Of a DNA stretch of 64,000 nt, positions 1-64,000 are shown one piece after another. The position numbers and the translations under genes are program-made. How positions within the stretch are numbered: position 1 is the stretch's first letter; each line of letters begins with the position of its first letter. The DNA lies in assembly GCF_029784135.1 (NCBI RefSeq), contig NC_073746.1, forward strand, positions 91,028,564 to 91,092,563, in the 5' to 3' direction. Under the pieces are notes generated by a model. It was not told the origin of the DNA and searched no databases. It saw only the letters and a list, made by a program, of their open reading frames with translations. This stretch comes from Toxorhynchites rutilus septentrionalis. Lineage: Eukaryota > Arthropoda > Insecta > Diptera > Culicidae.

Positions 1-435
1 TGAAAAAATATTTTTTGAAACCCTACACTGAAAAATATCGATTTCAAAAACTAAAGGTCGATTTTCTCAAAATCGTCATCTCAGATTTTGATGAAATGGT
101 AGATAATGATGCCCTACAAATCTTCCATGCGTCGCAACTTGTGCATATTTAAGGCAAAAAAGTTCTTCTAACAAAAACTTTTTAAATATTTTATTGAAAT
201 TAAGTTTATTTCTTTTTTCAGTGCAGAAAGCCAACCCAAAAAAAAATCATAATAATAAAAATGTTGAATAAGTATTTTAGAGGCCTTTATTTCAAATCAA
301 ATGTTATAAAACTTATGACATTTTTTACATTAAATTATTTTTTATTCATCTAATCTTATATTATATCGAATGTTAACTTATATTCTACAAGATACAATAA
401 TCATATCTTTCCTATTTTTCCTTTTTTTCTAACAT
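1..435. other. A/T-rich non-coding stretch
   Basis: No gene is visible. Poly-A/T runs and phrases such as TTCTCAAAATCG and GTTCTTCTAACAA resemble pieces at about 2920-3110 and 11290-11420, so this is probably the edge of an old non-coding repeat. Its identity is unknown. Confidence 0.4.
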
Positions 436-798
436 TTAGAAGATTTTAGGATGATCTACTGAATTTGAAAACCTTTTAGCTGCAATTTTATTTTCATCTA
501 CAGGAATAAAGCAATGAAATTTGTGTGTTCCCGATATTGTTTTCGCGTGATTATATAGTTCATCAAGCTCACTCGCCTTTTTTGTATGCTGTTCTTTGGA
601 TACGTAACAGAAATTCAATTTCGTGATACATTTGTCATTTTGTTTAACTGCACAATCATAAAGCTCTAGTGCTGTTTGGATTGTGTATCCGTAATCTTGG
701 GCAATACTTGCTCTCTTTGCCATTTGTTTTAGAGCCCCTCCTATTGCATCACAGGGTCCTTTCCCGTGGGAGGTGGCATAGAAATGCCATTCTGCTTC
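436..798 (-). pseudogene. Transposase-like protein, C-terminal part (split by ITmD37E)
   Basis: Reading right to left, the frame is open for about 120 residues and contains AEWHFYATSHGKGPCD followed by IGGALKQMAKRAS. I know this WxFxATSHGKGPCDxxGG pattern from RNase-H-fold proteins of DNA-transposon origin, but I cannot name the superfamily. The frame stops at 436. Its upstream half is not adjacent: the ITmD37E copy at 801-2098 sits inside the gene, and the same protein resumes beyond 2100 with a SNGAAAHYKNKK motif that normally lies just before AEWHF. The gene was therefore cut by a TA-directed insertion. The part beyond the insertion also carries a frameshift, so the gene is dead. What is seen is the motif and the interruption; the family assignment is from memory of related proteins. 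Confidence 0.6.
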
Positions 799-800
799 TA

Positions 801-848
801 AAGGGTGTGTCACATCGAATTGCATCACGGAAAAAGCGCTGTAGAAAT
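801..848 (+). repeat. Left terminal inverted repeat of ITmD37E copy 1
   Basis: Inverted match to 2051-2098, differing at a few sites (for example CGAATTG against CAAATTG). Transposase would bind here. Confidence 0.9.
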
Positions 849-952
849 TTAATTTTTAGGAATTATATCTTCAGCTTTCGCTTATAATCAGATAAGAGTG
901 TATAAATCACGTTGGCTATGCTTTACTGTCAATTTTTCGTAAATTTGGAAAA

Positions 953-1969
953 ATGTCGTCGAACGAAAAAGAGCGTCGTGAATTAATCCTGCGCACTCAT
1001 TTCTAGAATCCGGAGTTGTCACATCGGGACATCGGTAAGATGCTGGGAATCGTCCAATCCACGGTCAGCAGAGTACTAAAACGATACTTCGAGAACCTAA
1101 CCATCGACCGGAAGGTGAAGAACGGCAAAAATGGATGCTCCGTCAGTGAAAAAGATCACAAGCGCGTAGTTAAGCAGTTTAGACGTGATCCGAGAAGTTC
1201 GGTCCGGGATGTCGCCAATAAGCTGAATTTGTCAAGTTCATTCGTTCAGCGGACCAAGCAGCGGGAGGGCCTGCGTACATACAAGGTTTAGAAGGCTCCT
1301 AACCGCGACGAAAGGCAAAACATGGTGGGGAAGACGCGAGCCCGGAAGCTGTACACCGAAATGCTGACGAAGCCGCATTGCCTGGTAATGGACGACGAAA
1401 CCTACGTCAAAGCGGACTTTCGTCAGCTGCCGGGCCTGTTGTTCTTCTACGCAGAGGACAAATTCAGCGTTCCGGAGGAGATTCGCAAGCAGAAACTATC
1501 CAAGTTTGCCAAAAAGTACATGGTGTGGCAAGCGATCTGCTCTTGCGGAAAGCGGAGCGCCCCCTTCGTGATGACCGTCACGGTAAACGGGCAGGTTTAC
1601 CTTAAGGAGTGCCTACAGAAGCGCTTACTACCACTATTGAAGCAGCACGAGGGCCCGACCATCTTCTGGCCGGATCTCGCTTCGTGCCACTATTCAAAGA
1701 ACGTGTTGGAGTGGTATTAAGCCAACGGGGTCACCTTCGTGCCAAAGGAAATGAACCCGCCCAACGCGCCGGAGCTTCGCTCAATAGAGAAATAGTGGGC
1801 GATTATGAAGCAGGCCCTCCGGAAGAACCCAAAAGTTGTCAAATCGGAGGCGGACTTCAAGAGAAAATTGATTTCTGTTCAAAAAAAACTAAAACCTGAC
1901 GTTGTACAGAACCTTATGGACGGGGTAAAGAGGAAGGTGCGAGCATACGGGCTTGGGCTCGAAGTATGA
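953..1969 (+). pseudogene. ITmD37E transposase pseudogene (DD37E)
   Basis: The frame from ATG 953 to TGA 1967-1969 spans 338 codons, the usual length for this family. The N-terminal ~110 residues form a paired-like helix-turn-helix region with SHRDIGKMLGIVQSTVSRV. The catalytic triad is readable: D in LVMDDETYVKAD, D in IFWPDLASCHY, and E in the RSIEK segment. Thirty-seven residues separate the second D from the E, which defines DD37E. Four in-frame stops kill it: TAG 1004-1006 (from a GAG, as the sister copy shows), TAG 1289-1291, TAA 1718-1720, and a TAG where TGG-preceding tyrosine is expected near 1794. There are no frameshifts, so the decay is by point mutation only. The element's ends are intact and could still be recognised by transposase supplied elsewhere. 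Confidence 0.92.
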
Positions 1970-2050
1970 ATAAAAAGAAAATGCCAAAAGTTGTTTAATA
2001 GTTTTTATTTTACTGTCTAAAATTTTCAAAAGGATCGGTCTACTGAGCGA

Positions 2051-2098
2051 ATTTCTACAGCGTTTTTTCCGTGATGCAATTTGATGTGACACACCCTT
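2051..2098 (-). repeat. Right terminal inverted repeat of ITmD37E copy 1
   Basis: Reverse complement of the left repeat at 801-848, ending next to TA 2099-2100. Confidence 0.9.
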
Positions 2099-2100
2099 TA

Positions 2101-2665
2101 GTCCGTAAACTTTTTTGAAATTACACAGACTGGCGAAATTTTTTTGTTTTTGTAGTGGGCTGCTGCTCCATTGGACATGAAAGTTATTTTTGTAAAATCG
2201 ATTATTTTTCTGACAAATTCTATCAATTTTTCTATAAACAACTGCACTTCAACAGCGTCGTGTGTTAAAACTTCTGAAATAACTAGAAAGCTGATGTTTT
2301 CTAGTTTACCATCTTTTTTGTTGTATATTTCAAATGGGTGAATAGTTGCTTGCGAGTTTTTCCAGTGAATTATGAATGAATAATTCTCTTAATTCTTTTT
2401 TATTTCGCAAAAAAGCAGACTGCTGTTTGTAAATAGAGTCATGCTCTATGAGTTTGTCTACTTTATCAATGAAATACGTCACAAATTCATCGGTTGGTTT
2501 TAAAATCGTTTCCAAATTACAACGGCCTGTGGTCAGTCATCGTTGAAAAACGATTTCTTCTTTTCCGGTTTCCTGTAATAAAAGAGTTGTTTCTTCGTGA
2601 ATTGATGTTTTGAAACACAATCCTTACAAGCACGAAGATGGCAATCTGTCTTCCGTTTGGAACAC
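2101..2665 (-). pseudogene. Transposase-like protein, upstream part (other side of ITmD37E)
   Basis: Read on the minus strand, this continues the gene whose end lies at 436-798. Next to the insertion it encodes SNGAAAHYKNKK. Before that come KDGKLENISFLVISE and, in another frame, a 61-residue open segment (2330-2515) with DEFVTYFIDKVDKLIEHDS and FLRNKKELREL. A single-base frameshift near 2335 separates the two frames. Further upstream, about 2540-2660, a lysine-rich piece with spaced cysteines (DCHLRACKDC) may be a metal-binding segment, with a stop in between. I cannot name the superfamily. Together the halves give at least 280 residues of a degenerate transposon-derived protein. Confidence 0.5.
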
Positions 2666-3355
2666 TACATTCGCTACCGGTCATGACTGGTAATTTTTAA
2701 ACAGCCATTCTATTCATCCTTTGATAGATACTCAAATCTACAACAACTGTTCGATACCTGACCGACCGATCAAGAGATTTTTGTTGTTGCTCTTTGAATT
2801 GAAACATATTGTATTTGACTACAAAATTAAGCTGAAAACTATACCTTAGCACCCAAGGGCCACCATAAATCCATTTCTACCTGTTATTGATGTTTTCTGA
2901 ACCTGTTATTGGTTGAAGCTTTCATTAAAAAATAGCAAACAATTTTTTAGAAACAAAAATATTTTGAAGATTAAAATTCGATCTTCTCAAAACATTTTTT
3001 TTTCAAATTTCGAACGAAAATTAAATGAATGGTCCATACAACTACCAACAAGTCTCCCATGGAAGAAAGGCACTGTTACTTTTGGTATTTTTTTTGAAAA
3101 TTAAAAAAAATTAACTCTTAAAACGAAAAGTAGTTCCGTTATATTTTTGAAAACATAGCACTTCAATTGACACGAACATTTTTTTGAGAGCATACCAGAT
3201 TATATCTGATTTTACGAGAGCACACTTATTTAATTGTGGGCCATTCGTTATTTAATTGAAATACATAATTGAAGTTCCGATTTCGATTCCGATTCAGAAT
3301 CTAGATTACTTATCCCATTCACTTTTGGCAAGATAACTACCTACATCCGGGAAAA
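2666..3355. other. Unassigned non-coding stretch
   Basis: No gene is seen. A segment around 3020-3110 (GGTCCATACAACTACC, AACAAGTCTCCCATGGAAG) resembles 11310-11400, so it belongs to an unnamed A/T-rich interspersed repeat. Confidence 0.4.
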
Positions 3356-3359
3356 TAAT

Positions 3360-3960
3360 TGGGGTTCGAAGAGACAGACGATGGTTCCTCATGAAGCTAA
3401 AATCTCAATCTCTTCCTTCCAGTTTTGCAACTTGGTTGAATTCATGCCGGAGGTTGTTGGCTTCCGCAAAATCAAACGCCAGACGACGTAAATCTCTGAG
3501 GGTCATACCATAGAAAGCTTTGTCCAGTGCTCTGGAGTGGGCCGCCAGATCCTCAGACTGCTCACTCATAAATACTTGTCTGAACCCTAGCAGAAGTAGA
3601 AATATCAATGAAGATTCAAATCACTCACTTCCTCAGAGCTGGTTCAGAAATACCGAGGTCTGCCGCAATCCGATGCTTCAAGACTCCCTCCCGAAGCCTC
3701 TGTCGGGCCATTTGAGCATTTCTGGGGTGCATTTCTTCTCGTGGGTCCCGTCGAAAATTTGGTTGAACACATTTTATATTTTTTTTTTCAGAGCAAAACT
3801 CTGGTGTGAACTTTTGCCCCACAGTCACTGCGCACCTTTGCCCCACAAGCAATTGTTGAACTAACCGAACTTTTAAAAAAAGCTCTTGAACTTTTTCACA
3901 AAAACGAATACGCACTCTACTATAGAATGAAGGTTTCCTTGACAGTTTAGAACTATCCAC
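3360..3960 (-). pseudogene. pogo/Tigger-like transposase N-terminal remnant
   Basis: Two open segments on the minus strand join into a pogo-type DNA-binding region. The first (ends near 3629) has a helix-turn-helix with ARQRLREGVLKHRIAADLGI. The second (starting about 3579) has the CENP-B-like helix with KAFYGMTLRDLRRLAFDFAE and NNLRHEFN, then FSFMRNHRLSLRTP. Between them lies a probable 49-nt intron (3628 down to 3580, GTGAGT...TTCAG) that keeps the frame open. A TGA at 3407-3405 stands where pogo-family proteins usually have tryptophan (GRD-W-xFSFMRNH). The catalytic DDE half is absent. It could be a domesticated-gene fragment rather than a transposon, but the stop and truncation favour a dead copy. 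Confidence 0.68.
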
Positions 3961-4108
3961 TTATTTTAGGTAATCTCCAAAACTGAAAAAAATGGATCAA
4001 AACATCGCAAAACTCTTCTTACCTCATAACTTTTTGCCACTCTTATGAAATGTATCTTGTTTTATATGTTTGAGCTGCTGGTGTAATAATGTATCAAACG
4101 AATACACT
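3961..4108. other. Short spacer before the LINE 3' end
   Basis: No gene is seen. The right side, TGTATTCG next to a run of T, is the target flank of the LINE whose poly-A tail begins here. Confidence 0.4.
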
Positions 4109-5165
4109 GTTTTTTTTCCAAAAACGTTTATTAATCAGACTCAATTACTTATTATCTAACGTTTACAGAGTCAAATTTCACCTTAAAATATAACTTATTT
4201 TCTATATTATTAAGACTAACAATTTAATAATAACTGAATCCAACACTAGATTAATTGGACAGGATTAGGATTTAGGACTAGGATGGAGCGAGTGGGGTAG
4301 TTTGGTTTGATGAGGAGGGAAGGGATCAAACAGAGATATCATTTCTTTTGATAAATTGGTAAAGAGAAAGCATAAGGTTGAGGTCGCGACTAGCTAAGAT
4401 GTCTCTAACCGGTAAGTCAGATTGCCTTCCTAGTGCCCTGAGTGAATCCGATAGGTGAGCCCTGGCATTATGAAAGTTTCTACAGGACCAGACCACATGC
4501 TCGATGTCATGATAACCATCACCGCAAACGCAAAAATTACTATCAACGATCCCGATGCGATACAGATGCGCATCTAACAAGTAATGATTAGACATGAAGC
4601 GTCACGCGAATGAAGTCCCGACCTACATTCAATCCGTTGAACCATGCGTTTGTCGATACCTTGAGAATAATTGAATGTAACCAGCGACCCATATTATCTT
4701 CACTTCAATTGTGTTGCCAATTGCAGAGTACATAACTACGAGGAGTACAAAAAAAATCATGATAGGTTATTGGTCGCTCAAAAATGGTGCCTTCCAAATC
4801 CCCGAGCTCAGCTAACGAGTCCGCTTTCTCATTACCTGTAATGGAGCAATGGGCTGGGACCCAGGCTAATGTAATCCTATAAGATTTTTCCACTAGTCTA
4901 CCTAAGAGCTGTCTTATTCTCATAAGAAAATACATGAGGCTCTTATAGATTTTATCGAACGGATAGCTTCTATTTAGCTGAGGCTATCTGAAAAGATAAA
5001 ATAGTGATCAATCGACAAGGATTCAATTTTCTCCAAAGCGCGAAATATTGCGGCAATTTCCGCAACGTACACCGAGCAGGGATTTCTCAACCTATAATAG
5101 GCACTGAAGTTTTCGTTAAATATGCCAAAACCAGTGGAGCCATGAATGCATGATCCATTCAGATT
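4109..5165 (-). mobile_element. 5'-truncated non-LTR retrotransposon with RNase H (I-like)
   Basis: The element reads right to left. It keeps the RNase H domain, the cysteine/histidine-rich C-terminus and an A-rich 3' UTR ending in AATAAACG and a poly-A run at about 4109-4120. The left end in reading order (near 5165) is an abrupt 5' truncation, as expected for target-primed reverse transcription. A related copy lies at 13874-14541. RNase H domains in non-LTR elements are typical of the I clade and relatives; the exact clade is inferred. Confidence 0.75.
4326..5160 (-). pseudogene. RNase H and C-terminal domain of a LINE ORF2, decayed
   Basis: The RNase H signature residues can be followed on the minus strand: NGSCIHGSTGFGIF (first acidic site, with N in place of D before GS), AEIAAIFRALE, FSDSLS, and GNEKADSLA after LAWVPAHCS. 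Beyond this comes a CVCGDGYHDIEHVVWSC cysteine/histidine motif, then DLPVRDILASRDL and the stop at 4326. The frame is broken by a TAG directly after FSDSLS, by a stop after CNWQHN, and by a shift between about 4595 and 4705. The copy at 13874-14541 is open through the same region and serves as a guide to the original reading. Confidence 0.78.
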
Positions 5166-5169
5166 CTAT

Positions 5170-5982
5170 CAGAACTTACTTCGTCAAATTTCGAAGAAAA
5201 CATCCGTGGGATAAACACAAAACGTATATGTTCTGGAATATCGCGAAATACACTGTTGTCGAAATTATATGCGCACCTTTGCCCAGCACGACTCTACAGC
5301 CCTTATAGTGAGCCATATAGGGATTCAAAATAGATGATAGCTGATCATATTTGATGAGAAAAATCCTTCTACGCATACGTTCAAATCTCAACAATAACAG
5401 AGTTGCAGAACTTTTTTTTTTTGTTTCGGACTCTGTTGCCTTAAACTGGCTCTACATTAAAAAATACGTTGCGTAAGTCAATTCTGCTGCCTTCATTTGA
5501 AAAAATGAGAAAATTTAGTACAAGATATTGCAGTGTAAAATGTTAATTAGTGGATTTAAATAACTGTTTTGGAAGTGAAAATTTCAAAGTTAGTAATTTT
5601 TAATGTGGGATTATCAATTTTATACCAAAAATTGTTATTGAACTTGATTGTTTCTATCAATAAAATTAAAGTTCTCAAACTACTCTACAATTCGTTCTTT
5701 GACACCTAACTTCTATCTTTCTTAATTTCGCTGCAATATCGATGTAAACAATTCCTGGTGAAAATCCAAGTAAAATCTTCAAAAATCACGAATTTACCCA
5801 ACTGTACATATAATAGCCACTTAAATTCCACATTAACGTTCAAAGGTTACATTTTTTCCTAAAACAAGTCATATTTGAAATGTAAAAAAATATTTTTTTT
5901 TCAAACTGTATATAACCGAGTCCAAAATTGTATATAATCGAATCACATATAATCGACTCTGTATATAATCAAGTCCAACCTG
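5170..5982 (+). mobile_element. Non-coding pogo-like TIR element, right-hand part
   Basis: This resembles the interior and right end of the complete element at 31114-32122. Shared stretches include TTTGATGAGAAAAATCC, ACTCTGTTGCCTTAAACTGG and the closing series of TATATAATCGA motifs, ending TCCAACCTG followed by TA (5983-5984). The left end is missing or displaced, perhaps by the adjoining LINE. It codes for nothing recognisable. Confidence 0.7.
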
Positions 5983-5984
5983 TA

Positions 5985-7000
5985 CTTAAATTGTTGATGA
6001 TTTTTTTTTAAATAATATTTCTCTATACACCATAATAAGATGCACTTTCAGTATTTTTTTCAAATTTTCACCCCGAAGCTATCGAGAATGGCGTGAAAAA
6101 CATTGAAATGTATGTTTTTTACTATAATTTTTTGTTGAACCTCATAGAGGTTCAAAAAAATAGTAAAAATTTTGTAAATACAATATTTTGCATAGAGCGG
6201 GTGATTTGGTTTGGGGGCTTTTTGCTTCCTCACCCAACCAGGTCCTCTCTCTAACATTATTTTCAGTAAAATCTTGCATAAAGATATCTGATCATTTTTT
6301 TACAATTGACTCCGAATTTGTAGCAAAATGATTCTTTCTAGGCGTTCGTTGTAATTATGGCTAGAAAAATCCACACAAAGTTGTTTGGACGTCACGGAGC
6401 TGCGATTGTAGTCCTTTGGACTGGATGTCGTTTAATAACGATTCTATTCGAGCAATCCAGCGATCGATGCCGGATGAGTTATTCCTGCATCCTAGATTGG
6501 AACGGTCCAAAATTTATTTGAAAGAATGACTTTTATTCAGAGGATTTGCACTTTCCAATAAAACAACAATCGTTGAAAAATATTGAACAGCGCTGCCTTA
6601 AAACGCCTTTTTTAAATGTGAAATTAGTAATCGAACAGCGACAGTTTGCAATTTTTTTGAATTTGGAGTGAAGCCAATCATATGCCTTGAATGGAAATGT
6701 TCTGCTATCTCTCGATTCTGAAAACGATAACCGATAGTATACGAATTTGAAATTGAGCTCAATTGGGTTATGAGCATCAGAGCATTCCATTAAGAAATGT
6801 TATCGTTATCTCAATCCATATTGTAACTTGTATCATTAGGGCTAGGATTCAGTCTGTCGATATTCATAAATTAATTTCGAATCGAAACAAAGAAAATTAA
6901 ATCAAAAGTGATGTTTTGAAACTGTCTGAATCATGTAATCATTCAAAAAGAAATCATTTGTAGAAATAAACACACTTTTAATAAACCATTGATGCACGCC
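5985..7000. other. Unassigned non-coding stretch
   Basis: No gene or recognised repeat is seen. It is A/T rich with scattered poly-T runs. Confidence 0.35.
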
Positions 7001-9000
7001 GTAATGATCACCTAATTTCGAATCGATTCCCGTGGTCTGTGCATGCTTCGATAAACGACTCAGCAGCGAATGCTGTTTGTCGTAGCTGTTAGGATAGTTA
7101 TGAATGGGTGCAACAGTTTCAATATCTTACCGCTTAGATGTGAACGTTGCATCCCGAGTGCAATATTAATCCACTTCTTTTACGTAACTCACGTCACGAG
7201 TGTTGGATGGTGTCATTTACACTCTCGTTCACATTGTAGCTGTTACTGCTGAGAGGGTCTTCGGAGCACAATCAGTTATGAATGGCACTCTGCATGAATT
7301 GAGTTGCTCCTTAATGGGATTACTCCAGATGTGAGGGGACCTCGAACGGCGCCCCCTTCCTTCGACTTATTTGCATATTCGAAAGCTCAATAACTGCCAG
7401 CTGTTACGCTGTCTTACTATCTTACAAAAACACAGTCAGTGACTGGTAGTTACTCGGTTGAAATATCATCGGTTATCGAGTGTTTACAGCAGCAGGATTC
7501 AATCACACCTACCGCACATATATTGTACTTGAAATGGTATTAATGTAGAAGATAGGAGCCTGCTTGGGTGTACTATTAGAGTGACGAATGTTTGCTTAAT
7601 TTGTATGACATTACTGGAAAGACGACTTGTGGTTCTCCAGACAACGACGACTCTGATCAGATTGAACTCATATTGCGAAAAGCAATATAATTTCAACAAA
7701 TTCCAATTCCATTAGAATATTTGAAATTTGTGATATAATCAAGTTAATTGAATTTTTGTGTCTCTGTAACTTACTCCCAATCAAGAACCTTGTTTCTGCT
7801 GGAGCTTGCAGCAATCGAACGAGCAAACGAGACCTCTGTATTTGCCCTAGCACAAATTTGGCAAAATTGATTATTGATTCTTGATGCAGCCATATTTATT
7901 GCTTTATCATTTCTTGCAGACGCACCCGCACCAATAAATTACTCTTTTTCACCCGAATACATCTACATGAAAACAAAATCGTATTAAAGGAAAAAAAATC
8001 GTCTTTCGTCGACAAAAAAAGTTTCCCATCTTTTTGGTAACGAAAAAGCCCTCTGGCGCACAGTTGGATAACGACGAACGAACATCCCTCCGACATACGC
8101 AGTTTCGCGTCTGCCGTCGTTTAAGGATACGCAGTAAAACTCGTCTGACGATGGCGATCAAGCCGGCGATAAAATGGCTTCGAAAAGATAAAAATATTCA
8201 AATGGCTTCGCAGCAGAACCACCACCAGTGAGTGCACAATGTTGTTTGCACAAAGAATAATATTTCCATTTGTCTTGCTTGCTGCTCTGCTGTCTGGAGG
8301 CGCCCTTGGGATGGACACTTAGTTGATCGAAATGGCGTGTGAATCCTTGTGTGTGCGGGGGGCTGGAAACAACGACGATGGAAGGCTGATCTCGCACAGA
8401 ACGATGCAGCAGCATATAGAGAGCTGTTGGAAATATATTATACGGAGCCATTTCTGTAGATTAAATTCACATCAAATGACGCACCAGTCGAAGTGTGCTG
8501 CTGCACTTCAGAGGTCGACCATCTAAGTGAATTGGATAATGCAATCATTTCAAATTAATAAATCTGAAACGGTGGATAAACAACAAAGGCACTTGTATTC
8601 TGAGTACGTAGTTTTGCTCTCTATTGCTTGGTGGAGTAAGTTGGTAAGACAATGTTCTTATTGTCTTTCCGGGTTTACACAGTTTCATCCATAATAGCCG
8701 TCGTTTGAAGATACACTGAATTGCACTGGAGAGTGGCAATCCAATCTAATTGCGTTGTATGCAAATCCAAATACAGTACAAGAAATTCCTTTAGGTGTAT
8801 ATACGTCTTCAGATCCCACATATAGCCCATTGAACTGCTATTAGCAAAATTGTATTGCATTCGAAAAAAGGGCTTCATGTTGCTTCGAGGCGTTCTGTTT
8901 CGATTCTCAACAGTTAAATAATTTTGAGAAACATATTTCAGGTAAAAATTCCTACAAGTTTGATTGTAGTCAAAAAGTGATATTAACATAAAGTATTATA
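7001..9000. other. Non-repetitive upstream sequence
   Basis: Base composition is more balanced than in the surroundings, notably 8040-8520, and I see no transposon ends or copies elsewhere in the window. Short open frames occur on both strands but none has recognisable domains. It may hold regulatory DNA or a 5' non-coding exon; that is a guess. Confidence 0.3.
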
Positions 9001-9337
9001 AAATGAATATTGCGCATGTATAGCATTTATCAGAATAGTTTTATGACACGAATGCCACGCACTTTAGTGGTAAAGTGTCACAAATAAATAAATAAATATA
9101 AGAACAGTTTCATAAACTCCATTTGGTGTGTAGTTATTAGGATTACCCAACATTCGGATCGAATTTTACTAATTATACGAGCAGACTAATTCCTAGGATG
9201 TTTCGCTCGTATAATCATGATGTGAAATGCTGGAAGAAGACATTTTCACAGAGGGCAAATATTTCTTAGGTTCATTTTCTTCTGATTTTTATTTCAGATG
9301 GTTAACGCGTGATTCGAAACATGTTTAAAAGTGAAAA

Positions 9338-9556
9338 ATGCTCTGTTTGTATTATCATTTCATCATGGAAAGAAAAATACTCACGCCCAAGGAACGCTTG
9401 AAAATCATAGATTTTTTTAATCGAAATTCGTACTCTGTGGATAATTTGATTTACAATCCGGACAAAATCGACTTTTCCGTTGCTACATATTCTACACAAT
9501 GTAATACAAATGCACAAACAAATATTTTTCGTTCGAAAATGTTTGAACAATTTTGA
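9338..9556 (+). pseudogene. Possible Tc1/mariner-like transposase N-terminus
   Basis: A short frame opens with MERKILTPKERLKIIDFF, which resembles the first helix of Tc1/mariner-related transposases common in insects (ERLKIIxxF). The likeness fades after about 25 residues and the frame ends at 9556 with no helix-turn-helix or DDE motif. The opposite strand is also open, so chance cannot be excluded. Confidence 0.3.
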
Positions 9557-9779
9557 AAAAACATGTAGAATTTTAGGATAACGTCCTATTACTTAACATT
9601 TTCTAATAGATGAATATAAGAAACAATTGAAAGGCTTGAGTTTAGTAATGAAATAAAAATAATATTGGTTCTCAGAAATGTTACTTATCAAATTCTAAAT
9701 CAAATTATTCATCGCACTGACGATTTTCTCATACCGTTTAACTGGACAGATTATTCCATTGAAAATGTGCATGGCTATG

Positions 9780-9945
9780 CTTTTAGGCCAAAAACAACAA
9801 AAATGCCGACTCGAATCGTGTCACTTAAGCGGCTTGGGCCCACCTCGATTCCTTATCTTTGTTAGACGAAGACTTCGCCCCCATTAAATTGACCTTAGAA
9901 TAAATTTCATTACGAAAAAATAATCCGTTTTGACAGGAAATTGTA
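9780..9945 (-). repeat. Interspersed repeat shared with 33110-33275
   Basis: In reverse complement this reads TTCGTAATGAAATTTATTCT, then GACGAAGTC-like sequence, then GGAATCGAGGTG...AAGCCGC. The same order occurs at 33141-33240 on the + strand. Both copies are imperfect. The family is unknown. Confidence 0.6.
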
Positions 9946-11050
9946 ACACTTTCGTCGCTGATGCTTCTGGTGTAGCACGTATCCTCGTTATTATGCTATG
10001 TTATTTTTTATTATGGTATTTTGAATTTTAGAGGCTTAAAAAGTCCAACTTGGAATGTTTTAATTAGAGGCGAAGAAAATTCCGAACCTCTTGAAACAAC
10101 AAAAACAGCAGTTTAAACTAAACTCTCGGCCTTCAGGAACCTGTGATATGAGTGATCCACATCAGTAGAAAATCAAGCACATATGCATAACTCATTGCAT
10201 AGCCCCGTATCCGTACTATATGAGCACCTGGGAGTGCACAGATGGCTTGTGTCAATCGACCAATCAGAACGTGGGATTTTCGTTTAGAATTATGCGTGAG
10301 ATATTTCATTTGTTCGATAGTTAGTTTCATGAGATATATACTTTTCTTCATTGTTATAAACTGTTATTGAGTGTCCAAATCGATTGATGCAAAAATCTCA
10401 GGAATCTCAGAATATGACTGACCAATAGGCTTTCAAAATTGGATAACTTTCGCCATGCGGCCATGCGGTGGTTTTTTAAAATGTAGAGCTCATTCCCTAT
10501 GAATTTTGTTTGTCGTTAATAGAATAATGATTTGTGTCCTCTGGGTGCTTTAAGAACAGCTGCTACTATCACCTTTTTATTTTGATCCAGAACACGTATC
10601 ATAAACTCCGGTAGATTAATGTCAAAGGAAACCGAATCTAGCAAATAAGGAGGGATTATGCGACAATTCCTTCTTATCCGTCAATTTTGTTATCGCTAAA
10701 TTGTTTTTTATCAAATTCGTTACTTCTATGGTTCACTACTCAATGATCACAAAGGCACTGCTTATTTAGTTTAAAACTAAAGGTGTTTGCGAATGCTTTG
10801 TCATGATCAGTGTTGTCACATATTCATCTGTACTGTAATGGTTGCTGTACTTTAACTGTAATCATCAAGGTACATATGATTACAGTTCTTACTTAAAATT
10901 GGTACCATCGAAATATTCGTAGCGCAGATCTGTTGTATTAGCATAGACAACATTACTCAAGTCCCGAATAATCCATTTGTCGAATTTCATGCCAACTCTA
11001 CTGGCCGTTGGCAGCACCATCTCAGATATCGGTGAAACGTTGTGGGCTTA
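9946..11050. other. Unassigned non-coding stretch
   Basis: No gene, transposon end or tandem structure is recognised. Confidence 0.35.
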
Positions 11051-11059
11051 AACACATGG

Positions 11060-11570
11060 GTCTTTCAAGCAATTTTGCGTACGCGAAATTTTTTTTTAAA
11101 AATAGCTTGATTTTTGAGAAGGGCCAAATTTTTTTTTACAAAAATTTATAACTCAAAAACTGTAATACCCAATAAAACATTTTGGTCGAAAGATAAAATA
11201 TAGTAAATTGTTGAAATTTTCATAAAAAATACCAAAATATTTTTTGAATACAAAATCGTTGTTTTAAAAATTAGAATTAATTTTTCTTTAAAACGTATTT
11301 TTTTAATTTCTCAGAAATTATTTGAATGGGCAGTACATTTTTCAACAAGTCGTCCATACATCGGAAGATGGCCACTTTTACAGGGAAAAAGTTTTTCTAA
11401 CAACAACTTTTTCATGTTTTCTTTGAAAAAATTACAACTAATCTTCATTTTGTTCAAAGTCAAGATAACGATACAGTGTATTCGATAAAGTTTTAGATCT
11501 CATTTAAGTATGAACTCTCATCGAAGACATAAACTTTCTATCTTGTATAGTTTCTGGAATATAATGCATT
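11060..11570. repeat. A/T-rich interspersed repeat
   Basis: The end of this stretch (CATGTTTTCTTTGAAAAA, TTTGTTCAAAGTCAAGATA, CGATA-AGTGTATTCG, AACTTTCTAT) matches 43200-43335 in the same order. There the match stops exactly where a pogo-like element starts at TA 43344-43345. Confidence 0.55.
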
Positions 11571-12197
11571 TTTGTTTGGAGACTCCTGAGAAAATAATGT
11601 TTTACTCGTTACATTTTTGTGTGTAAATTCTCGCGTTTGACATGTTCTTGACATGTTTACAAATAGAAAAAAGGTAGCAGAGCATGTAAATCGCGATAAT
11701 TTTATGTATGGGATATTCGTATCTATTTCATTTTCAGAATTTTGAAACAAAAAATGTTTTCGAGAAAAATGGATTTTAATTGTCAAAATATTTTTTTAAT
11801 GATTTTTTTTGTTTCCAAAATTTGTTCGATATTTCTCATGAAAACTCAAATAATTTCCAACATTTCATTCTTTGACTAAAATTTTGTAGATCTGATAGAT
11901 TTTGTGTGAGAGTTTTTTTTTTCCAACTGATTTTTTTCGAAAAATCTTAATTTAAAAATTATAAGATCTACGAAATGTTTGTAAAGGAAAGAAATGTAGG
12001 AAATGATTTAAGTTTTCATTAAAAAATATCAAGAAAATTTTTGAAAAAAAATTTAACTGAAAAAAAATGTTGTTCAATGAATTCATTTTTTATTAGTGCT
12101 CGATCCTATGCACTTCATTGAGTTGCTATTTATCTCTCAAGGACTATCAAAGGACGATTCCCAAAGAGAAGTCCCCGAAATTATTCTGAAACAGACC
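11571..12197. other. Unassigned A/T-rich stretch
   Basis: Poly-A/T-rich with no gene. It ends at the left end of the TIR element at 12201. Confidence 0.35.
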
Positions 12198-12200
12198 TAA

Positions 12201-12960
12201 ACTGCCGTTCTACGCATAGATGTCCCATGTTCCAAAATCATCAACTGAGAAAAACCCATTCAAAGTTTTCTAGCATATTTATCTACCAGAAGCTTTAAAC
12301 ATTATGGTTTAGCAGTATACTGGTTTTTTTATAAGCAGAAAACTATTGTTCAATGAAATGTGAAAATATCCCCTCATTTGATTCAATCAATCTTGATTAC
12401 GGGCTCAAAAATACATGGTGGTACAGTTATACCTAGAATATTAACATTGGACAATTGAAATTGATGTTGTTTTTTGAAATACTGGGAACAAACAACAAGT
12501 TTTTTTGTGTTTTTTCCGAAATATGATGCATCGTTTCATGAAGAAGGGAGTGATCTGCAATACTTTGCAGAATATAAATCTCATTGTTATTAGGCATTCG
12601 CTAACAAGGTGTACACGTGTTCTGTTAATCTTTTTTTTTTGTTTATTTGAGAATTAGTTCGTTCTTCCAAACCAGAAATGAGTACATTAGCCCTGCTGAA
12701 AGCGTGACATAAAATTCTTGTACTTGAATCGATTCATTTGATATGGATCTGCAAAAAATACATGGTGGGACAGTTATGAATAGAATATCAACATTGAGCT
12801 TGATGTTGTTTTTCTTAAAGCAGAGAACAAACTATAACTTTTTTTCGTGTTTTTCCGAAACATCTTTTTTTGTTTTGTGTTTTTCATAAAACATCGTTTT
12901 ATGAAGAAAAGTGAAAATTGTCAAACAGTGACATGGGACAACTATGCGTAGAACGGCAGT
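12201..12960. mobile_element. Non-autonomous TIR element (ACTGCCGTTCTACGC family)
   Basis: The left end reads ACTGCCGTTCTACGCATAG then a TGTCCCATGT box; the right end (12931-12960) is its reverse complement with one mismatch in about 30 bases. The interior contains two related segments (near 12380-12540 and 12720-12910) sharing AAAATACATGGTGG, GACAGTTAT and GATGTTGTTTTT. A partial second copy of the right part lies at 46452-46678. No coding frame is seen. I cannot place the superfamily, because the target duplication is not clear. Confidence 0.8.
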
Positions 12961-13490
12961 AAAAATATTTTTGATTTTTAACGATCAGAAACCGTCAAGG
13001 GTTGTCATCCGAAATCGATTCAATCATAAAAATTCTTTTACTTACTGCTTATTCTTGCAGGAAATTTTCCAAATTTTACAATAACGATGATCCTTGGAAA
13101 TGTATAAAAAAAATATTTTAAAATTCATAATAGAAAATACAAAATATAAATTGTCAGGTCACGCCAAAATGAGTTATCCTCGTTTAAAAAATTTTTAAAC
13201 ATTATATTTTATATTTATAATTAAAAAAAGGTTTGAAAAAACTCTTTTTCCAATAAATTAAAAAAAAAATTCCCTTTTTGTATGATTTTATAACGAATGG
13301 CCAGAGCAAAAAAAAAAAATGATTCATCCGTAGCAGTACCATCTACAAATTGGGTCACGCATTTTTCAGCAAAAATCATATTGCTTTTGATGATTTATAA
13401 AACATTTTCATGTTCTTAAAAAATGGTATGCTTTAGCTATGCAGTGGTGTACACACTTTAGAAATTAATTCCCATCTGTGTAACAGAGAA
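12961..13490. other. Unassigned A/T-rich stretch
   Basis: No gene or repeat end is recognised. Confidence 0.35.
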
Positions 13491-13499
13491 TTTTAAGTC

Positions 13500-14812
13500 A
13501 AAATTATATTGCTGTTCCAATGCTCTGTACGTGTGCCCGACACGGGATACTTCCTATTGGGATGCAGTTGACCCTTAATCAGCAACGCCCCCCTAGTGTG
13601 TACCTCATATCTAGCGTGGTGCGTCTTTCTCGACTCGAGGAATCCAGGATAGAATGGTCACTAACCGGCGCAATCATCAGTTCATGTAGAGTTGTCATGA
13701 GCGGTACAACCTTTGGCTCTTGTTGAATGATCAGTGGACTGCACAACCTTTGGCCTGTGTATCTGTAAAGAGTGTGTGTATGTATTGCCGCGACTAAGTA
13801 AAAGTTTATCGATCGGGTATCCCTCCTATCCGGGGACCCTCCTTAACACGGGGACACAACGAAGGAAACATCATTAAACGTTGATATCGGCGTTCCTGAG
13901 GAACAGGTATAGATGAAGCAGGAGATCAGGATCACGGCTACCTAAGATATCCCGGACGGGGATCTCCGATTGTCTGCCTTGTGCTCTCAGTGCTCTAGAG
14001 AGCTGAGAGCGAGCAGTATGGAACCGGATACACGACCAGACAACATGCTCGATGTCGTGGTAGCCATCGCCACAATCACAAAGATTGTTTGCTGCGAGCC
14101 CAATGCGATAGAGATGCGCGTTTAGGTTGTAGTGATTGGACATAAGCCGAGATATCACGCGAATGAAATCACGACCTAAATTCAATCCCTTAAACCAAGC
14201 ACTCTTCGAGACTTTAGGGATAATCGTGAGTAACCAACGACCGAACTCATCTTCACTCCACATGCGCTGCCAACTTACGAGCGTGTACTGACGAGGAATG
14301 TGGAAAAATTCATTATAAGCAATTTGCCTTTCAGAAAGTGTGCCTTCTAGAGCGCCCACCTTAGCTAGCGAGTCCGCTTTCTCATTCCCCGGAATCGAAC
14401 AATGAGAGGGAACCCATGCTAAGGTAATCTTGAATAATTTTTCGACCAAAACACTCAATAGTTGACTTATTCTAGTTAGGAAATAAGATGAGCGTTTATC
14501 AACCTTCATTGAGCGGATTGCCTCTATTGAGCTGAGACTGTTCATAATGAGGAATCAGATATCTAGATTTCAAATACTCTAATCTGTTATTTTCATTCTC
14601 GGAATATTGTATTCCATATATTGATTTTGGTATATAAAATCAGTTCCTCATCAGGAACCAAATAGATAGATATAAACATATATAATATTTTAAATTTAAC
14701 ACTAGAATTAATGAAAAATGATTATATATACTTGTAACAATACAGATAGGAGTTTGGCTCCTTTAAACTTATGTAACTGAGCCTGTAAAAATAAACGATT
14801 TAATTAAAAAAA
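13500..14812. mobile_element. LINE insertion with probable 5' inversion
   Basis: The coding part (13874-14541) reads on the minus strand, but the DNA directly to its right (about 14542-14812) looks like a LINE 3' UTR on the + strand, ending GAGCCTGTAAAAATAAACG and a poly-A run. That arrangement, inverted 5' segment then normal 3' segment, is what twin priming produces. The left boundary is uncertain (somewhere in 13490-13860), and no target-site duplication was found. Confidence 0.5.
13874..14541 (-). pseudogene. RNase H and C-terminal domain of I-like LINE ORF2
   Basis: About 220 codons are open on the minus strand, starting inside RNase H at NSLSSIEAIRSM. Visible motifs are ITLAWVPSHCSIPGNEKAD, the WSEDEFGRWL segment, GRDFIRVISRLMSNHYNLNA, and the CDCGDGYHDIEHVVWSC cysteine/histidine box. 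It ends naturally at the stop near 13876 after RNADINV. The first two acidic sites of RNase H are missing because the copy begins abruptly at about 14541. No stop or frameshift interrupts the kept part, so this copy is younger than the one at 4326-5160. It cannot be functional without the endonuclease and polymerase. Confidence 0.82.
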
Positions 14813-14814
14813 AA

Positions 14815-14965
14815 ATTTTTTAAATTCATATGGCAAATCTGGTTTTTTTGGTATAAAGAGTTTCAGTTCAAATTTGGGATCAAGATACTGGATTTGAGTC
14901 TATGGATCATTTAATCTGAAATATCGATAGCGAAGCCTTTCTATAATAAACCTATATTGAGCTGT
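14815..14965. repeat. Fragment of the AATCTGG-type repeat
   Basis: AAATTCATATGGCAAATCTGG, TAAAGAGTTTCAGTTCAAAT and GATCAAGATACTGGATTTGA occur here and, in the same order, at 19492-19585. This is a short outlying copy of the large field at 18990-21560. Confidence 0.75.
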
Positions 14966-16992
14966 GTCACCTGACGTTGGAAAAAGTTTGCAGCAATAAT
15001 TCATTCGTTGAAATTCTACAATTTATCTGCAAGAAATCACATTTAATTGATATGTTTATATTCTCATTTTGCAAATGTCATGTTTGCTTTGAAAAACATT
15101 TTGTGTTATAACATTCATTATCATTCGTCGATGGGTTCAAGTCGAATGCATTTGAATGAACAAATGACGCATCCAATATTGATAAACAATGCTGCAATAT
15201 TTTGTTTATGGAATTATTCCTGATCAGTTAATTTATTTTCCTTATTCTGCCAGTCAAGTCTTGTTTCCAGTAAAAATAATTCCACGAAACAAACATGATT
15301 TTGCGTTTAGTCTTGATATTTACACATTTCCATTGATGCCTCACCTCTGAGTAACGTTTGCTCCCGAGCAAAATCAACCGTTCATACCGGAATTTAGTTA
15401 GTTCATACTGGAAATTGCTGGATTGTGGCAGCTTGTCATCGCAGCAAGCAACCAGAGGAGGAGGACCGGTTTGCGTTGTGTCCCACTTAACACTTCTTGC
15501 TGTGGCATCACGAATATCTTTGTGCAGAAAAACGTAGCTGCATACGTACGGTTTGTTCAAACCACTTGATGAGTGGTGCTTTTGATGATATAGATCTGTA
15601 CTGTCGTCGCATCTGTTCTGTCTGCATTCTATTTTCCTAGCCGCTCTAAAGATGTTTCTGGCTCAAAATGTATGAATTTCTCTATCACCATTTATTCAGT
15701 TATAGCTCTTCCAGATTAATCTCAACTGAAACGGAATAGCGACGAACGCTATTTCAACAAGTAGCACGCGTAGCGTATATCAGCTTTAATTAGATCCAAT
15801 TTAGGTAAACGACTCGAGTTTCCTGTTATCTCGACGCTAAAAGTGGATATTGTTTGTACCCGATGTGGATGCAATCGTCACCGGCTTAGAAGTGTCGACG
15901 ATTACTTTGCTTTTCTCGTGAACAACCCAGTCTCTCCTTTGTAGACGAAAACAGTTATTGCCGGTCCTACGAACGGTGAAATACTAAACATCGTATCAGA
16001 ATATCAATTGAAATTAACGACGAAACAGATTTCTTTTCCGTGTGGAAACTGTCTTTCGTTTGCGTGAGAACATTTTCCAAGCACTCATTGTGTTTGTTTC
16101 CTGTAACAGATTTCCAGATTTAGCTGATGCAATTCTCCTAGTTTTGACATTGTTATCAATTATCACATGTCGTTCGTATTCCATATTAGCGAGCCAGTGA
16201 CGATATTGAAACATTGTTATTGCCACACTTTACATGTATTACGTAGCGTAGATGTTTAACAGAAGTTTGTAGAAGCTCAGCGATATTATTCGCCAGACAA
16301 TTAGTATGTGCTGTTTTGCAACCTACAAATCCCAATTTATTTGATTTCGATTAGCGTTTGTCCCATTTTTACCGAAGTAGATATATTAGATAACAAATGG
16401 TAGCACCATGTTCACTTCTGAAAACATTCTTCTGCCGGAGGCAGTAAAGAGGAGATATTTACGCGAGTTGCTCATTCAGTGAAACTGAAACAAAAACCGA
16501 CATTGGCGCTTATAACATCCATAAGCCACAGCTCAGCAAAACAAGTAACACTCATAACACCACGCATTACAAATATTGAATCTGCTTTTTCATTCGTTTA
16601 GCTTTTTTCTCCGGTGCTGGAAATATAACTTTTATGTATGCTGCTTCAATTCATTGATTTTGGCTCTTGTTTTCTGTTTGTCGTTATTTTACCCTTTGTT
16701 TATATCCTTTGTGGTTCGACTTTTGCAACTTCCCGATTTTTATCAAATATGCGTTTTGAACAACAACATCAAAAAAACAGTGATTTATTATTTTATTTTT
16801 CTCTCTTTTTCTCTTTGGTTTCTGAATTGGTTTGAATCTGCTACTAATCAAAATTTAACCACCCTGTCTCGGGGGCCACACATTTACCGATAAAACACGA
16901 TCAATCGCCGACTGCAACATTGTACGCACGCAAACAAAACAAAACAAAACAAACAAACAAACAAAAAATTGGCTTCTGCTCAAACCGGGAAG
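14966..16992. other. Upstream / 5' UTR region of the host gene
   Basis: Mostly non-repetitive sequence leading to the start codon at 16993. Pyrimidine-rich stretches (16590-16850) and a CAAACAAAAC tract (16931-16968) precede exon 1. A TCAGTG at about 16478-16483 could be an initiator but has no good TATA box, so I do not call a promoter. Small open frames at 15228-15560 and 16014-16226 (minus strand) show no known domain. Confidence 0.4.
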
Positions 16993-17198
16993 ATGCCCCA
17001 ATCGGACGGGGGTTACGTATCGCTGGGCGGTGGCCCACACTCGGTTTACAATACGACCACGGAGCCGCATTCGGGCACCAAATCGGTGATGGAAACGGTA
17101 AAGCGAGTAATCGGTTCGGCCATTGGTGCCCAGGACAAGCACGCCCTCCTCGAGCGGGAAAATGGAACCGGTGCGCAGCCGTACATTATTAGCAGCAG
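16993..17198 (+). CDS. Host gene exon 1 (N-terminus, unidentified protein)
   Basis: ATG 16993 opens a frame of 68 codons plus 2 nt with a strong codon signal and G+C content well above the flanks. It ends at a consensus splice donor (AG|GTAAGG, GT at 17199). The product begins MPQSDGGYVSLGGG, is rich in Gly, Ser and Thr, and then has a more ordered stretch VMETVKRVIGSAIGAQDKH ALLERENG. No signal peptide or membrane segment is seen, so this looks like a flexible cytoplasmic N-terminus. The frame upstream is open to 16969 without an ATG. The next in-phase exon I can find is 55940-56023. The reading is firm as an exon, but I do not recognise the protein. Confidence 0.85.
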
Positions 17199-17322
17199 GT
17201 AAGGCATATGGAGTTTGTTTTTTGTTCCTTTCGTTTTCCTCATCTATTTTTCTTTCCATCTGTCGTCCCACGTTCATATTTTTCCACTAACCTCACCATC
17301 CACTCCCAATACGAGATATCAT

Positions 17323-17339
17323 CACACACACACACACAC
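17323..17339. repeat. (CA)n microsatellite
   Basis: Eight uninterrupted CA units just inside intron 1. Confidence 0.9.
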
Positions 17340-17985
17340 CAGCAGATCCTGCCTGCATGAATGTGCATCGTGAACGATTTGATACTGTTTGAACTTTTTT
17401 TCTGCAGAGAACATAGTATTTTCTGGCATGCTTTCGATATGAGTGAATTTATGTGTGTAAGGCTTTTCGAAATGCAATTTTATCAATAGCTTCTTCTGAT
17501 CGTCTGTGCTTTCATCCGAGAGAACACACGTGTGTCGTACCCAATTATAATCGAACGGGAACAATAACTATGCATTTTGTTTGATGAAGATCCCAAAAAC
17601 ACTGAACTGATATTGTATATTTTTCTCATTTCTATGCTGATTTCGATGAAGTTACAAAATTTGTTACTTTTAAATCGCTTGACCGATTTTGATCGTTCCA
17701 CAACAAATGAAAGGTGTTTCAATGAACTTTCTACAAATATTTCATGTATATTATCAAATGTCTACTTTAAAATTGTGGAAAGCTATTTAAATTTACAGTT
17801 TCTGAGGTGATCAAAGACACTCGGACGCTTAAGGCATATGATGCAGAAAACAGGTTCAAACTTTATGCATAGGTATTATTTAGTATTATTTAGTTGATAT
17901 TTTTAATAAATTAGTTCAATATGATTGATTGATTGAAAACATAAAAAAATCATCGAATAAAATACTTTTCAAATGAAGCGAATAA
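17340..17985. other. Unassigned intronic stretch
   Basis: No gene or repeat end is seen. Confidence 0.35.
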
Positions 17986-17989
17986 GAAT

Positions 17990-18432
17990 CAAACTTCGGA
18001 CACTAAATCAAATTTCGGACAGATTGAATTCAAATTTCGGACACTTTATTTTGTAATTTTTAGAACGGAAATTACATTACACTTGATAATATTTTATAGT
18101 CAACTGCGAAACACTTACCAAGCAATCACAGTAAACTGTCAACGATGATGAGAACTGATGAAACACGGGAGAAATTTTAATACTGATGAACGAGTAAATT
18201 CTACGTGCTCACGTTAAGGAAACGTTATACACAAACGATAATAAGTACTGTTGTAAGATTTCTGCCGATTATGTTATAATTCAAATGTAGTTCTCATATG
18301 AAATGATAGTGAAACCAAGGGATTACTGTAAAGAAGCAATTGTGATATTAATTTTATAGTTATAACATCAGTACATTAAGAATTTCAAGATATCAGAACA
18401 AAGTGTCATAAATATGATTTAGAACGGTAGTC
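17990..18432. repeat. Non-coding element with TTTCGGACAC repeats
   Basis: The left side carries three spaced CTTCGGACAC/TTTCGGACA motifs (about 18010-18055). The right side (18361-18432) reads ATAACATCAGTACATTAAG, TTCAAGATATCAGA, GTGTCATAAATATGATT and AGAACGGTA. The right side matches the right arm of the hairpin at 31864-32030 plus its flank. It is therefore an older relative of that element. Confidence 0.6.
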
Positions 18433-18985
18433 ATTTTTTTTTATTTTTGAAGACACAAGACTTTTTACATCAGAATCCTTATTGTTATATGTTATGTAAA
18501 AGTCTTATCATTCCAAAAAATATATAGACATATAAAAGATCTCAAAACCTCAAGAAACATAGAAACACATTTTGAAATTTTGTGTAAAAAAGTCTTAGCT
18601 TTCCTGAACCAATATAAACAGGGTCTCTTTAGTCTGAACATCTCGAAAAACACCAGAAACTTGATATTGTTAAATCTTTCGTCCAAGAGTAGAAATTCGG
18701 ATCATCAGTAGCGGTCCAGTGTTTTTCCCAGAAAATTCACTCAAACGCCTTTCATACACTGATAAAAAATCCTAAATCGGTCTAGTGATTTCGATGTAAC
18801 GAATTCTCTAAAACGGTGTTAATCGGCAGAATTCATAAAAAGGCCAAATTTTCGGCCCATCCTTATTCAGGATTGTTTACCCTAAGCACGAATTGAAAAT
18901 TTACATTTTAAAATGTTTTCGAAAAGAAATGAAAATATAAGAAGGTCGAGCATAAACAGATTTTTGTTTTGTTTTAGTAGATCCT
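18433..18985. other. Unassigned intronic stretch
   Basis: No gene is seen. It is A/T rich with no clear repeat ends. Confidence 0.35.
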
Positions 18986-18989
18986 TTTT

Positions 18990-21560
18990 TTATGGACTTT
19001 CTGTATAAGTCATTTGGATTTTGAATCAGCAGACCAAACTCAAATCCAGTATTTAATCAGAAATATGAATTATGTTATCTGAAATCCGAGCTGATGAGGA
19101 ATCTGGATCCAAATTCTAACGATTCTGCATCTGGGATGCAATGTTCTATTAATGTGGGACAACCCTACAAACATTCAAACATACATAGAATCAGGTCAAG
19201 CTGAATGAAACTATTTAAAAAATAATAAGTTGTTTTGGGACTGCGGCCATCTTGGAATCGGATTTTCCATTATCTGCTATGTTCTACTAGTCGAGAACTT
19301 TCTTTTGAAACCCATATTGATGAGGTTTTGAAAAAAAATATATATGCCACCATTTTGGGGTGTCGGCCATTTTGGATATTACGTTTATCGAGAGAAAATT
19401 CGTTTTTATAATGACTCGATTATCCGGAGAATTCGATTATCCGGAGTGAAAAAAAAATCAATACTCCGGATAATCGAGTCCGACCTGTATTTTAAATTCA
19501 TATTGCAAATCTGGAATTGGTAATCTGGTATTTTGACATAAAGAGTTTCAGTTCAAATTTGGGATCAAGATACTGGATTTGAGTTCTTGGAATCAGAGTC
19601 TGATGAATCTGTATCGAAAACTGGATCTGAAATCCGACAATCAATCATTTAATATGAATCTATAGCCGTTTTTTAAATCTGAAACCAGTATTCGAGATTT
19701 GAGTCCAGTATCTCGATTTGAAATATGAAATCTGGATACAGAAACTCGATTCAGATTCGGGGGTCAGAAACGTAAATCTAAATTCAAAGCATGCATTCGA
19801 TATGGAACTTAGATTCCGGATCTAGACCTGAATCAATATTTGAAGCTTAATTCCATATTTTGATATAGAATCTGCAATCAGGAATTGAATATCTAGATTT
19901 TCATTACTAGAATCCGTTACTTTTATACTTGGAATCTGGAATCAGGATTTCAGTGTGATTGTAAATTCGAATTACGAATCAAGATAATTGAATTTGAGTT
20001 TACGAAATCTGAGTCTATGAGTCCAATGAATATGTATCTGAAATTGATATCTGTATCATGAACCCATGATTCAATATGAAATCTATAGTCACAGTTCGAG
20101 TACGGTATATGAAATCTGGAATCCGAAATTCGAGTCTGAAATCGGAGGTTAAGAAGTGTAGATCTGAATTCGGGTAAGGTTGTATTCGATACGGAAACTT
20201 TTATCTGGATCATAGTTTGAAGCTGGATTTTGGATTCCAATTCATAGTCAGGAATCGGGTATCTAGATTTTCTACACTAAAATCCGTTATATTTTTCAAT
20301 ATTTTAGAATGTAGAATCAATTCATAACCAAATCATAATCATATATCTAGATATACAGCCATTCCATGCCAAACCGATATAGTGGTTCTCAGATTTTCAT
20401 GAAAAGTGATAGTTTTGTATTAGACCCGTATTTTTATTTTTTTTCATTACGGTGCCCATTTCTATTTTAGCGTGGTCCGAAAAATCCTCTTTTTCATCTT
20501 TTTTCCAAAAATGACTTTTTTCAAAACTTCATAACGTTTGAACAACTGAACTATAGAGTCTGTTATATATTCGTAATATTGTAATTTGGATTTTGGTATA
20601 CATAATTCAAAATTTAAATTTGAACCCGAGATTGCTGCATTCTAGTCTAAGAAATCTGAGATAGACAAATCTGTATCGTATTCTGGATCCGAAAGTGACA
20701 TCTGGATCGTCAATATATGTTTTAATTTGAAATCCATAGCCGCAACTAGGTTCTGAAATTATGATAAGAAATTCGTGTCCGGTATCTCGATCAGAAATAT
20801 GAAATCTGGAATCTTAAATTCAAGTCTGAAACCGGGGGCAAGAATCTAAATTCATAAATTTGGATGTAAATCAGGAATCCAAATGGAAGTTTATAGCTGG
20901 ATTTTTTCATCATTTGCATACTAAGAATCTGAAGTTCCAAAATTAGATTTTTTTTTGTGTACAACATCTAAATTTTAATATTCTGAACCCGAGCAGTTCA
21001 GATATCCGACTTAGATGTTCTCATATTGAAGTCTGGATCGAGTTTATGAATCTGAGCCTATGAAATGATCTGGATCGTGATACGAAATTCGAATCCGATA
21101 TTTCAATCAGAAATATAACATCTGGAGTCTGGAATTTCAAATCTAGAATTCATGTCTGGAATCGGAGTAAATATTCCTAATTAAGATATGATATCTGTAT
21201 CCGTAATGGAGTCTAAATCTATATTTTAACTGTCTGAAACTAGAATTTAGGAGTCCGAATCTGTCTAAAATCGTGACTAATTGAAACCCAGAATTCAGCT
21301 TCAAACTTCGATTCAGAATCCAGGTCCCATCAGATTTGCACACCAATTCCAGAGTTTAAATCTATATGTCGGATCGACATTCCTGACTCGACTTTCGTAT
21401 CTTGATCACAGATTTAAATTTTGGTTGTGGAACTCAGTTAAAACTAAAGATTCATAATCCAAATATCCAGATACGATACAGATTCAGGTTTGACTGTTAA
21501 CTTCTATAATTGGGCTGTAGTATCTATAGTAAGAGAACTGATGTTTTTTACGTTAAAGCC
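18990..21560. repeat. Cryptically repetitive field (AATCTGG/GATTCC words)
   Basis: For about 2.5 kb the sequence is dominated by diverged variants of words such as GAATCTGGAATC, TCTGAAATCCGA and GAATTCGAGTCT. No fixed period is obvious, so this looks like a long-decayed minisatellite or satellite rather than a unique sequence. It is interrupted at 19400-19487 by a pogo-like element end and around 20340-20580 by non-repetitive sequence. Fragments of the same field occur at 14815-14965. Confidence 0.7.
19395..19487. mobile_element. Solo end of a pogo-like TIR element
   Basis: Contains CTCGATTATCCGGAG, a second TTCGATTATCCGGAG, and the inverted CTCCGGATAATCGAGTCC, closing GACCTG before TA (19488-19489). 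The final GTCCGACCTG matches the ends of the elements at 31114-32122 and 53552. The inner word differs (TCCGGA instead of TATATAC). No partner end was found nearby. Confidence 0.6.
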
Positions 21561-21569
21561 TGTAAATCA

Positions 21570-22235
21570 TCGTCTTTGATCTAGATTTGAATCAAAAGCT
21601 GAGCCTGAAGTTTTTCCTTAATATTATAAAACATTTCATACTCAGTTTTTGGTTCATATTTTTTCATTTAACAATTTTCGTGCCACATCTTCCATATTCG
21701 CCCGAAATGGCCGACATTGATTTTCTACCAAGGAGCTGGAAGCTTAGAATTCGATTTTTCTCATGGCCGGAGAATAACAGGATGGGGACGTTGACAGGAT
21801 GAAGTCCGTCTGGGAACGTTAGTGTCGTGCAAGATAGCGACATTCTATTACTCCCTTTTGCTCACGAAGCTTGTATCCTACAGATCGTCATTTGATAACA
21901 AAAAAATGCTGCCAAAGGTACATTCTTCTTGGAAAGAGATAAAACTAATGTGCAATTCATATTCAAACTAAATACTAAATTTATGTTACTTGTTATTCTG
22001 AACCTGTTAATCGTGAAAGCAGAATATTCCGATGGAACCGATGGAACGTAAGTATCAAAACGTGAAAGTAACCGTGTAGTAACAATTTCTAAATTAGGAG
22101 CAAACTATGGTGGAATTGATACGAGTTCTGATTTAAACCTATATAATGATCATGTCTTATAATTCGGTGGTAAACAGACCGTATGTTCCTAGAGGACTCA
22201 CGTAATTTTAATAGTACTCCTTCAGTATTGGTTAG
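21570..22235. other. Unassigned intronic stretch
   Basis: No gene is recognised. It leads into the decayed mariner at 22240. Confidence 0.35.
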
Positions 22236-22239
22236 TACG

Positions 22240-23075
22240 ATTTGCAGTTAGAACTAATTTTCTGCTGTCATTTGAAGAAAACGGCTACCGAATTACATCA
22301 AATGTTCGTCGAATTTTACAGTGAAGATACTCTTGCCGAATTGCAGTGCTTCGAATGATACAAAAAACTCAAAAGTGATTGATTTTGGCATGATAGACTA
22401 TCAAAACAAAGTTGGAGATAGTCAAACCCTCCCGAATTGGTCAAAGCCCACCAGAAGGTTTCTACAGAAGAGAAAGTAAGTTCCAGATGTATTGAATTAA
22501 AAACATCTGGTAAATCAAGAAAGCACTTGCGGAGGCCAACACAAAGATTATAATTTTTTATGGAATTTCGAGTGGCAATGAAATGTGGTTTATTTTGAGA
22601 ATCATAAGCTTCGAAGATCATGGACATGTCCAGCTGAACCATCAGCATTGATTCCACGGACAAATCGCTATGAACGGAAAGCAATGGTGTGTATTTGGCG
22701 AGATCTATTATGAACTACCAAGAGCTACCATTTGAGGCAAGTTTTGCGTCAAAAGCAACCAAAATACAGAAACAGACAAATCCAGTTATAATTTTTCATG
22801 ATCTATTATGCACTGCTGCTTACTCACCAGAGTTAGCTCAATCTGATTACTACATATTTGCATCACTATGACACATACTTATGACGAAAATGTGGGTAAA
22901 ATTGCTTGAAAATTGGTATACTTCCAATCATCTTTTTCAGCATGGCATCCACGTACTATAAAAAAGATGGAATAACGGTACATAATGATGCGAATAAGGA
23001 TTTTCTGATTTCGGTATATTATTACTGTCGACATGGACAAAAATTTTGAATGGTAGTGAAACTAAAATAAGCTAT
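22240..23075 (+). pseudogene. Decayed mariner transposase (mauritiana-like)
   Basis: Scattered across frames on the + strand are pieces of a mariner transposase in the right order. They are ATELHQMFVEFYSEDTLAEL near the helix-turn-helix, KSW-like CPAEPSALIP, a CIWRD-like segment where mariners have CIWWD, then AAYSPELAQSDYYIFASL (the region with the third catalytic D), and FFQHGIH near the C-terminus. Several stops and frameshifts separate them, and the middle with the second D is not readable. The third catalytic motif and its spacing are typical of mariner (DD34D). The copy is old, and I could not define its terminal repeats. Confidence 0.65.
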
Positions 23076-23778
23076 TAACACTACTATACAATAAGGCAGT
23101 TTTGAATTGTTAATTGTTAATTGTTAATTGGAAGTTCTTCATTCTTTACTGAAGAGGATACTATAAGGAAAAATAATATTTTCTAAATTATTATCAAGAA
23201 CCATTATCAGAAACAATTTTAGTTTAAGAACCTTTCTTCACTTGCACAAAACTTTTCGAACTATGACAAGGAGATTTATTTGATGCAGAAAAATTAGTTT
23301 TCATTAATCATATTTTCTTGGAAATATTTTTATTTCTTCCGTGTACCTGTATAGTACATAAGTGTTAGCTGATATCTGCAATTTTTCCTCACATTAATGT
23401 AAATTGACATTAATCCTTCTCATATGAGAGGAAACCTCGACTGGAAATATTGATTGTTTCATTTTCTTTACTGTTATATTTTCGTCATTTTGGTTTTGTT
23501 TAAACTGCCCTTAGCGCCCCTAAACACAAAATGTAACTTATTTGTAAATAATTTGCTTCATTACTTACAAGGCAACGCAGTGCAAATTGAGTCGAAACAC
23601 GTTTTTCTCGAAACCTTGTTTTTTCGCCTGAATGTTATATCCTCACCTATTGTAACCTCGATGTTTTTGATTTTTTTATGAGCATTTTGAATTGTTCATA
23701 GCAATAGAAAAAAAAGGAAACCAATAAAGCCGCAATTATAAATAAATTCTAAAAACTACTACGCAACGCGTTGGAAAA
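23076..23778. other. Unassigned intronic stretch with a short tandem
   Basis: GTTAATT is repeated about four times at 23117-23140. Otherwise no gene or repeat end is seen. Confidence 0.4.
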
Positions 23779-23791
23779 TACATATTTACGT

Positions 23792-23978
23792 CTTCTTCTT
23801 CTTCAATGGCACTAACGTTCCTAGAGGAACTTCGCCCTCTCAACGTAGTATTACTTGCGTCATTTTTTATTAGTACTTAGTTGAGATTTCTATGCCAAAT
23901 AACACGCCTTGAATGCATTCTGAGTGGCAAGCTCTAGAATACGCGTGATCACAGTGCAAGTCGGAGGAAATTTCTTCG
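23792..23978 (-). mobile_element. SINE family 1, 5'-truncated copy
   Basis: This matches the body of the full SINE at 50856-51125 but lacks the tRNA-like head. It is flanked by a 12-bp target duplication ACATATTTACGT (23780-23791 and 23979-23990). It reads right to left, ending in (AAG)n at its 3' end. Confidence 0.88.
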
Positions 23979-24387
23979 ACATATTTACGTATTCTAGTCA
24001 AATTTTAGCTAAATCAACCGTATAGTTCCCGACTTTTAAACTTTCCTCCAATATGCCCGCACGAAAATAAAATGAAAACACCCAAAAAAGCGAAGTTTTT
24101 TTTCCTATGGATATTGAGATTACACATACCAAGAGAGGATTTTTTTCCGTCGCTACGTAGGGGAACTGTGGGTAAGACGGACAACTGTTGAGTTCAATAG
24201 TTGACATGAATTACATATTTATGCTGATGACTTAATCTACATGCTATTCTACGATATTTGAACCATCATATAATTTTGACGTCCTTGAATGAAATGAATG
24301 TAATAAACCGAAAATCATAAGTAATTTAACGTGTGGATTTGCGTTTTCGAATAATGTTTTTTTTCTTTATTTATTTCATTTGTAAAT

Positions 24388-24589
24388 GAGTAATAGAAGA
24401 TTTTTCGTCAAATAAATTTCTTCCGGCTCGAACTGTGGTCACGCGTGTTCTAGATGAAAAGCACAGAAAACATCCAAGAAATCTCAACTGAGTACCACTA
24501 ATAAAAATGACGCAAGTTATAGCTACGTTGCGATGGCGAAAGTTCCACTGGGAACCACATCCACTAGGAACGTTAGGGCCATTCAATAT
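24388..24589 (+). mobile_element. SINE family 1 body fragment, cut by mariner
   Basis: GATTTTTCGTCAAA, CTGTGGTCACGCGTGTTCTAG, AAATGACGCAAGTTA and GGAACGTTAG...GCCATTCAA follow the SINE order seen at 28137-28425. The 3' end stops at GCCATTCAA, where a mariner begins at a TA. The tRNA-like head is missing. Confidence 0.75.
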
Positions 24590-24591
24590 AT

Positions 24592-25680
24592 ATAGGGTTG
24601 GGGAAAAAGAAATGTCGTATTTCTGATCGAAATTTGACGCTTTATTTAGCATACTAAAAATTATCCAATTTAGATCAAATATGCGCCGTTTTTTTTCGCA
24701 AACTTGTTGCCATTTAGAAGGTAACTTCATTATCCCCCCCTTTATAAAACCCCCTTCCTTGTTTGCAAAAAACTCCGACAGCCAGTTTTCGCAAGCCTCT
24801 TTTGAGGCCAACTTAGTATCACCAAGAGCGGTTTACATGGACCGGAAGAGATGATAATCATTTGGAGCCAGGTCCGGACTATATGGTGGGTGCAATAGGA
24901 CATCCCATCCGAGCTCCCGTAGCTTCTGGTGGGTCATCAAAGATGTGTGAGGCCGAGCGTAGTCCTGGTGAAAAACAACACCATTCCTATTGATCATTTC
25001 TGGCCGCTTCTGGTCAATCGCCTGCTTCAAACGGTCAAGCTGCTCACAGTAGAAAACCGAGTTGAGGGTCTGGCTATAGTTGAACAGCTCATAGTGGATG
25101 ATTCCCTTCCAATCCCACCAAAAACACAGCAAAACCTTCCTGGCCGTCAATCCGGGCTTGGCGATGGTTTGGGCCGGCTCATCGCGCTTCGACCACGACT
25201 TTTTTCGCTTTAGGTCGTCGTACGTGATCCACTTTTCATCATCAGTCACCATCTTCTTCAAAAATGGGTCGAGTTCGTTCCGTTTCAGCAGTGCATCGCA
25301 GGCGTTGATTCGGTCTTAAATATTTTTTTTGTGTCAACTCGTGTGGCACCCATACATCCAGCTTTTTTTGGAATCCAATCTTCTGCAATTGGTTCCAACG
25401 GTTTTATGGTCAATACCCAGTTCGCGAGTGCTCACATGCCGGTCTACTTGGATGATTTCAACGATTTTATCGGTTTCTACGACGATTGGCCTACCAGTAC
25501 GGGGTGTATCTTCGACAGCCACTACACCAGAACGAAATCGTTCAAACCAACGCTGTGCTGTGCGAATCGTTACAGTATCGGGTCCATAAACTACACATGT
25601 TGGTGCTTCTTAAGAAATACAACCATCTCTGTTTTCTCCGTTGAAAATATAATGCCTCGTTTATAGTCCATTCAGATAAA
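24592..25680 (-). mobile_element. Mariner transposon, degenerate
   Basis: The left edge has a TA followed by GGGTTGGGGAAAAAGAAATG, a mariner-type terminal sequence. The same ends recur at 35894 (GGTTGAGGAAAAAG) and 37594. The transposase gene reads right to left. The matching terminal repeat beyond the start codon was not found. Confidence 0.75.
24640..25671 (-). pseudogene. Mariner transposase pseudogene (DD34D)
   Basis: Read on the minus strand from ATG 25671, the family order is intact: MDYKRGIIFSTE, a stop/frameshift, YGPDTVTIRTAQRWFERFRS, VEDTPRTGRPIVVETDKI, a break, then VTDDEKWITYDDLKRKKSW (first D), FWWDWKGIIHYELF, VVFHQDYARPHTS (second D), and LHPPYSPDLAPNDYHLF (third D). The C-terminus continues in another frame with CENWLSEFFANKEGGF and GGIMKLPSKWQQV. 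All three catalytic aspartates are present. There are at least three frame breaks (near 25593, 25334 and 24830), so the protein cannot be made. The YSPDLAP motif and the D spacing identify the family firmly. Confidence 0.9.
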
Positions 25681-26275
25681 TCATCTAAAAAAAAATGCAG
25701 CGGTCTCTGTGAATCGATGGTTTTAGCATCTGATATAGATATAACTTAAACGCTCCTCTAACGTCTAAGAAAACTTGAATTTCTAGAGCAAGTAACGCGA
25801 AACTATCATTTGTTCACTTGTTTTTGCGTACCCCATGGAAAAATATTCTAATCATTTGTCTAATCGTTAAAGAATCTTTTATCTAGTTACTTACGGATGC
25901 AAGAATAGAGACTGGCATGTACGAAACTGGTACGCCGCTTTGATGCGGGTTTATTTAAGTTTTGGATATCTATTAATCTCACTCGTCTTCTTTCGTTAGG
26001 AACAATATTTTGTTCATTAAACTTATCAAACAATCTTGAGAAGCGATTCTTGGCAATGCGTGGATGGTTCTTCAAAGAAAAATTAATTAATTGTCCGTTT
26101 TACCCTCACCCGCACTTTAAAAAATATTCCATTTTTTGGATCAGTGACCGTTCAGGCTGTCTACTGCCTGGAAAAAACCTTGAAAATGAGGGAATATCAG
26201 GAAATTCAAACAATGTTAGGGAAAATCTAGAAATATAAGGGAATTTCGTCAACGTCCTTTCACGCTTAATATGAT
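25681..26275. other. Unassigned intronic stretch
   Basis: No gene is seen. Short open frames on both strands overlap and show no domain. Confidence 0.35.
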
Positions 26276-26398
26276 GCCTAGGACTACCAAAATATGTGAA
26301 CGGAAAAAATGTCAAACGATCATTGTATTTTACATTTCCCTCTGAAATTATTGCTCATCTCATGTTTACGTAGTTCTCGAACCGCAAAAGTTCATTCA

Positions 26399-26438
26399 CC
26401 TCTAGTATCTGAAATGATGATTCCAGATACTAGAGGTG
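26399..26438. repeat. Short perfect hairpin
   Basis: CCTCTAGTATCTG and CAGATACTAGAGG face each other around a 12-nt loop. Confidence 0.8.
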
Positions 26439-26454
26439 AGGCTTCTCAGTTTAA

Positions 26455-26805
26455 AAGTACGCTTTAGGGAAACATATTTCGGCCCGCACAACGACAAGAG
26501 AGTACAAAAGTACTCAACACCAAAAAATACCACCGACTTGCATGTATTTGCAAAGCGGATTCCCCTAGGCACATTATTTTTGAAGTCCGTGTTAGGGAAA
26601 CACAGCTCAATGGGAAAAAAATACCCCCAACTTGCATGTTCTGACAAAGCGGATTCCCCCAGGCACATTGATTTGGAAGTCCATGTTACGGAAACATAGC
26701 TCAGTGGGAACAAAAATACCCCCGACTTGCATGTATATTTGCAAAGCGGCTTTCCACAGGTACATCGATTTTGAAGTCTGTGTTGGGGAAACCGTATATC
26801 GGGCC
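26455..26805. repeat. ~95-bp tandem array in copy C
   Basis: About three and a half units. Each has GTTAGGGAAACAnA, then AAAAATACCCCCGACTTGCAT, then TTTGCAAAGCGG, then ACATTGATTTTGAAGTC. The same unit builds the arrays at 27755-28130, 28434-28660 and 63075-63605. Confidence 0.85.
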
Positions 26806-27264
26806 AATCAAAACAGTTAACAGGTAGGGCGTTTGGATAACGCTTGACATTTTACAGTTATTCAATTGTTCGTCTCATGAAAAATAACATTTTATTAATT
26901 GTGATAGACGCGTAGAAATATTTCCTATCAGTTGATGCAAACATCTTTCCGATTCGTTAAGAAACATTCGAGTTATAAGCATTCGAAATACGGGTAGGGT
27001 TAGCACACAAATCGACAGAACAAATGTATAGGAAAAAAAGAAATTCTTCCAGTTTTCTTGAATTTAAACCGTTTAGAGATTAGCGAATTGTAATGTATAG
27101 TATAGTATATCATACAAATCTTAGAGAATTTTCGATTCGATTGGTATGCAAATCATGAGAATTCGTTCACAGTGAAAATAGTTATTAACATTCACTTTAT
27201 TTCATAAAAACGTGACCTGTTTTCTGATTTGGCACCCTTCCTGAAAGACGTAGTTCTACGTCAA

Positions 27265-27481
27265 AAATTTATTAGACTAGTTTGACTCTCTTTGGGGTTG
27301 TCAGTATGGTCGTTTTCTTTTGTCTGCAGGCGAATTTATTCCTAGCTGTTCTTGTTAGTATTTGGCAGATATGTTTGCGTAAACAGAAAGAGATGTACGA
27401 TAAATTCATATAGCTGTTTGGCATTGTTCCCCGACTGTCAACTGAAGCGAAAGTATAGAGGGTTGGCATTATTCACCTTTT
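27265..27481. other. Spacer between head-to-head copies C and A
   Basis: No gene or repeat is recognised in these 217 bp. Confidence 0.5.
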
Positions 27482-27754
27482 TTGACGTGGGACTACGTCT
27501 AACCGGAATATATGGGGGGTAAAATGGAAACATAAACACTGAACATGCTGGAATAACGCAAGATTTCGAAAGCTTATAACTCGAACATTTTCTACTGGAT
27601 CGGAAAGATGTTTGCATCAATTGATAGGGAATATTTCTACGCATCTATCGCAATTAATAAAATGTTAGTTTTCATTAGATAAATAACTGAATAACTGTAA
27701 AATGTTAAGCGTTATCTAAACGCCTTAACTGCCTCGTTTCGATTGGCCCTCTTT

Positions 27755-28136
27755 ACGGTTTCCCTAACACAGACTTCAAAACCAAGCAGCCTTGGGGGAA
27801 TCGGAATTGCAAATACACGAAAGTAGGGGGAATTTCGTTCTCTCCGAAATGTATTCCCTAACACAGACTTCAAAACCAAATAGCGTTGGAAAAATTGTCA
27901 TTGCAAATACATGAAAGTAGGGGGAGCTTTTGTTCCCACCGAAATGTGTTTCCCTAAAACCGACTTCAAATCCATGGAGCATGGGGAAGTTGGCATTGCA
28001 AATTCATGCAAGTCGGGGGCATTTTTGTTCCGGCTGAAATTTGTTTCCCTAACACACTTCAAATCCATGGAGCGAGGGGGAGTTAGCATTGCAAATACAT
28101 GCAAGTCGGGGGCATTTTTGTTCCGATTAAAATATG
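27755..28136. repeat. ~95-bp tandem array in copy A, part 1
   Basis: About four units in the opposite orientation to copy C: TTTCCCTAACACAGACTTC, AATTGGCATTGCAAATACATG, then GGGGGCATTTTTGTTCC. Confidence 0.85.
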
Positions 28137-28425
28137 ATAATGTGAGACGTTAGTGCACCCGTGGCCGAGTGGTTAGCGTCTCACATTATCATGCCGGGTG
28201 TTCGGGTTCGATTTCCGTTCTGGCCGGGGGATTTTTCGTCAAAGAAATTTCCTTCGACTTGCACTGTGGTCATGCGTATTCAAGAGCTTGCCCCTCGGAA
28301 TACATTCAAGGCGTGTTATTTGGCTTAAGAAATCTCGACCAAGTATTAATAAATGACGCTAGTTAATGCATACGTTGAGACGGCAAAAGTTCCACAAGGG
28401 AACGTTAACGCCATTCAAGAAGAAG
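28137..28425 (+). mobile_element. SINE family 1, full length, with snap-back 5' end
   Basis: A tRNA-like head contains an A box (TGGCCGAGTGGTTAGCG) and a B box (GGTTCGATTTC), the internal RNA polymerase III promoter. The body ends GCCATTCAAGAAGAAG. It is flanked by AAAATATG duplications (28129-28136 and 28426-28433). The first 13 bases, ATAATGTGAGACG, are the exact reverse complement of 28177-28189 in the head, so the 5' end folds back on itself. The copy at 50856-51125 lacks this extension. Confidence 0.88.
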
Positions 28426-28433
28426 AAAATATG

Positions 28434-28660
28434 TTTCCTCGACACAGGCTTCAGAACCAAGGTGTCTAGGGAAATTGGGATTGCAAATTCATGCATGTCG
28501 GGAGTATTTTTGTTCCGATTGAATCTGTTTACCTATAAAGACTTCTAAACCAAGGTGTCTGGGGAAATTGGCATTGCAAATACATGCAAACTACGAGTAC
28601 ATTTGTACTCGCTTGCCTTTGTGCAGACCAGAGTGCGTTTCCCTAACACGGTCTTCTAAA
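28434..28660. repeat. ~95-bp tandem array in copy A, part 2
   Basis: Two to three more units (TTTCCTCGACACAGGCTTC, GGGATTGCAAATTCATGCA) continue the array after the SINE insertion. Confidence 0.8.
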
Positions 28661-28849
28661 ACTGGTAAAATCGTGCAGACACTAGAGACATGGTATTTGT
28701 TCAAACTTTTTACTTACAACGCAAATATATTGAATTCAATCGAATTCGGAAGTTGTTTCATTTAATCAAAAATTTAATCAATACAAACAAATGATTACTA
28801 AGCTAAGGTAGTCCCACGTCAACCTTGCGGTTATATCATAGATACAACC

Positions 28850-31110
28850 CACCCTTTTATAAACTGCTTTCTATGTTACAGAAAATTTTACTTTTATTAA
28901 AAATGTCGAGTTCAAAATTTTCATTCTCTTTATCTAGAAGACGAGGAAAGCCGGAAGAAAGATGCATTTGCGTTCAATGAATCGAGTTTACTAAATCAAA
29001 TTTAATGAAATGGCAATTTGAGAAGAAGAAGAAAAATCTCTCGAGGTGCAACGAACAAAACTTTGGAAAACGCACAGAAGGGAACCGCAGGATTGCAAGA
29101 AAAAAAAGTTTCAAAATCGTAATAATCACGTGAAATTGATCCGAATCAAAATGAGATGACTCGTATTGTATAAGTGTTTAGAGATCCTTCAACATAACAT
29201 TTAACTGTAATTATAAACAATTTATAACAACCAATTATTGTAATAAAAGTTTCTTATCTTTTACGACACTTCTCAGTCTTCGTTTAACTCAATCAAAAAA
29301 CAAACAATTCATTTATTGGATTCTTTCGCAGACGTTCATAATTTTATTTTTTTAGCTGATTGAATGAACTACAGCTACATAACTAGTAGAAAAAATTATT
29401 ATTCAATTTTTGTAGGATTTTATCAAAACAGTACACTACAGCACTGTTTCATGAATTCCCATTTATATAAACGAAATTCTTCTTAACCTGTTTGCCTCAC
29501 TTTCCCTTCGTATTATCCTGAATTTGCCGGGACAACCTCCGTCAGCCATCTCTCCGAGGGAACTCTCATCTCTCGCACGGGTCGACAAGGACGAAATTGA
29601 TTCATGAAAATAATATGACCTTCCCACGTTCGGCTCCGAAACACAACACATACGCACATGTGTGCTGGAAGCCGACACTCGCTGTTAACGTGCAATAAAA
29701 CAAATTCGGCGACAGAAACCGAAACAGGCCCCGTTGGGTTCTGTTTCAGCACGTGTTCGAAATTATTTATACCGGAACGCGAAACTATGAAAGCGAGTCG
29801 AAAACTTCCAGGCTTCAAAAAGAAGGAAGGACTGAAAAGTGTACACATGAGTCGGAATAACACGGGCAACGAACGTCGTCCAGGATAACTGTTTGTTTTC
29901 GTATGCAAATTTACCGATTGCGTCAGATGGAGAAAAACACTAAGACAATCGTTGTTGGGGGCATATGTTAAAGTTTTTAAATGAAATTTTCTTATGAATT
30001 ATAATTTTTCCGGAAAATTCAAGCTAAAACCATTAACATTATGACAATTGTAATAATAAATCTTCCAAACTGAAAGATAAGATTTGAACACGGAAAAACC
30101 TGTGTAGCGATGGCAAATTGTGGAAATTCATTAGAGGGGCTTTACTCATCTGCTCCACAGTGACACTCAGCATTTTCTCAGCCTCCGGAAACGAGCCAAG
30201 ATTCGTTCAGTGAATAATGGATTTCGTAAATTCACTGGAAGGAAATACTATCCGCCGGAATATGTTGGGAGTGGCACTTTCGGCAGACCAACTTTGAACG
30301 TGAAACGCCTGCCCACGTGGCAACACTTGTAAGACATGGAATCCATGGGAAACTTGTCAGCTGGAAAATTACTTTTGTTCGCGCTATGAGAGGGGGAAAT
30401 GATGCAGATACTCACACAACAATTACGTAACAAACTTCTGGGATCGTGTTGGCTTTGAACAGCAGCTCGGCTGTACAGAAGTGCGCGGCTTTCGGGGTAA
30501 ATATTTTTCCTGCAGCCGCAGCGCTGCGCTATCCTGCCACACAACGATAGCCTTTTCGTATAGCATCCATCGTTCAATTTGGTGGAAGGATGTGTTTTTG
30601 TCCGTAACCACCGGAATTATTGGCTTTGTTGCTACCGGATTATTTTCCCAGCTGGTTTCTTTTTGTTCTGCTCGCTCGAATTCCAACGCCGCGAAATATG
30701 GTTTTTGCTAGTATTTTGAAACTGTTTCTCGAATGAGTTTGATTAATGTTGCTTTCGAGACAAACAAAAAGGACAGCCAGCGAACTGACGATAGAGCACA
30801 ATGATGGCGTCTTGTGCGATGTTCAGAACTGTACGGAGATTATCTGATGTATCATGAGATGTGGATGCTTCAGATTCCACGGAAACTTTAGCTTTAGATA
30901 GTCTTTGTTTCATTCATTTATCAACTTCAAATGAAACGGTGATTGCATGGCGTTGGTTATAGTTTTTGCTGGTCAATGAGAAGTAAAAACGTTGGCTGAC
31001 TTCTCTCCATTATTTATCAAATCATTTTTCTGTGATTTGGTATTTGAAATATATTACACCATCTGTTGGATGTTCATCAGATGAAACATTGTATTGTTGC
31101 GGCTTTGGTT
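28850..31110. other. Mostly non-repetitive intronic DNA
   Basis: Two blocks of more balanced composition (29490-29900 and 30230-30720) stand out. They show no exon with convincing splice sites and no copies elsewhere in the window. They could hold intronic regulatory DNA; nothing proves it. Confidence 0.35.
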
Positions 31111-31113
31111 ATA

Positions 31114-32122
31114 CAGGGCGGACTCGATTATATACAGTCTCCGATTTCTTTACATTATATATAATCGAGTCATTTTTTTTAATTGTTTTACACATATATT
31201 TTTCGTTTTTTGAATATAAAAGTAGAATATAATTTTTGATTCATCCCCTTTAAAGTCGTAAAATACTTTTCTTATATAACAAATTCGTATTCTTCCAGGA
31301 GGTGATAGAGGATAATATTTGATGAAAAAAAAATCCTACGCATATATTCGAATTTTAACAATGACAAAGTTATTGAACTTTTTCTCTGTTCCATGCTCTG
31401 TTTGCCTTTAACTGGTTCTCATTCAGAAATTACACTTCGTAGAACAATTCGGTTCCTTCCATTTGAAAGATCAGAGAATTTTATATAGGATATAGTTATG
31501 AAACTTCCGAATTAGTTGATTTAGGTAACATTTTAGAAGTGAAATCTTAAAAGTGAATGGTTTTTAAGGTGTTCTTCTAAATTTAATTCAATAAATACAT
31601 AATAAACTTGAATAGGTTTACCAACCAATTTAAAGGTTTCTAACCGCTATACAGTCCGTTCTTTGCTACCCAACTTTCTATATTTTTTAATTACGCTGCA
31701 ATAGCTTTTTAAACAATTCCTGAGTGATTTTCAACTAGAATCTACCAAAATCAGGATTTTCATAGCGCTGTACTCATGATAGCCAATTAACTTTCATTTT
31801 AACGTTGAAATAGTTCATTTAGGCTTGAAATAAGTCATATTTTTTAACTGTATATATCAGTCCGAATCATATTTCGGACACTCTGCAATAATAACTTGAA
31901 ATGCTTAATGCCCTGATGATATAACTAAAGAGTTACTCTAAAGAATCAATTGAGATATAAATTTTATAGTTATATCATCAGGGCATTAAGCATTTCAAGA
32001 TATTATTACAGAGTGTCCGAAATATGATTCAGAACGGTAATCAAATCTAACATTGTATATAATCGAATCATATATAACCGAGTCAGTATATAATCGAATC
32101 TGTATATATCAAGTCCGACCTG
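31114..32122. mobile_element. Complete pogo-like non-coding TIR element
   Basis: Flanked by TA (31112-31113 and 32123-32124). Ends are CAGGGCGGACTCGATTATAT at the left and, inverted, TATATCAAGTCCGACCTG at the right. Several TATATAATCGA words crowd both ends. TA targets, CAG termini and repeated subterminal words fit the pogo/Tigger group of Tc1/mariner. There is no transposase. Parts recur at 5170-5982, 43346-45920 and 53552-54330. A hairpin element sits inside at 31864-32030. Confidence 0.82.
31864..32030. mobile_element. Hairpin MITE nested in the pogo-like element
   Basis: Two arms of about 65 bp are nearly perfect reverse complements: GAATCATATTTCGGACACTC...CTGATGATATAACT on the left and AGTTATATCATCAGG...GAGTGTCCGAAATATGATTC on the right. 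The loop is short. A relative lies at 17990-18432. The other pogo-like copies lack it at this place, so it is an insertion. Confidence 0.8.
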
Positions 32123-32154
32123 TAATTGGTATTGGGAAGTTCATAACCAACAGC

Positions 32155-32265
32155 AACACATTTACCCGAATGTAACAAATACCCAAGTGCAACACTTATC
32201 CGAATGAACATTTACCCGAATGCGGCATTTACCCGAATGGTCCGAATGAAAAAAGGAAAAAAAAT
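32155..32265 (+). repeat. TTTACCCGAATG array (direct)
   Basis: Five to six spaced copies of ATTTACCCGAATG or variants (TACCCAAGTG, TTATCCGAATG). The inverse array is at 34725-34870. Confidence 0.8.
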
Positions 32266-32340
32266 CCGACAAATCTGGTTATGAGTTTTTTCGAAGCTCC
32301 TGGTAATAAATAAAATTTAATCAGTACAACATGAGAGGGC

Positions 32341-32833
32341 TTAGGGGGGTCTCCGTAGCCACATTGGTTGCGCGTTCGCTTAGTAAGCGATCGATCGTGA
32401 GTTCAAAACTCAGGGCCCCCATTGACCATCTTTGTGTTGTTACAGAATAACAACGTCCACGCAACAATAATCAGCGATGGAGATCGATCCACGGTCGAAA
32501 TAAGATCGATTCATCCATACAACTGGTCTGCTCTGCAAGACACATCGGGCTGCAGTTCTATAAATAGCTCAACAATGATCAATCAACTGTCTCCGCTGTC
32601 CAGTCTAACTGGATAATGGAAGAACAGAAGGAAAACTCTTACGCCTAAATGGCTACTGTGTAAATGTGTACCATATGCAATGGTATAGAAGGGAATACTC
32701 TAACGCCGAAAAATGGCAATTGTGTAATGTGCTAATTATAGATATGATAAACATGTGACATTTACACGATTAAAATTCGGCTCTGTTACTGCTAAAATGC
32801 TAGTGAGCCTAAAATAAACAAAAGGGATTAAAA
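32341..32833 (+). mobile_element. SINE family 2 (long, tRNA-derived)
   Basis: A tRNA-like head (CCGTAGCCACATTGGTTGCG as A-box region, GATCGTGAGTTCAAAACTC as B-box region) leads a body of about 420 bp ending in AATAAACAAAAGGGATTAAA. A 13-bp target duplication AACATGAGAGGGC flanks it (32328-32340 and 32834-32846). A single copy is in this window. At about 490 bp it is long for a SINE. It has no open reading frame worth noting. Confidence 0.85.
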
Positions 32834-33109
32834 AACATGAGAGGGCAATAAAAATACGCAGTAGTAATGCGGAGATCAGAAAATGATGCGGCGCCGATTC
32901 ATTTTTATGAATTAGTGTAGGCACAATTAACATACCGTCTTCTTTCCGTCCCGTATTGCTCTTTAAGGCTAAGAGATCTTTTAGAAATGAACACGGATTT
33001 TTGATTTTTTTTTCCAGAAAATAAAACAGGTAATTTTACCATGAAAACTATAAAGCATAAATGTATTAGAAATGTGAAAAGAAAAAAAAATGGCTCTTAC
33101 GTATTAACC

Positions 33110-33430
33110 CCACCGTAGCCCAATTTTTATAATGAATTTATTTTTTCGTAATGAAATTTATTCTGAGGCCAATGCAATAGAGACGAAGTCCCATCTAACG
33201 AGGTAGAGGAACCGAGGCGAACTCAAGCCGCCGAGATGACGCAATCCGAGTCGGCCGCCGACCCGCCGTCGGTAGCAGCAGACTGTCGCAAGCAATCCTG
33301 TGTTTCATCGATAGCCCAGTTAGTTTGAAACATAGGATACAATTCTTTAGTTAGGTCCGACCGAGCGTTAACGTGCGTCGGACCGCATACGTTTACCGGG
33401 TGTATTAAGTTTACCCAGTTAATCTTTGAA
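33110..33430. repeat. G+C-richer interspersed repeat (copy of 9780-9945)
   Basis: TTCGTAATGAAATTTATTCT, GACGAAGTCCCATCTAACGA, GAGGAACCGAGGCGAACTCA, AGCCGCCGAG. The match to the 9780-9945 repeat covers about 33130-33260. The continuing G+C-rich part (to 33430, GGTCCGACCGAGCGTTAACG) abuts the TIR element at 33434. Confidence 0.55.
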
Positions 33431-33433
33431 ATA

Positions 33434-34193
33434 TTGACGTAGGGCTACGTCTTTGATTTCTACATAGGGGGGATTTCAAAATTTACGATATATCTTGTAA
33501 TATAATATATATCATTAAACGGCAAATTTATCCAACGACTTTTCAGCTGGAGACATCAACAGCGGAAATAGTAAAACAAATGAGCAATTCAACGAATGAT
33601 AGAGTGTAGAGTGTTTTGCGAACGAATGCAAAGGTAAACCATGTATTATGCATTCTTTCTTTCAGATTGGTTCCCGTGAATGTTGTATGCAACACAAGAT
33701 TGTGTGCAATAATTTGTTCTATCAAACAAATTCGACATCCAGTCAATGTGTAGAAATAAGGGTGATGTAGGAGGTGGAGTGGGTTAGTAAGATGGAATTC
33801 CATAGAAATTCATTATTTCATTAACATCTTTATATCAGCGACACCAAGGTGGTATTGTCAGTGTGTGACGTAAAATATAGTTTGCAAATGAACATTATAT
33901 CACCGAGAAAGCTACTACTCCCGATGACTTACAATACCATAGCTATTCATTAAAAATAAAGCATCTTTATGATTTCATGGGTATTTTGACTCAAAATATC
34001 ACGAAATCGTAAGTATTTAAGAAAGAAACATTTCTTCTTGATATTCAATGTAATCAATGACGACATTTTTTTTTTGTTTACCAAACCGTTTGTTTACCCT
34101 TTTTTGTTTTTTTTTTGTTTTGCAAGGGTTAAAAAAAACAAATTTTTGAACAATGAAAATTACAGTCATACGTCAATTACAGTCCTACGTCAA
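33434..34193. mobile_element. TTGACGTAG family, copy with plain interior
   Basis: The left end is TTGACGTAGGGCTACGTC; the right end is AGTCCTACGTCAA at 34181-34193. CATAGGGGGGATTTC near the left end parallels ATATGGGGGG and TATACCGGGG at the same place in copies A and 51594. No tandem array and no gene are present. Confidence 0.6.
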
Positions 34194-34720
34194 ACTTACG
34201 TCCGTGCTCCTGGGTTCAGACCCATTCATATTTCAATGTAAAGATTTTTATTCATTATTAGGAAATTTGAATACTTTTTGAAATATTTCTTTAAATTTCC
34301 TCATTCGGAATTATTTACCATTCAGGTAAACTTTCTATCCAGATAAAAGGTATTCGAGTGATCTTGTTTCTCGTGAACCCTTTAGACTTTTGCTTTATTG
34401 TAATACCTACTTTTATCTCGACTGCTTGAAATTGACAGCTTTATTCTATGTGTATGGTCCACGTGATCCAGATGACTGGATAATGTTTGAAATCGAATTT
34501 AAAGGTCCATCATTTATACAAAATTAATAATTTAATTAATAGAAGAGTGAAACTATTTATCTTTTTCATAGTTTTAAAAATTATAGCACCCAACATTTCG
34601 TTTTTGCTCTACCCAAATATACGAGTTTTTGGTGCATAAATGTGATCATTTTAATAACGCTTATCAGAATTTCATAAAAATATACCTTCTTATTGAATAT
34701 AGCTGTAAATGGTACAATGT
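34194..34720. other. Unassigned intronic stretch
   Basis: No gene or repeat is recognised. Confidence 0.35.
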
Positions 34721-34724
34721 TGCA

Positions 34725-34870
34725 TTCGGCCAAATGTTCATTTGAGTAGATGTTCCATTCGGGTACCTGTCGTATTCGGGTGTCTGTTACATTCGGGTGA
34801 TTGGAACTCGGGTGAATACCATTCGGGTAGCTGTCGTTCGGGTAACTCTTTTTCGGGTAAATGTGATACA
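34725..34870 (-). repeat. CATTCGGGTA array (inverse of 32155-32265)
   Basis: At least seven spaced copies of CATTCGGGT, TTCGGGTAA and variants. Together with the direct array 2.5 kb to the left they form a very large inverted pair. Confidence 0.8.
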
Positions 34871-34879
34871 TTCGATGTA

Positions 34880-35010
34880 ACCTAGATCAACTTATGATTC
34901 TGTTTGTTATCAATAGAAATCCATTTTTCATCACTAGTTACGATGCGATTTGATAGGTAAACGCTTACATTGATGTCTTCTCAGCAGTGATTTGCTGTTG
35001 ATTTTATATT
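34880..35010 (-). pseudogene. Mariner transposase fragment (first catalytic D)
   Basis: On the minus strand about 25 residues read NRIVTSDEKWISIDN, the mariner motif with the first catalytic aspartate (usual form IVTGDEKW-YDN). Upstream are decayed residues with a frameshift. It is cut off sharply at about 34880 by the CATTCGGGTA array. Confidence 0.6.
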
Positions 35011-35379
35011 CTTGTCTTTGATTTAGATATTGATAAACATTTTCCTTTTTTGTATTTTTTTTTTTCTCTACACGGGTTGAGTTTTCCAGATCACATTCAT
35101 TACTTCTCACTATGATTGTTTTCGATTGGAATTCCTTTTTAAAAATGCCTCCCTTCCTTCATCCAGACCATGCTCGTGACTACGGTCAACCCAGTCTATT
35201 CTAGTGACCCCTTCTGGCACGGGAATGAACAAAAGAAGTAATACTGAATGAATGAATTTTCAAATGTAAAAAAGGTCAGTGCGAAATGTTATTTTATAAC
35301 CATTCTTTTGAGCTCCTTTTGAGATAGAACTCCTTAGGCTAGATCTAATCCACATGAAAGGAGATGAGTGAAAGTAACT

Positions 35380-35685
35380 TGTGATCTAGTGAAGCTGGAA
35401 TTCCTTTGTAAATTCAAGGCTAATGCTGACATAGATATTGGGTTTAATTCCTGATCGGTCAAGGATTTTTTCGGGTTGGAAATATTCTTGACATGCCTTG
35501 AGATAAGTAATGGGCCTGAAGTATCGGCTAGAGTTAGGCTTGGGTTTGCTCAGCTGCTTGAACTCGGAAACGATCGCATCGTGGCCGGGGATCTAATAAA
35601 GCGGGAATTCCCTTGTAAATTCTTGGCTAATACTGATATAGGTACCGGATTGGAATTTCCTCGACGTGCCATGGAATAAATACGT
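35380..35685. repeat. Direct duplication of about 180-bp period
   Basis: GGAATTC-CTTGTAAATTC, then GGCTAAT-CTGA-ATAG, occurs at 35398-35445 and again at 35603-35650, and CTTGACATGCC echoes CTCGACGTGCC. Source unknown. Confidence 0.6.
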
Positions 35686-35959
35686 TCATATAATGGCTTA
35701 AATTGTTCTTTCGATTAGTAATCTATGCCTGCGAGATAACCAGTCCGTTTTCTTTTCAATTTAGCTTGCCTACTGGTTAGGTGATGAAAAAATGTAAATA
35801 CCGTAATATAATTATTATCAATAAGAAAACTCGTTCCGCTCAAACCTTTGCAGGGGAAAGAGGTGGGACCATCATCATATATTATATAAAAAAAGGTTGA
35901 GGAAAAAGTAATCCATTATTTGTGGGTGAAATTCAAAACTATATTTAATATGCTTTGGA

Positions 35960-36512
35960 TTGTCCGATTTGGATCAAATATGTACCGTTTTGTTGCCATT
36001 CTAAAGGTTGCTTCATAATGTCTTCATCATAGAAATCTTGGTCCTAATAGGCGATAAACTATAGCAATATATTTTTACAATCTTCTCTTCATCCCAATTT
36101 CTTATCACTCTGGTAATTGTGCAATGCGAGTTAAAGGTTGTTTTTTGCTTGGTGCCGGGTCCGGACTCTATGGTGGATGCATGAAAACATCCCAATCAAG
36201 CTCTCAGAAATCTGTGGCCTTACGCTATCCTGATGGAACGCAAAACCTTTTCTGTTAGCCAGTTTTGAACGTTTCTGGTCAATCGCTAGCTTCAAACGGC
36301 CCAATTTTTGACAGTAGAAATTTAAATTTAGTATATTGCACTAAAATAAAAATAGAAAAAAAATTAAAAATAAATTAAGTCGCACATATTTTACTGTTGC
36401 AGTATGGACACCATACACACCAATCGCAATTTCAACGGCCTGGCTTGCATTTTCGCAATTATAAAAGCAAAAGTGTAAAATGTACCGAACTTTCTCTTTG
36501 TTGACATCCATT
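35960..36512 (-). pseudogene. Mariner transposase pseudogene, internally deleted
   Basis: From ATG near 36512 the minus strand encodes MDVNKEKVRYILHFCF then ENASQAVEIAIGVYG, matching mariner N-termini. After about 45 residues the family sequence jumps, and at 36330-36220 it reads RLKLAIDQKR and AFHQDSVRP (second catalytic D region). There follow decayed remnants of the VRTRHQ-type stretch and, near 35980-36010, the EATF-N-WQQ area. The first catalytic D and about 130 residues are deleted. Frameshifts are present. It belongs to the same lineage as the copy at 24640-25671. Confidence 0.75.
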
Positions 36513-36640
36513 GTTAACACACTGTAACTCACAACTGAATGGACCAAACAAAAAACAGAAAAAGAATTTATTTTAGTGTGAAATGTCACCTTTATAACGA
36601 GCCTATACCTGAAATTGTATGATCGATTTTACGCGAGATA

Positions 36641-37538
36641 AAGGGTGTCACATCAAATTGCATCACGGAAAAAACGCTGTAAAAATTTAATTTTTAGGAA
36701 TTATATCTTCAGCTTTCGCTTATAATCAGATAAGAGTGTATAGATCACGTTGGCCATGCTGCACTGTCAATTTTTCTTAAATTTGGAAAAATGTCGTCGA
36801 ACGAAAAAGAGCGTCGTGAATTAATCCTGTGCACTCATTTCGAGAATCCGGAGTTGTCACATCGGGACATCGGTAAGATGCTGGGAGTCGTCCAATCCAC
36901 GGTCAGCAGAGTACTAAAACGATACTTCGAGAACCTAACCATTGACCGGAAGGTGAAGAACGGCAAAAATGGATGCTCCGTCAGTGAAAAAGATCACAAG
37001 CGCGTAGTTAAGCAGTTTAGACGTGATCCGAGAAGTTCGGTCCGGGATGTCACCAATAAGCTGAATTTGTCAAGTTCATTCGTCCAGCGGACCAAGCAGC
37101 GGGAGGGCCTGCGTACAAACAAGGTTCAGAAGGCTCCTAACCGCGACGAATGGCAAAACATGGTGTGGAAGACGCTTCGTGCCAAAGGAAATGAACCCGC
37201 CCAACGCGCCGGAGCTTCGCCCAATAGAGAAATATTGGGCGATTATGAAGCAGGCCCTCCGGAAGAACCCAAAAGTTGTCAAATCGGAGACGGACTTCAA
37301 GAGAAAATGGATTTCTGTTCAAAAAAAACTAAAACCTGACGTTGTACAGAACCTTATGGACGGGGTAAAGAGGAAGGTGCGAGCATACGGGCTTGGGCTC
37401 GAAGTATGAATAAAAAGAAAATGCCAAAAGTTGTTTAATAGTTTTTATTTTACTGTCTAAAATTTTCAAAAGGATCGGTCTACTGGGCGAATTTCTACAG
37501 CGTTTTTTCCGTGATGCAATTTGATGTGACACACCCTT
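36641..37538 (+). mobile_element. ITmD37E copy 2, internally deleted
   Basis: Flanked by TA (36639-36640 and 37539-37540). The terminal repeats match copy 1. The body is nearly identical to copy 1 but about 398 bp shorter, because the sequence jumps from AAGACG (copy 1 about 1336) to CTTCGTGCC (copy 1 about 1734). It is inserted in the 5' UTR of a mariner. Such deletion derivatives with intact ends can move if transposase is supplied. Confidence 0.93.
36791..37409 (+). pseudogene. ITmD37E transposase, deletion derivative
   Basis: The ATG at 36791 opens MSSNEKERRELILCTHFENP and the helix-turn-helix region with no stop; copy 1 has a TAG in place of the E codon here. After QNMVWKT the deletion removes the first two catalytic aspartates and shifts the frame, so the remaining residues to 37339 are out of frame. 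The true C-terminus (PKEMNPPNAPELRPIEKYWA to GLGLEV, stop at 37409) is open in the other frame from 37179. A DNA-binding-only protein of about 125 family residues plus a foreign tail could be translated, and might act as a repressor; that is inference. Confidence 0.88.
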
Positions 37539-37598
37539 TATTCATCACTGAAGCCAGCTATCGAGAAAATGATTGATAAGGTTTTCCCCAACCTAGTA

Positions 37599-38050
37599 CA
37601 GGGAAATTTCGATATAACGTACCCTCGTTATAACGTACCCTCGATATAACGTCACTCGATATAACGTACATTTTACCTCGATATAACGTACACATTTCCA
37701 AAGGGTAAAGGAAAAAAAATTCAATATTTTTTCCTGATAGAACAATGAATTATCTGTATTGTGATGCTAACACAAGTTCTGTACCTTCAATCAATCCCAA
37801 AATACAGCTGGTTTTGTAATTCCGGATTCTAAATGAAGTTAGTTTTAATCAACAGTACGAAGGGTAACATCATGAGAAAGGCTGGCTTCGTCTTCTGTTT
37901 GAAGTTATTCATTAACTTTAATAAAACAGCAACACAATAATGTATTATAGACTACGTTTGTGAGTACTTTATTATGCTTCGATATAACGTACAATTCGAT
38001 ACAACGTACAATTTTGAAAGTGAAATGTACGTTATATCGAAGTTTACCTG
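37599..38050. mobile_element. MITE with TCGATATAACGTAC subterminal repeats
   Basis: Flanked by TA (37597-37598 and 38051-38052). Ends are CAGGGAAATTTCGATATAAC and, inverted, GTTATATCGAAGTTTACCTG. TCGATATAACGTAC or close variants occur five times at the left, twice near the right, and once inverted at the right terminus. TA target and CAG ends fit the pogo/Tigger group. There is no coding sequence. Confidence 0.85.
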
Positions 38051-38054
38051 TATG

Positions 38055-39800
38055 ATCTTTCTAAGTTTAACAAATTAGAAAAAAATAAGCAATCATACAT
38101 TCTTGCATGTTTCTTGCTTTCAATTTCTCCGAGCGTTCTCATCACGACATCATCCATCAATCGTGAAAAAACTCGTGATTCCAAACTCCACAATAAAACT
38201 AGATTTTCTTTGGAATCATACAATCGATTTCAATCAGGGACGTGAAATCAAATTTGATTTTTCCTAGTATTTGGGAGAAAAGAAAAATCTTCCAATTATT
38301 TTTCATCGCGGCTTTCGATACTTTTTTTCAGATCAGACACATCCTTCTCAAAAAAAAAAAAAAAAGAAATAATATGAATTTAACCCTCCGATCGGGTATC
38401 TGTCGAATAACTTTTCATATCCTTTTATGCAAATTCGAACGAATTTTGATTGAATCGCGTGGATAAAATGGATAGCTTCGGGTCGTCGGGGGCTCGTGTG
38501 CTTACTTGATGTCGTTTCATTCTGCTGCCTTAGCCGTCGCATCGATTTTTGTCGACAAGAGTATTCAATTCTCTGTAATGTAAGAAACACAACGATGTCG
38601 TATGGTGCTAATTACGACGCTAATCGACAGCGCCACAACGCGTGACCTAGCAGGAAACGGTAGCGTCAGCGTTATGTATGTGTCGCTAATTAAATGCATT
38701 AAAACGTCGCTCTTCATTATTTATGAGGAGCGTCGCAGCTCACCACGTATTTGCAACGGGATAAACATTTCAAAATGTGAAAGGTACGCGAGGGTTAATT
38801 TGCGAGCTCTCTCGCTTTCTATACGATGTGTGTAAAGGTGCAATTAAAAAAATGAGATGTAAGATTACTCACAGACAGATAACAAGTTATAAGTGATTGA
38901 AACGTATGTCTGCGCCTCGGACATGTGCATACGAGTTCTTCGCAAGACAGCTTATTCCTTCTTCGAAAAATCATTGATTGCTTTTACGTAGGGGTGGTAA
39001 CCGGCGTTAATAATAAAATTGGGTACTTCTTATCGTAACTTTCTCCAGTTTTCGCAGGCTTAGCGTTATCCGGATGGAAGTTAACGAAGATATCCGCTGC
39101 TCTGCAGATCTATCAAACGTGTTGGTTACACTTTTATTGTGTACAAGACAGTGCTAACCACAGATTCCATCAATTTTGCTATTTGTGATATACTTTTTCG
39201 ATTTGATTCGTTCGTTGGGCGTCGGTGTTGTGCTGGGGAAATTTATGAGGCAAAAAATGTAATATGAAGAATCATTCTTCAAAAGAAATTCTATCACGTC
39301 CGATCATACTCAACCACATTTGAATTGAAATTGTTTTCAGTGTTACCACATGTGAACATCATGGTCACAAAGGCCAATGAATCGAGGCCAAATATTCAAA
39401 TCCCCCGCTATCATACGAGTAATATAACCAAACACAAGGCAACGCCTTGAACATTACTTTATATAGCATGGATATGCCACTTTGCACCTTTTTCAATTGA
39501 AGCAATGTTGAGGTTTGTAGCTTGCCCAAGTGTTATTGATACCAAAATCGACATCGATTGCATCCGTTGTTTTATTGCGAAGAGGATTTTCCCTTTGGGT
39601 AACACTATAAAGGGTAAAATCGGTCCGGAGCACATTCACGGGAGCACCAGAAAATGTGTTAGTAGTATCGTACTAAATACTGATATGAAATCTGTAGACA
39701 TAAAATATATATTTAGGATAACAGTCATGTGAAATACAGAAGTTGACCAAAATATTATACTCGAATCAAAAAAGACGGGTGGGTAATGTCGGGGACATAA
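38055..39800. other. Non-repetitive intronic DNA
   Basis: 38580-38830 has more balanced composition and several TAATTA/TAATCG-type words (GCTAATTACGACGCTAATCG, GCTAATTAAATGCATTA). No exon is supported. It could be an enhancer; low certainty. A poly-A run lies at 38350-38365. Confidence 0.35.
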
Positions 39801-39946
39801 CCGGAGTGACGTAGGACTATACAAAGGGGACAGCTTTTGTTAAATATATATTTTAAATATATTGTTTTATTTTGAATACGTGAATACCTACCTATCTACC
39901 TGAAAAATGGATTAGTTTACTGTTTACTCTTTATGAATATGTTGAT

Positions 39947-39962
39947 GGTTCTGAAAAGAACC
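39947..39962 (-). terminator. Histone 3'-end stem-loop (H2A pseudogene 1)
   Basis: On the minus strand GGTTCTTTTCAGAACC: a perfect 6-bp stem with a TTTC-type loop, the signature of replication-dependent histone mRNA 3' ends. Confidence 0.88.
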
Positions 39963-40262
39963 TTTGGTGTTGTGTTTTTGTTATCACTCGATATTCCCAT
40001 CTTGTTCGGTTAAACCTTCCTGTTTAGCTATTGCGTTTGCCACTCGCCACAGCTTTCACAGTTGGAAAATTTCTTCCCATCCAGCTTGTGACATGTTGTT
40101 CAGTAAATTACATTTAATGCGACGTGCCGGAGAAACACTTTGCCACTCACTGAAACTAATTGTTGCCTTGATGAGCGCTGAACCGAAGCTGCTCTGTTCT
40201 TGATGCGGGTTTTCTGATTGTCGTGAGCAGCTTTGCAAGCCAACTCGAGCACTCCGACGGCC

Positions 40263-40268
<6 letters not shown>

Positions 40269-40293
<25 letters not shown>

Positions 40294-40436
40294 CTGTATT
40301 ATAGTGACTTTCAACGCTTCTGGCTGGTTCGTCACTTTTCCTTCCATTTTGGAAGAATGTCGGGATTGAGAATTGAACTCGTGATCTTGAGCGTGAGAAG
40401 TATGGATGTTACCTCCACGCCAGATCGGCTCCACTA
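40269..40436 (-). mobile_element. SINE family 3 copy in the H2A pseudogene
   Basis: tRNA-like head at the right end (GATCTGGCGTGGAGGTAACA as A-box region, GATCACGAGTTCAATTC as B-box region). The 3' end at the left closes in a 24-base poly-T as read on the + strand. A perfect 11-bp target duplication CGGCCGAAACT flanks it (40258-40268 and 40437-40447). Confidence 0.92.
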
Positions 40437-40679
40437 CGGCCGAAACTCTATAATCGCTGTTAGGTATACTGGTGCTCCGGCACCAATCCGTTCGGCCTAG
40501 TTACCCTTGCGGAGCAATCAGTGAATGCGACCAACAGGGAACTGGAGACCCTGCACGGTTCGAGTGAGACTTTGCCTTTCCCTTAACTTGTCCTCTTTTG
40601 TTACGTCCACGATGCCGATGCCGTACAACCACACGGGTTTGCGGTTTGAAAGAAAATAAGATATTTTTTTGGGGACCGC

Positions 40680-40692
40680 GTGTTTTATACTC
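40680..40692 (-). promoter_or_regulatory. TATA box of H2A pseudogene 1
   Basis: GAGTATAAAACACG on the minus strand, about 70 bp before the lost start codon, the usual place for a histone gene. Confidence 0.6.
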
Positions 40693-40848
40693 TAGCGGTA
40701 CACACTCACAGGATAGAGACAAATCGGCAGACTCAGCCAGAGGGGCGAGTCCAACGAGACGAACGAATGAGCGTTAAAAGGGAGCGATGGCAAAAAAATA
40801 CATTCATTACGATTTGTTCGCTCGTTGGATTCACATGCAGGCTAAAAA

Positions 40849-41098
40849 GGGTCCTTTTCAGGATCACAAAAATATCTTCAATCTAAAGAGTTTATTGTTT
40901 TGTTATCACTCGATATCCCCATCTTGTTCGGCTAAACCTTTCTGTTTAGCGATTGCATTTGCCACTCGCCACAGCTTTCACAGTTGGAAAATTTCTTCCC
41001 ATCCAGCTTGTGACATATTTTACAGTAAATTATATTCAATGCGACGTGCCGAAGCGCCACTCAGTGTCGCATTGGAGGCGATTTCAACCTGCAATTGA
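40849..41098. pseudogene. Third histone-like 3' piece
   Basis: GGTCCTTTTCAGGATC at 40849-40864 is a histone-type stem-loop in + orientation with one stem mismatch. Right of it, 40895-41075 repeats the downstream half of pseudogene 1 (ATCACTCGATA-CCCCATC, TTGCCACTCGCCACAGC, CATCCAGCTTGTGACAT) at high identity. No histone coding frame is kept here. It looks like a duplication of the H2A unit's 3' half next to the 3' end of another, oppositely oriented histone gene. Confidence 0.5.
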
Positions 41099-41460
41099 AC
41101 ATTTGCGATGACAGTGGTACAGTGTCGACTTTCAATGTGGGGTCATAATTTGGATCTCTATGTTTACAAAAATGTCCAACTAAATAAGTCGCATTACATG
41201 TCCGTCCAATTAGCTAAATGTCGAACTATTTGTAAATTACTGTACTTTCAATCTGGAAACAATTTAAGAATTAGTGAAAATTGAATAATCAGGAAAGTCC
41301 CCAACTATCAATAAGCTCAGAACAACTGCCAAATTCACATACTCATTAGATCCTGGCAAACAAATTATGAAAAAATCAATTTGTGTTTTATTATTATTTT
41401 GGATATTATTTTAGAAAGCATTGAACTGTATCTCCTAAACTCTTTTTTGGAAGGTTTAAT

Positions 41461-41476
41461 GGCCCTGAAAAGCGCC
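41461..41476 (-). terminator. Histone 3'-end stem-loop (H2A pseudogene 2)
   Basis: On the minus strand GGCGCTTTTCAGGGCC, a histone stem-loop with one stem mismatch. Confidence 0.8.
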
Positions 41477-41906
41477 TTGTTTTATGGAATGGTTCCAATT
41501 TAGAAAACTTAGTACTCGTGGTTTGGAAAAAAACCATTTCGAACGCCCTCGATGCCGCCTTGTTCTGGATTTGCCACCAAAGCAGTTTGTATAAAGAACA
41601 AACTTTTTTCTTCTGCTACCTGATGCCGTTTTGCGATTGCGTTTGCCACTCGCCACTCGCTGCAACTGCCTGTTGTTGTCTTGATGTGTTCTGTTCTGAA
41701 TGCGGTTTTTCTTATCATCGCGAGCAGCTCTACCAGCCAACTCGATCACTTCGGCGGCCGAAACTATATAACGCCGGCTAGGTGGACTGGTGCACTGGTA
41801 CTAACGTGCTCGACCTAGCTACCCTTGCGCGGAACTCCAGATCAACACGGTTCGAGCGGGATTTTGCCTTTCCCTTCACTTTTCCTCCTTTACTATGTCC
41901 AGACAT
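41461..41906 (-). pseudogene. Histone H2A pseudogene 2
   Basis: ATG at 41906 opens MSGHSKGGKVKGKAKSRSNR, a near-exact H2A N-terminus (canonical MSGRGKGGK). The next stretch is scrambled by small indels. The frame returns at 41749 with IELAGRAARDDKKNRI, the H2A alpha-2/alpha-3 segment (ELAGNAARDNKKTRI). Beyond that the protein is not H2A-like, yet a histone stem-loop closes the unit at 41461-41476. It has no intron and no poly-A. Shared changes with pseudogene 1 after KTRI suggest both come from one already degenerate H2A unit. H2A normally packages DNA in nucleosomes; neither copy can make it. Confidence 0.85.
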
Positions 41907-41994
41907 GGCTGCTTGGGTTGGTTTGTTGATGTGTTGTGATGCGAACCGATGTGGTGTACGGTTTGAATGAGAATGATCGTTACGGCAGCGGAGC

Positions 41995-42180
41995 GGGGAT
42001 TTTTAAGCTGACTGGCTGGCTCGAGAATTACGCATGTGTGAGACTGCGACCAATGTTTCGTTCATCTTTCCTTTTTCCTTTCCAATCGTGCTTCATTCTA
42101 TTTCGCTGCTGCTCTGGTTGCCCGTTTTGGTCGGTACGATTTGAGGAGCACAAAATGGACCAATCAAAAATGGGCACATA
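41995..42180 (-). promoter_or_regulatory. Promoter region of H2A pseudogene 2
   Basis: On the minus strand a weak TATA-like TTAAAAAT (about 42003) sits roughly 95 bp before the ATG. GATTGG-type CCAAT boxes lie at about 42162-42167 and ATTGGTC near 42050. This arrangement is like insect core histone promoters. Confidence 0.45.
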
Positions 42181-42429
42181 GTGCATTTTGACAATGCTTG
42201 ATATTTCACAATTATTCAATTATTTATCTCAAGAAAAATGAAATGTTATTCGTTATGATATATGCGTAGATATATTTCCTATCAATTGATGCAAAAACCT
42301 TTGCGATCTATTGAGAAATGCTCGAGTTATAAGCGTTCTAAATCTTGCATTTTTTCCTACTTGTTCAGCGCCTGGATATCCATTTCACTCCCTATATCTT
42401 CCGGTTAGACGTAGTCCTACGTCAAAAGA

Positions 42430-43190
42430 ATGAGGTTATTAAGATTCAAGCTTATAAGATTCAAGCTTCATAATATCGCTCCTGTTGGCATACCATTCCC
42501 GTTCTCCCTGCGTTCATTTTTGGTACCGTTAAGCCCATTCCAACAATTTAGTTCACATCGCAGCTGTTAGTTTTGGATTTTTGCTGGCTATTGTCATTAG
42601 ACCTTAATTTTTACAAATATCCGACGTACCGTTTTGTCTCAAATTTCGAACACTTCATTTTTAAATCAAATTTACTAAACTTCAATAATTGATTAATAAA
42701 TATTCTGACATTCCTTGTGGTATAGGTAAGAGGCACGTTGGAAAGAACAATTTCGATATTGTGTTTTCCGTTTTCCTGTCTGTGAGCGGCAATTATGACC
42801 GTCTTGTGAAACCAATTGGTTGTGATCGAAGGTTGTATTATAAAATGTAATCATGACGAATTTCATACGAATTTTTCATGACTCGACTGGCCATTGACCG
42901 CACCATTTCAGATTGCAGTTATGGGTGTAAAAACATTGGCCATTCAGTCAACTTACACATTTAAAATATTCAAATAAAAAAGTCAGAAAAGTTTTGAAAA
43001 AGAGCTCAATTTGAAAAAAAAATACCTAAAAAATTTAGTTCAAATAATGAAGTGTAGGGAATTGAATTTTCATTAAAATAATGCAAGAAAAAATGAAAAA
43101 ATTACACAGAAAAATATGTTTGGTTTTTAATTCACTCATTTTTCTCAAAAACAAAATTTTCGAAAAATATAAAAAAATATATAAATAGCC
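42430..43190. other. Unassigned intronic stretch
   Basis: No gene is recognised. The end merges into the A/T-rich repeat shared with 11400-11570. Confidence 0.35.
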
Positions 43191-43669
43191 ATATAATAAT
43201 AAATTTTTTTCATGTTTTCTTTGAAAAAGTGGCAAATCCTAATTTTGTTTAAAGTCAAGATAGCGATATGGTGTATTCGGATAATACTAAAATGTAGACT
43301 TTTGTCGGAGACGTCAACTTTCTATATTTTATAGTTACTGTAATACAGGGCGGACTCGATTATATAAAGTCCCTGAATTATTTTCACTGTATATAATCGA
43401 ATAAATTTTTTTTAGATTTTTTTCTATACATTTATTTTTGTTTATTTAATATAAAAGTAGAATTTAATTTTTATTGCATCCCCTAAAGCCAGAAAACACC
43501 TTTCTCATACAAAAAAAAAAGATTTATCCAGAATCTCGAGGTGATAGACGATCATATTTGATGAGCAAAATGTGTCTACGCATATGGTCGAATTTCAACA
43601 ATGACAAGGTAATTGAACTTATTTTTTGTTCCGGGATCTGTTTGTCTTGAACTGGGTCTACTTCGAAAA

Positions 43670-44615
43670 GTACACTACAAACGCGCTTCAAACTGATATT
43701 GTTCGGTTAATAAGATGGTGTCAAATGAACGGCATGCAAGTAAACACAGCCAAATGTAAGGTCATCACCTTCACCCGTGGTCAGTCGCCGATCAGATTCG
43801 AATACTCGATGGACCAATTGACGCTTGCAAGAGTCGATTCTATCAATGATCTTAGACTGATGTTAGACAGCAAACTACGATTCAACGAACACATATCCAT
43901 GTCGATCGCAAAAGCTAATGCCATGTTTGGATTTTTACGCCGCAATACAGCACAGTTCGACGACGTTCATGCGCTAAAAACTTTGTATTGTTCGTTGGTT
44001 CGTAGTGTTCTTGAATATGGAGTACAAATTTGGGCTCCATATCATGCTGTCCACATGTCACGAATTGAACGAGTTCAAAAAAGATTCGTAAGATTTGCGT
44101 TACGCCGACTTCCATGGTCGAGTCCTTTTTTTTATCTGTATTATAGTAATTTTCACTCATTTGGCTGGTTCGTCACTTTTTACTTCTATTTTTGGAAGAA
44201 TGTCGGGAGTGAGAATTGAACTCGTGACCTTTAGCGTGAGAGGCATGGATGTTACCACTACGCCAGATCGCCTCCACAGTGGTCGAGTCCTGACAACTTG
44301 CGTTCGTACGAGCAGAGGTGTGCGCTCATCGGAATGCAAACGCTATCGAGTCGACGAGACTTTTTACAGAGACTCTTCGGTTTTGACGTCATTCGTCATT
44401 ATATTGACTGCAGTAGTCTGCTACAGGTTGTCAATTTTCATGCTCCAGCCCGCCAGCTTCGCAGTACTAGCCTTTTATGGGTTTCAAGGCACCGTACTGC
44501 CTATGGCTACCATAGCCCGCTTGACAGATGCTGCAGACTCTTCAATGACGTTTGTAGATATTTTGATTTTAACGTTAATAGAGTAGTCTTTAAGAATAAC
44601 ATTAAGTGTCCGTAA
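43670..44615 (+). pseudogene. Reverse transcriptase C-terminal region, split by SINE
   Basis: The first open part (to about 44114) reads WCQMNGMQVNTAKCKVITFT, a thumb-proximal motif, then LMLDSKLRFNEHI, AMFGFLRRNTAQFDD, LKTLYCSLVRSVLEYGVQIW and RIERVQKRFVRFALRRLPW, which is the standard end of Jockey/CR1-type polymerases. At LPW a SINE interrupts. After it, the protein resumes with LRSYEQRCALIGMQTLSSRR and ends at the stop 44613-44615 after NNIKCP. Except for the insertion the reading is nearly undamaged. The catalytic FADD box is lost with the 5' truncation. Confidence 0.85.
44126..44279 (-). mobile_element. SINE family 3 copy inside the LINE
   Basis: Same SINE as at 40269-40436 and 59613-59767. 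tRNA-like head on the minus strand: GATCTGGCGTAGTGGTAACA and GTCACGAGTTCAATTC. An 11-bp target duplication TGGTCGAGTCC flanks it (44115-44125 and 44280-44290). Confidence 0.93.
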
Positions 44616-44800
44616 CCAATCTGTGTGACTTTGTGTCAAAGATGTTGATAAATAAATAAAAAAAAAATACATAGGACTGCTTCTTTTTGAAAGATGATAA
44701 AATTTAGTACAATATACGGTTGTAGAACATTTAAATAAGTGGATTCAAATAACATTTTTGGAGTGAAAAATCTAAAAGTTAGTGATTATTATGAAGGGTA

Positions 44801-45519
44801 TTCTAGTGTAGAGACACGAATTTCGGACGTGTTTTCGAGCTTCGTAAAAATAAAACAAAAAATACTTCCAGTATCCATCATATCATTATTTGTTCATCTA
44901 TCTTTTAACAATAAAACGGACGAACGGAGATAAAATATTCATAACTAGAATAGTTGAGAGCTGATGAAGTGAGAAGGTTGAAAAAAAGTTGTGTCATGGC
45001 GTACACGATTCCAGCCCTTCTGGTTATCTGAAACAAAACAAAATCGAACAGATTCTGAATCAGTAAAGATGCCGCTATCGCATGAACCTCGGACAAGTCA
45101 AAAACATCTTTTTTGACAAAATGGCTGCTGTTTGAAAAACAAAATGCGGTTTAAAACCTTTTTTCTTAAGTTTCCCGATTTTTAAAAAATTGTAAAACTT
45201 CGAAATTCCTTTTTTTAGAGGTTCATGCGATAGCGAGATGCCTGCAGATTGTATCCATACACATTCGACATGAATCTGTTCAATAGAATTTGAGATATCG
45301 TGTACGCCAGTTTGAAAAAAAAAACTAGTTTCGAGAAAAACACGTTTGAAGTTCATTGTTATGACCGTACCAGGTTAGATACCGCATCACTAAAATGGCT
45401 GTAACTCATTAAAAAATAGGATTTTTGATATATCGTTACTATAGTATATTCTTGAATGCCTAAACTACAAAAAATTGGAGGAAAAAAATTGTTTTTTTTT
45501 CAAATTTCTAAACTAGAAT
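44801..45519. mobile_element. TTCTAGT TIR element, copy 1
   Basis: Starts TTCTAGTGTAGAGA and ends TTTCTAAACTAGAA, a short inverted repeat. A second copy in opposite orientation lies at 57400-58115 with the same order of internal blocks (for example CATGAACCTCGGACAAGTC, AATGCGGTTTAAAACC, GCATCACTAAAATGGC). Non-coding. It interrupts the pogo-like element's backbone between GTGATTATTATGAAGGG and the AACAAACTTAATTG block. Confidence 0.78.
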
Positions 45520-45924
45520 CCTGCCTTGAGGTGTTATTAGTTTTATCCCTGAAAATCATAACAAACTTAATTGTTTCTATCGGCCAAATTAAAGCTCTCT
45601 AACGCTCTAAAATTAGTTTTTTTTGACACAGATATGTTTTCTTATATGTTTCTTAATTTCGATATAAATTCATATGAAATAATTCCTGGTGAGTTTTGGA
45701 CTAAAATTTTCAAAAATCACGATTTTTACTCCACTGTATTTATAAGAGCCAATTAACTTTCACCTCGTCATTGATATGTTGTATATTCTTGAAATAAGCT
45801 ATATTTAGAATATTTAAAATTTTATTTATTTTATTTTATTCAAAATATTTGTTTTCAAACTGTATAGAATCGAGCCTAAAACTGTATATAATCGAATCAT
45901 ATATAATCGAGTCCGGCATGTACT

Positions 45925-46445
45925 TCAAAAAAGGCCTCCATCGATGCTTTCATATTCTTTTTAGCTAATCTGCTGCGAATTTTATAGAAAAACTAAACGC
46001 TTTTAAAATGTATGATTTATTTTATTGCCCAAGATGTCCTGCACATAAGAACATCGAACAGTAATCGGTAATGCGAACTCGATTGTTCATTCCAAAAGTT
46101 CTGTGTGTACGCGGGACTTCTAAAGTTGCCGTTTAGAATAGGATATCATACTTTGCTTCCCTTTTCTTTCAAAATTCAAAGCATTATCATGATCTTCAAA
46201 CCCTATTCCCTGCCAACTGCTTTCTGCCATCCTTCGAAAAAGTGCATTCTCGTGTCGAACAAAAAAGATTGGTTTTTGAGGTGATCCAAGAGTCAATTCA
46301 ATTTTTTCAATTCATAACACCGAAGGCAGTTGGTTAAGCATTAGCAATTTTCAACCCTTTATAAGGTCGTGGGAACTAGGCAAGATATCGACTTCAACTT
46401 CAGAGAACATAATTCTTACATGAGGAAGAACACATATTATTACTT
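45925..46445. other. Unassigned intronic stretch
   Basis: No gene or repeat is recognised. Confidence 0.35.
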
Positions 46446-46451
46446 TTTCTT

Positions 46452-46678
46452 GTACTTGAATCGATTTATGTGATATGGATCTACAAAAAATATATGTTGG
46501 GACAGTTATGGATAGAATATGGGATAATTGAGCTTGATGTTGTTTTTCTGAAAGCTGGGAACAAACTATAACTTTTTTTGTGTTTTTCCGGAAGACTAGG
46601 CATAAGAACATTGTTTTATGAAGAAAAATGAAAATTGTCAAAAAGTAACATGGGACAACTATGCGTAGAACGGCAGTA
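46452..46678. mobile_element. Right part of an ACTGCCGTTCTACGC element
   Basis: GTACTTGAATCGAT, GATATGGATCTACAAAAAAT and GACATGGGACAACTATGCG-type blocks match 12720-12960, ending AGAACGGCAGT. The left half and left end are absent. Confidence 0.78.
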
Positions 46679-46679
46679 T

Positions 46680-48382
46680 ACTCGCGTGAAAAATCGAAAT
46701 TTGTGTACTCTGGACTACTTGATCACTCTTTCCAGTTAGGTATAGTTTAAAGTATGTATTAGACTTGTATCAATTATGTTGATTATCTAAATCGGTCCAG
46801 TATTTAAAAAGTTATGATTTTTGAAAAAAATCATTTGTGGGAAACTGGGGAAAAATTATTTTTCGGTCCATCGGTTAACTTTAAAAATCATAACATAAAA
46901 ACGAAAAAAAACATCTCTGACTTTTGGATATGTTATGTAAAAGCTCTCAGCTTTCAGGATAAAATATTACAAAAAAAAGCGCCCTCTAGTCCAACGCCAT
47001 GAAAACCAAAAAAAAAAAACAAATACAATTAATAATTATGAAAACAAAATTCAAGCTTTTCGAAAGTATAATAGTTCACCAAGAACGATTAGCTAATTGA
47101 CTTTAATTTGATATGTCGATCATTTTAATTGGTCCAATAGTTCAAAATAAAAAAAAAGTCATTGGAAAAACGTGGAAAAAAATATTTTTTGGACCACTCA
47201 AAAATAGAAATGGCAACCTAATGAAAAACTAAAAAACAATACGGATCTATTATTTTGTGGAAAAGAACAAAAGTAACAATTTTAACAAAAATCAGAGAAT
47301 AACTTTATCGGTTTGGCATGGAATGGTATGTACCTCTCATTTGTTATACAAAGTTCGAAAATGGATATTTTATAGTTGAAAATATGTTTCGACATCAGTA
47401 TACAAATGGTAAAATGTGTTTCTCAAAACATTTTCAAGAATTTCGATACTCTACATTGAAAAGTATCAGCTTTATGCCTTCTGAGAATATTTTGTACCAC
47501 CGATAAACGCTGCTTCGGTCCAAGGAGGCTTCTCCGTATCCCACAATCAACATTCAAAAGGCATCCGCACACTTAATTTCGTTTTTGACACTACATTTGA
47601 TACTGGTTCTTTGATCTATTTTTTGAATAGGTAAAAATCGAAGACGAGCCTAGACACGTGCAAGCAAAGCGGCTGTCAACAATTAACTGAACATTCAAAA
47701 TGGCCGAGCTTGTCGGCATAAGTGAGAGACATGAGTACCAATATAACGCCACTAAATAATCGAAATTCGAATATACGTAACCCGCGAAAATTCAAAATTC
47801 GCGATACTTTTTGAACATACCTTGTACATAATTCTTGAAACTCTGCTTATATCTATTATATACTTACATTTTAACTTATTCCACTGATAATCTAAAGGTA
47901 ACCGATCGACTCACGAAGGAAGAAGATGCGGGTATGAGGATGTGAGGATAATCACACACGAAGATCGATAGCTTTAAGGAAAACATAGATTTGGGATATG
48001 TCATCAAGGAATCGAGTGTTTCAAAAGTAACGAATTTTCGATAGCGTCCGTATTAACAAAACTACCGATAAATCAGACAACTCCTTTTTCTGAATCAATT
48101 TCAAATGACAGACGGCAGAAGATTCTTTCTCACTATGGATTTTAAAAGCAGAGCTCGGAGCCTCGGATCAGGGAGGGGTGGCATTTCACATTTCGAAACG
48201 AGTGATTTTTGTTCGTTTCGACCCCTTTTGTCATTATGAATCTCGAAGCGAGCGAAACGAATAAGGCAGTAGTAGAGTTTCGAACAAAGTTTGACATTAT
48301 GTAACATTGTGTTCGAGCATTTTTTAACTCTAAACGAGAACAAATGGACAAGAAATGGTTGATCGTCGTATGGGAAAATGCT
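46680..48382. other. Unassigned intronic stretch
   Basis: No gene is recognised. Poly-A runs are frequent up to 47300. 48140-48380 is more balanced but has no domain-bearing frame. Confidence 0.35.
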
Positions 48383-48394
48383 AGTGAAACGTTG

Positions 48395-48450
48395 GTGAGG
48401 CGAACCACCCCAGGAGGCTGAAAGCCTCTCAAATAAAGAATAAAAAAAAA
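48395..48450 (+). mobile_element. 56-bp tail of an RTE-like retroelement
   Basis: GGCGAACCACCCCAGGAGGC then CTCTCAAATAAAGAATA and poly-A, flanked by a perfect 12-bp target duplication AGTGAAACGTTG (48383-48394 and 48451-48462). The tail style (GGCTGAAAGCCTCT-AATAAAGA) recalls RTE-clade LINE 3' ends in mosquitoes; the clade is inferred. GCCTCC/GGAGGC pairing gives a small hairpin. Confidence 0.82.
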
Positions 48451-48464
48451 AGTGAAACGTTGAT

Positions 48465-49380
48465 TTTAATACTAAACCTTACATCGAAGAAAATTTCAAT
48501 TGTATTTCCTTTGATTTCGACTTCTATTTGTACAAGTATGTGAGTATAAATACAATACTTGTATTTCAGCACTATGGAATCACAAAGAAATACAATAAGC
48601 ATCACATTTGCAATACATTTGTTCATTTCTCGTAGGCCTTAGAATAGGTATATGAGTACCATCAGTACACCGGGTATCTTAAGTTTGTCGAAGAAATTGC
48701 TTTGTTTCATTAAACGATGTTGTATCCAATTCGATTCATTTTTCGTTTAAGCTTCTTTCCATAAGCCTCTTTCCAGAGTTGGCATCATTTCATTGAACAC
48801 TGATGAAGCTGTTGGTTGAGTCTTACCAAGTAAAAAAAATTCTCCTTCATTACATTAATTTGGTACTACCAGAAGCCAGAAGATTCAAAACGGCCGCTAA
48901 TTTCAAAGCTGCAGGAGTAGCAGTGCTTCTGAAAGTTGTTTGGAACACGGTTGTATCCAAAATATTTTTAACTTCTTCTCGACTACGCCTGATATACTGC
49001 CGAAACCTTGAAACAAATGAATAATTATTATCATTTATATCGGAAACGTATATAAGACAAACTCACTCATTTCACCGCGAAAGAGAGTCACTTTCATCTC
49101 TCAACTCCCGCATCTTTGGAATAAACGTACTTTCTTCTTCACTATCGCTATCGTCAAAAAACATTTCGCGATCTTTTTTTAATCACAATTCTAATAGAAT
49201 ACCAAATTAAATTTGTTTTTCGGCATTGATATTTGCAGTTATATCATTCTTACTTCCTTCTTTTCAAACCAAAAATTATGATCAAATTTAAACAAAGGCA
49301 GTGCTTATTTCATTTCATTTCTGATTTTTTTCCATGACCAGTTTAGAGTAAATTGGCAATGAATCGGGTCAACTAACACA
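48465..49380. other. Unassigned intronic stretch
   Basis: No gene or repeat end is recognised. Confidence 0.35.
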
Positions 49381-49384
49381 ATGT

Positions 49385-49839
49385 GTTTTTATAAAAATCA
49401 GTTATCCTAATCGTTGTCCGCACATCTGTCGAGAACGGATAGTTAGACTATGAGCTGTCTTCCTAATGTTATTCGTCTCCACCCAAAAAGTGTTTTTGCG
49501 ACGTGAAAAACTGAAACATTTTTGAAGGAAAAAGGTAAAAATCGGAATAAATATTTTCCATCATGTATGCTATACATTTTATACGTTTTTTTTTTTTGCA
49601 AATGGGGAATCATTTTGAACTAAAATTATGTCGTTATCGTAACTTTATTGATTGCTTTTATTTTATTATTGAGGCTTTAAAATACAAACTTCATTCGCTT
49701 TTAGCCTTGAAAAAAAAAAACAATTAGAAAGCCAATCAATCGAACTCACGAAAGTTTGCTTAGTAAAAAAGTGAATATTTAAAAGTATTGACATCATAGA
49801 ATAAATTTTGGGCGGACCGAAGTTTGTCGAGTGTGCTAG
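49385..49839 (+). mobile_element. Non-autonomous Helitron
   Basis: The 3' end reads TTTTGGGCGGACCGAAGTTTG...GTGTGCTAG before T at 49840, matching the Helitron end at 62167. Just upstream, AATCAATCGAACTC...GCTTAGTAAAAAAGTGAATA follows the same order as 62020-62100. The 5' part (near 49390-49440, CGTTGTCCGCACAT and GAGAACGG) resembles Helitron starts but is too diverged to fix. Confidence 0.65.
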
Positions 49840-50344
49840 TAACACAAAAAAAATCGTAAAAACTTTTTTGTTTGATGATTCGGATTCGGTTTGATGATAG
49901 TCAAGTATGAATCATACGTATTTTTTGCATTTTTTTTTTAAATTCACTGGCTGACCCAGCGAACGTTGTTCTGCCATTTATATTATTTCTAGAGAATATT
50001 TTGGGTGTTAAATAAAACATAACTAATGTATTTTAAGCGTGTTTGAATGTTTTAACGAAAAGAACGAATGAAACCATTTCAACGCAAGTTGGAATGATGT
50101 TTCATGATGCAAAGTATTTCATTAACGTAACTTATATGTTTGATCTCTCAGAAGTTAAATGCAAAAACAAAAAGTAGTAGATTTCCGTCGTAAAGTTGAA
50201 AAATGAAATAAAGGAAATCAATATTCATATCATTCAAATGCTGTCTCGTTGTAGGAAAAAACACGCTTCTCTTTTTCAATATGCATGGCTAAATTTATAA
50301 CTGCTGGGTCTCGTTTATGAATTAAGAAACCAACGATACTCCAG

Positions 50345-50475
50345 AAAAAAAAGGGGCTGTTGTACCGTTCTTATTTGGAACCGCATTACTTCGTTGTTGT
50401 CATTCAATCGAGGAGTATTCACAGCGGTATTCAAATTAAGTATCACAGCCATATTGCCACTTGCTGTATCCACGA
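50345..50475 (-). pseudogene. Helitron protein fragment (downstream piece)
   Basis: The minus strand reads NTAVNTPRLNDNNEVMRFQI. Helitron helicase proteins have a DExxxYQxGRY-type segment here (NDxDEIxxYQMGRYISSNEA); the match to RFQ is followed by loss of the family sequence. Short and degenerate, supported mainly by its neighbours. Confidence 0.5.
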
Positions 50476-50663
50476 ACTTGCAAATGAATTAATTGCTCTT
50501 TGCTCAGCTGAGGCGAAATGGTACTACTCAACGATTTTCAATTTCAATGTCTGCGTTGTTGATATTTGTGAACAACACTATCAGTATTTATTCGTTGATA
50601 TATTAGCTGTTCGCCTACGCTTGCGATCGTGTCGTTGGTGAAATCTCTAGGAAAACGCTTTGT

Positions 50664-51166
50664 TCATATTCCACCTATCATGCAAGGCGATAAAGGTTTC
50701 GAATCACCGCATGGACCATTCAATAATTTTGATTCTGACGCTGTTACGGCGTTGCTCATGATAGCGTTTCCCAAGTGATTTTTTTCTTCATCAAGCCACT
50801 TATGTTGATAAGGTCGTAGGAATCGCAGTCGTTCGCTCTCTACCTTCGCGTACATCTTCTTCTTCAATGGCACTAACGTTCCTAGAGGAACTTCGCCGTC
50901 TCAACGTAGTATTACTTACGTCATTTTTATTAGTACTTAGTTGAGATTTCTATGCCAAATAACACGCCTTGAATGCATTCTGAGTGGCAAGCTCTAGAAT
51001 ACGCGTGATCACAGTGCAAGTCGGAGGAAATTTCTTTGACGAAAAATTCCCCCGACCAGAACGGGAATTGAACCCGAACCCCCGGCATGTTAGTTATGAC
51101 GCTAACCACTCGGCCACGGGAGCACACCTTCGCGTACATGTCGACCATGAATTGTTGGTACATCTC
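50664..51166 (-). pseudogene. Helitron Rep/helicase-like N-terminal fragment, split by SINE
   Basis: Removing the SINE and one target duplication, the minus strand reads REMYQQFMVDMYAKVESERL followed by RFLRPYQHKWLDEEKNHLGNAI. The FxVDMYAKxExERLxFLRxxQ...LGNAI order is that of Helitron_like_N domains (the segment before the Rep HUH region). The catalytic HUH and helicase motifs are not preserved. The frame ends at 50664. A Helitron 3' terminus in the same orientation at 49949 supports the call. Confidence 0.72.
50856..51125 (-). mobile_element. SINE family 1, full length, in the Helitron gene
   Basis: On the minus strand the head starts GTGCTCCCGTGGCCGAGTGG (A box) with GGTTCAATTCCCGTT (B box), then the body to AATGG-CATT and (AAG)n. 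A 14-bp target duplication ACCTTCGCGTACAT flanks it (50842-50855 and 51126-51139). Confidence 0.94.
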
Positions 51167-51325
51167 ACGACATCATACACATAGAAAACATCGAGCGCAC
51201 TCTTTTATTTCATTCATCTGAATATGAATAGCTATAGCTATACATGAATATTATTTCAAAATGAGTAATCAATGAGATCACGTTGTCTGATGTTTGTGCA
51301 ATATTCATCTTGTTCTTTCAGAACG

Positions 51326-51535
51326 GTCGGGCATTTTTCGCCAATGATATTTCTTCTGATTTGCATTGTGGTCACACACATTCTAGAGCTTGCTAGAATA
51401 CATTCAAGGCATGTTGTTTGGTATAGAAATCTAAACTAAGCACTACTTAAAATGATGCAAGTAATACTACGATGAGAAGGCAAGCGTTGGAAACGTTAGT
51501 TTCCATTAGTTTTTCCAGTTAGTTCTATTGAAGAA
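51326..51535 (+). mobile_element. SINE family 1, older fragment
   Basis: GGCATTTTTCGCCAA, GCATTGTGGTCACACACATTC, ATACATTCAAGGCATGTTG, ATGATGCAAGTAATACTACG and ATTGAAGAAGAATG follow the SINE order with more mismatches than the other copies. The tRNA-like head is mostly lost. Confidence 0.75.
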
Positions 51536-51837
51536 GAATGTGGAGAGAGTCGTATGAACGATGTGCGCTAACGATGGATTCCAGATCATTGTTTTGACGT
51601 AGGACTACGTCTTTCATTTCTATACCGGGGTGTAAAATCAAAGTTTCGAAAACGAAAGCGTTACGCCGGAGACCGAGATTTTGAGCGTTAATAGCTCCTA
51701 AACAACTGAACGAAATGGTACGATAAACACTTCATTCGAAAGATAAAATGTCTACGCGTTATATACTTGTTACTTTTTGATCCAAAAACTTGTTTCAATA
51801 GTCTTAAAATTGCTTTCAAAACAGGCTATTGAAATCA

Positions 51838-51881
51838 CCAATCGGTATATAAGCGAGCGCCGCTCGGAAATCCACTCAGTT
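51838..51881 (+). promoter_or_regulatory. Core promoter: CCAAT, TATA, initiator
   Basis: CCAATC (51838-51843), TATATAAG (51846-51853) and TCAGTT (51876-51881). The A of the initiator is 32 bp after the first T of the TATA box, which is the canonical spacing for arthropod RNA polymerase II promoters. Downstream transcription would run into the 198-bp repeats. A 70-residue frame crosses the site (51777-51989) but shows no known domain. Confidence 0.65.
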
Positions 51882-52070
51882 CTAATTGAACAGCGATTGG
51901 AGCATGTTGTCGCTGTTGCGGTGAAGCTCTTTATTTATCATGAAAGCGCGGATGAACGGTGTCACCAAGAGCCTGTTTGTGCACCCTAGGCCAGAAAGGA
52001 ATCTATCAGGTGGAGAGTGATGCCACAAACGGTTCCCTGGGAAGACATCGCTACACACACATACACGCGC

Positions 52071-53200
52071 GGCTATTAACAGGTGGTTATCGAGTTGGCA
52101 TTAACCACTGGTGGGCTTCCAGTATCGAGGAAAATGTGGAAATATCTAATCGTTACTGAAAATAATCTGCCAGTTTCTTTGGGAAATATATTCATGTGAA
52201 AGAGTTTAATTGAATGTTTTCTATCCATGTAACACTGTGACCAAATACATTTGGTTTTGTGATTTTTCAATCAATCGCAATTAACAGGATAGCTTCTGAA
52301 GATTATTCGTCCCCATCAGTAGGATATTTCCGTATCCAATATTGTATGCGCCCGCAATCGATTATTGCTCAGTCGCCGAAAGTTCCGAGCTCAGAGAGTT
52401 CATTCCCCTCTAGTTTGCCTTCCAAATTGCCATCGTAAACCACACCTTCTCTCGATTCAATCACACACAAAAAGCATACTTAAGCGATATTCTGGTGGTG
52501 AGACACATTCATTTTTCGTGAGGACATCGACAAGACAACATCGTTGCCTAACGTGCTGGAGGTGGTGGACGGCGAAGGATCGACACATACACGCGCAGAA
52601 CTCTTTCCGTTAGGATGCCATTCAGCATCGAGAAAGTTCCGGAAAGATCTAATCATTGCTGGAAAATAATCTGCCAGTTCCTTTGGGAATTTTCAAAATA
52701 TATTCATGTGAAAGAGTTTAATTGAATGTTTTCTATCCATGTAACACTGTGACCAAATATGTTTCAATCAAGTGCTATTAACAGGTGGTTATCGAGTTGG
52801 TATTAACCACTGGTGGGCTTCCAGTATCGAGGAAAATGTGGAAATAACTAATCGTTACTGAAAATAATCTGCCAGTTCCTCTGGGAATTTTCAAAATATA
52901 TTCATGTGAAAGAGTTTAATTGAATGATTTCTATCCATGTAACACTGTGACCAAATATGTTTCAATCAAGTGCTATTAACAGGTGGTTATCGAGTTGGCA
53001 TTAACCACTGGTGGGCTTCCAGTATCGAGGAAAATGTGGAAATATCTAATATTTACTGAAAATAATCTGCCAGTTCCTTTGGGAATTTTCAAAATATATT
53101 CATGTGAAAGAGTTTAATTGAATGTTTTCTATCCATGTAACACTGTGACCAAATACATTAGGTTTTGTGATTTTTCAATCAATCGCAATCAACAGGATAG
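52071..53200. repeat. ~198-bp tandem repeats
   Basis: The unit contains ACAGGTGGTTATCGAGTTGG, ATTAACCACTGGTGGGCTTC, CAGTATCGAGGAAAATGTGG, AATAATCTGCCAGTTCCTTT, ATTCATGTGAAAGAGTTTAA and CCATGTAACACTGTGACCAA. Copies begin at about 52079, 52781 and 52979; the last two are 198 bp apart. A partial copy lies at 52655-52780, and a non-repeated block of about 360 bp (52290-52650) separates the first from the rest. Confidence 0.88.
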
Positions 53201-53551
53201 CTTCTGAAGATTATTCTTCCCCATCAGTAGGATATTTCCGTATCCAATATTGGATGCATAAAACCTTGTGCCTCCAACGTAACGCTCTCGTTTTCGAAGT
53301 TCTCCAAATATTCATTCATTCAGAATGAATTCAGATTCAACTTCATACAAATGATCTCTAAATCTACGATAGTCCTACGTCACCCTTGCGGTTATACCAT
53401 AGATATAACCCACTTTCTGTTTTTATCTTCGAATCACAATTCTCGCGTCATTGTGCAGACACCTTCTATGATTTTGTTAACGCTTGCGCACTGAATCAAA
53501 ATTGATGACAATAACGTCATTTTGTAAACTGAGCAAGTGTGATTTGAAGTA

Positions 53552-54330
53552 CAGGTCGGACTCGATTATATACAGTTTCAAAAAAAATATTTTTTTATAG
53601 TTCAAATACGACTTATTTCAAGAGAAAATGTAACCTTTCAACGTTAATATATTGCGGACCGCTCACGAGTTTTTTCGTGTTTCGCGTTCCGTCTGTTACG
53701 GATGGATCACGAAATCACCCGTGTTTTCTACACTTGATGGTTAAATCCTTGGTTTGCCAAGAATCTAACAAGGCCTACCGATGACTCGCCTTCGTCTCAT
53801 CCACATCGAAGGAAACGATCTCATTCGCGGAATCCGAACAAATGAAGCGTTCAAGTTTGCCCCAAAACGTGCGGTCCTTAATGTGTTAAGATGAAATTGA
53901 AATTTCACTAGGAATTGTTCATATTGATAATGCAGTCAAATAAAAAAAGATAGAAGTTGAGCGTCAAAGAACAAATTATAGAGTGGTTTAAGAGCTTCAA
54001 TTTGATTGATAGAAACAACCAAGTTTAATATGAATTTTTGGGATTGGGAACTTTTGAATTTTTCACCTCCAAAATGTGTGTATTTAAACTAAATTAAATG
54101 TTCCGCTGCTATATCATGTACTAAATTTTCTATATTCTGTACTAAATTTTCTCAATTCTTTTTTCATGGTTGAAATTCGAACATATGTGTAGAAGGATTT
54201 TTTACATCAAATATGATTAGATATCACCTCCTGAGAGATTCTGGAAAAAAATAATAAACCAGTTCATAAGATTTTTTTTTCATTTTTGCTCTACTTTTTA
54301 AAGCCTTTATAATAAAATAAAGAATTCTCT
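53552..54330 (-). mobile_element. Pogo-like element, reversed and 3'-truncated
   Basis: TA then CAGGTCGGACTCGATTATAT at 53550-53571. Inward blocks (CAACGTTAATA, GATAGAAGTTGAGCGTCAAA, TTGATTGATAGAAACAACCA) match 5400-5982 in reverse. The match runs to about 54330 (TATTT-TAGATATCACCTCCTG), where the far end is missing. Another sequence is inserted at 53647-53889. Confidence 0.75.
53647..53889. mobile_element. Insert with GCGGACCGC/GCGGTCC ends
   Basis: This G+C-richer block replaces or interrupts the pogo-like backbone between AACGTTAATAT and GATGAAATTG. It begins TTGCGGACCGC and ends GCGGTCCTTAA, a short inverted repeat. No coding frame is recognised. The family is unknown. Confidence 0.5.
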
Positions 54331-55938
54331 TTTCTTAACGACTTGCATTTACCTTAAATAAAAAAAAAACCCAAAAATCACGATCTAATTATTTTTTTTT
54401 CTAAAATTCAGACAAAAATGTGGTCAGTCGCCGTGGAAAAACAGGAACTCAACTATGCATACTCTGAGAGAATTTTTCCGTTGAAGAAAATGATTCTCTC
54501 TTGCACTGATACTTTCATATTTTTGAATTCATGATTCGTAACACAATCAAGGTTTTTAATATGGCAACGAAATCTCAATTAACGATTAAGACAACCAGTA
54601 GCACGAGAGTAATTTGAAAGAAAAGTAATGGATAAATATGCATCTAAAGAAATTTCTGAATTGTCCTTTCTCCTGAACACTAATGAACTGCAGCTAGAAA
54701 TAAACTCTGCTATGGATATCCAAGCAGTGAGATGATTGAAGGGATCAATAGCATAGATAGATGAATTGCTATTCGATTTGGTTTCTGGTCACTTCTCCGT
54801 GACAATGGTAACGCATTTATCTAAACAGTTTTCCCAGGAAACATCATGTATCCGGCAAGAATTGAATCCCCTTGCCACCACATTATGATAGAATGATTGT
54901 CAGTTGTAAAATTCACCCACACTCGAATAATTCATGGCTGTGATGTCGATGATTTTGATAAATATCGAATGAGCAAGTGTGCAGCGATTAGATTGCTTTT
55001 CCCCGTATCTTTGTTGAGAGATTGGTTCACTACTGATCGATCTCAATGTGGTAATGGGGAGGAAAACAACTGACTCATCCATCCTCCAACGGTTGTTTCT
55101 TTTGTTGTGGGTTTTTCGTTTGACTTTCCGCAACGATGATCTGGTTCTGCGGAAAGATATACTGGCGATGGTTGGAATATGGTGAGCAGGAAAATACAGT
55201 TTGGTTTTTACAAGAAACTATATAATGTTAGCATCAGTTAGTTAAAAAAACAGCCATTTTAACAACTTTTGTTTTTGATTTTGTGGAAAGATTGGTGTTA
55301 CATTTATATTTGTTAAAATATTGTTAGCGATCAATCCAAACGCCGTAAACTAATTGCGATTCTGCACGATTTACGTTGAATATGTGATTGGAATTTACGC
55401 TTCACAGTGTCGCATCCGATGTTTTCCACGTGCCAAAGCAGTATCGATTCTGATGTAATTTAGCATGTCGTTCCGCTGTGTCGCATCACCGCAAACCACA
55501 ATCGCTCATTGTCACCCATAACATTATTTTAATAGCGCTACTAATAAATATCAAACGAAAATCATTATTGGAAAATTGGCAAGCTTCTGCTGCTACTCGC
55601 AAACATATACACACACACCTCGTTACTAAAGTTGCTCATCGCCATTTGCTCTTCAAGCTTGCTCGAAATACAAAATTCGAATTGCAAAAAAAATCAAGCA
55701 AAGCAATGCCAGAATAATACACTAATCTCCTCGCTCTACTTTTCTCTAACTCGATTAGTTCTCGTTTCATCCCCGTTATCCCCGGCCCTTTATTGTTTCT
55801 GTTTTAACGATTACCCTTACCTTCTTTGCTTAAACTCTGTTTCTACCGTCCCCCCACCACTCCGGAAAACTCCCTCTCATATTATGTTTTCAGTTGATTT
55901 TATTTGTCTGGCCTCTGCATGTAATAGTATTAATTTCA
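54331..55938. other. Non-repetitive intronic DNA before exon 2
   Basis: No further exon is supported. A pyrimidine-rich stretch (55720-55900) precedes the acceptor. A short (AC) run occurs near 55608-55618. Confidence 0.4.
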
Positions 55939-55939
55939 G

Positions 55940-56023
55940 GGACCGTGACAAGACCGGCAAAGCAGCCATCGTCAGAATGCCATCCGCTCCAGCTCACACT
56001 GCCGAGGAGGCTCGTCTATTGGG
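55940..56023 (+). CDS. Host gene exon 2 (84 nt)
   Basis: The acceptor TAATTTCAG ends at 55939 and the donor GTAAGC starts at 56024. Incoming phase is 2: AG from exon 1 plus G makes arginine. The exon then reads DRDKTGKAAIVRMPSAPAHT and AEEARLLG, without stops, and leaves in phase 2. Because 84 is divisible by three and both phases agree, skipping it would keep the frame, so it could be an alternative cassette. The peptide is charged and Ala/Pro-rich with no membrane segment. Codon use and G+C content are like exon 1 and unlike the introns. The linkage to exon 1 is inferred from strand, phase and splice sites. Confidence 0.78.
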
Positions 56024-57399
56024 GTAAGCACAAAAACCAAAACAAGACAACAACTGCAACAAACTCCCAAGCAGCGATCGTTAATTCTCTGCCTAGCGTT
56101 TCAAGTTTCTTTTTTATACTAATTTAAATAGATTTGTTTTTGCGTGATTGATTTTGAAATGATTTCTAGCCCGCCAACATCTTGCATATTGGTTTTAGAT
56201 CCTAAACATATTCAAAACAGCATTCCACAACCGCCTCACATTCATAATCACAACAATCAAACAAACAGAAATAAGAAGGCTTGTACAGTTCGTGAGCAGC
56301 TCTCATTTTCCCAACGTTAGGTTGTTCTATAATACATAATATCACACATAATTCTGATGACAGTAAGCTCCTCACGTACAGATATTTTACAGATGAATTT
56401 CACTGTACACGTTTATATTTAATGAAGACGAAGTGTCAAGTATCACCATCAGTGTTGTCTGGAAATGAATGGCCTCCAACGAGGTGACGAATACGCATCA
56501 TTTCCACGGCTCCCGGCGGATCACACACACACACACTTCATAGTTGCAAAACCTTATTTGTTTCCGTCAATCGTTAATGGTATGCAAATACCATGCATAG
56601 AGGTGGGAGTTTCAGTACGTTGCAGTTGGCTACATACCAGGAGAATGCAAATACGAAATATGTCTGAGGTGTAAGGCATATGGTTTGATTCCGGTAGTAC
56701 ACACAATCGCGCGTGCTTCAGGCACCAATAAATCACTAGCAATTGCAATCGAAGGTGAATTATCTACCACCAGCATGGGGTTTGCAGCGAGTCATTTCAT
56801 CTAGACCGACAGATGGTGAGGCACGAATGATTGAATGATATTGCAATGCCACGCTTCTTGCGGATTTGATGCTATGTATTTCCCGATGTTCATTTTGGTG
56901 TACACATTTACACAAAAACCTCAGTTCTGTTCTTTATTAAGTTTTCGAAATCTTGTATACCTATGGTAACTGCACACAGCAGTGCCAGAGGAGTATTTCG
57001 AAGTGCATAGAAAAAATACCATTGGCCAATGACATGATATTTGTTGGACACAACTAGTGAACAAACTTATTCTCTTGATCAAAACAGAATCAAATATTAC
57101 CCTACATATTTTCTGTTTAGATTAGATTTTTCATGTTGTCATATTTTGTGAATTGAAAAGAAATTAAAATGTAAAAATGACGCGGAACTTTCTGATCCAT
57201 CATACTATGGCTAGGAAGCAACAGGCAATGTGGTATTACTAACTTTATTAGTTTATGCTACGCAGTTAAAATCACATACACTTGAGAATGAAACGTTTTA
57301 TTTCGCAGGAACGTGAGGTTAGGTAATCGAAACATCATTGAAATATTTCTGCTTCTTTGTAATTTAACAAGTTACCTGTAGAAACACTTTAGGGCAGTG
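56024..57399. other. Next intron, first part
   Basis: No gene is seen. A (CA)8 run lies at 56522-56537. The downstream exon is beyond the window. Confidence 0.4.
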
Positions 57400-58115
57400 T
57401 TCTAGTTTAGAAATTTGAAAAAAATCAAAAATTTTTTCTTTCATATTTCTGTAGTTTAGGCATTCAAGAATATCCCCGAGAAAGGAATTATCGAAAATCC
57501 TATTATTTACCGAGTTAGAGCCATTTTAGTGATGCGATACTTAACCTGGTACGACCATAATAATGAACTCCAAACGCGTTTTTTCTCGAAACTAGTTTTT
57601 TCAATCTGGTGTACACGATATCTCAAGTTCTACTGAACCGAATCATGTCGAATTTATATGGATACAATCTGCATCCCTCTCTATCGCATGAACTTCTAAA
57701 AAAGGATATTTTTTAAATTTTAATATTTTAAAAAATCGGGGAACGTAAGAAAAGACGTTTTAAACCGCATTTAGTTTTTCAAACGGCCGTCATTTTGTCA
57801 AAAAAGTTGGTTTTGACTTGTCCGAGGTTCATGCGATAACGGCATCTTCACTGATTCAGAATCTGTTCGAATTTTTCGTTTCAAATACCCAGAAGGACTG
57901 AAAACGTGTTCGCCATGTTACAACTTTTTTTTCACCTCTCTCACTTCTTAAGCTCCAACATATTCTGGTTATGAATGTTTTTCTCCTTTCAATTTATGTT
58001 TTATTGTTAAAAGATAGATGAATAAATAATGGTATAATGGATGGTAAAAATATTATTTTGTTTTATTTATACAGAGCTCGAAAAAACGTCCGAAATTCGT
58101 GTCTCTACACTACAA
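57400..58115. mobile_element. TTCTAGT TIR element, copy 2 (inverted)
   Basis: Starts TTCTAGTTTAGAAA and ends GTCTCTACACTACAA. All main blocks of the copy at 44801-45519 recur in reverse complement. About 80-85% alike by eye. Non-coding. Confidence 0.78.
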
Positions 58116-58475
58116 TACTCTCTTAATGGATGTAGACCCACCTGTCACATTTCAAATAAATGCACATGGGACCTCGTTTACCATATGCACATCTGTACTG
58201 AGTTTTTTTTTGGGGTTAGTATTGATGCAATGGTTTGTCCCGTTAAACCTTCCTTCGGAGGACTTCGAGTGTTTTGGCTTTTTCCGTGAGATGTTTTGTA
58301 GATCTGAGAAAAATCAACGACACTATCACTCAGCATGTAGTGGAAATGAGTCCATACTTTTTTTTTATTGTGTATGATAGATGATTAGTACAGTCCTCGT
58401 TAGGCATCGAATTGGTCAACTGCACTCATTCCATTGTTATACATTTTGCACTGATGGGTAGAGTTCCAATGAAAA
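58116..58475. other. Unassigned intronic stretch
   Basis: No gene or repeat is recognised. Confidence 0.35.
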
Positions 58476-58479
58476 TGGT

Positions 58480-59350
58480 CATCCTGAATTTTCAAAGCGA
58501 ACTTGATTAGAAATGTTGATCCCCACGAAAAACTACCCTGTGCAAGATATCAGCTCAATCGGAATCCATTTAATAGTGTCGCACAGCGGTCAAAGTTTTA
58601 GTTTTTTGAAAATCGAAAAATCACCTAAGGAGTAGAGAAAGGGCTTAAAAAAATGTTGATGCCAAATGTCTTAAAATCGTATGAAACGTCGATATTTACT
58701 GTTATCTCGGAAAAAAATTTCGTCAAAAATCGACATTCCAGACAAAAACGACTAAGTGCCGAAAAGTAAATTTTTGACAACAATTTTTTTTTTCGAGTTA
58801 ACAATAAATCTCGACGTTTCATGCAATTCTGAGACATTGGCATCAACTTTTTTTTGAAAACCCCGAGTTACTTTACTCCCCCTTTTGGATGATTTTTCGA
58901 TTTTAAAAAAACTAAAATTTTGAGATCTGCGACAATAGTAAATGAAGTCCGTATGAGCTAATATTTTACAGAGGGTATTTTATCGTGCAAATTAACATTT
59001 TGCATGGAGTCCCGTTTGATAAATCGATATGACGATTTTCATTGACACCCTCAACCATACGTTTTGCTTCGTATCCCGAAAAAACAACTAAGTCCCAGAG
59101 TGTTGATTTTTGCTAAAAAAAAATTTCGAGATGACAGATCTCGACGTTTCATGCAATTTGAAGACATTTGGCATCAAAATTGTTTTTAGAAAACTCCGAT
59201 TTCCTTTACTCCTTTGGGTGATTTTTCGATTTTCCAAAAACTCAAACTTTGACCGCTGTGCGACACTATTAAATGGATTCCGATTGAGCTGATATCTTGC
59301 ACAGGGTAGTTTTTCGTGAGTATCAACATTTTTTTTCAAGTTCGCTTTGT
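58480..59350. repeat. Fold-back structure: three related segments
   Basis: The left arm (58490-58745) contains CGAAAAACTACCCTGTGCAA, GATATCAGCTCAATCGGAAT and TTTAATAGTGTCGCACAGCG. The right arm (59105-59345) is its reverse complement, block for block. Between them, 58795-59010 holds a third, more diverged copy in the same orientation as the right arm (ATCTCGACGTTTCATGCAAT, ACTTTACTCCC). No coding frame is supported. Confidence 0.85.
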
Positions 59351-59589
59351 AATTCGAGGGTCACTTTTTTCCATATATCCATTGGCACTCTAATGATGGG
59401 GTTGAGATATCGTACATTTTGTTCAACCGAGATGTACCTGCTACATGTACCTTCACCAACGACAATTCTGTCTTTTTCATATAGACAACCGTTTTGTGAA
59501 TTTTACACATCAGAATGCATCCACTGAAGCTCCATGCTTGTACTTGCTTGGACTTTTCAGAAATCTCCTTTTAGAATATTTTCATCCAT

Positions 59590-59821
59590 TGAGAATTGCT
59601 TCAAATACAACTAGGGAGGCGATCTGGCGTAGTGGTAACATCCATTTCTCTCACGCAGAGATCACGAGTTCAATTCTCACTCCCGACATTCTTCCAAAAA
59701 TGGAAGTAAAAATGACGAACCAGCCGAAATGTGTTGAAAGTCACTATAATAGAGACAAAAAAAAATATTCAAATACAACTTCAAACAAATGATTACTAAG
59801 TCAACGGTAGTCCCACGTCAA
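59590..59821. mobile_element. TTGACGTAG family, right end only (with SINE)
   Basis: TCAAACAAATGATTACTAAG then GGTAGTCCCACGTCAA (59806-59821) and the flank CTTTGCGGTTGTAACGCAG match the right end of copy A. A SINE splits it at 59613-59767. Confidence 0.65.
59613..59767 (+). mobile_element. SINE family 3, + strand copy
   Basis: Head GGAGGCGATCTGGCGTAGTG (A-box region) and GATCACGAGTTCAATTC (B-box region), body to CACTATAATAGAGAC and poly-A. A 13-bp target duplication TTCAAATACAACT flanks it (59600-59612 and 59768-59780). Confidence 0.93.
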
Positions 59822-59829
59822 CTTTGCGG

Positions 59830-61400
59830 TTGTAACGCAGATGTAACCCACCTCTATTTTCTTCCATATTATTGAAACCACTCACGATACCTTGTTCAAG
59901 AGCTTAAGCGAGTATGAACATATTTCAACAAGATTTCCTAATATTTAAGCATAAAAACTAATGTCCCACATAAGAGGATTTTATGGATTTAGAATGCAGA
60001 CATTAATCAAATAATGTTTATTGTATGAAGTATATCATCTATGCGCTAAACGCCTAAACCAGTTGCTAAACTATTTGGTGGAGAGTGAATCTGTATTTTT
60101 GCATCACATCATTTCTGCATCTGTACACGGGTGTTAGTTTTAAATTTATAAAACGAGAGCGTTACATCTCGGTGCAAGGATTTGAGCGTTGATACCTGTT
60201 TGCCGGCCGAACGAAGTGACGTGACGTTAAAAAGATGATACAATGAATTGGCGAACTGCATAATACCAGAATTGTAAAAAGAAAAAACAACCAACCGGCA
60301 GGCTATTGAGATGTAGATAGTGTAGCCAGTGTAATTTTTTAGTTGTAACCCGCTATAATCTAAAGCAATCCCACTAATTGACCGATTATGCTTGGCTCCA
60401 CAAGCAGCATAAAGTTAAAGCAATTCTACTTCCAAGTCAGCGAGAGGATCCCTCGGGATACCGTTTATCATATTTATCGTCATCCCGAGCGTACACTCAC
60501 GACTGTCACGATTCTTTGACACATTTGGCCGCAGTGCGACTGTCGGCAGTGCATGACTCGAAAGTAGAACATCTCTGTTGCATACATACTCACTCAACCC
60601 TCCGGAGTGTGTCAGTGGGTAGTCAGTCTCTTGAATAAATGAAATACCTAAGCACCAGCTTAGGCATCCGGATCTACCCCATCATCAGCATTATCATCGT
60701 CCTTTGGCTTTCGTGCTCGTCGTCTCTGATGTTCGCGGAGCTTTTTTTTTCTCCCGGCTTGTTGTAATCTCTCTGACGGATGCATGATTTTTTTGTTGCT
60801 TTGATCGGGTCGTTATCTGGGGTGCTCGTTTTTCGTCCTGTCGGCATTTTGTCTATTGTCCATCGGGCAAAGAAGAGATCTTGTAAGCCACCAGAAAGCA
60901 TTCGAGAGATGCTGCATGTGAGCTATCTATTATCTAAACAAGCATTCATATTTTGCACAAAAAAGAAATAACACTTCATATTACACACCATGCATTGACA
61001 GTGCCAAAATGAATTAACAAAGTTGGGATAAAGACCTAGTAGATATGTGAATGGTTATGGCTCACAAATGTTGTGCTTCAGTATTGATTCAAATAATTTC
61101 TCACTTGCAAATAAAGATGATATGATTTGCTTGGAATGCAATTTTTTTTAATTCAAAAGACTAGGATCCTTCATCATTCATCGTCTATATTCCAGTTTTC
61201 GAAAACCATGAACCCTCGTCGACTCATACTTTTTTACGGTTGTACATTTAAACGCTACGGAAGCACGAACAACGGAAACGCGAGAATGGCAAACATCATT
61301 AGCGTTTCTTTAGCAACAATGCTGGATTCAACCGAAAGAAGCATCAGCTCCTTTCATCTGCTATTCGCGTGCACGTGCAAGCATGAGCAATGTGACACAC
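59830..61400. other. Intronic DNA, partly related to the TTGACGTAG family
   Basis: 60145-60320 (AACGAGAGCGTTACATCTCG, GATTTGAGCGTTGATA, GGCTATTGAGATG) resembles 51655-51835, near the left end of the copy at 51594. The rest shows no gene; 60430-60660 is more balanced. Confidence 0.4.
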
Positions 61401-61408
61401 TGAGAGTG

Positions 61409-61510
61409 TTTCGTATTAGGTTGGGGAAAAATAAATCCTTCATTTTTGTGCAAAAATCAAGACCTTCTGGTCGAAGGTATACCCTTTTGTTCGATATCTT
61501 GTGCCATCTT
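61409..61510. repeat. Possible mariner end fragment
   Basis: TTAGGTTGGGGAAAAATAAATCC resembles in its first 15 bases the mariner ends at 24592 and 35894. No transposase sequence follows. Confidence 0.4.
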
Positions 61511-61584
61511 GAAACAATAACAACAAAAAAAGCAACAATAGTGTGGTGCATTCTTGATATAAAAATTACTGTAAATTTTGTATA

Positions 61585-62167
<583 letters not shown>

Positions 62168-62169
62168 TA

Positions 62170-62330
62170 TCTATATAAATAAAAATGATTTGATGTCCGT
62201 TCCTCACGATTTAGCCCGAGAACGGAACTAAGGATTTGAACAGTCAATATCAAGTTTTATTAGTCTGCAGCAGATTTATATGCCAAAAAAGAAATTCTAC
62301 ACCACGAATATAGATCACATACAGAAAAAA
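62170..62330 (+). mobile_element. Second Helitron 5' end, in tandem
   Basis: Directly after CTAG|TA, a new TCTATATAAATAAAAATG start follows, with GATGTCCGTTCCTCACG and CCCGAGAACGGAAC. Only the start is recognisable; its remainder is replaced by the TIR element at 62365. Confidence 0.6.
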
Positions 62331-62364
62331 ATGGGTGGGTTATAACTATGACATAACCGCAAGG

Positions 62365-63886
62365 TTGACGTGGAACTACCTTAGCTTAGCAATCATTTGT
62401 TTGTATTGATTGAGGTTTTGATTGAATGAAACAATTTCCGAATTCATTTTAATTGCAGTGTGAGTGAAAAGAATGGATAAATTCCATGTAAGGTCAATTC
62501 ATTGTGATAGATTATTCTTCGTTACAAGTAAATTTAATGACAGTCCTTTTACGTTTGATGTGATTTCTAGGACAAAATATATGAACGGAAGAATTATCGA
62601 GCGATTATTTTATTTTACATTTCTCTCTGAAGTTTGCATCTCTCAAGTGTACGTACTTCTCGAACCGCGAATTTGCTGGATTTGATGAACTTCAGGCACT
62701 CAGTTTCGATTTTGTCGTCGTCGTACGTCGAACGTATATTGTTTAATCAATAGGCGTTATCGCAGCAAACGATTATCAACATTTTTCATAATCATCAAAT
62801 GGTATGCGTAGAAACTCAGTGAGTAGAGGATATGAAGGCATATCCTTCTATGCAACCTTGAATAACCGAGCCAAAGCGTTGTGTTCGTAGCCGCTTTTGT
62901 AATCCGTGTTAGGAGAACGCTTTTTGGAATGCAAAACAAAACATGCGGGTGCAGAAGTATCCCCGGTTTGCATGAATCAACAACTTCAACTTCTACTTTT
63001 ATACTGCTTTAGACTTGAATGTTCATTCGCCTCTAGCGTCTGCACGATTTACCCAAGTTCTTAACTCTAGAAGACCATGCTAAGGAAACATATTCTAGAC
63101 TGTACAAAGGCAAGCGAGTATAAAAATTGTTCGCATTTTGCATTTATTTGCAAAGCCGATTTCCCCAGACACCTTGCCAATTTCCACATGCTCAATGGAT
63201 TTGAAGCCTGTGTTAGGGAAATACATTTCAAACGGAACAAAAATACCCCCGACCTGCATGAATTTGCAACGGCAATTTCCACACGCTCCATGGATTTGAA
63301 GTCTGTGTTAGGGAAACACATTTCAGTCGGAACGAAAATACCCCCGACTTGCATATTTGCAATGCTGATTTCCCCCAGGTACCTTAGTTTTGAAATCTCT
63401 GTTAGGGAACACATTTCGGTGGGAACAAAATCTCTCCCTACGAAAGTATGTATTATGTATTTGCAATGCCGATTTCTCCAACGCTGCTTGGTTTTGAAGT
63501 CTGTATTAGGGAACATATTTCGATGAGAACAAAAGTCCCCCTACTTCCATGTATTTGCAATGCCGATTTCCCCAAGGCTGCTTGGTTTTGATGGCTGTGC
63601 TGGGGAAACCGTAAATCGGGCCAATCAAAACGAATCAGTTAGAGCGTTTAGATAACTCTTAACATTTTACAATTATTCAATTGTTTATCTAATGAAAAAT
63701 AACATTTTATTAATTGCGATAGATGCGTAGAAATATTCCCTATCGATTTATGCAAACATCTTTCCGATCCAGTAAGAAATGTTTGAGTTATAAGCATTCG
63801 AAATCTTGCATTTGTTTCTGCATGTTCTGTGTTTTGGTTTTCATTTTACCCCTTATATATTCCGGTTAGACGTAGTCCCACGTCAA
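62365..63886. mobile_element. TTGACGTAG family, copy B (most complete)
   Basis: Left end TTGACGTGGAACTACC, right end GACGTAGTCCCACGTCAA at 63869-63886. The left flank GGGTGGGTTATAACTATGAC is conserved in reverse at other copies. The left 120 bp matches the right end of copy A in reverse; the right 270 bp matches copies A, C and 39807. The centre holds the 95-bp array. No protein is recognised. Confidence 0.78.
63075..63605. repeat. ~95-bp tandem array in copy B
   Basis: Five to six units: GTTAGGGAAACACATTTC, GGAACAAAAATACCCCCGAC, TTTGCAATGCCGATTTC, then GGTTTTGAAGTCTG. Both strands happen to be open for 149 codons across it because of the periodicity; this is not a gene. Confidence 0.88.
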
Positions 63887-63889
63887 AAA

Positions 63890-64000
63890 TAATTTCTGTG
63901 TGGACTTGAATGTCCGAAATCATTTAAATGAAAATATCAATTGTTGGTGAGACGAAGATCATCGGCTGAACTGGTACGAGCTAATTCTCACAGCCATCTA
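63890..64000. other. Window end, intronic
   Basis: No feature is seen. Confidence 0.4.

Follow-up and report, generated by a model that had tools for sequence, protein, structure and literature searches.

The locus and its histone features

The window, i.e., the whole 64-kb stretch of Toxorhynchites DNA that was analysed, contains at 39768-42427 an element with two H2A pseudogenes, each with a promoter region upstream and a histone stem-loop behind it. The features identified are the following (positions of the window):

39768-42427, minus strand: whole element, very probably a non-autonomous Helentron (HINE) with histone cargo; T-runs at the bounds (A-runs on the plus strand)
39782-39802, minus strand: 3′ hairpin GGTTATGTC...GACATTACC, then CCCACCCGTC and a T-run
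39807-39819, minus strand: 3′ subterminal repeat TAGTCCTACGTCA, an inverted version of the 5′ repeat
39947-39962, minus strand: histone 3′ stem-loop behind copy A (Rfam RF00032, 41 bits)
39976-40139, minus strand: second copy of the H2B downstream spacer (R1)
40202-40608, minus strand: H2A copy A, pseudogene with TGA and TAG stops and frameshifts, and with a SINE inside
40269-40435, no strand assigned: tRNA-like SINE (class by eye), target-site duplication ACGGCCGAAACT at 40257-40268 and 40436-40447
40612-40838, minus strand: shared divergent H2A/H2B promoter with truncated H2B side; TATAAAA at 40683-40689
40850-40865, plus strand: inverted histone stem-loop, the 3′ end of a lost H2B gene, with its own AAAGAGTTTA; one mismatch to the consensus, below the Rfam cut-off
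40898-41061, minus strand: H2B downstream spacer (R1′), related to 39976-40139
41461-41476, minus strand: histone 3′ stem-loop behind copy B, then AAAGAGTTTA; one mismatch to the consensus, below the Rfam cut-off
41645-41906, minus strand: H2A copy B, pseudogene with an internal deletion and a TAG stop
41907-42150, minus strand: promoter region of copy B, with TATA-like TTAAAAA at 42000-42006 and a TCAAACCG start region
42153-42427, minus strand: conserved 5′ end, about 270 bp, including CCAATC/GATTGG
42408-42423, minus strand: 5′ subterminal repeat GACGTAGGACTACGTC, palindromic (7-base arms), with TTTT before it at 42424-42427

The two H2A remnants reported in the initial annotation are real. 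In tblastn searches with a typed canonical H2A sequence as query, copy A was matched on the minus strand at 40443-40598 (E 1.6e-15), with additional pieces between 40202 and 40608, and copy B on the same strand at 41645-41906 (E 1.4e-14). Canonical H2A gave a better fit than H2A.V, and a PDB search with the 25-aa open stretch at the start of copy B gave H2A chains (best E 1.1e-6); a Pfam search of the short open pieces of the H2A copies returned no match. For H2B, H3 and H4 coding sequence, no credible tblastn match was found in the window. A weak tblastn match (8/20 residues) at 39976-40139 and 40898-41061 had been considered as an H2A C-terminus, and this reading was withdrawn because a histone array at C3:233.6 Mb (see below) has a related spacer downstream of H2B.

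The TCAAACCG start region is common to both copies, accompanied by TATAAAA in copy A and by the TATA-like TTAAAAA in copy B; in the latter, a stretch of about 65 bases ahead of the start codon can be aligned with H2A of the C3 array. Three stem-loops with one or fewer mismatches to the consensus are present in the element, compared with none in 40 simulated windows (first-order Markov). RF00032 matches were obtained at 39923-39967 (minus strand, 41 bits), 41436-41481 (minus strand, 24 bits) and 40845-40891 (plus strand, 16.6 bits, E 1), of which only the first passes the Rfam cut-off of 34. A promoter and a stem-loop had been assigned to each H2A: both copies indeed have them, but only the stem-loop of copy A exceeds this cut-off. 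Behind each of the three stem-loops lies AAAGAGT, present also at the intact H2A of the C3 array, which resembles a histone downstream element. The traits of replication-dependent H2A genes (no introns, TATA promoter, stem-loop and downstream element) can all be found here, in pseudogenes only.

The SINE interrupts copy A and is missing from the seven other copies of the element that were fetched; because of it, the element measures 2.65 kb in the window, compared to 2.5 kb otherwise. Both stops of copy A (TGA and TAG) and the TAG of copy B are common to all eight copies compared (L001, the one in the window, to L008), indicating that H2A was dead before these copies spread, and the copies examined are not expected to yield any H2A protein. 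It may be argued that the cargo is nevertheless favoured, its promoters or stem-loops acting in transcription or RNA binding, given that the window copy, one of a family present at thousands of genome places, has kept recognisable TATA boxes, start regions, stem-loops and downstream elements. We regard this as distinctly unlikely, considering that the coding parts are dead throughout the eight copies, that two of the three stem-loops fall below the Rfam cut-off, and that the high likeness among copies (98.6-99.8% mutually for L002-L008 and 97.6-98.1% for L001) alone accounts for the conservation. The reading of the cargo as dead passengers is preferred.

Ends of the element and classification

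The bounds were set with the seven other genome copies, which place them at 39768/9 and 42426-42433, agree with the element span to within 1-6 bases and then diverge; the right bound of 42427 is set by the T-run. The bounds initially given (39807..42425) were corrected accordingly. Read on the minus strand, the element starts with TTTT-GACGTAGGACTACGTC and finishes with TAGTCCTACGTCA, the hairpin, CCCACCCGTC and the T-run, its termini being TTTTGACG... and ...CCCACCCGTC plus T-run. The inverted repeats TGACGTAGGACTA and TAGTCCTACGTCA are subterminal, the former belonging to the palindrome with 7-base arms and the latter, on the left (3′) side, being followed by 33 nt before the T-run. Seven of the eight copies start with TTTT at the 5′ side and one with TATTT. 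By fold energy the 3′ hairpin is weak (12, 30, 15, 5 and 53 of 300 shuffles fold equally well).

Insertions are found in T-runs, with flanks that differ among the eight copies and without a target-site duplication beyond the Ts. At L008, the promoter-B region of one copy has received a second copy in opposite orientation, and L002, which is uninterrupted, represents the paralogous empty site: the insertion took place within an A-run, without duplication. Short target-site duplications (T-run plus one or two bases), suspected by eye from four window copies, were rejected on this ground and because the extra 3′ bases are part of the H2A element in eight genome copies.

As had been stated in the initial annotation, the ends belong to a family with other copies in the window, where six 5′ and five 3′ ends were counted. 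The patterns used for these counts, which were written from these very ends, gave no match in 40 (5′) and 100 (3′) simulated windows; the 3′ pattern demands GGTT and ACCCAC after the repeat, and five window 3′ ends fit it. The conserved 5′ end is 74.5-77.8% identical to three other window copies. Homology among the window copies ends after the first ~270 bp, and the histone promoter sequence starts further in. The block with CCAATC, initially taken as a sign that the promoter side belongs to the element, does belong to the element's own 5′ end in four window copies, but lies just outside the histone promoter. None of the other window copies of the ends carries H2A. The last 60 bases of the H2A element are only 57.9-66.7% like the other four window 3′ ends; as the subfamily rule given in the available part of PMC4067079 is 80% over the last 60 bp, the H2A element represents a separate subfamily.

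Among the relatives in the window, a sister element at 51590-53415 has the same subterminal repeats and a different interior with a 198-bp tandem repeat, and 94-95-bp tandem repeat arrays occur inside three sister elements (26522-26792, 27758-28124 and 63176-63431). A family-like stretch at 33434-34230 shows a related 5′ end, a doubled 3′ repeat and, by eye, a different 3′ hairpin, and speaks against the Helentron reading. The window further includes a LINE frame (13874-14554) with 41 relatives, those with an organism name all being from mosquitoes; transposase remnants, probably of mariner type, at 24833-25315 (minus strand, Pfam Transposase_1) and 36734-37339 (plus strand, helix-turn-helix families); and a (TA)97 microsatellite at 61581-61774, which appears as long YIYIYI frames on both strands.

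Thomas and co-authors (PMC4067079) characterise Helentrons and HINEs by subterminal repeats that are palindromic, a stem-loop near the 3′ end and insertion into T-rich sites that are not duplicated; some copies also have repeats in the centre. The inverted subterminal repeats measure 12-15 bp, and for the mite families the 5′ repeat is placed 2-4 nt and the 3′ repeat 38-60 nt from the respective terminus. The 5′ spacing is found here, with TTTT before the 5′ repeat, and the 3′ spacing of 38 or more nt is reached only with the terminal Ts counted (33 nt plus T-run), as is likewise done for the Culex elements of PMC4067079. The element thus resembles HINE/DINE-1, as described there, in its palindromic subterminal repeats, 3′ stem-loop, T-rich target and lack of target-site duplication; the central tandem repeats of that group are represented by the 94-95-bp arrays of the three sister copies, and no such array was recovered in the histone-carrying copy. 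In contrast, the ends do not show the canonical Helitron hallmarks (5′ TC, 3′ CTRR, insertion between A and T). Since the structural Helentron features tested are present, the element is by structure a HINE and works like one, and we consider it very probable that it is a non-autonomous Helentron of the HINE/DINE-1 kind carrying histone cargo, spread as passenger DNA.

The initial annotation had described the element as TIR-bounded, which would correspond to an ordinary TIR DNA transposon or MITE that captured H2A (Pack-TIR). A 13-bp inverted repeat does lie near both ends, and Pack-TIRs are known from animals according to the accessible text of PMC8277862. However, the repeats are asymmetric and subterminal, the 3′ one with 33 nt more to the T-run; no duplication beyond the Ts is seen in the eight copies or at the empty site of L008; the 5′ repeat is itself palindromic, and a 3′ hairpin is present. 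The description as TIR-bounded therefore gives way to ends of the Helentron/HINE type, and a Pack-TIR origin is highly improbable.

Copies across the genome

A search of the whole assembly (902.6 Mb) with the whole element returned 5,618 candidates, of which the best 40 scored comprise the window itself and 39 others at 95-98%. Diagnostic 37-43-mers, with three or fewer mismatches allowed and zero matches for each reversed control, were used to count the cargo. The H2A-A pattern (a 40-mer spanning both stops) was found at 4,867 places (2,362 + 2,505), the H2A-B pattern (a 43-mer spanning deletion and stop) at 5,997 (2,972 + 3,025), and the 37-mer of the 5′ junction, which alone does not show H2A, at 8,776 (4,334 + 4,442). 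In 11 intact H2A loci tested, the best pattern matches have four or more mismatches, so that such genes are absent from these counts. Thousands of genome places carry the cargo; 4,867 copies of ~2.5 kb would amount to ~12 Mb, a rough upper figure given that many copies are broken.

The initial annotation had proposed a genome search for the ends joined to the H2A promoter and H2A at equal spacing, and the expected association was recovered. Of 100 listed exact 5′-junction places (C1), at least 40 could be paired with an exact same-strand place of H2A-B no more than 1.2 kb away, the distance from the junction being 312-318 bases in 26 of the 40 paired listed places; for exact H2A-A places, with a limit of 2.6 kb, the figure is at least 28, and at least 54 have either. 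These values are lower bounds, as the pairing used listed exact places only, and a control with positions shifted by 50 kb gave no pairs.

Both ends, in correct orientation and with the strict pattern, were identified at 18 of the 24 loci examined. For the remaining six, L037 has no element match, L036 contains the 3′ part only, and L029, L030, L038 and L043 match the element in sequence but fail the strict end pattern. L030 comprises two copies head to tail with only AAAA at the joint. In six copies drawn from the H2A-A pattern list, stretches are 94.4-100% like L002, indicating that older and younger copies exist. At L035 the element is longer (3.1 kb), and part of a second, inverted copy lies nearby.

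The same cargo between the same ends at differing flanks supports the proposal of a mobile element that carries H2A as DNA-level cargo. The absence of H2A from every other copy of the ends in the window had left room for an orphan histone unit, located beside or between unrelated insertions and not mobile as a unit, and copies of the ends without histone sequence had been named as an argument against capture; this absence is limited to the window, and copies elsewhere in the genome carry the cargo. As the same ends and cargo recur at many independent loci with differing flanks, and one copy even lies inside another, the orphan-unit alternative fails and retains hardly any probability.

Source of the histone cargo

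For canonical H2A, the best 150 of 20,767 candidates were scored, 68 of them without a stop and 82 with in-frame stops. The stop-free group comprises 64 full-length H2A, 59 of these identical to the query, and many lie in arrays judging by their coordinates; 64 of the 82 stop-bearing matches are listed with one TGA plus one TAG. The homology between copy A and the C3:233.6 Mb array, 79.7% over 423 columns, extends past the H2A ATG to 188 bp upstream. With H2A of the C2 array (L026), by comparison, the element has only the coding part in common. In the C3 array, the counterpart of element positions 1483-1584 is the 3′ flank of H2B (102 columns, 86%), and that of positions 1589-2048 is the shared promoter together with H2A (490 columns, 78.4%). 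What separates these two segments in the array, the coding part of H2B, is gone from the element, which also holds a second H2A unit. These alignments indicate that the cargo is a rearranged piece of a C3:233.6 Mb-type array, comprising the H2B 3′ end, the shared H2A/H2B promoter and H2A, with the C3:233.6 Mb array itself as candidate parental array. Homology in promoter, H2B 3′ flank and H2A, together with the missing H2B coding part, argues for capture at the DNA level. The entry of the histone piece as RNA (a retrocopy, later picked up) has precedent in fungal hAT elements that took up an H3 transcript or retrocopy (accessible text of PMC6710886), and the intronless coding parts alone cannot tell RNA from DNA entry, but the cargo includes a promoter upstream of the start codon, an opposite-strand H2B 3′ end and an H2B downstream spacer, and the promoter and spacer homology refutes this route, leaving it a negligible probability.

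Of the four H2B units seen in the C3 array, three have a sister (E63-type) element ~870 bp beyond the end of the H2B coding part:

L039:1402-2779, sister (E63-type) element in the C3 array
L041:5628-7005, sister (E63-type) element in the C3 array
L042:376-1753, sister (E63-type) element in the C3 array

This recurrence suggests that the array probably multiplied with the element inside. Read-through capture from this sister element was rejected, as its orientation is opposite to that needed; the capture may instead have involved a template switch or filler DNA, or another unit as source. At C3:233.55-233.68 Mb, seven listed intact H2A are found in open frames of 195-210 aa, compared to 126 aa in the C2 array.

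Dispersed intact H2A genes were also considered as element cargo. None of the five fetched (L021-L025, 92-98% to the query, with H2B beside L021 and L023) lies between element ends, and an end scan gave only one weak, distant 5′-like match, in L025. L022-L025 have no stem-loop with one or fewer mismatches and may for this reason be orphans or variants.

Regarding mobility, the Rep/helicase/endonuclease of an autonomous Helentron would move the element by rolling-circle copying, and the histone piece would have been taken up as DNA, decayed to pseudogenes and later spread as passenger DNA. Helitron-type Rep domains are present in the genome (132 matches among the best 150 of 1,313 candidates scored). 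For the one 1,674-aa frame examined, the 4 kb of DNA directly upstream of the Rep match contained no matching subterminal repeat.

Comparison with known elements

The closest counterpart is Helentron-Cq-32A of Culex quinquefasciatus, for which PMC4067079 reports eight copies with pieces of two histone genes that contain stops and frameshifts. Both are found in mosquitoes and combine Helentron ends with histone fragments bearing stops and frameshifts; the Culex element, however, is described by H4-superfamily and H15 hits in eight copies, whereas the Toxorhynchites element has H2A units with promoters and 3′ signals at thousands of places. Gene capture by Helentrons is documented at low copy in the same source (8 in Culex and 25 in Phytophthora).

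The amplification of a core histone gene by a DNA element, mostly inactivated, is shared with the fungal hAT elements carrying H3 (PMC6710886, as far as its text was available), of which Pseudocercospora fijiensis has hundreds of copies. Those differ in being TIR elements with an 8-bp target-site duplication, in capture of a transcript or retrocopy and in inactivation by RIP. Animal Pack-TIRs likewise hold gene pieces within DNA elements, but are TIR/TSD elements and mostly single-copy; the survey in question recorded one family in populations of flies and none in the reference genomes of insects (PMC8277862).

Among the papers listed by the literature searches, we found no histone-carrying Helentron in thousands of copies or with promoter and 3′ signals, none besides the Culex case, and no occurrence of five end sequences. 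The initial view that histone cargo would be unusual was off in that the kind has the Culex precedent of PMC4067079. As far as the literature searched goes, what is new here is the scale and the cargo extending from promoter to stem-loop, the kind being already known from the Culex Helentron.

Implications

A multigene core-histone piece, with a bidirectional promoter and 3′ processing signals, is found at thousands of sites, and a candidate parental array is located in the same genome. Histone-type promoter and stem-loop modules are thus scattered in a genome with 64 full-length intact H2A among the best 150 places scored. There is a small but real chance that some of these modules are still active, firing in S phase or binding the stem-loop protein; if so, the family could rewire replication-linked transcription, give rise to small or antisense RNAs directed at histones, or be a competitor for the machinery that handles histone RNA. 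The family lends itself to tests of the mechanism by which Helentrons take up DNA, of a possible burden on or rewiring of the host by dead histone genes whose promoters look live, and of the extent to which such copies may distort the annotation of mosquito histones.
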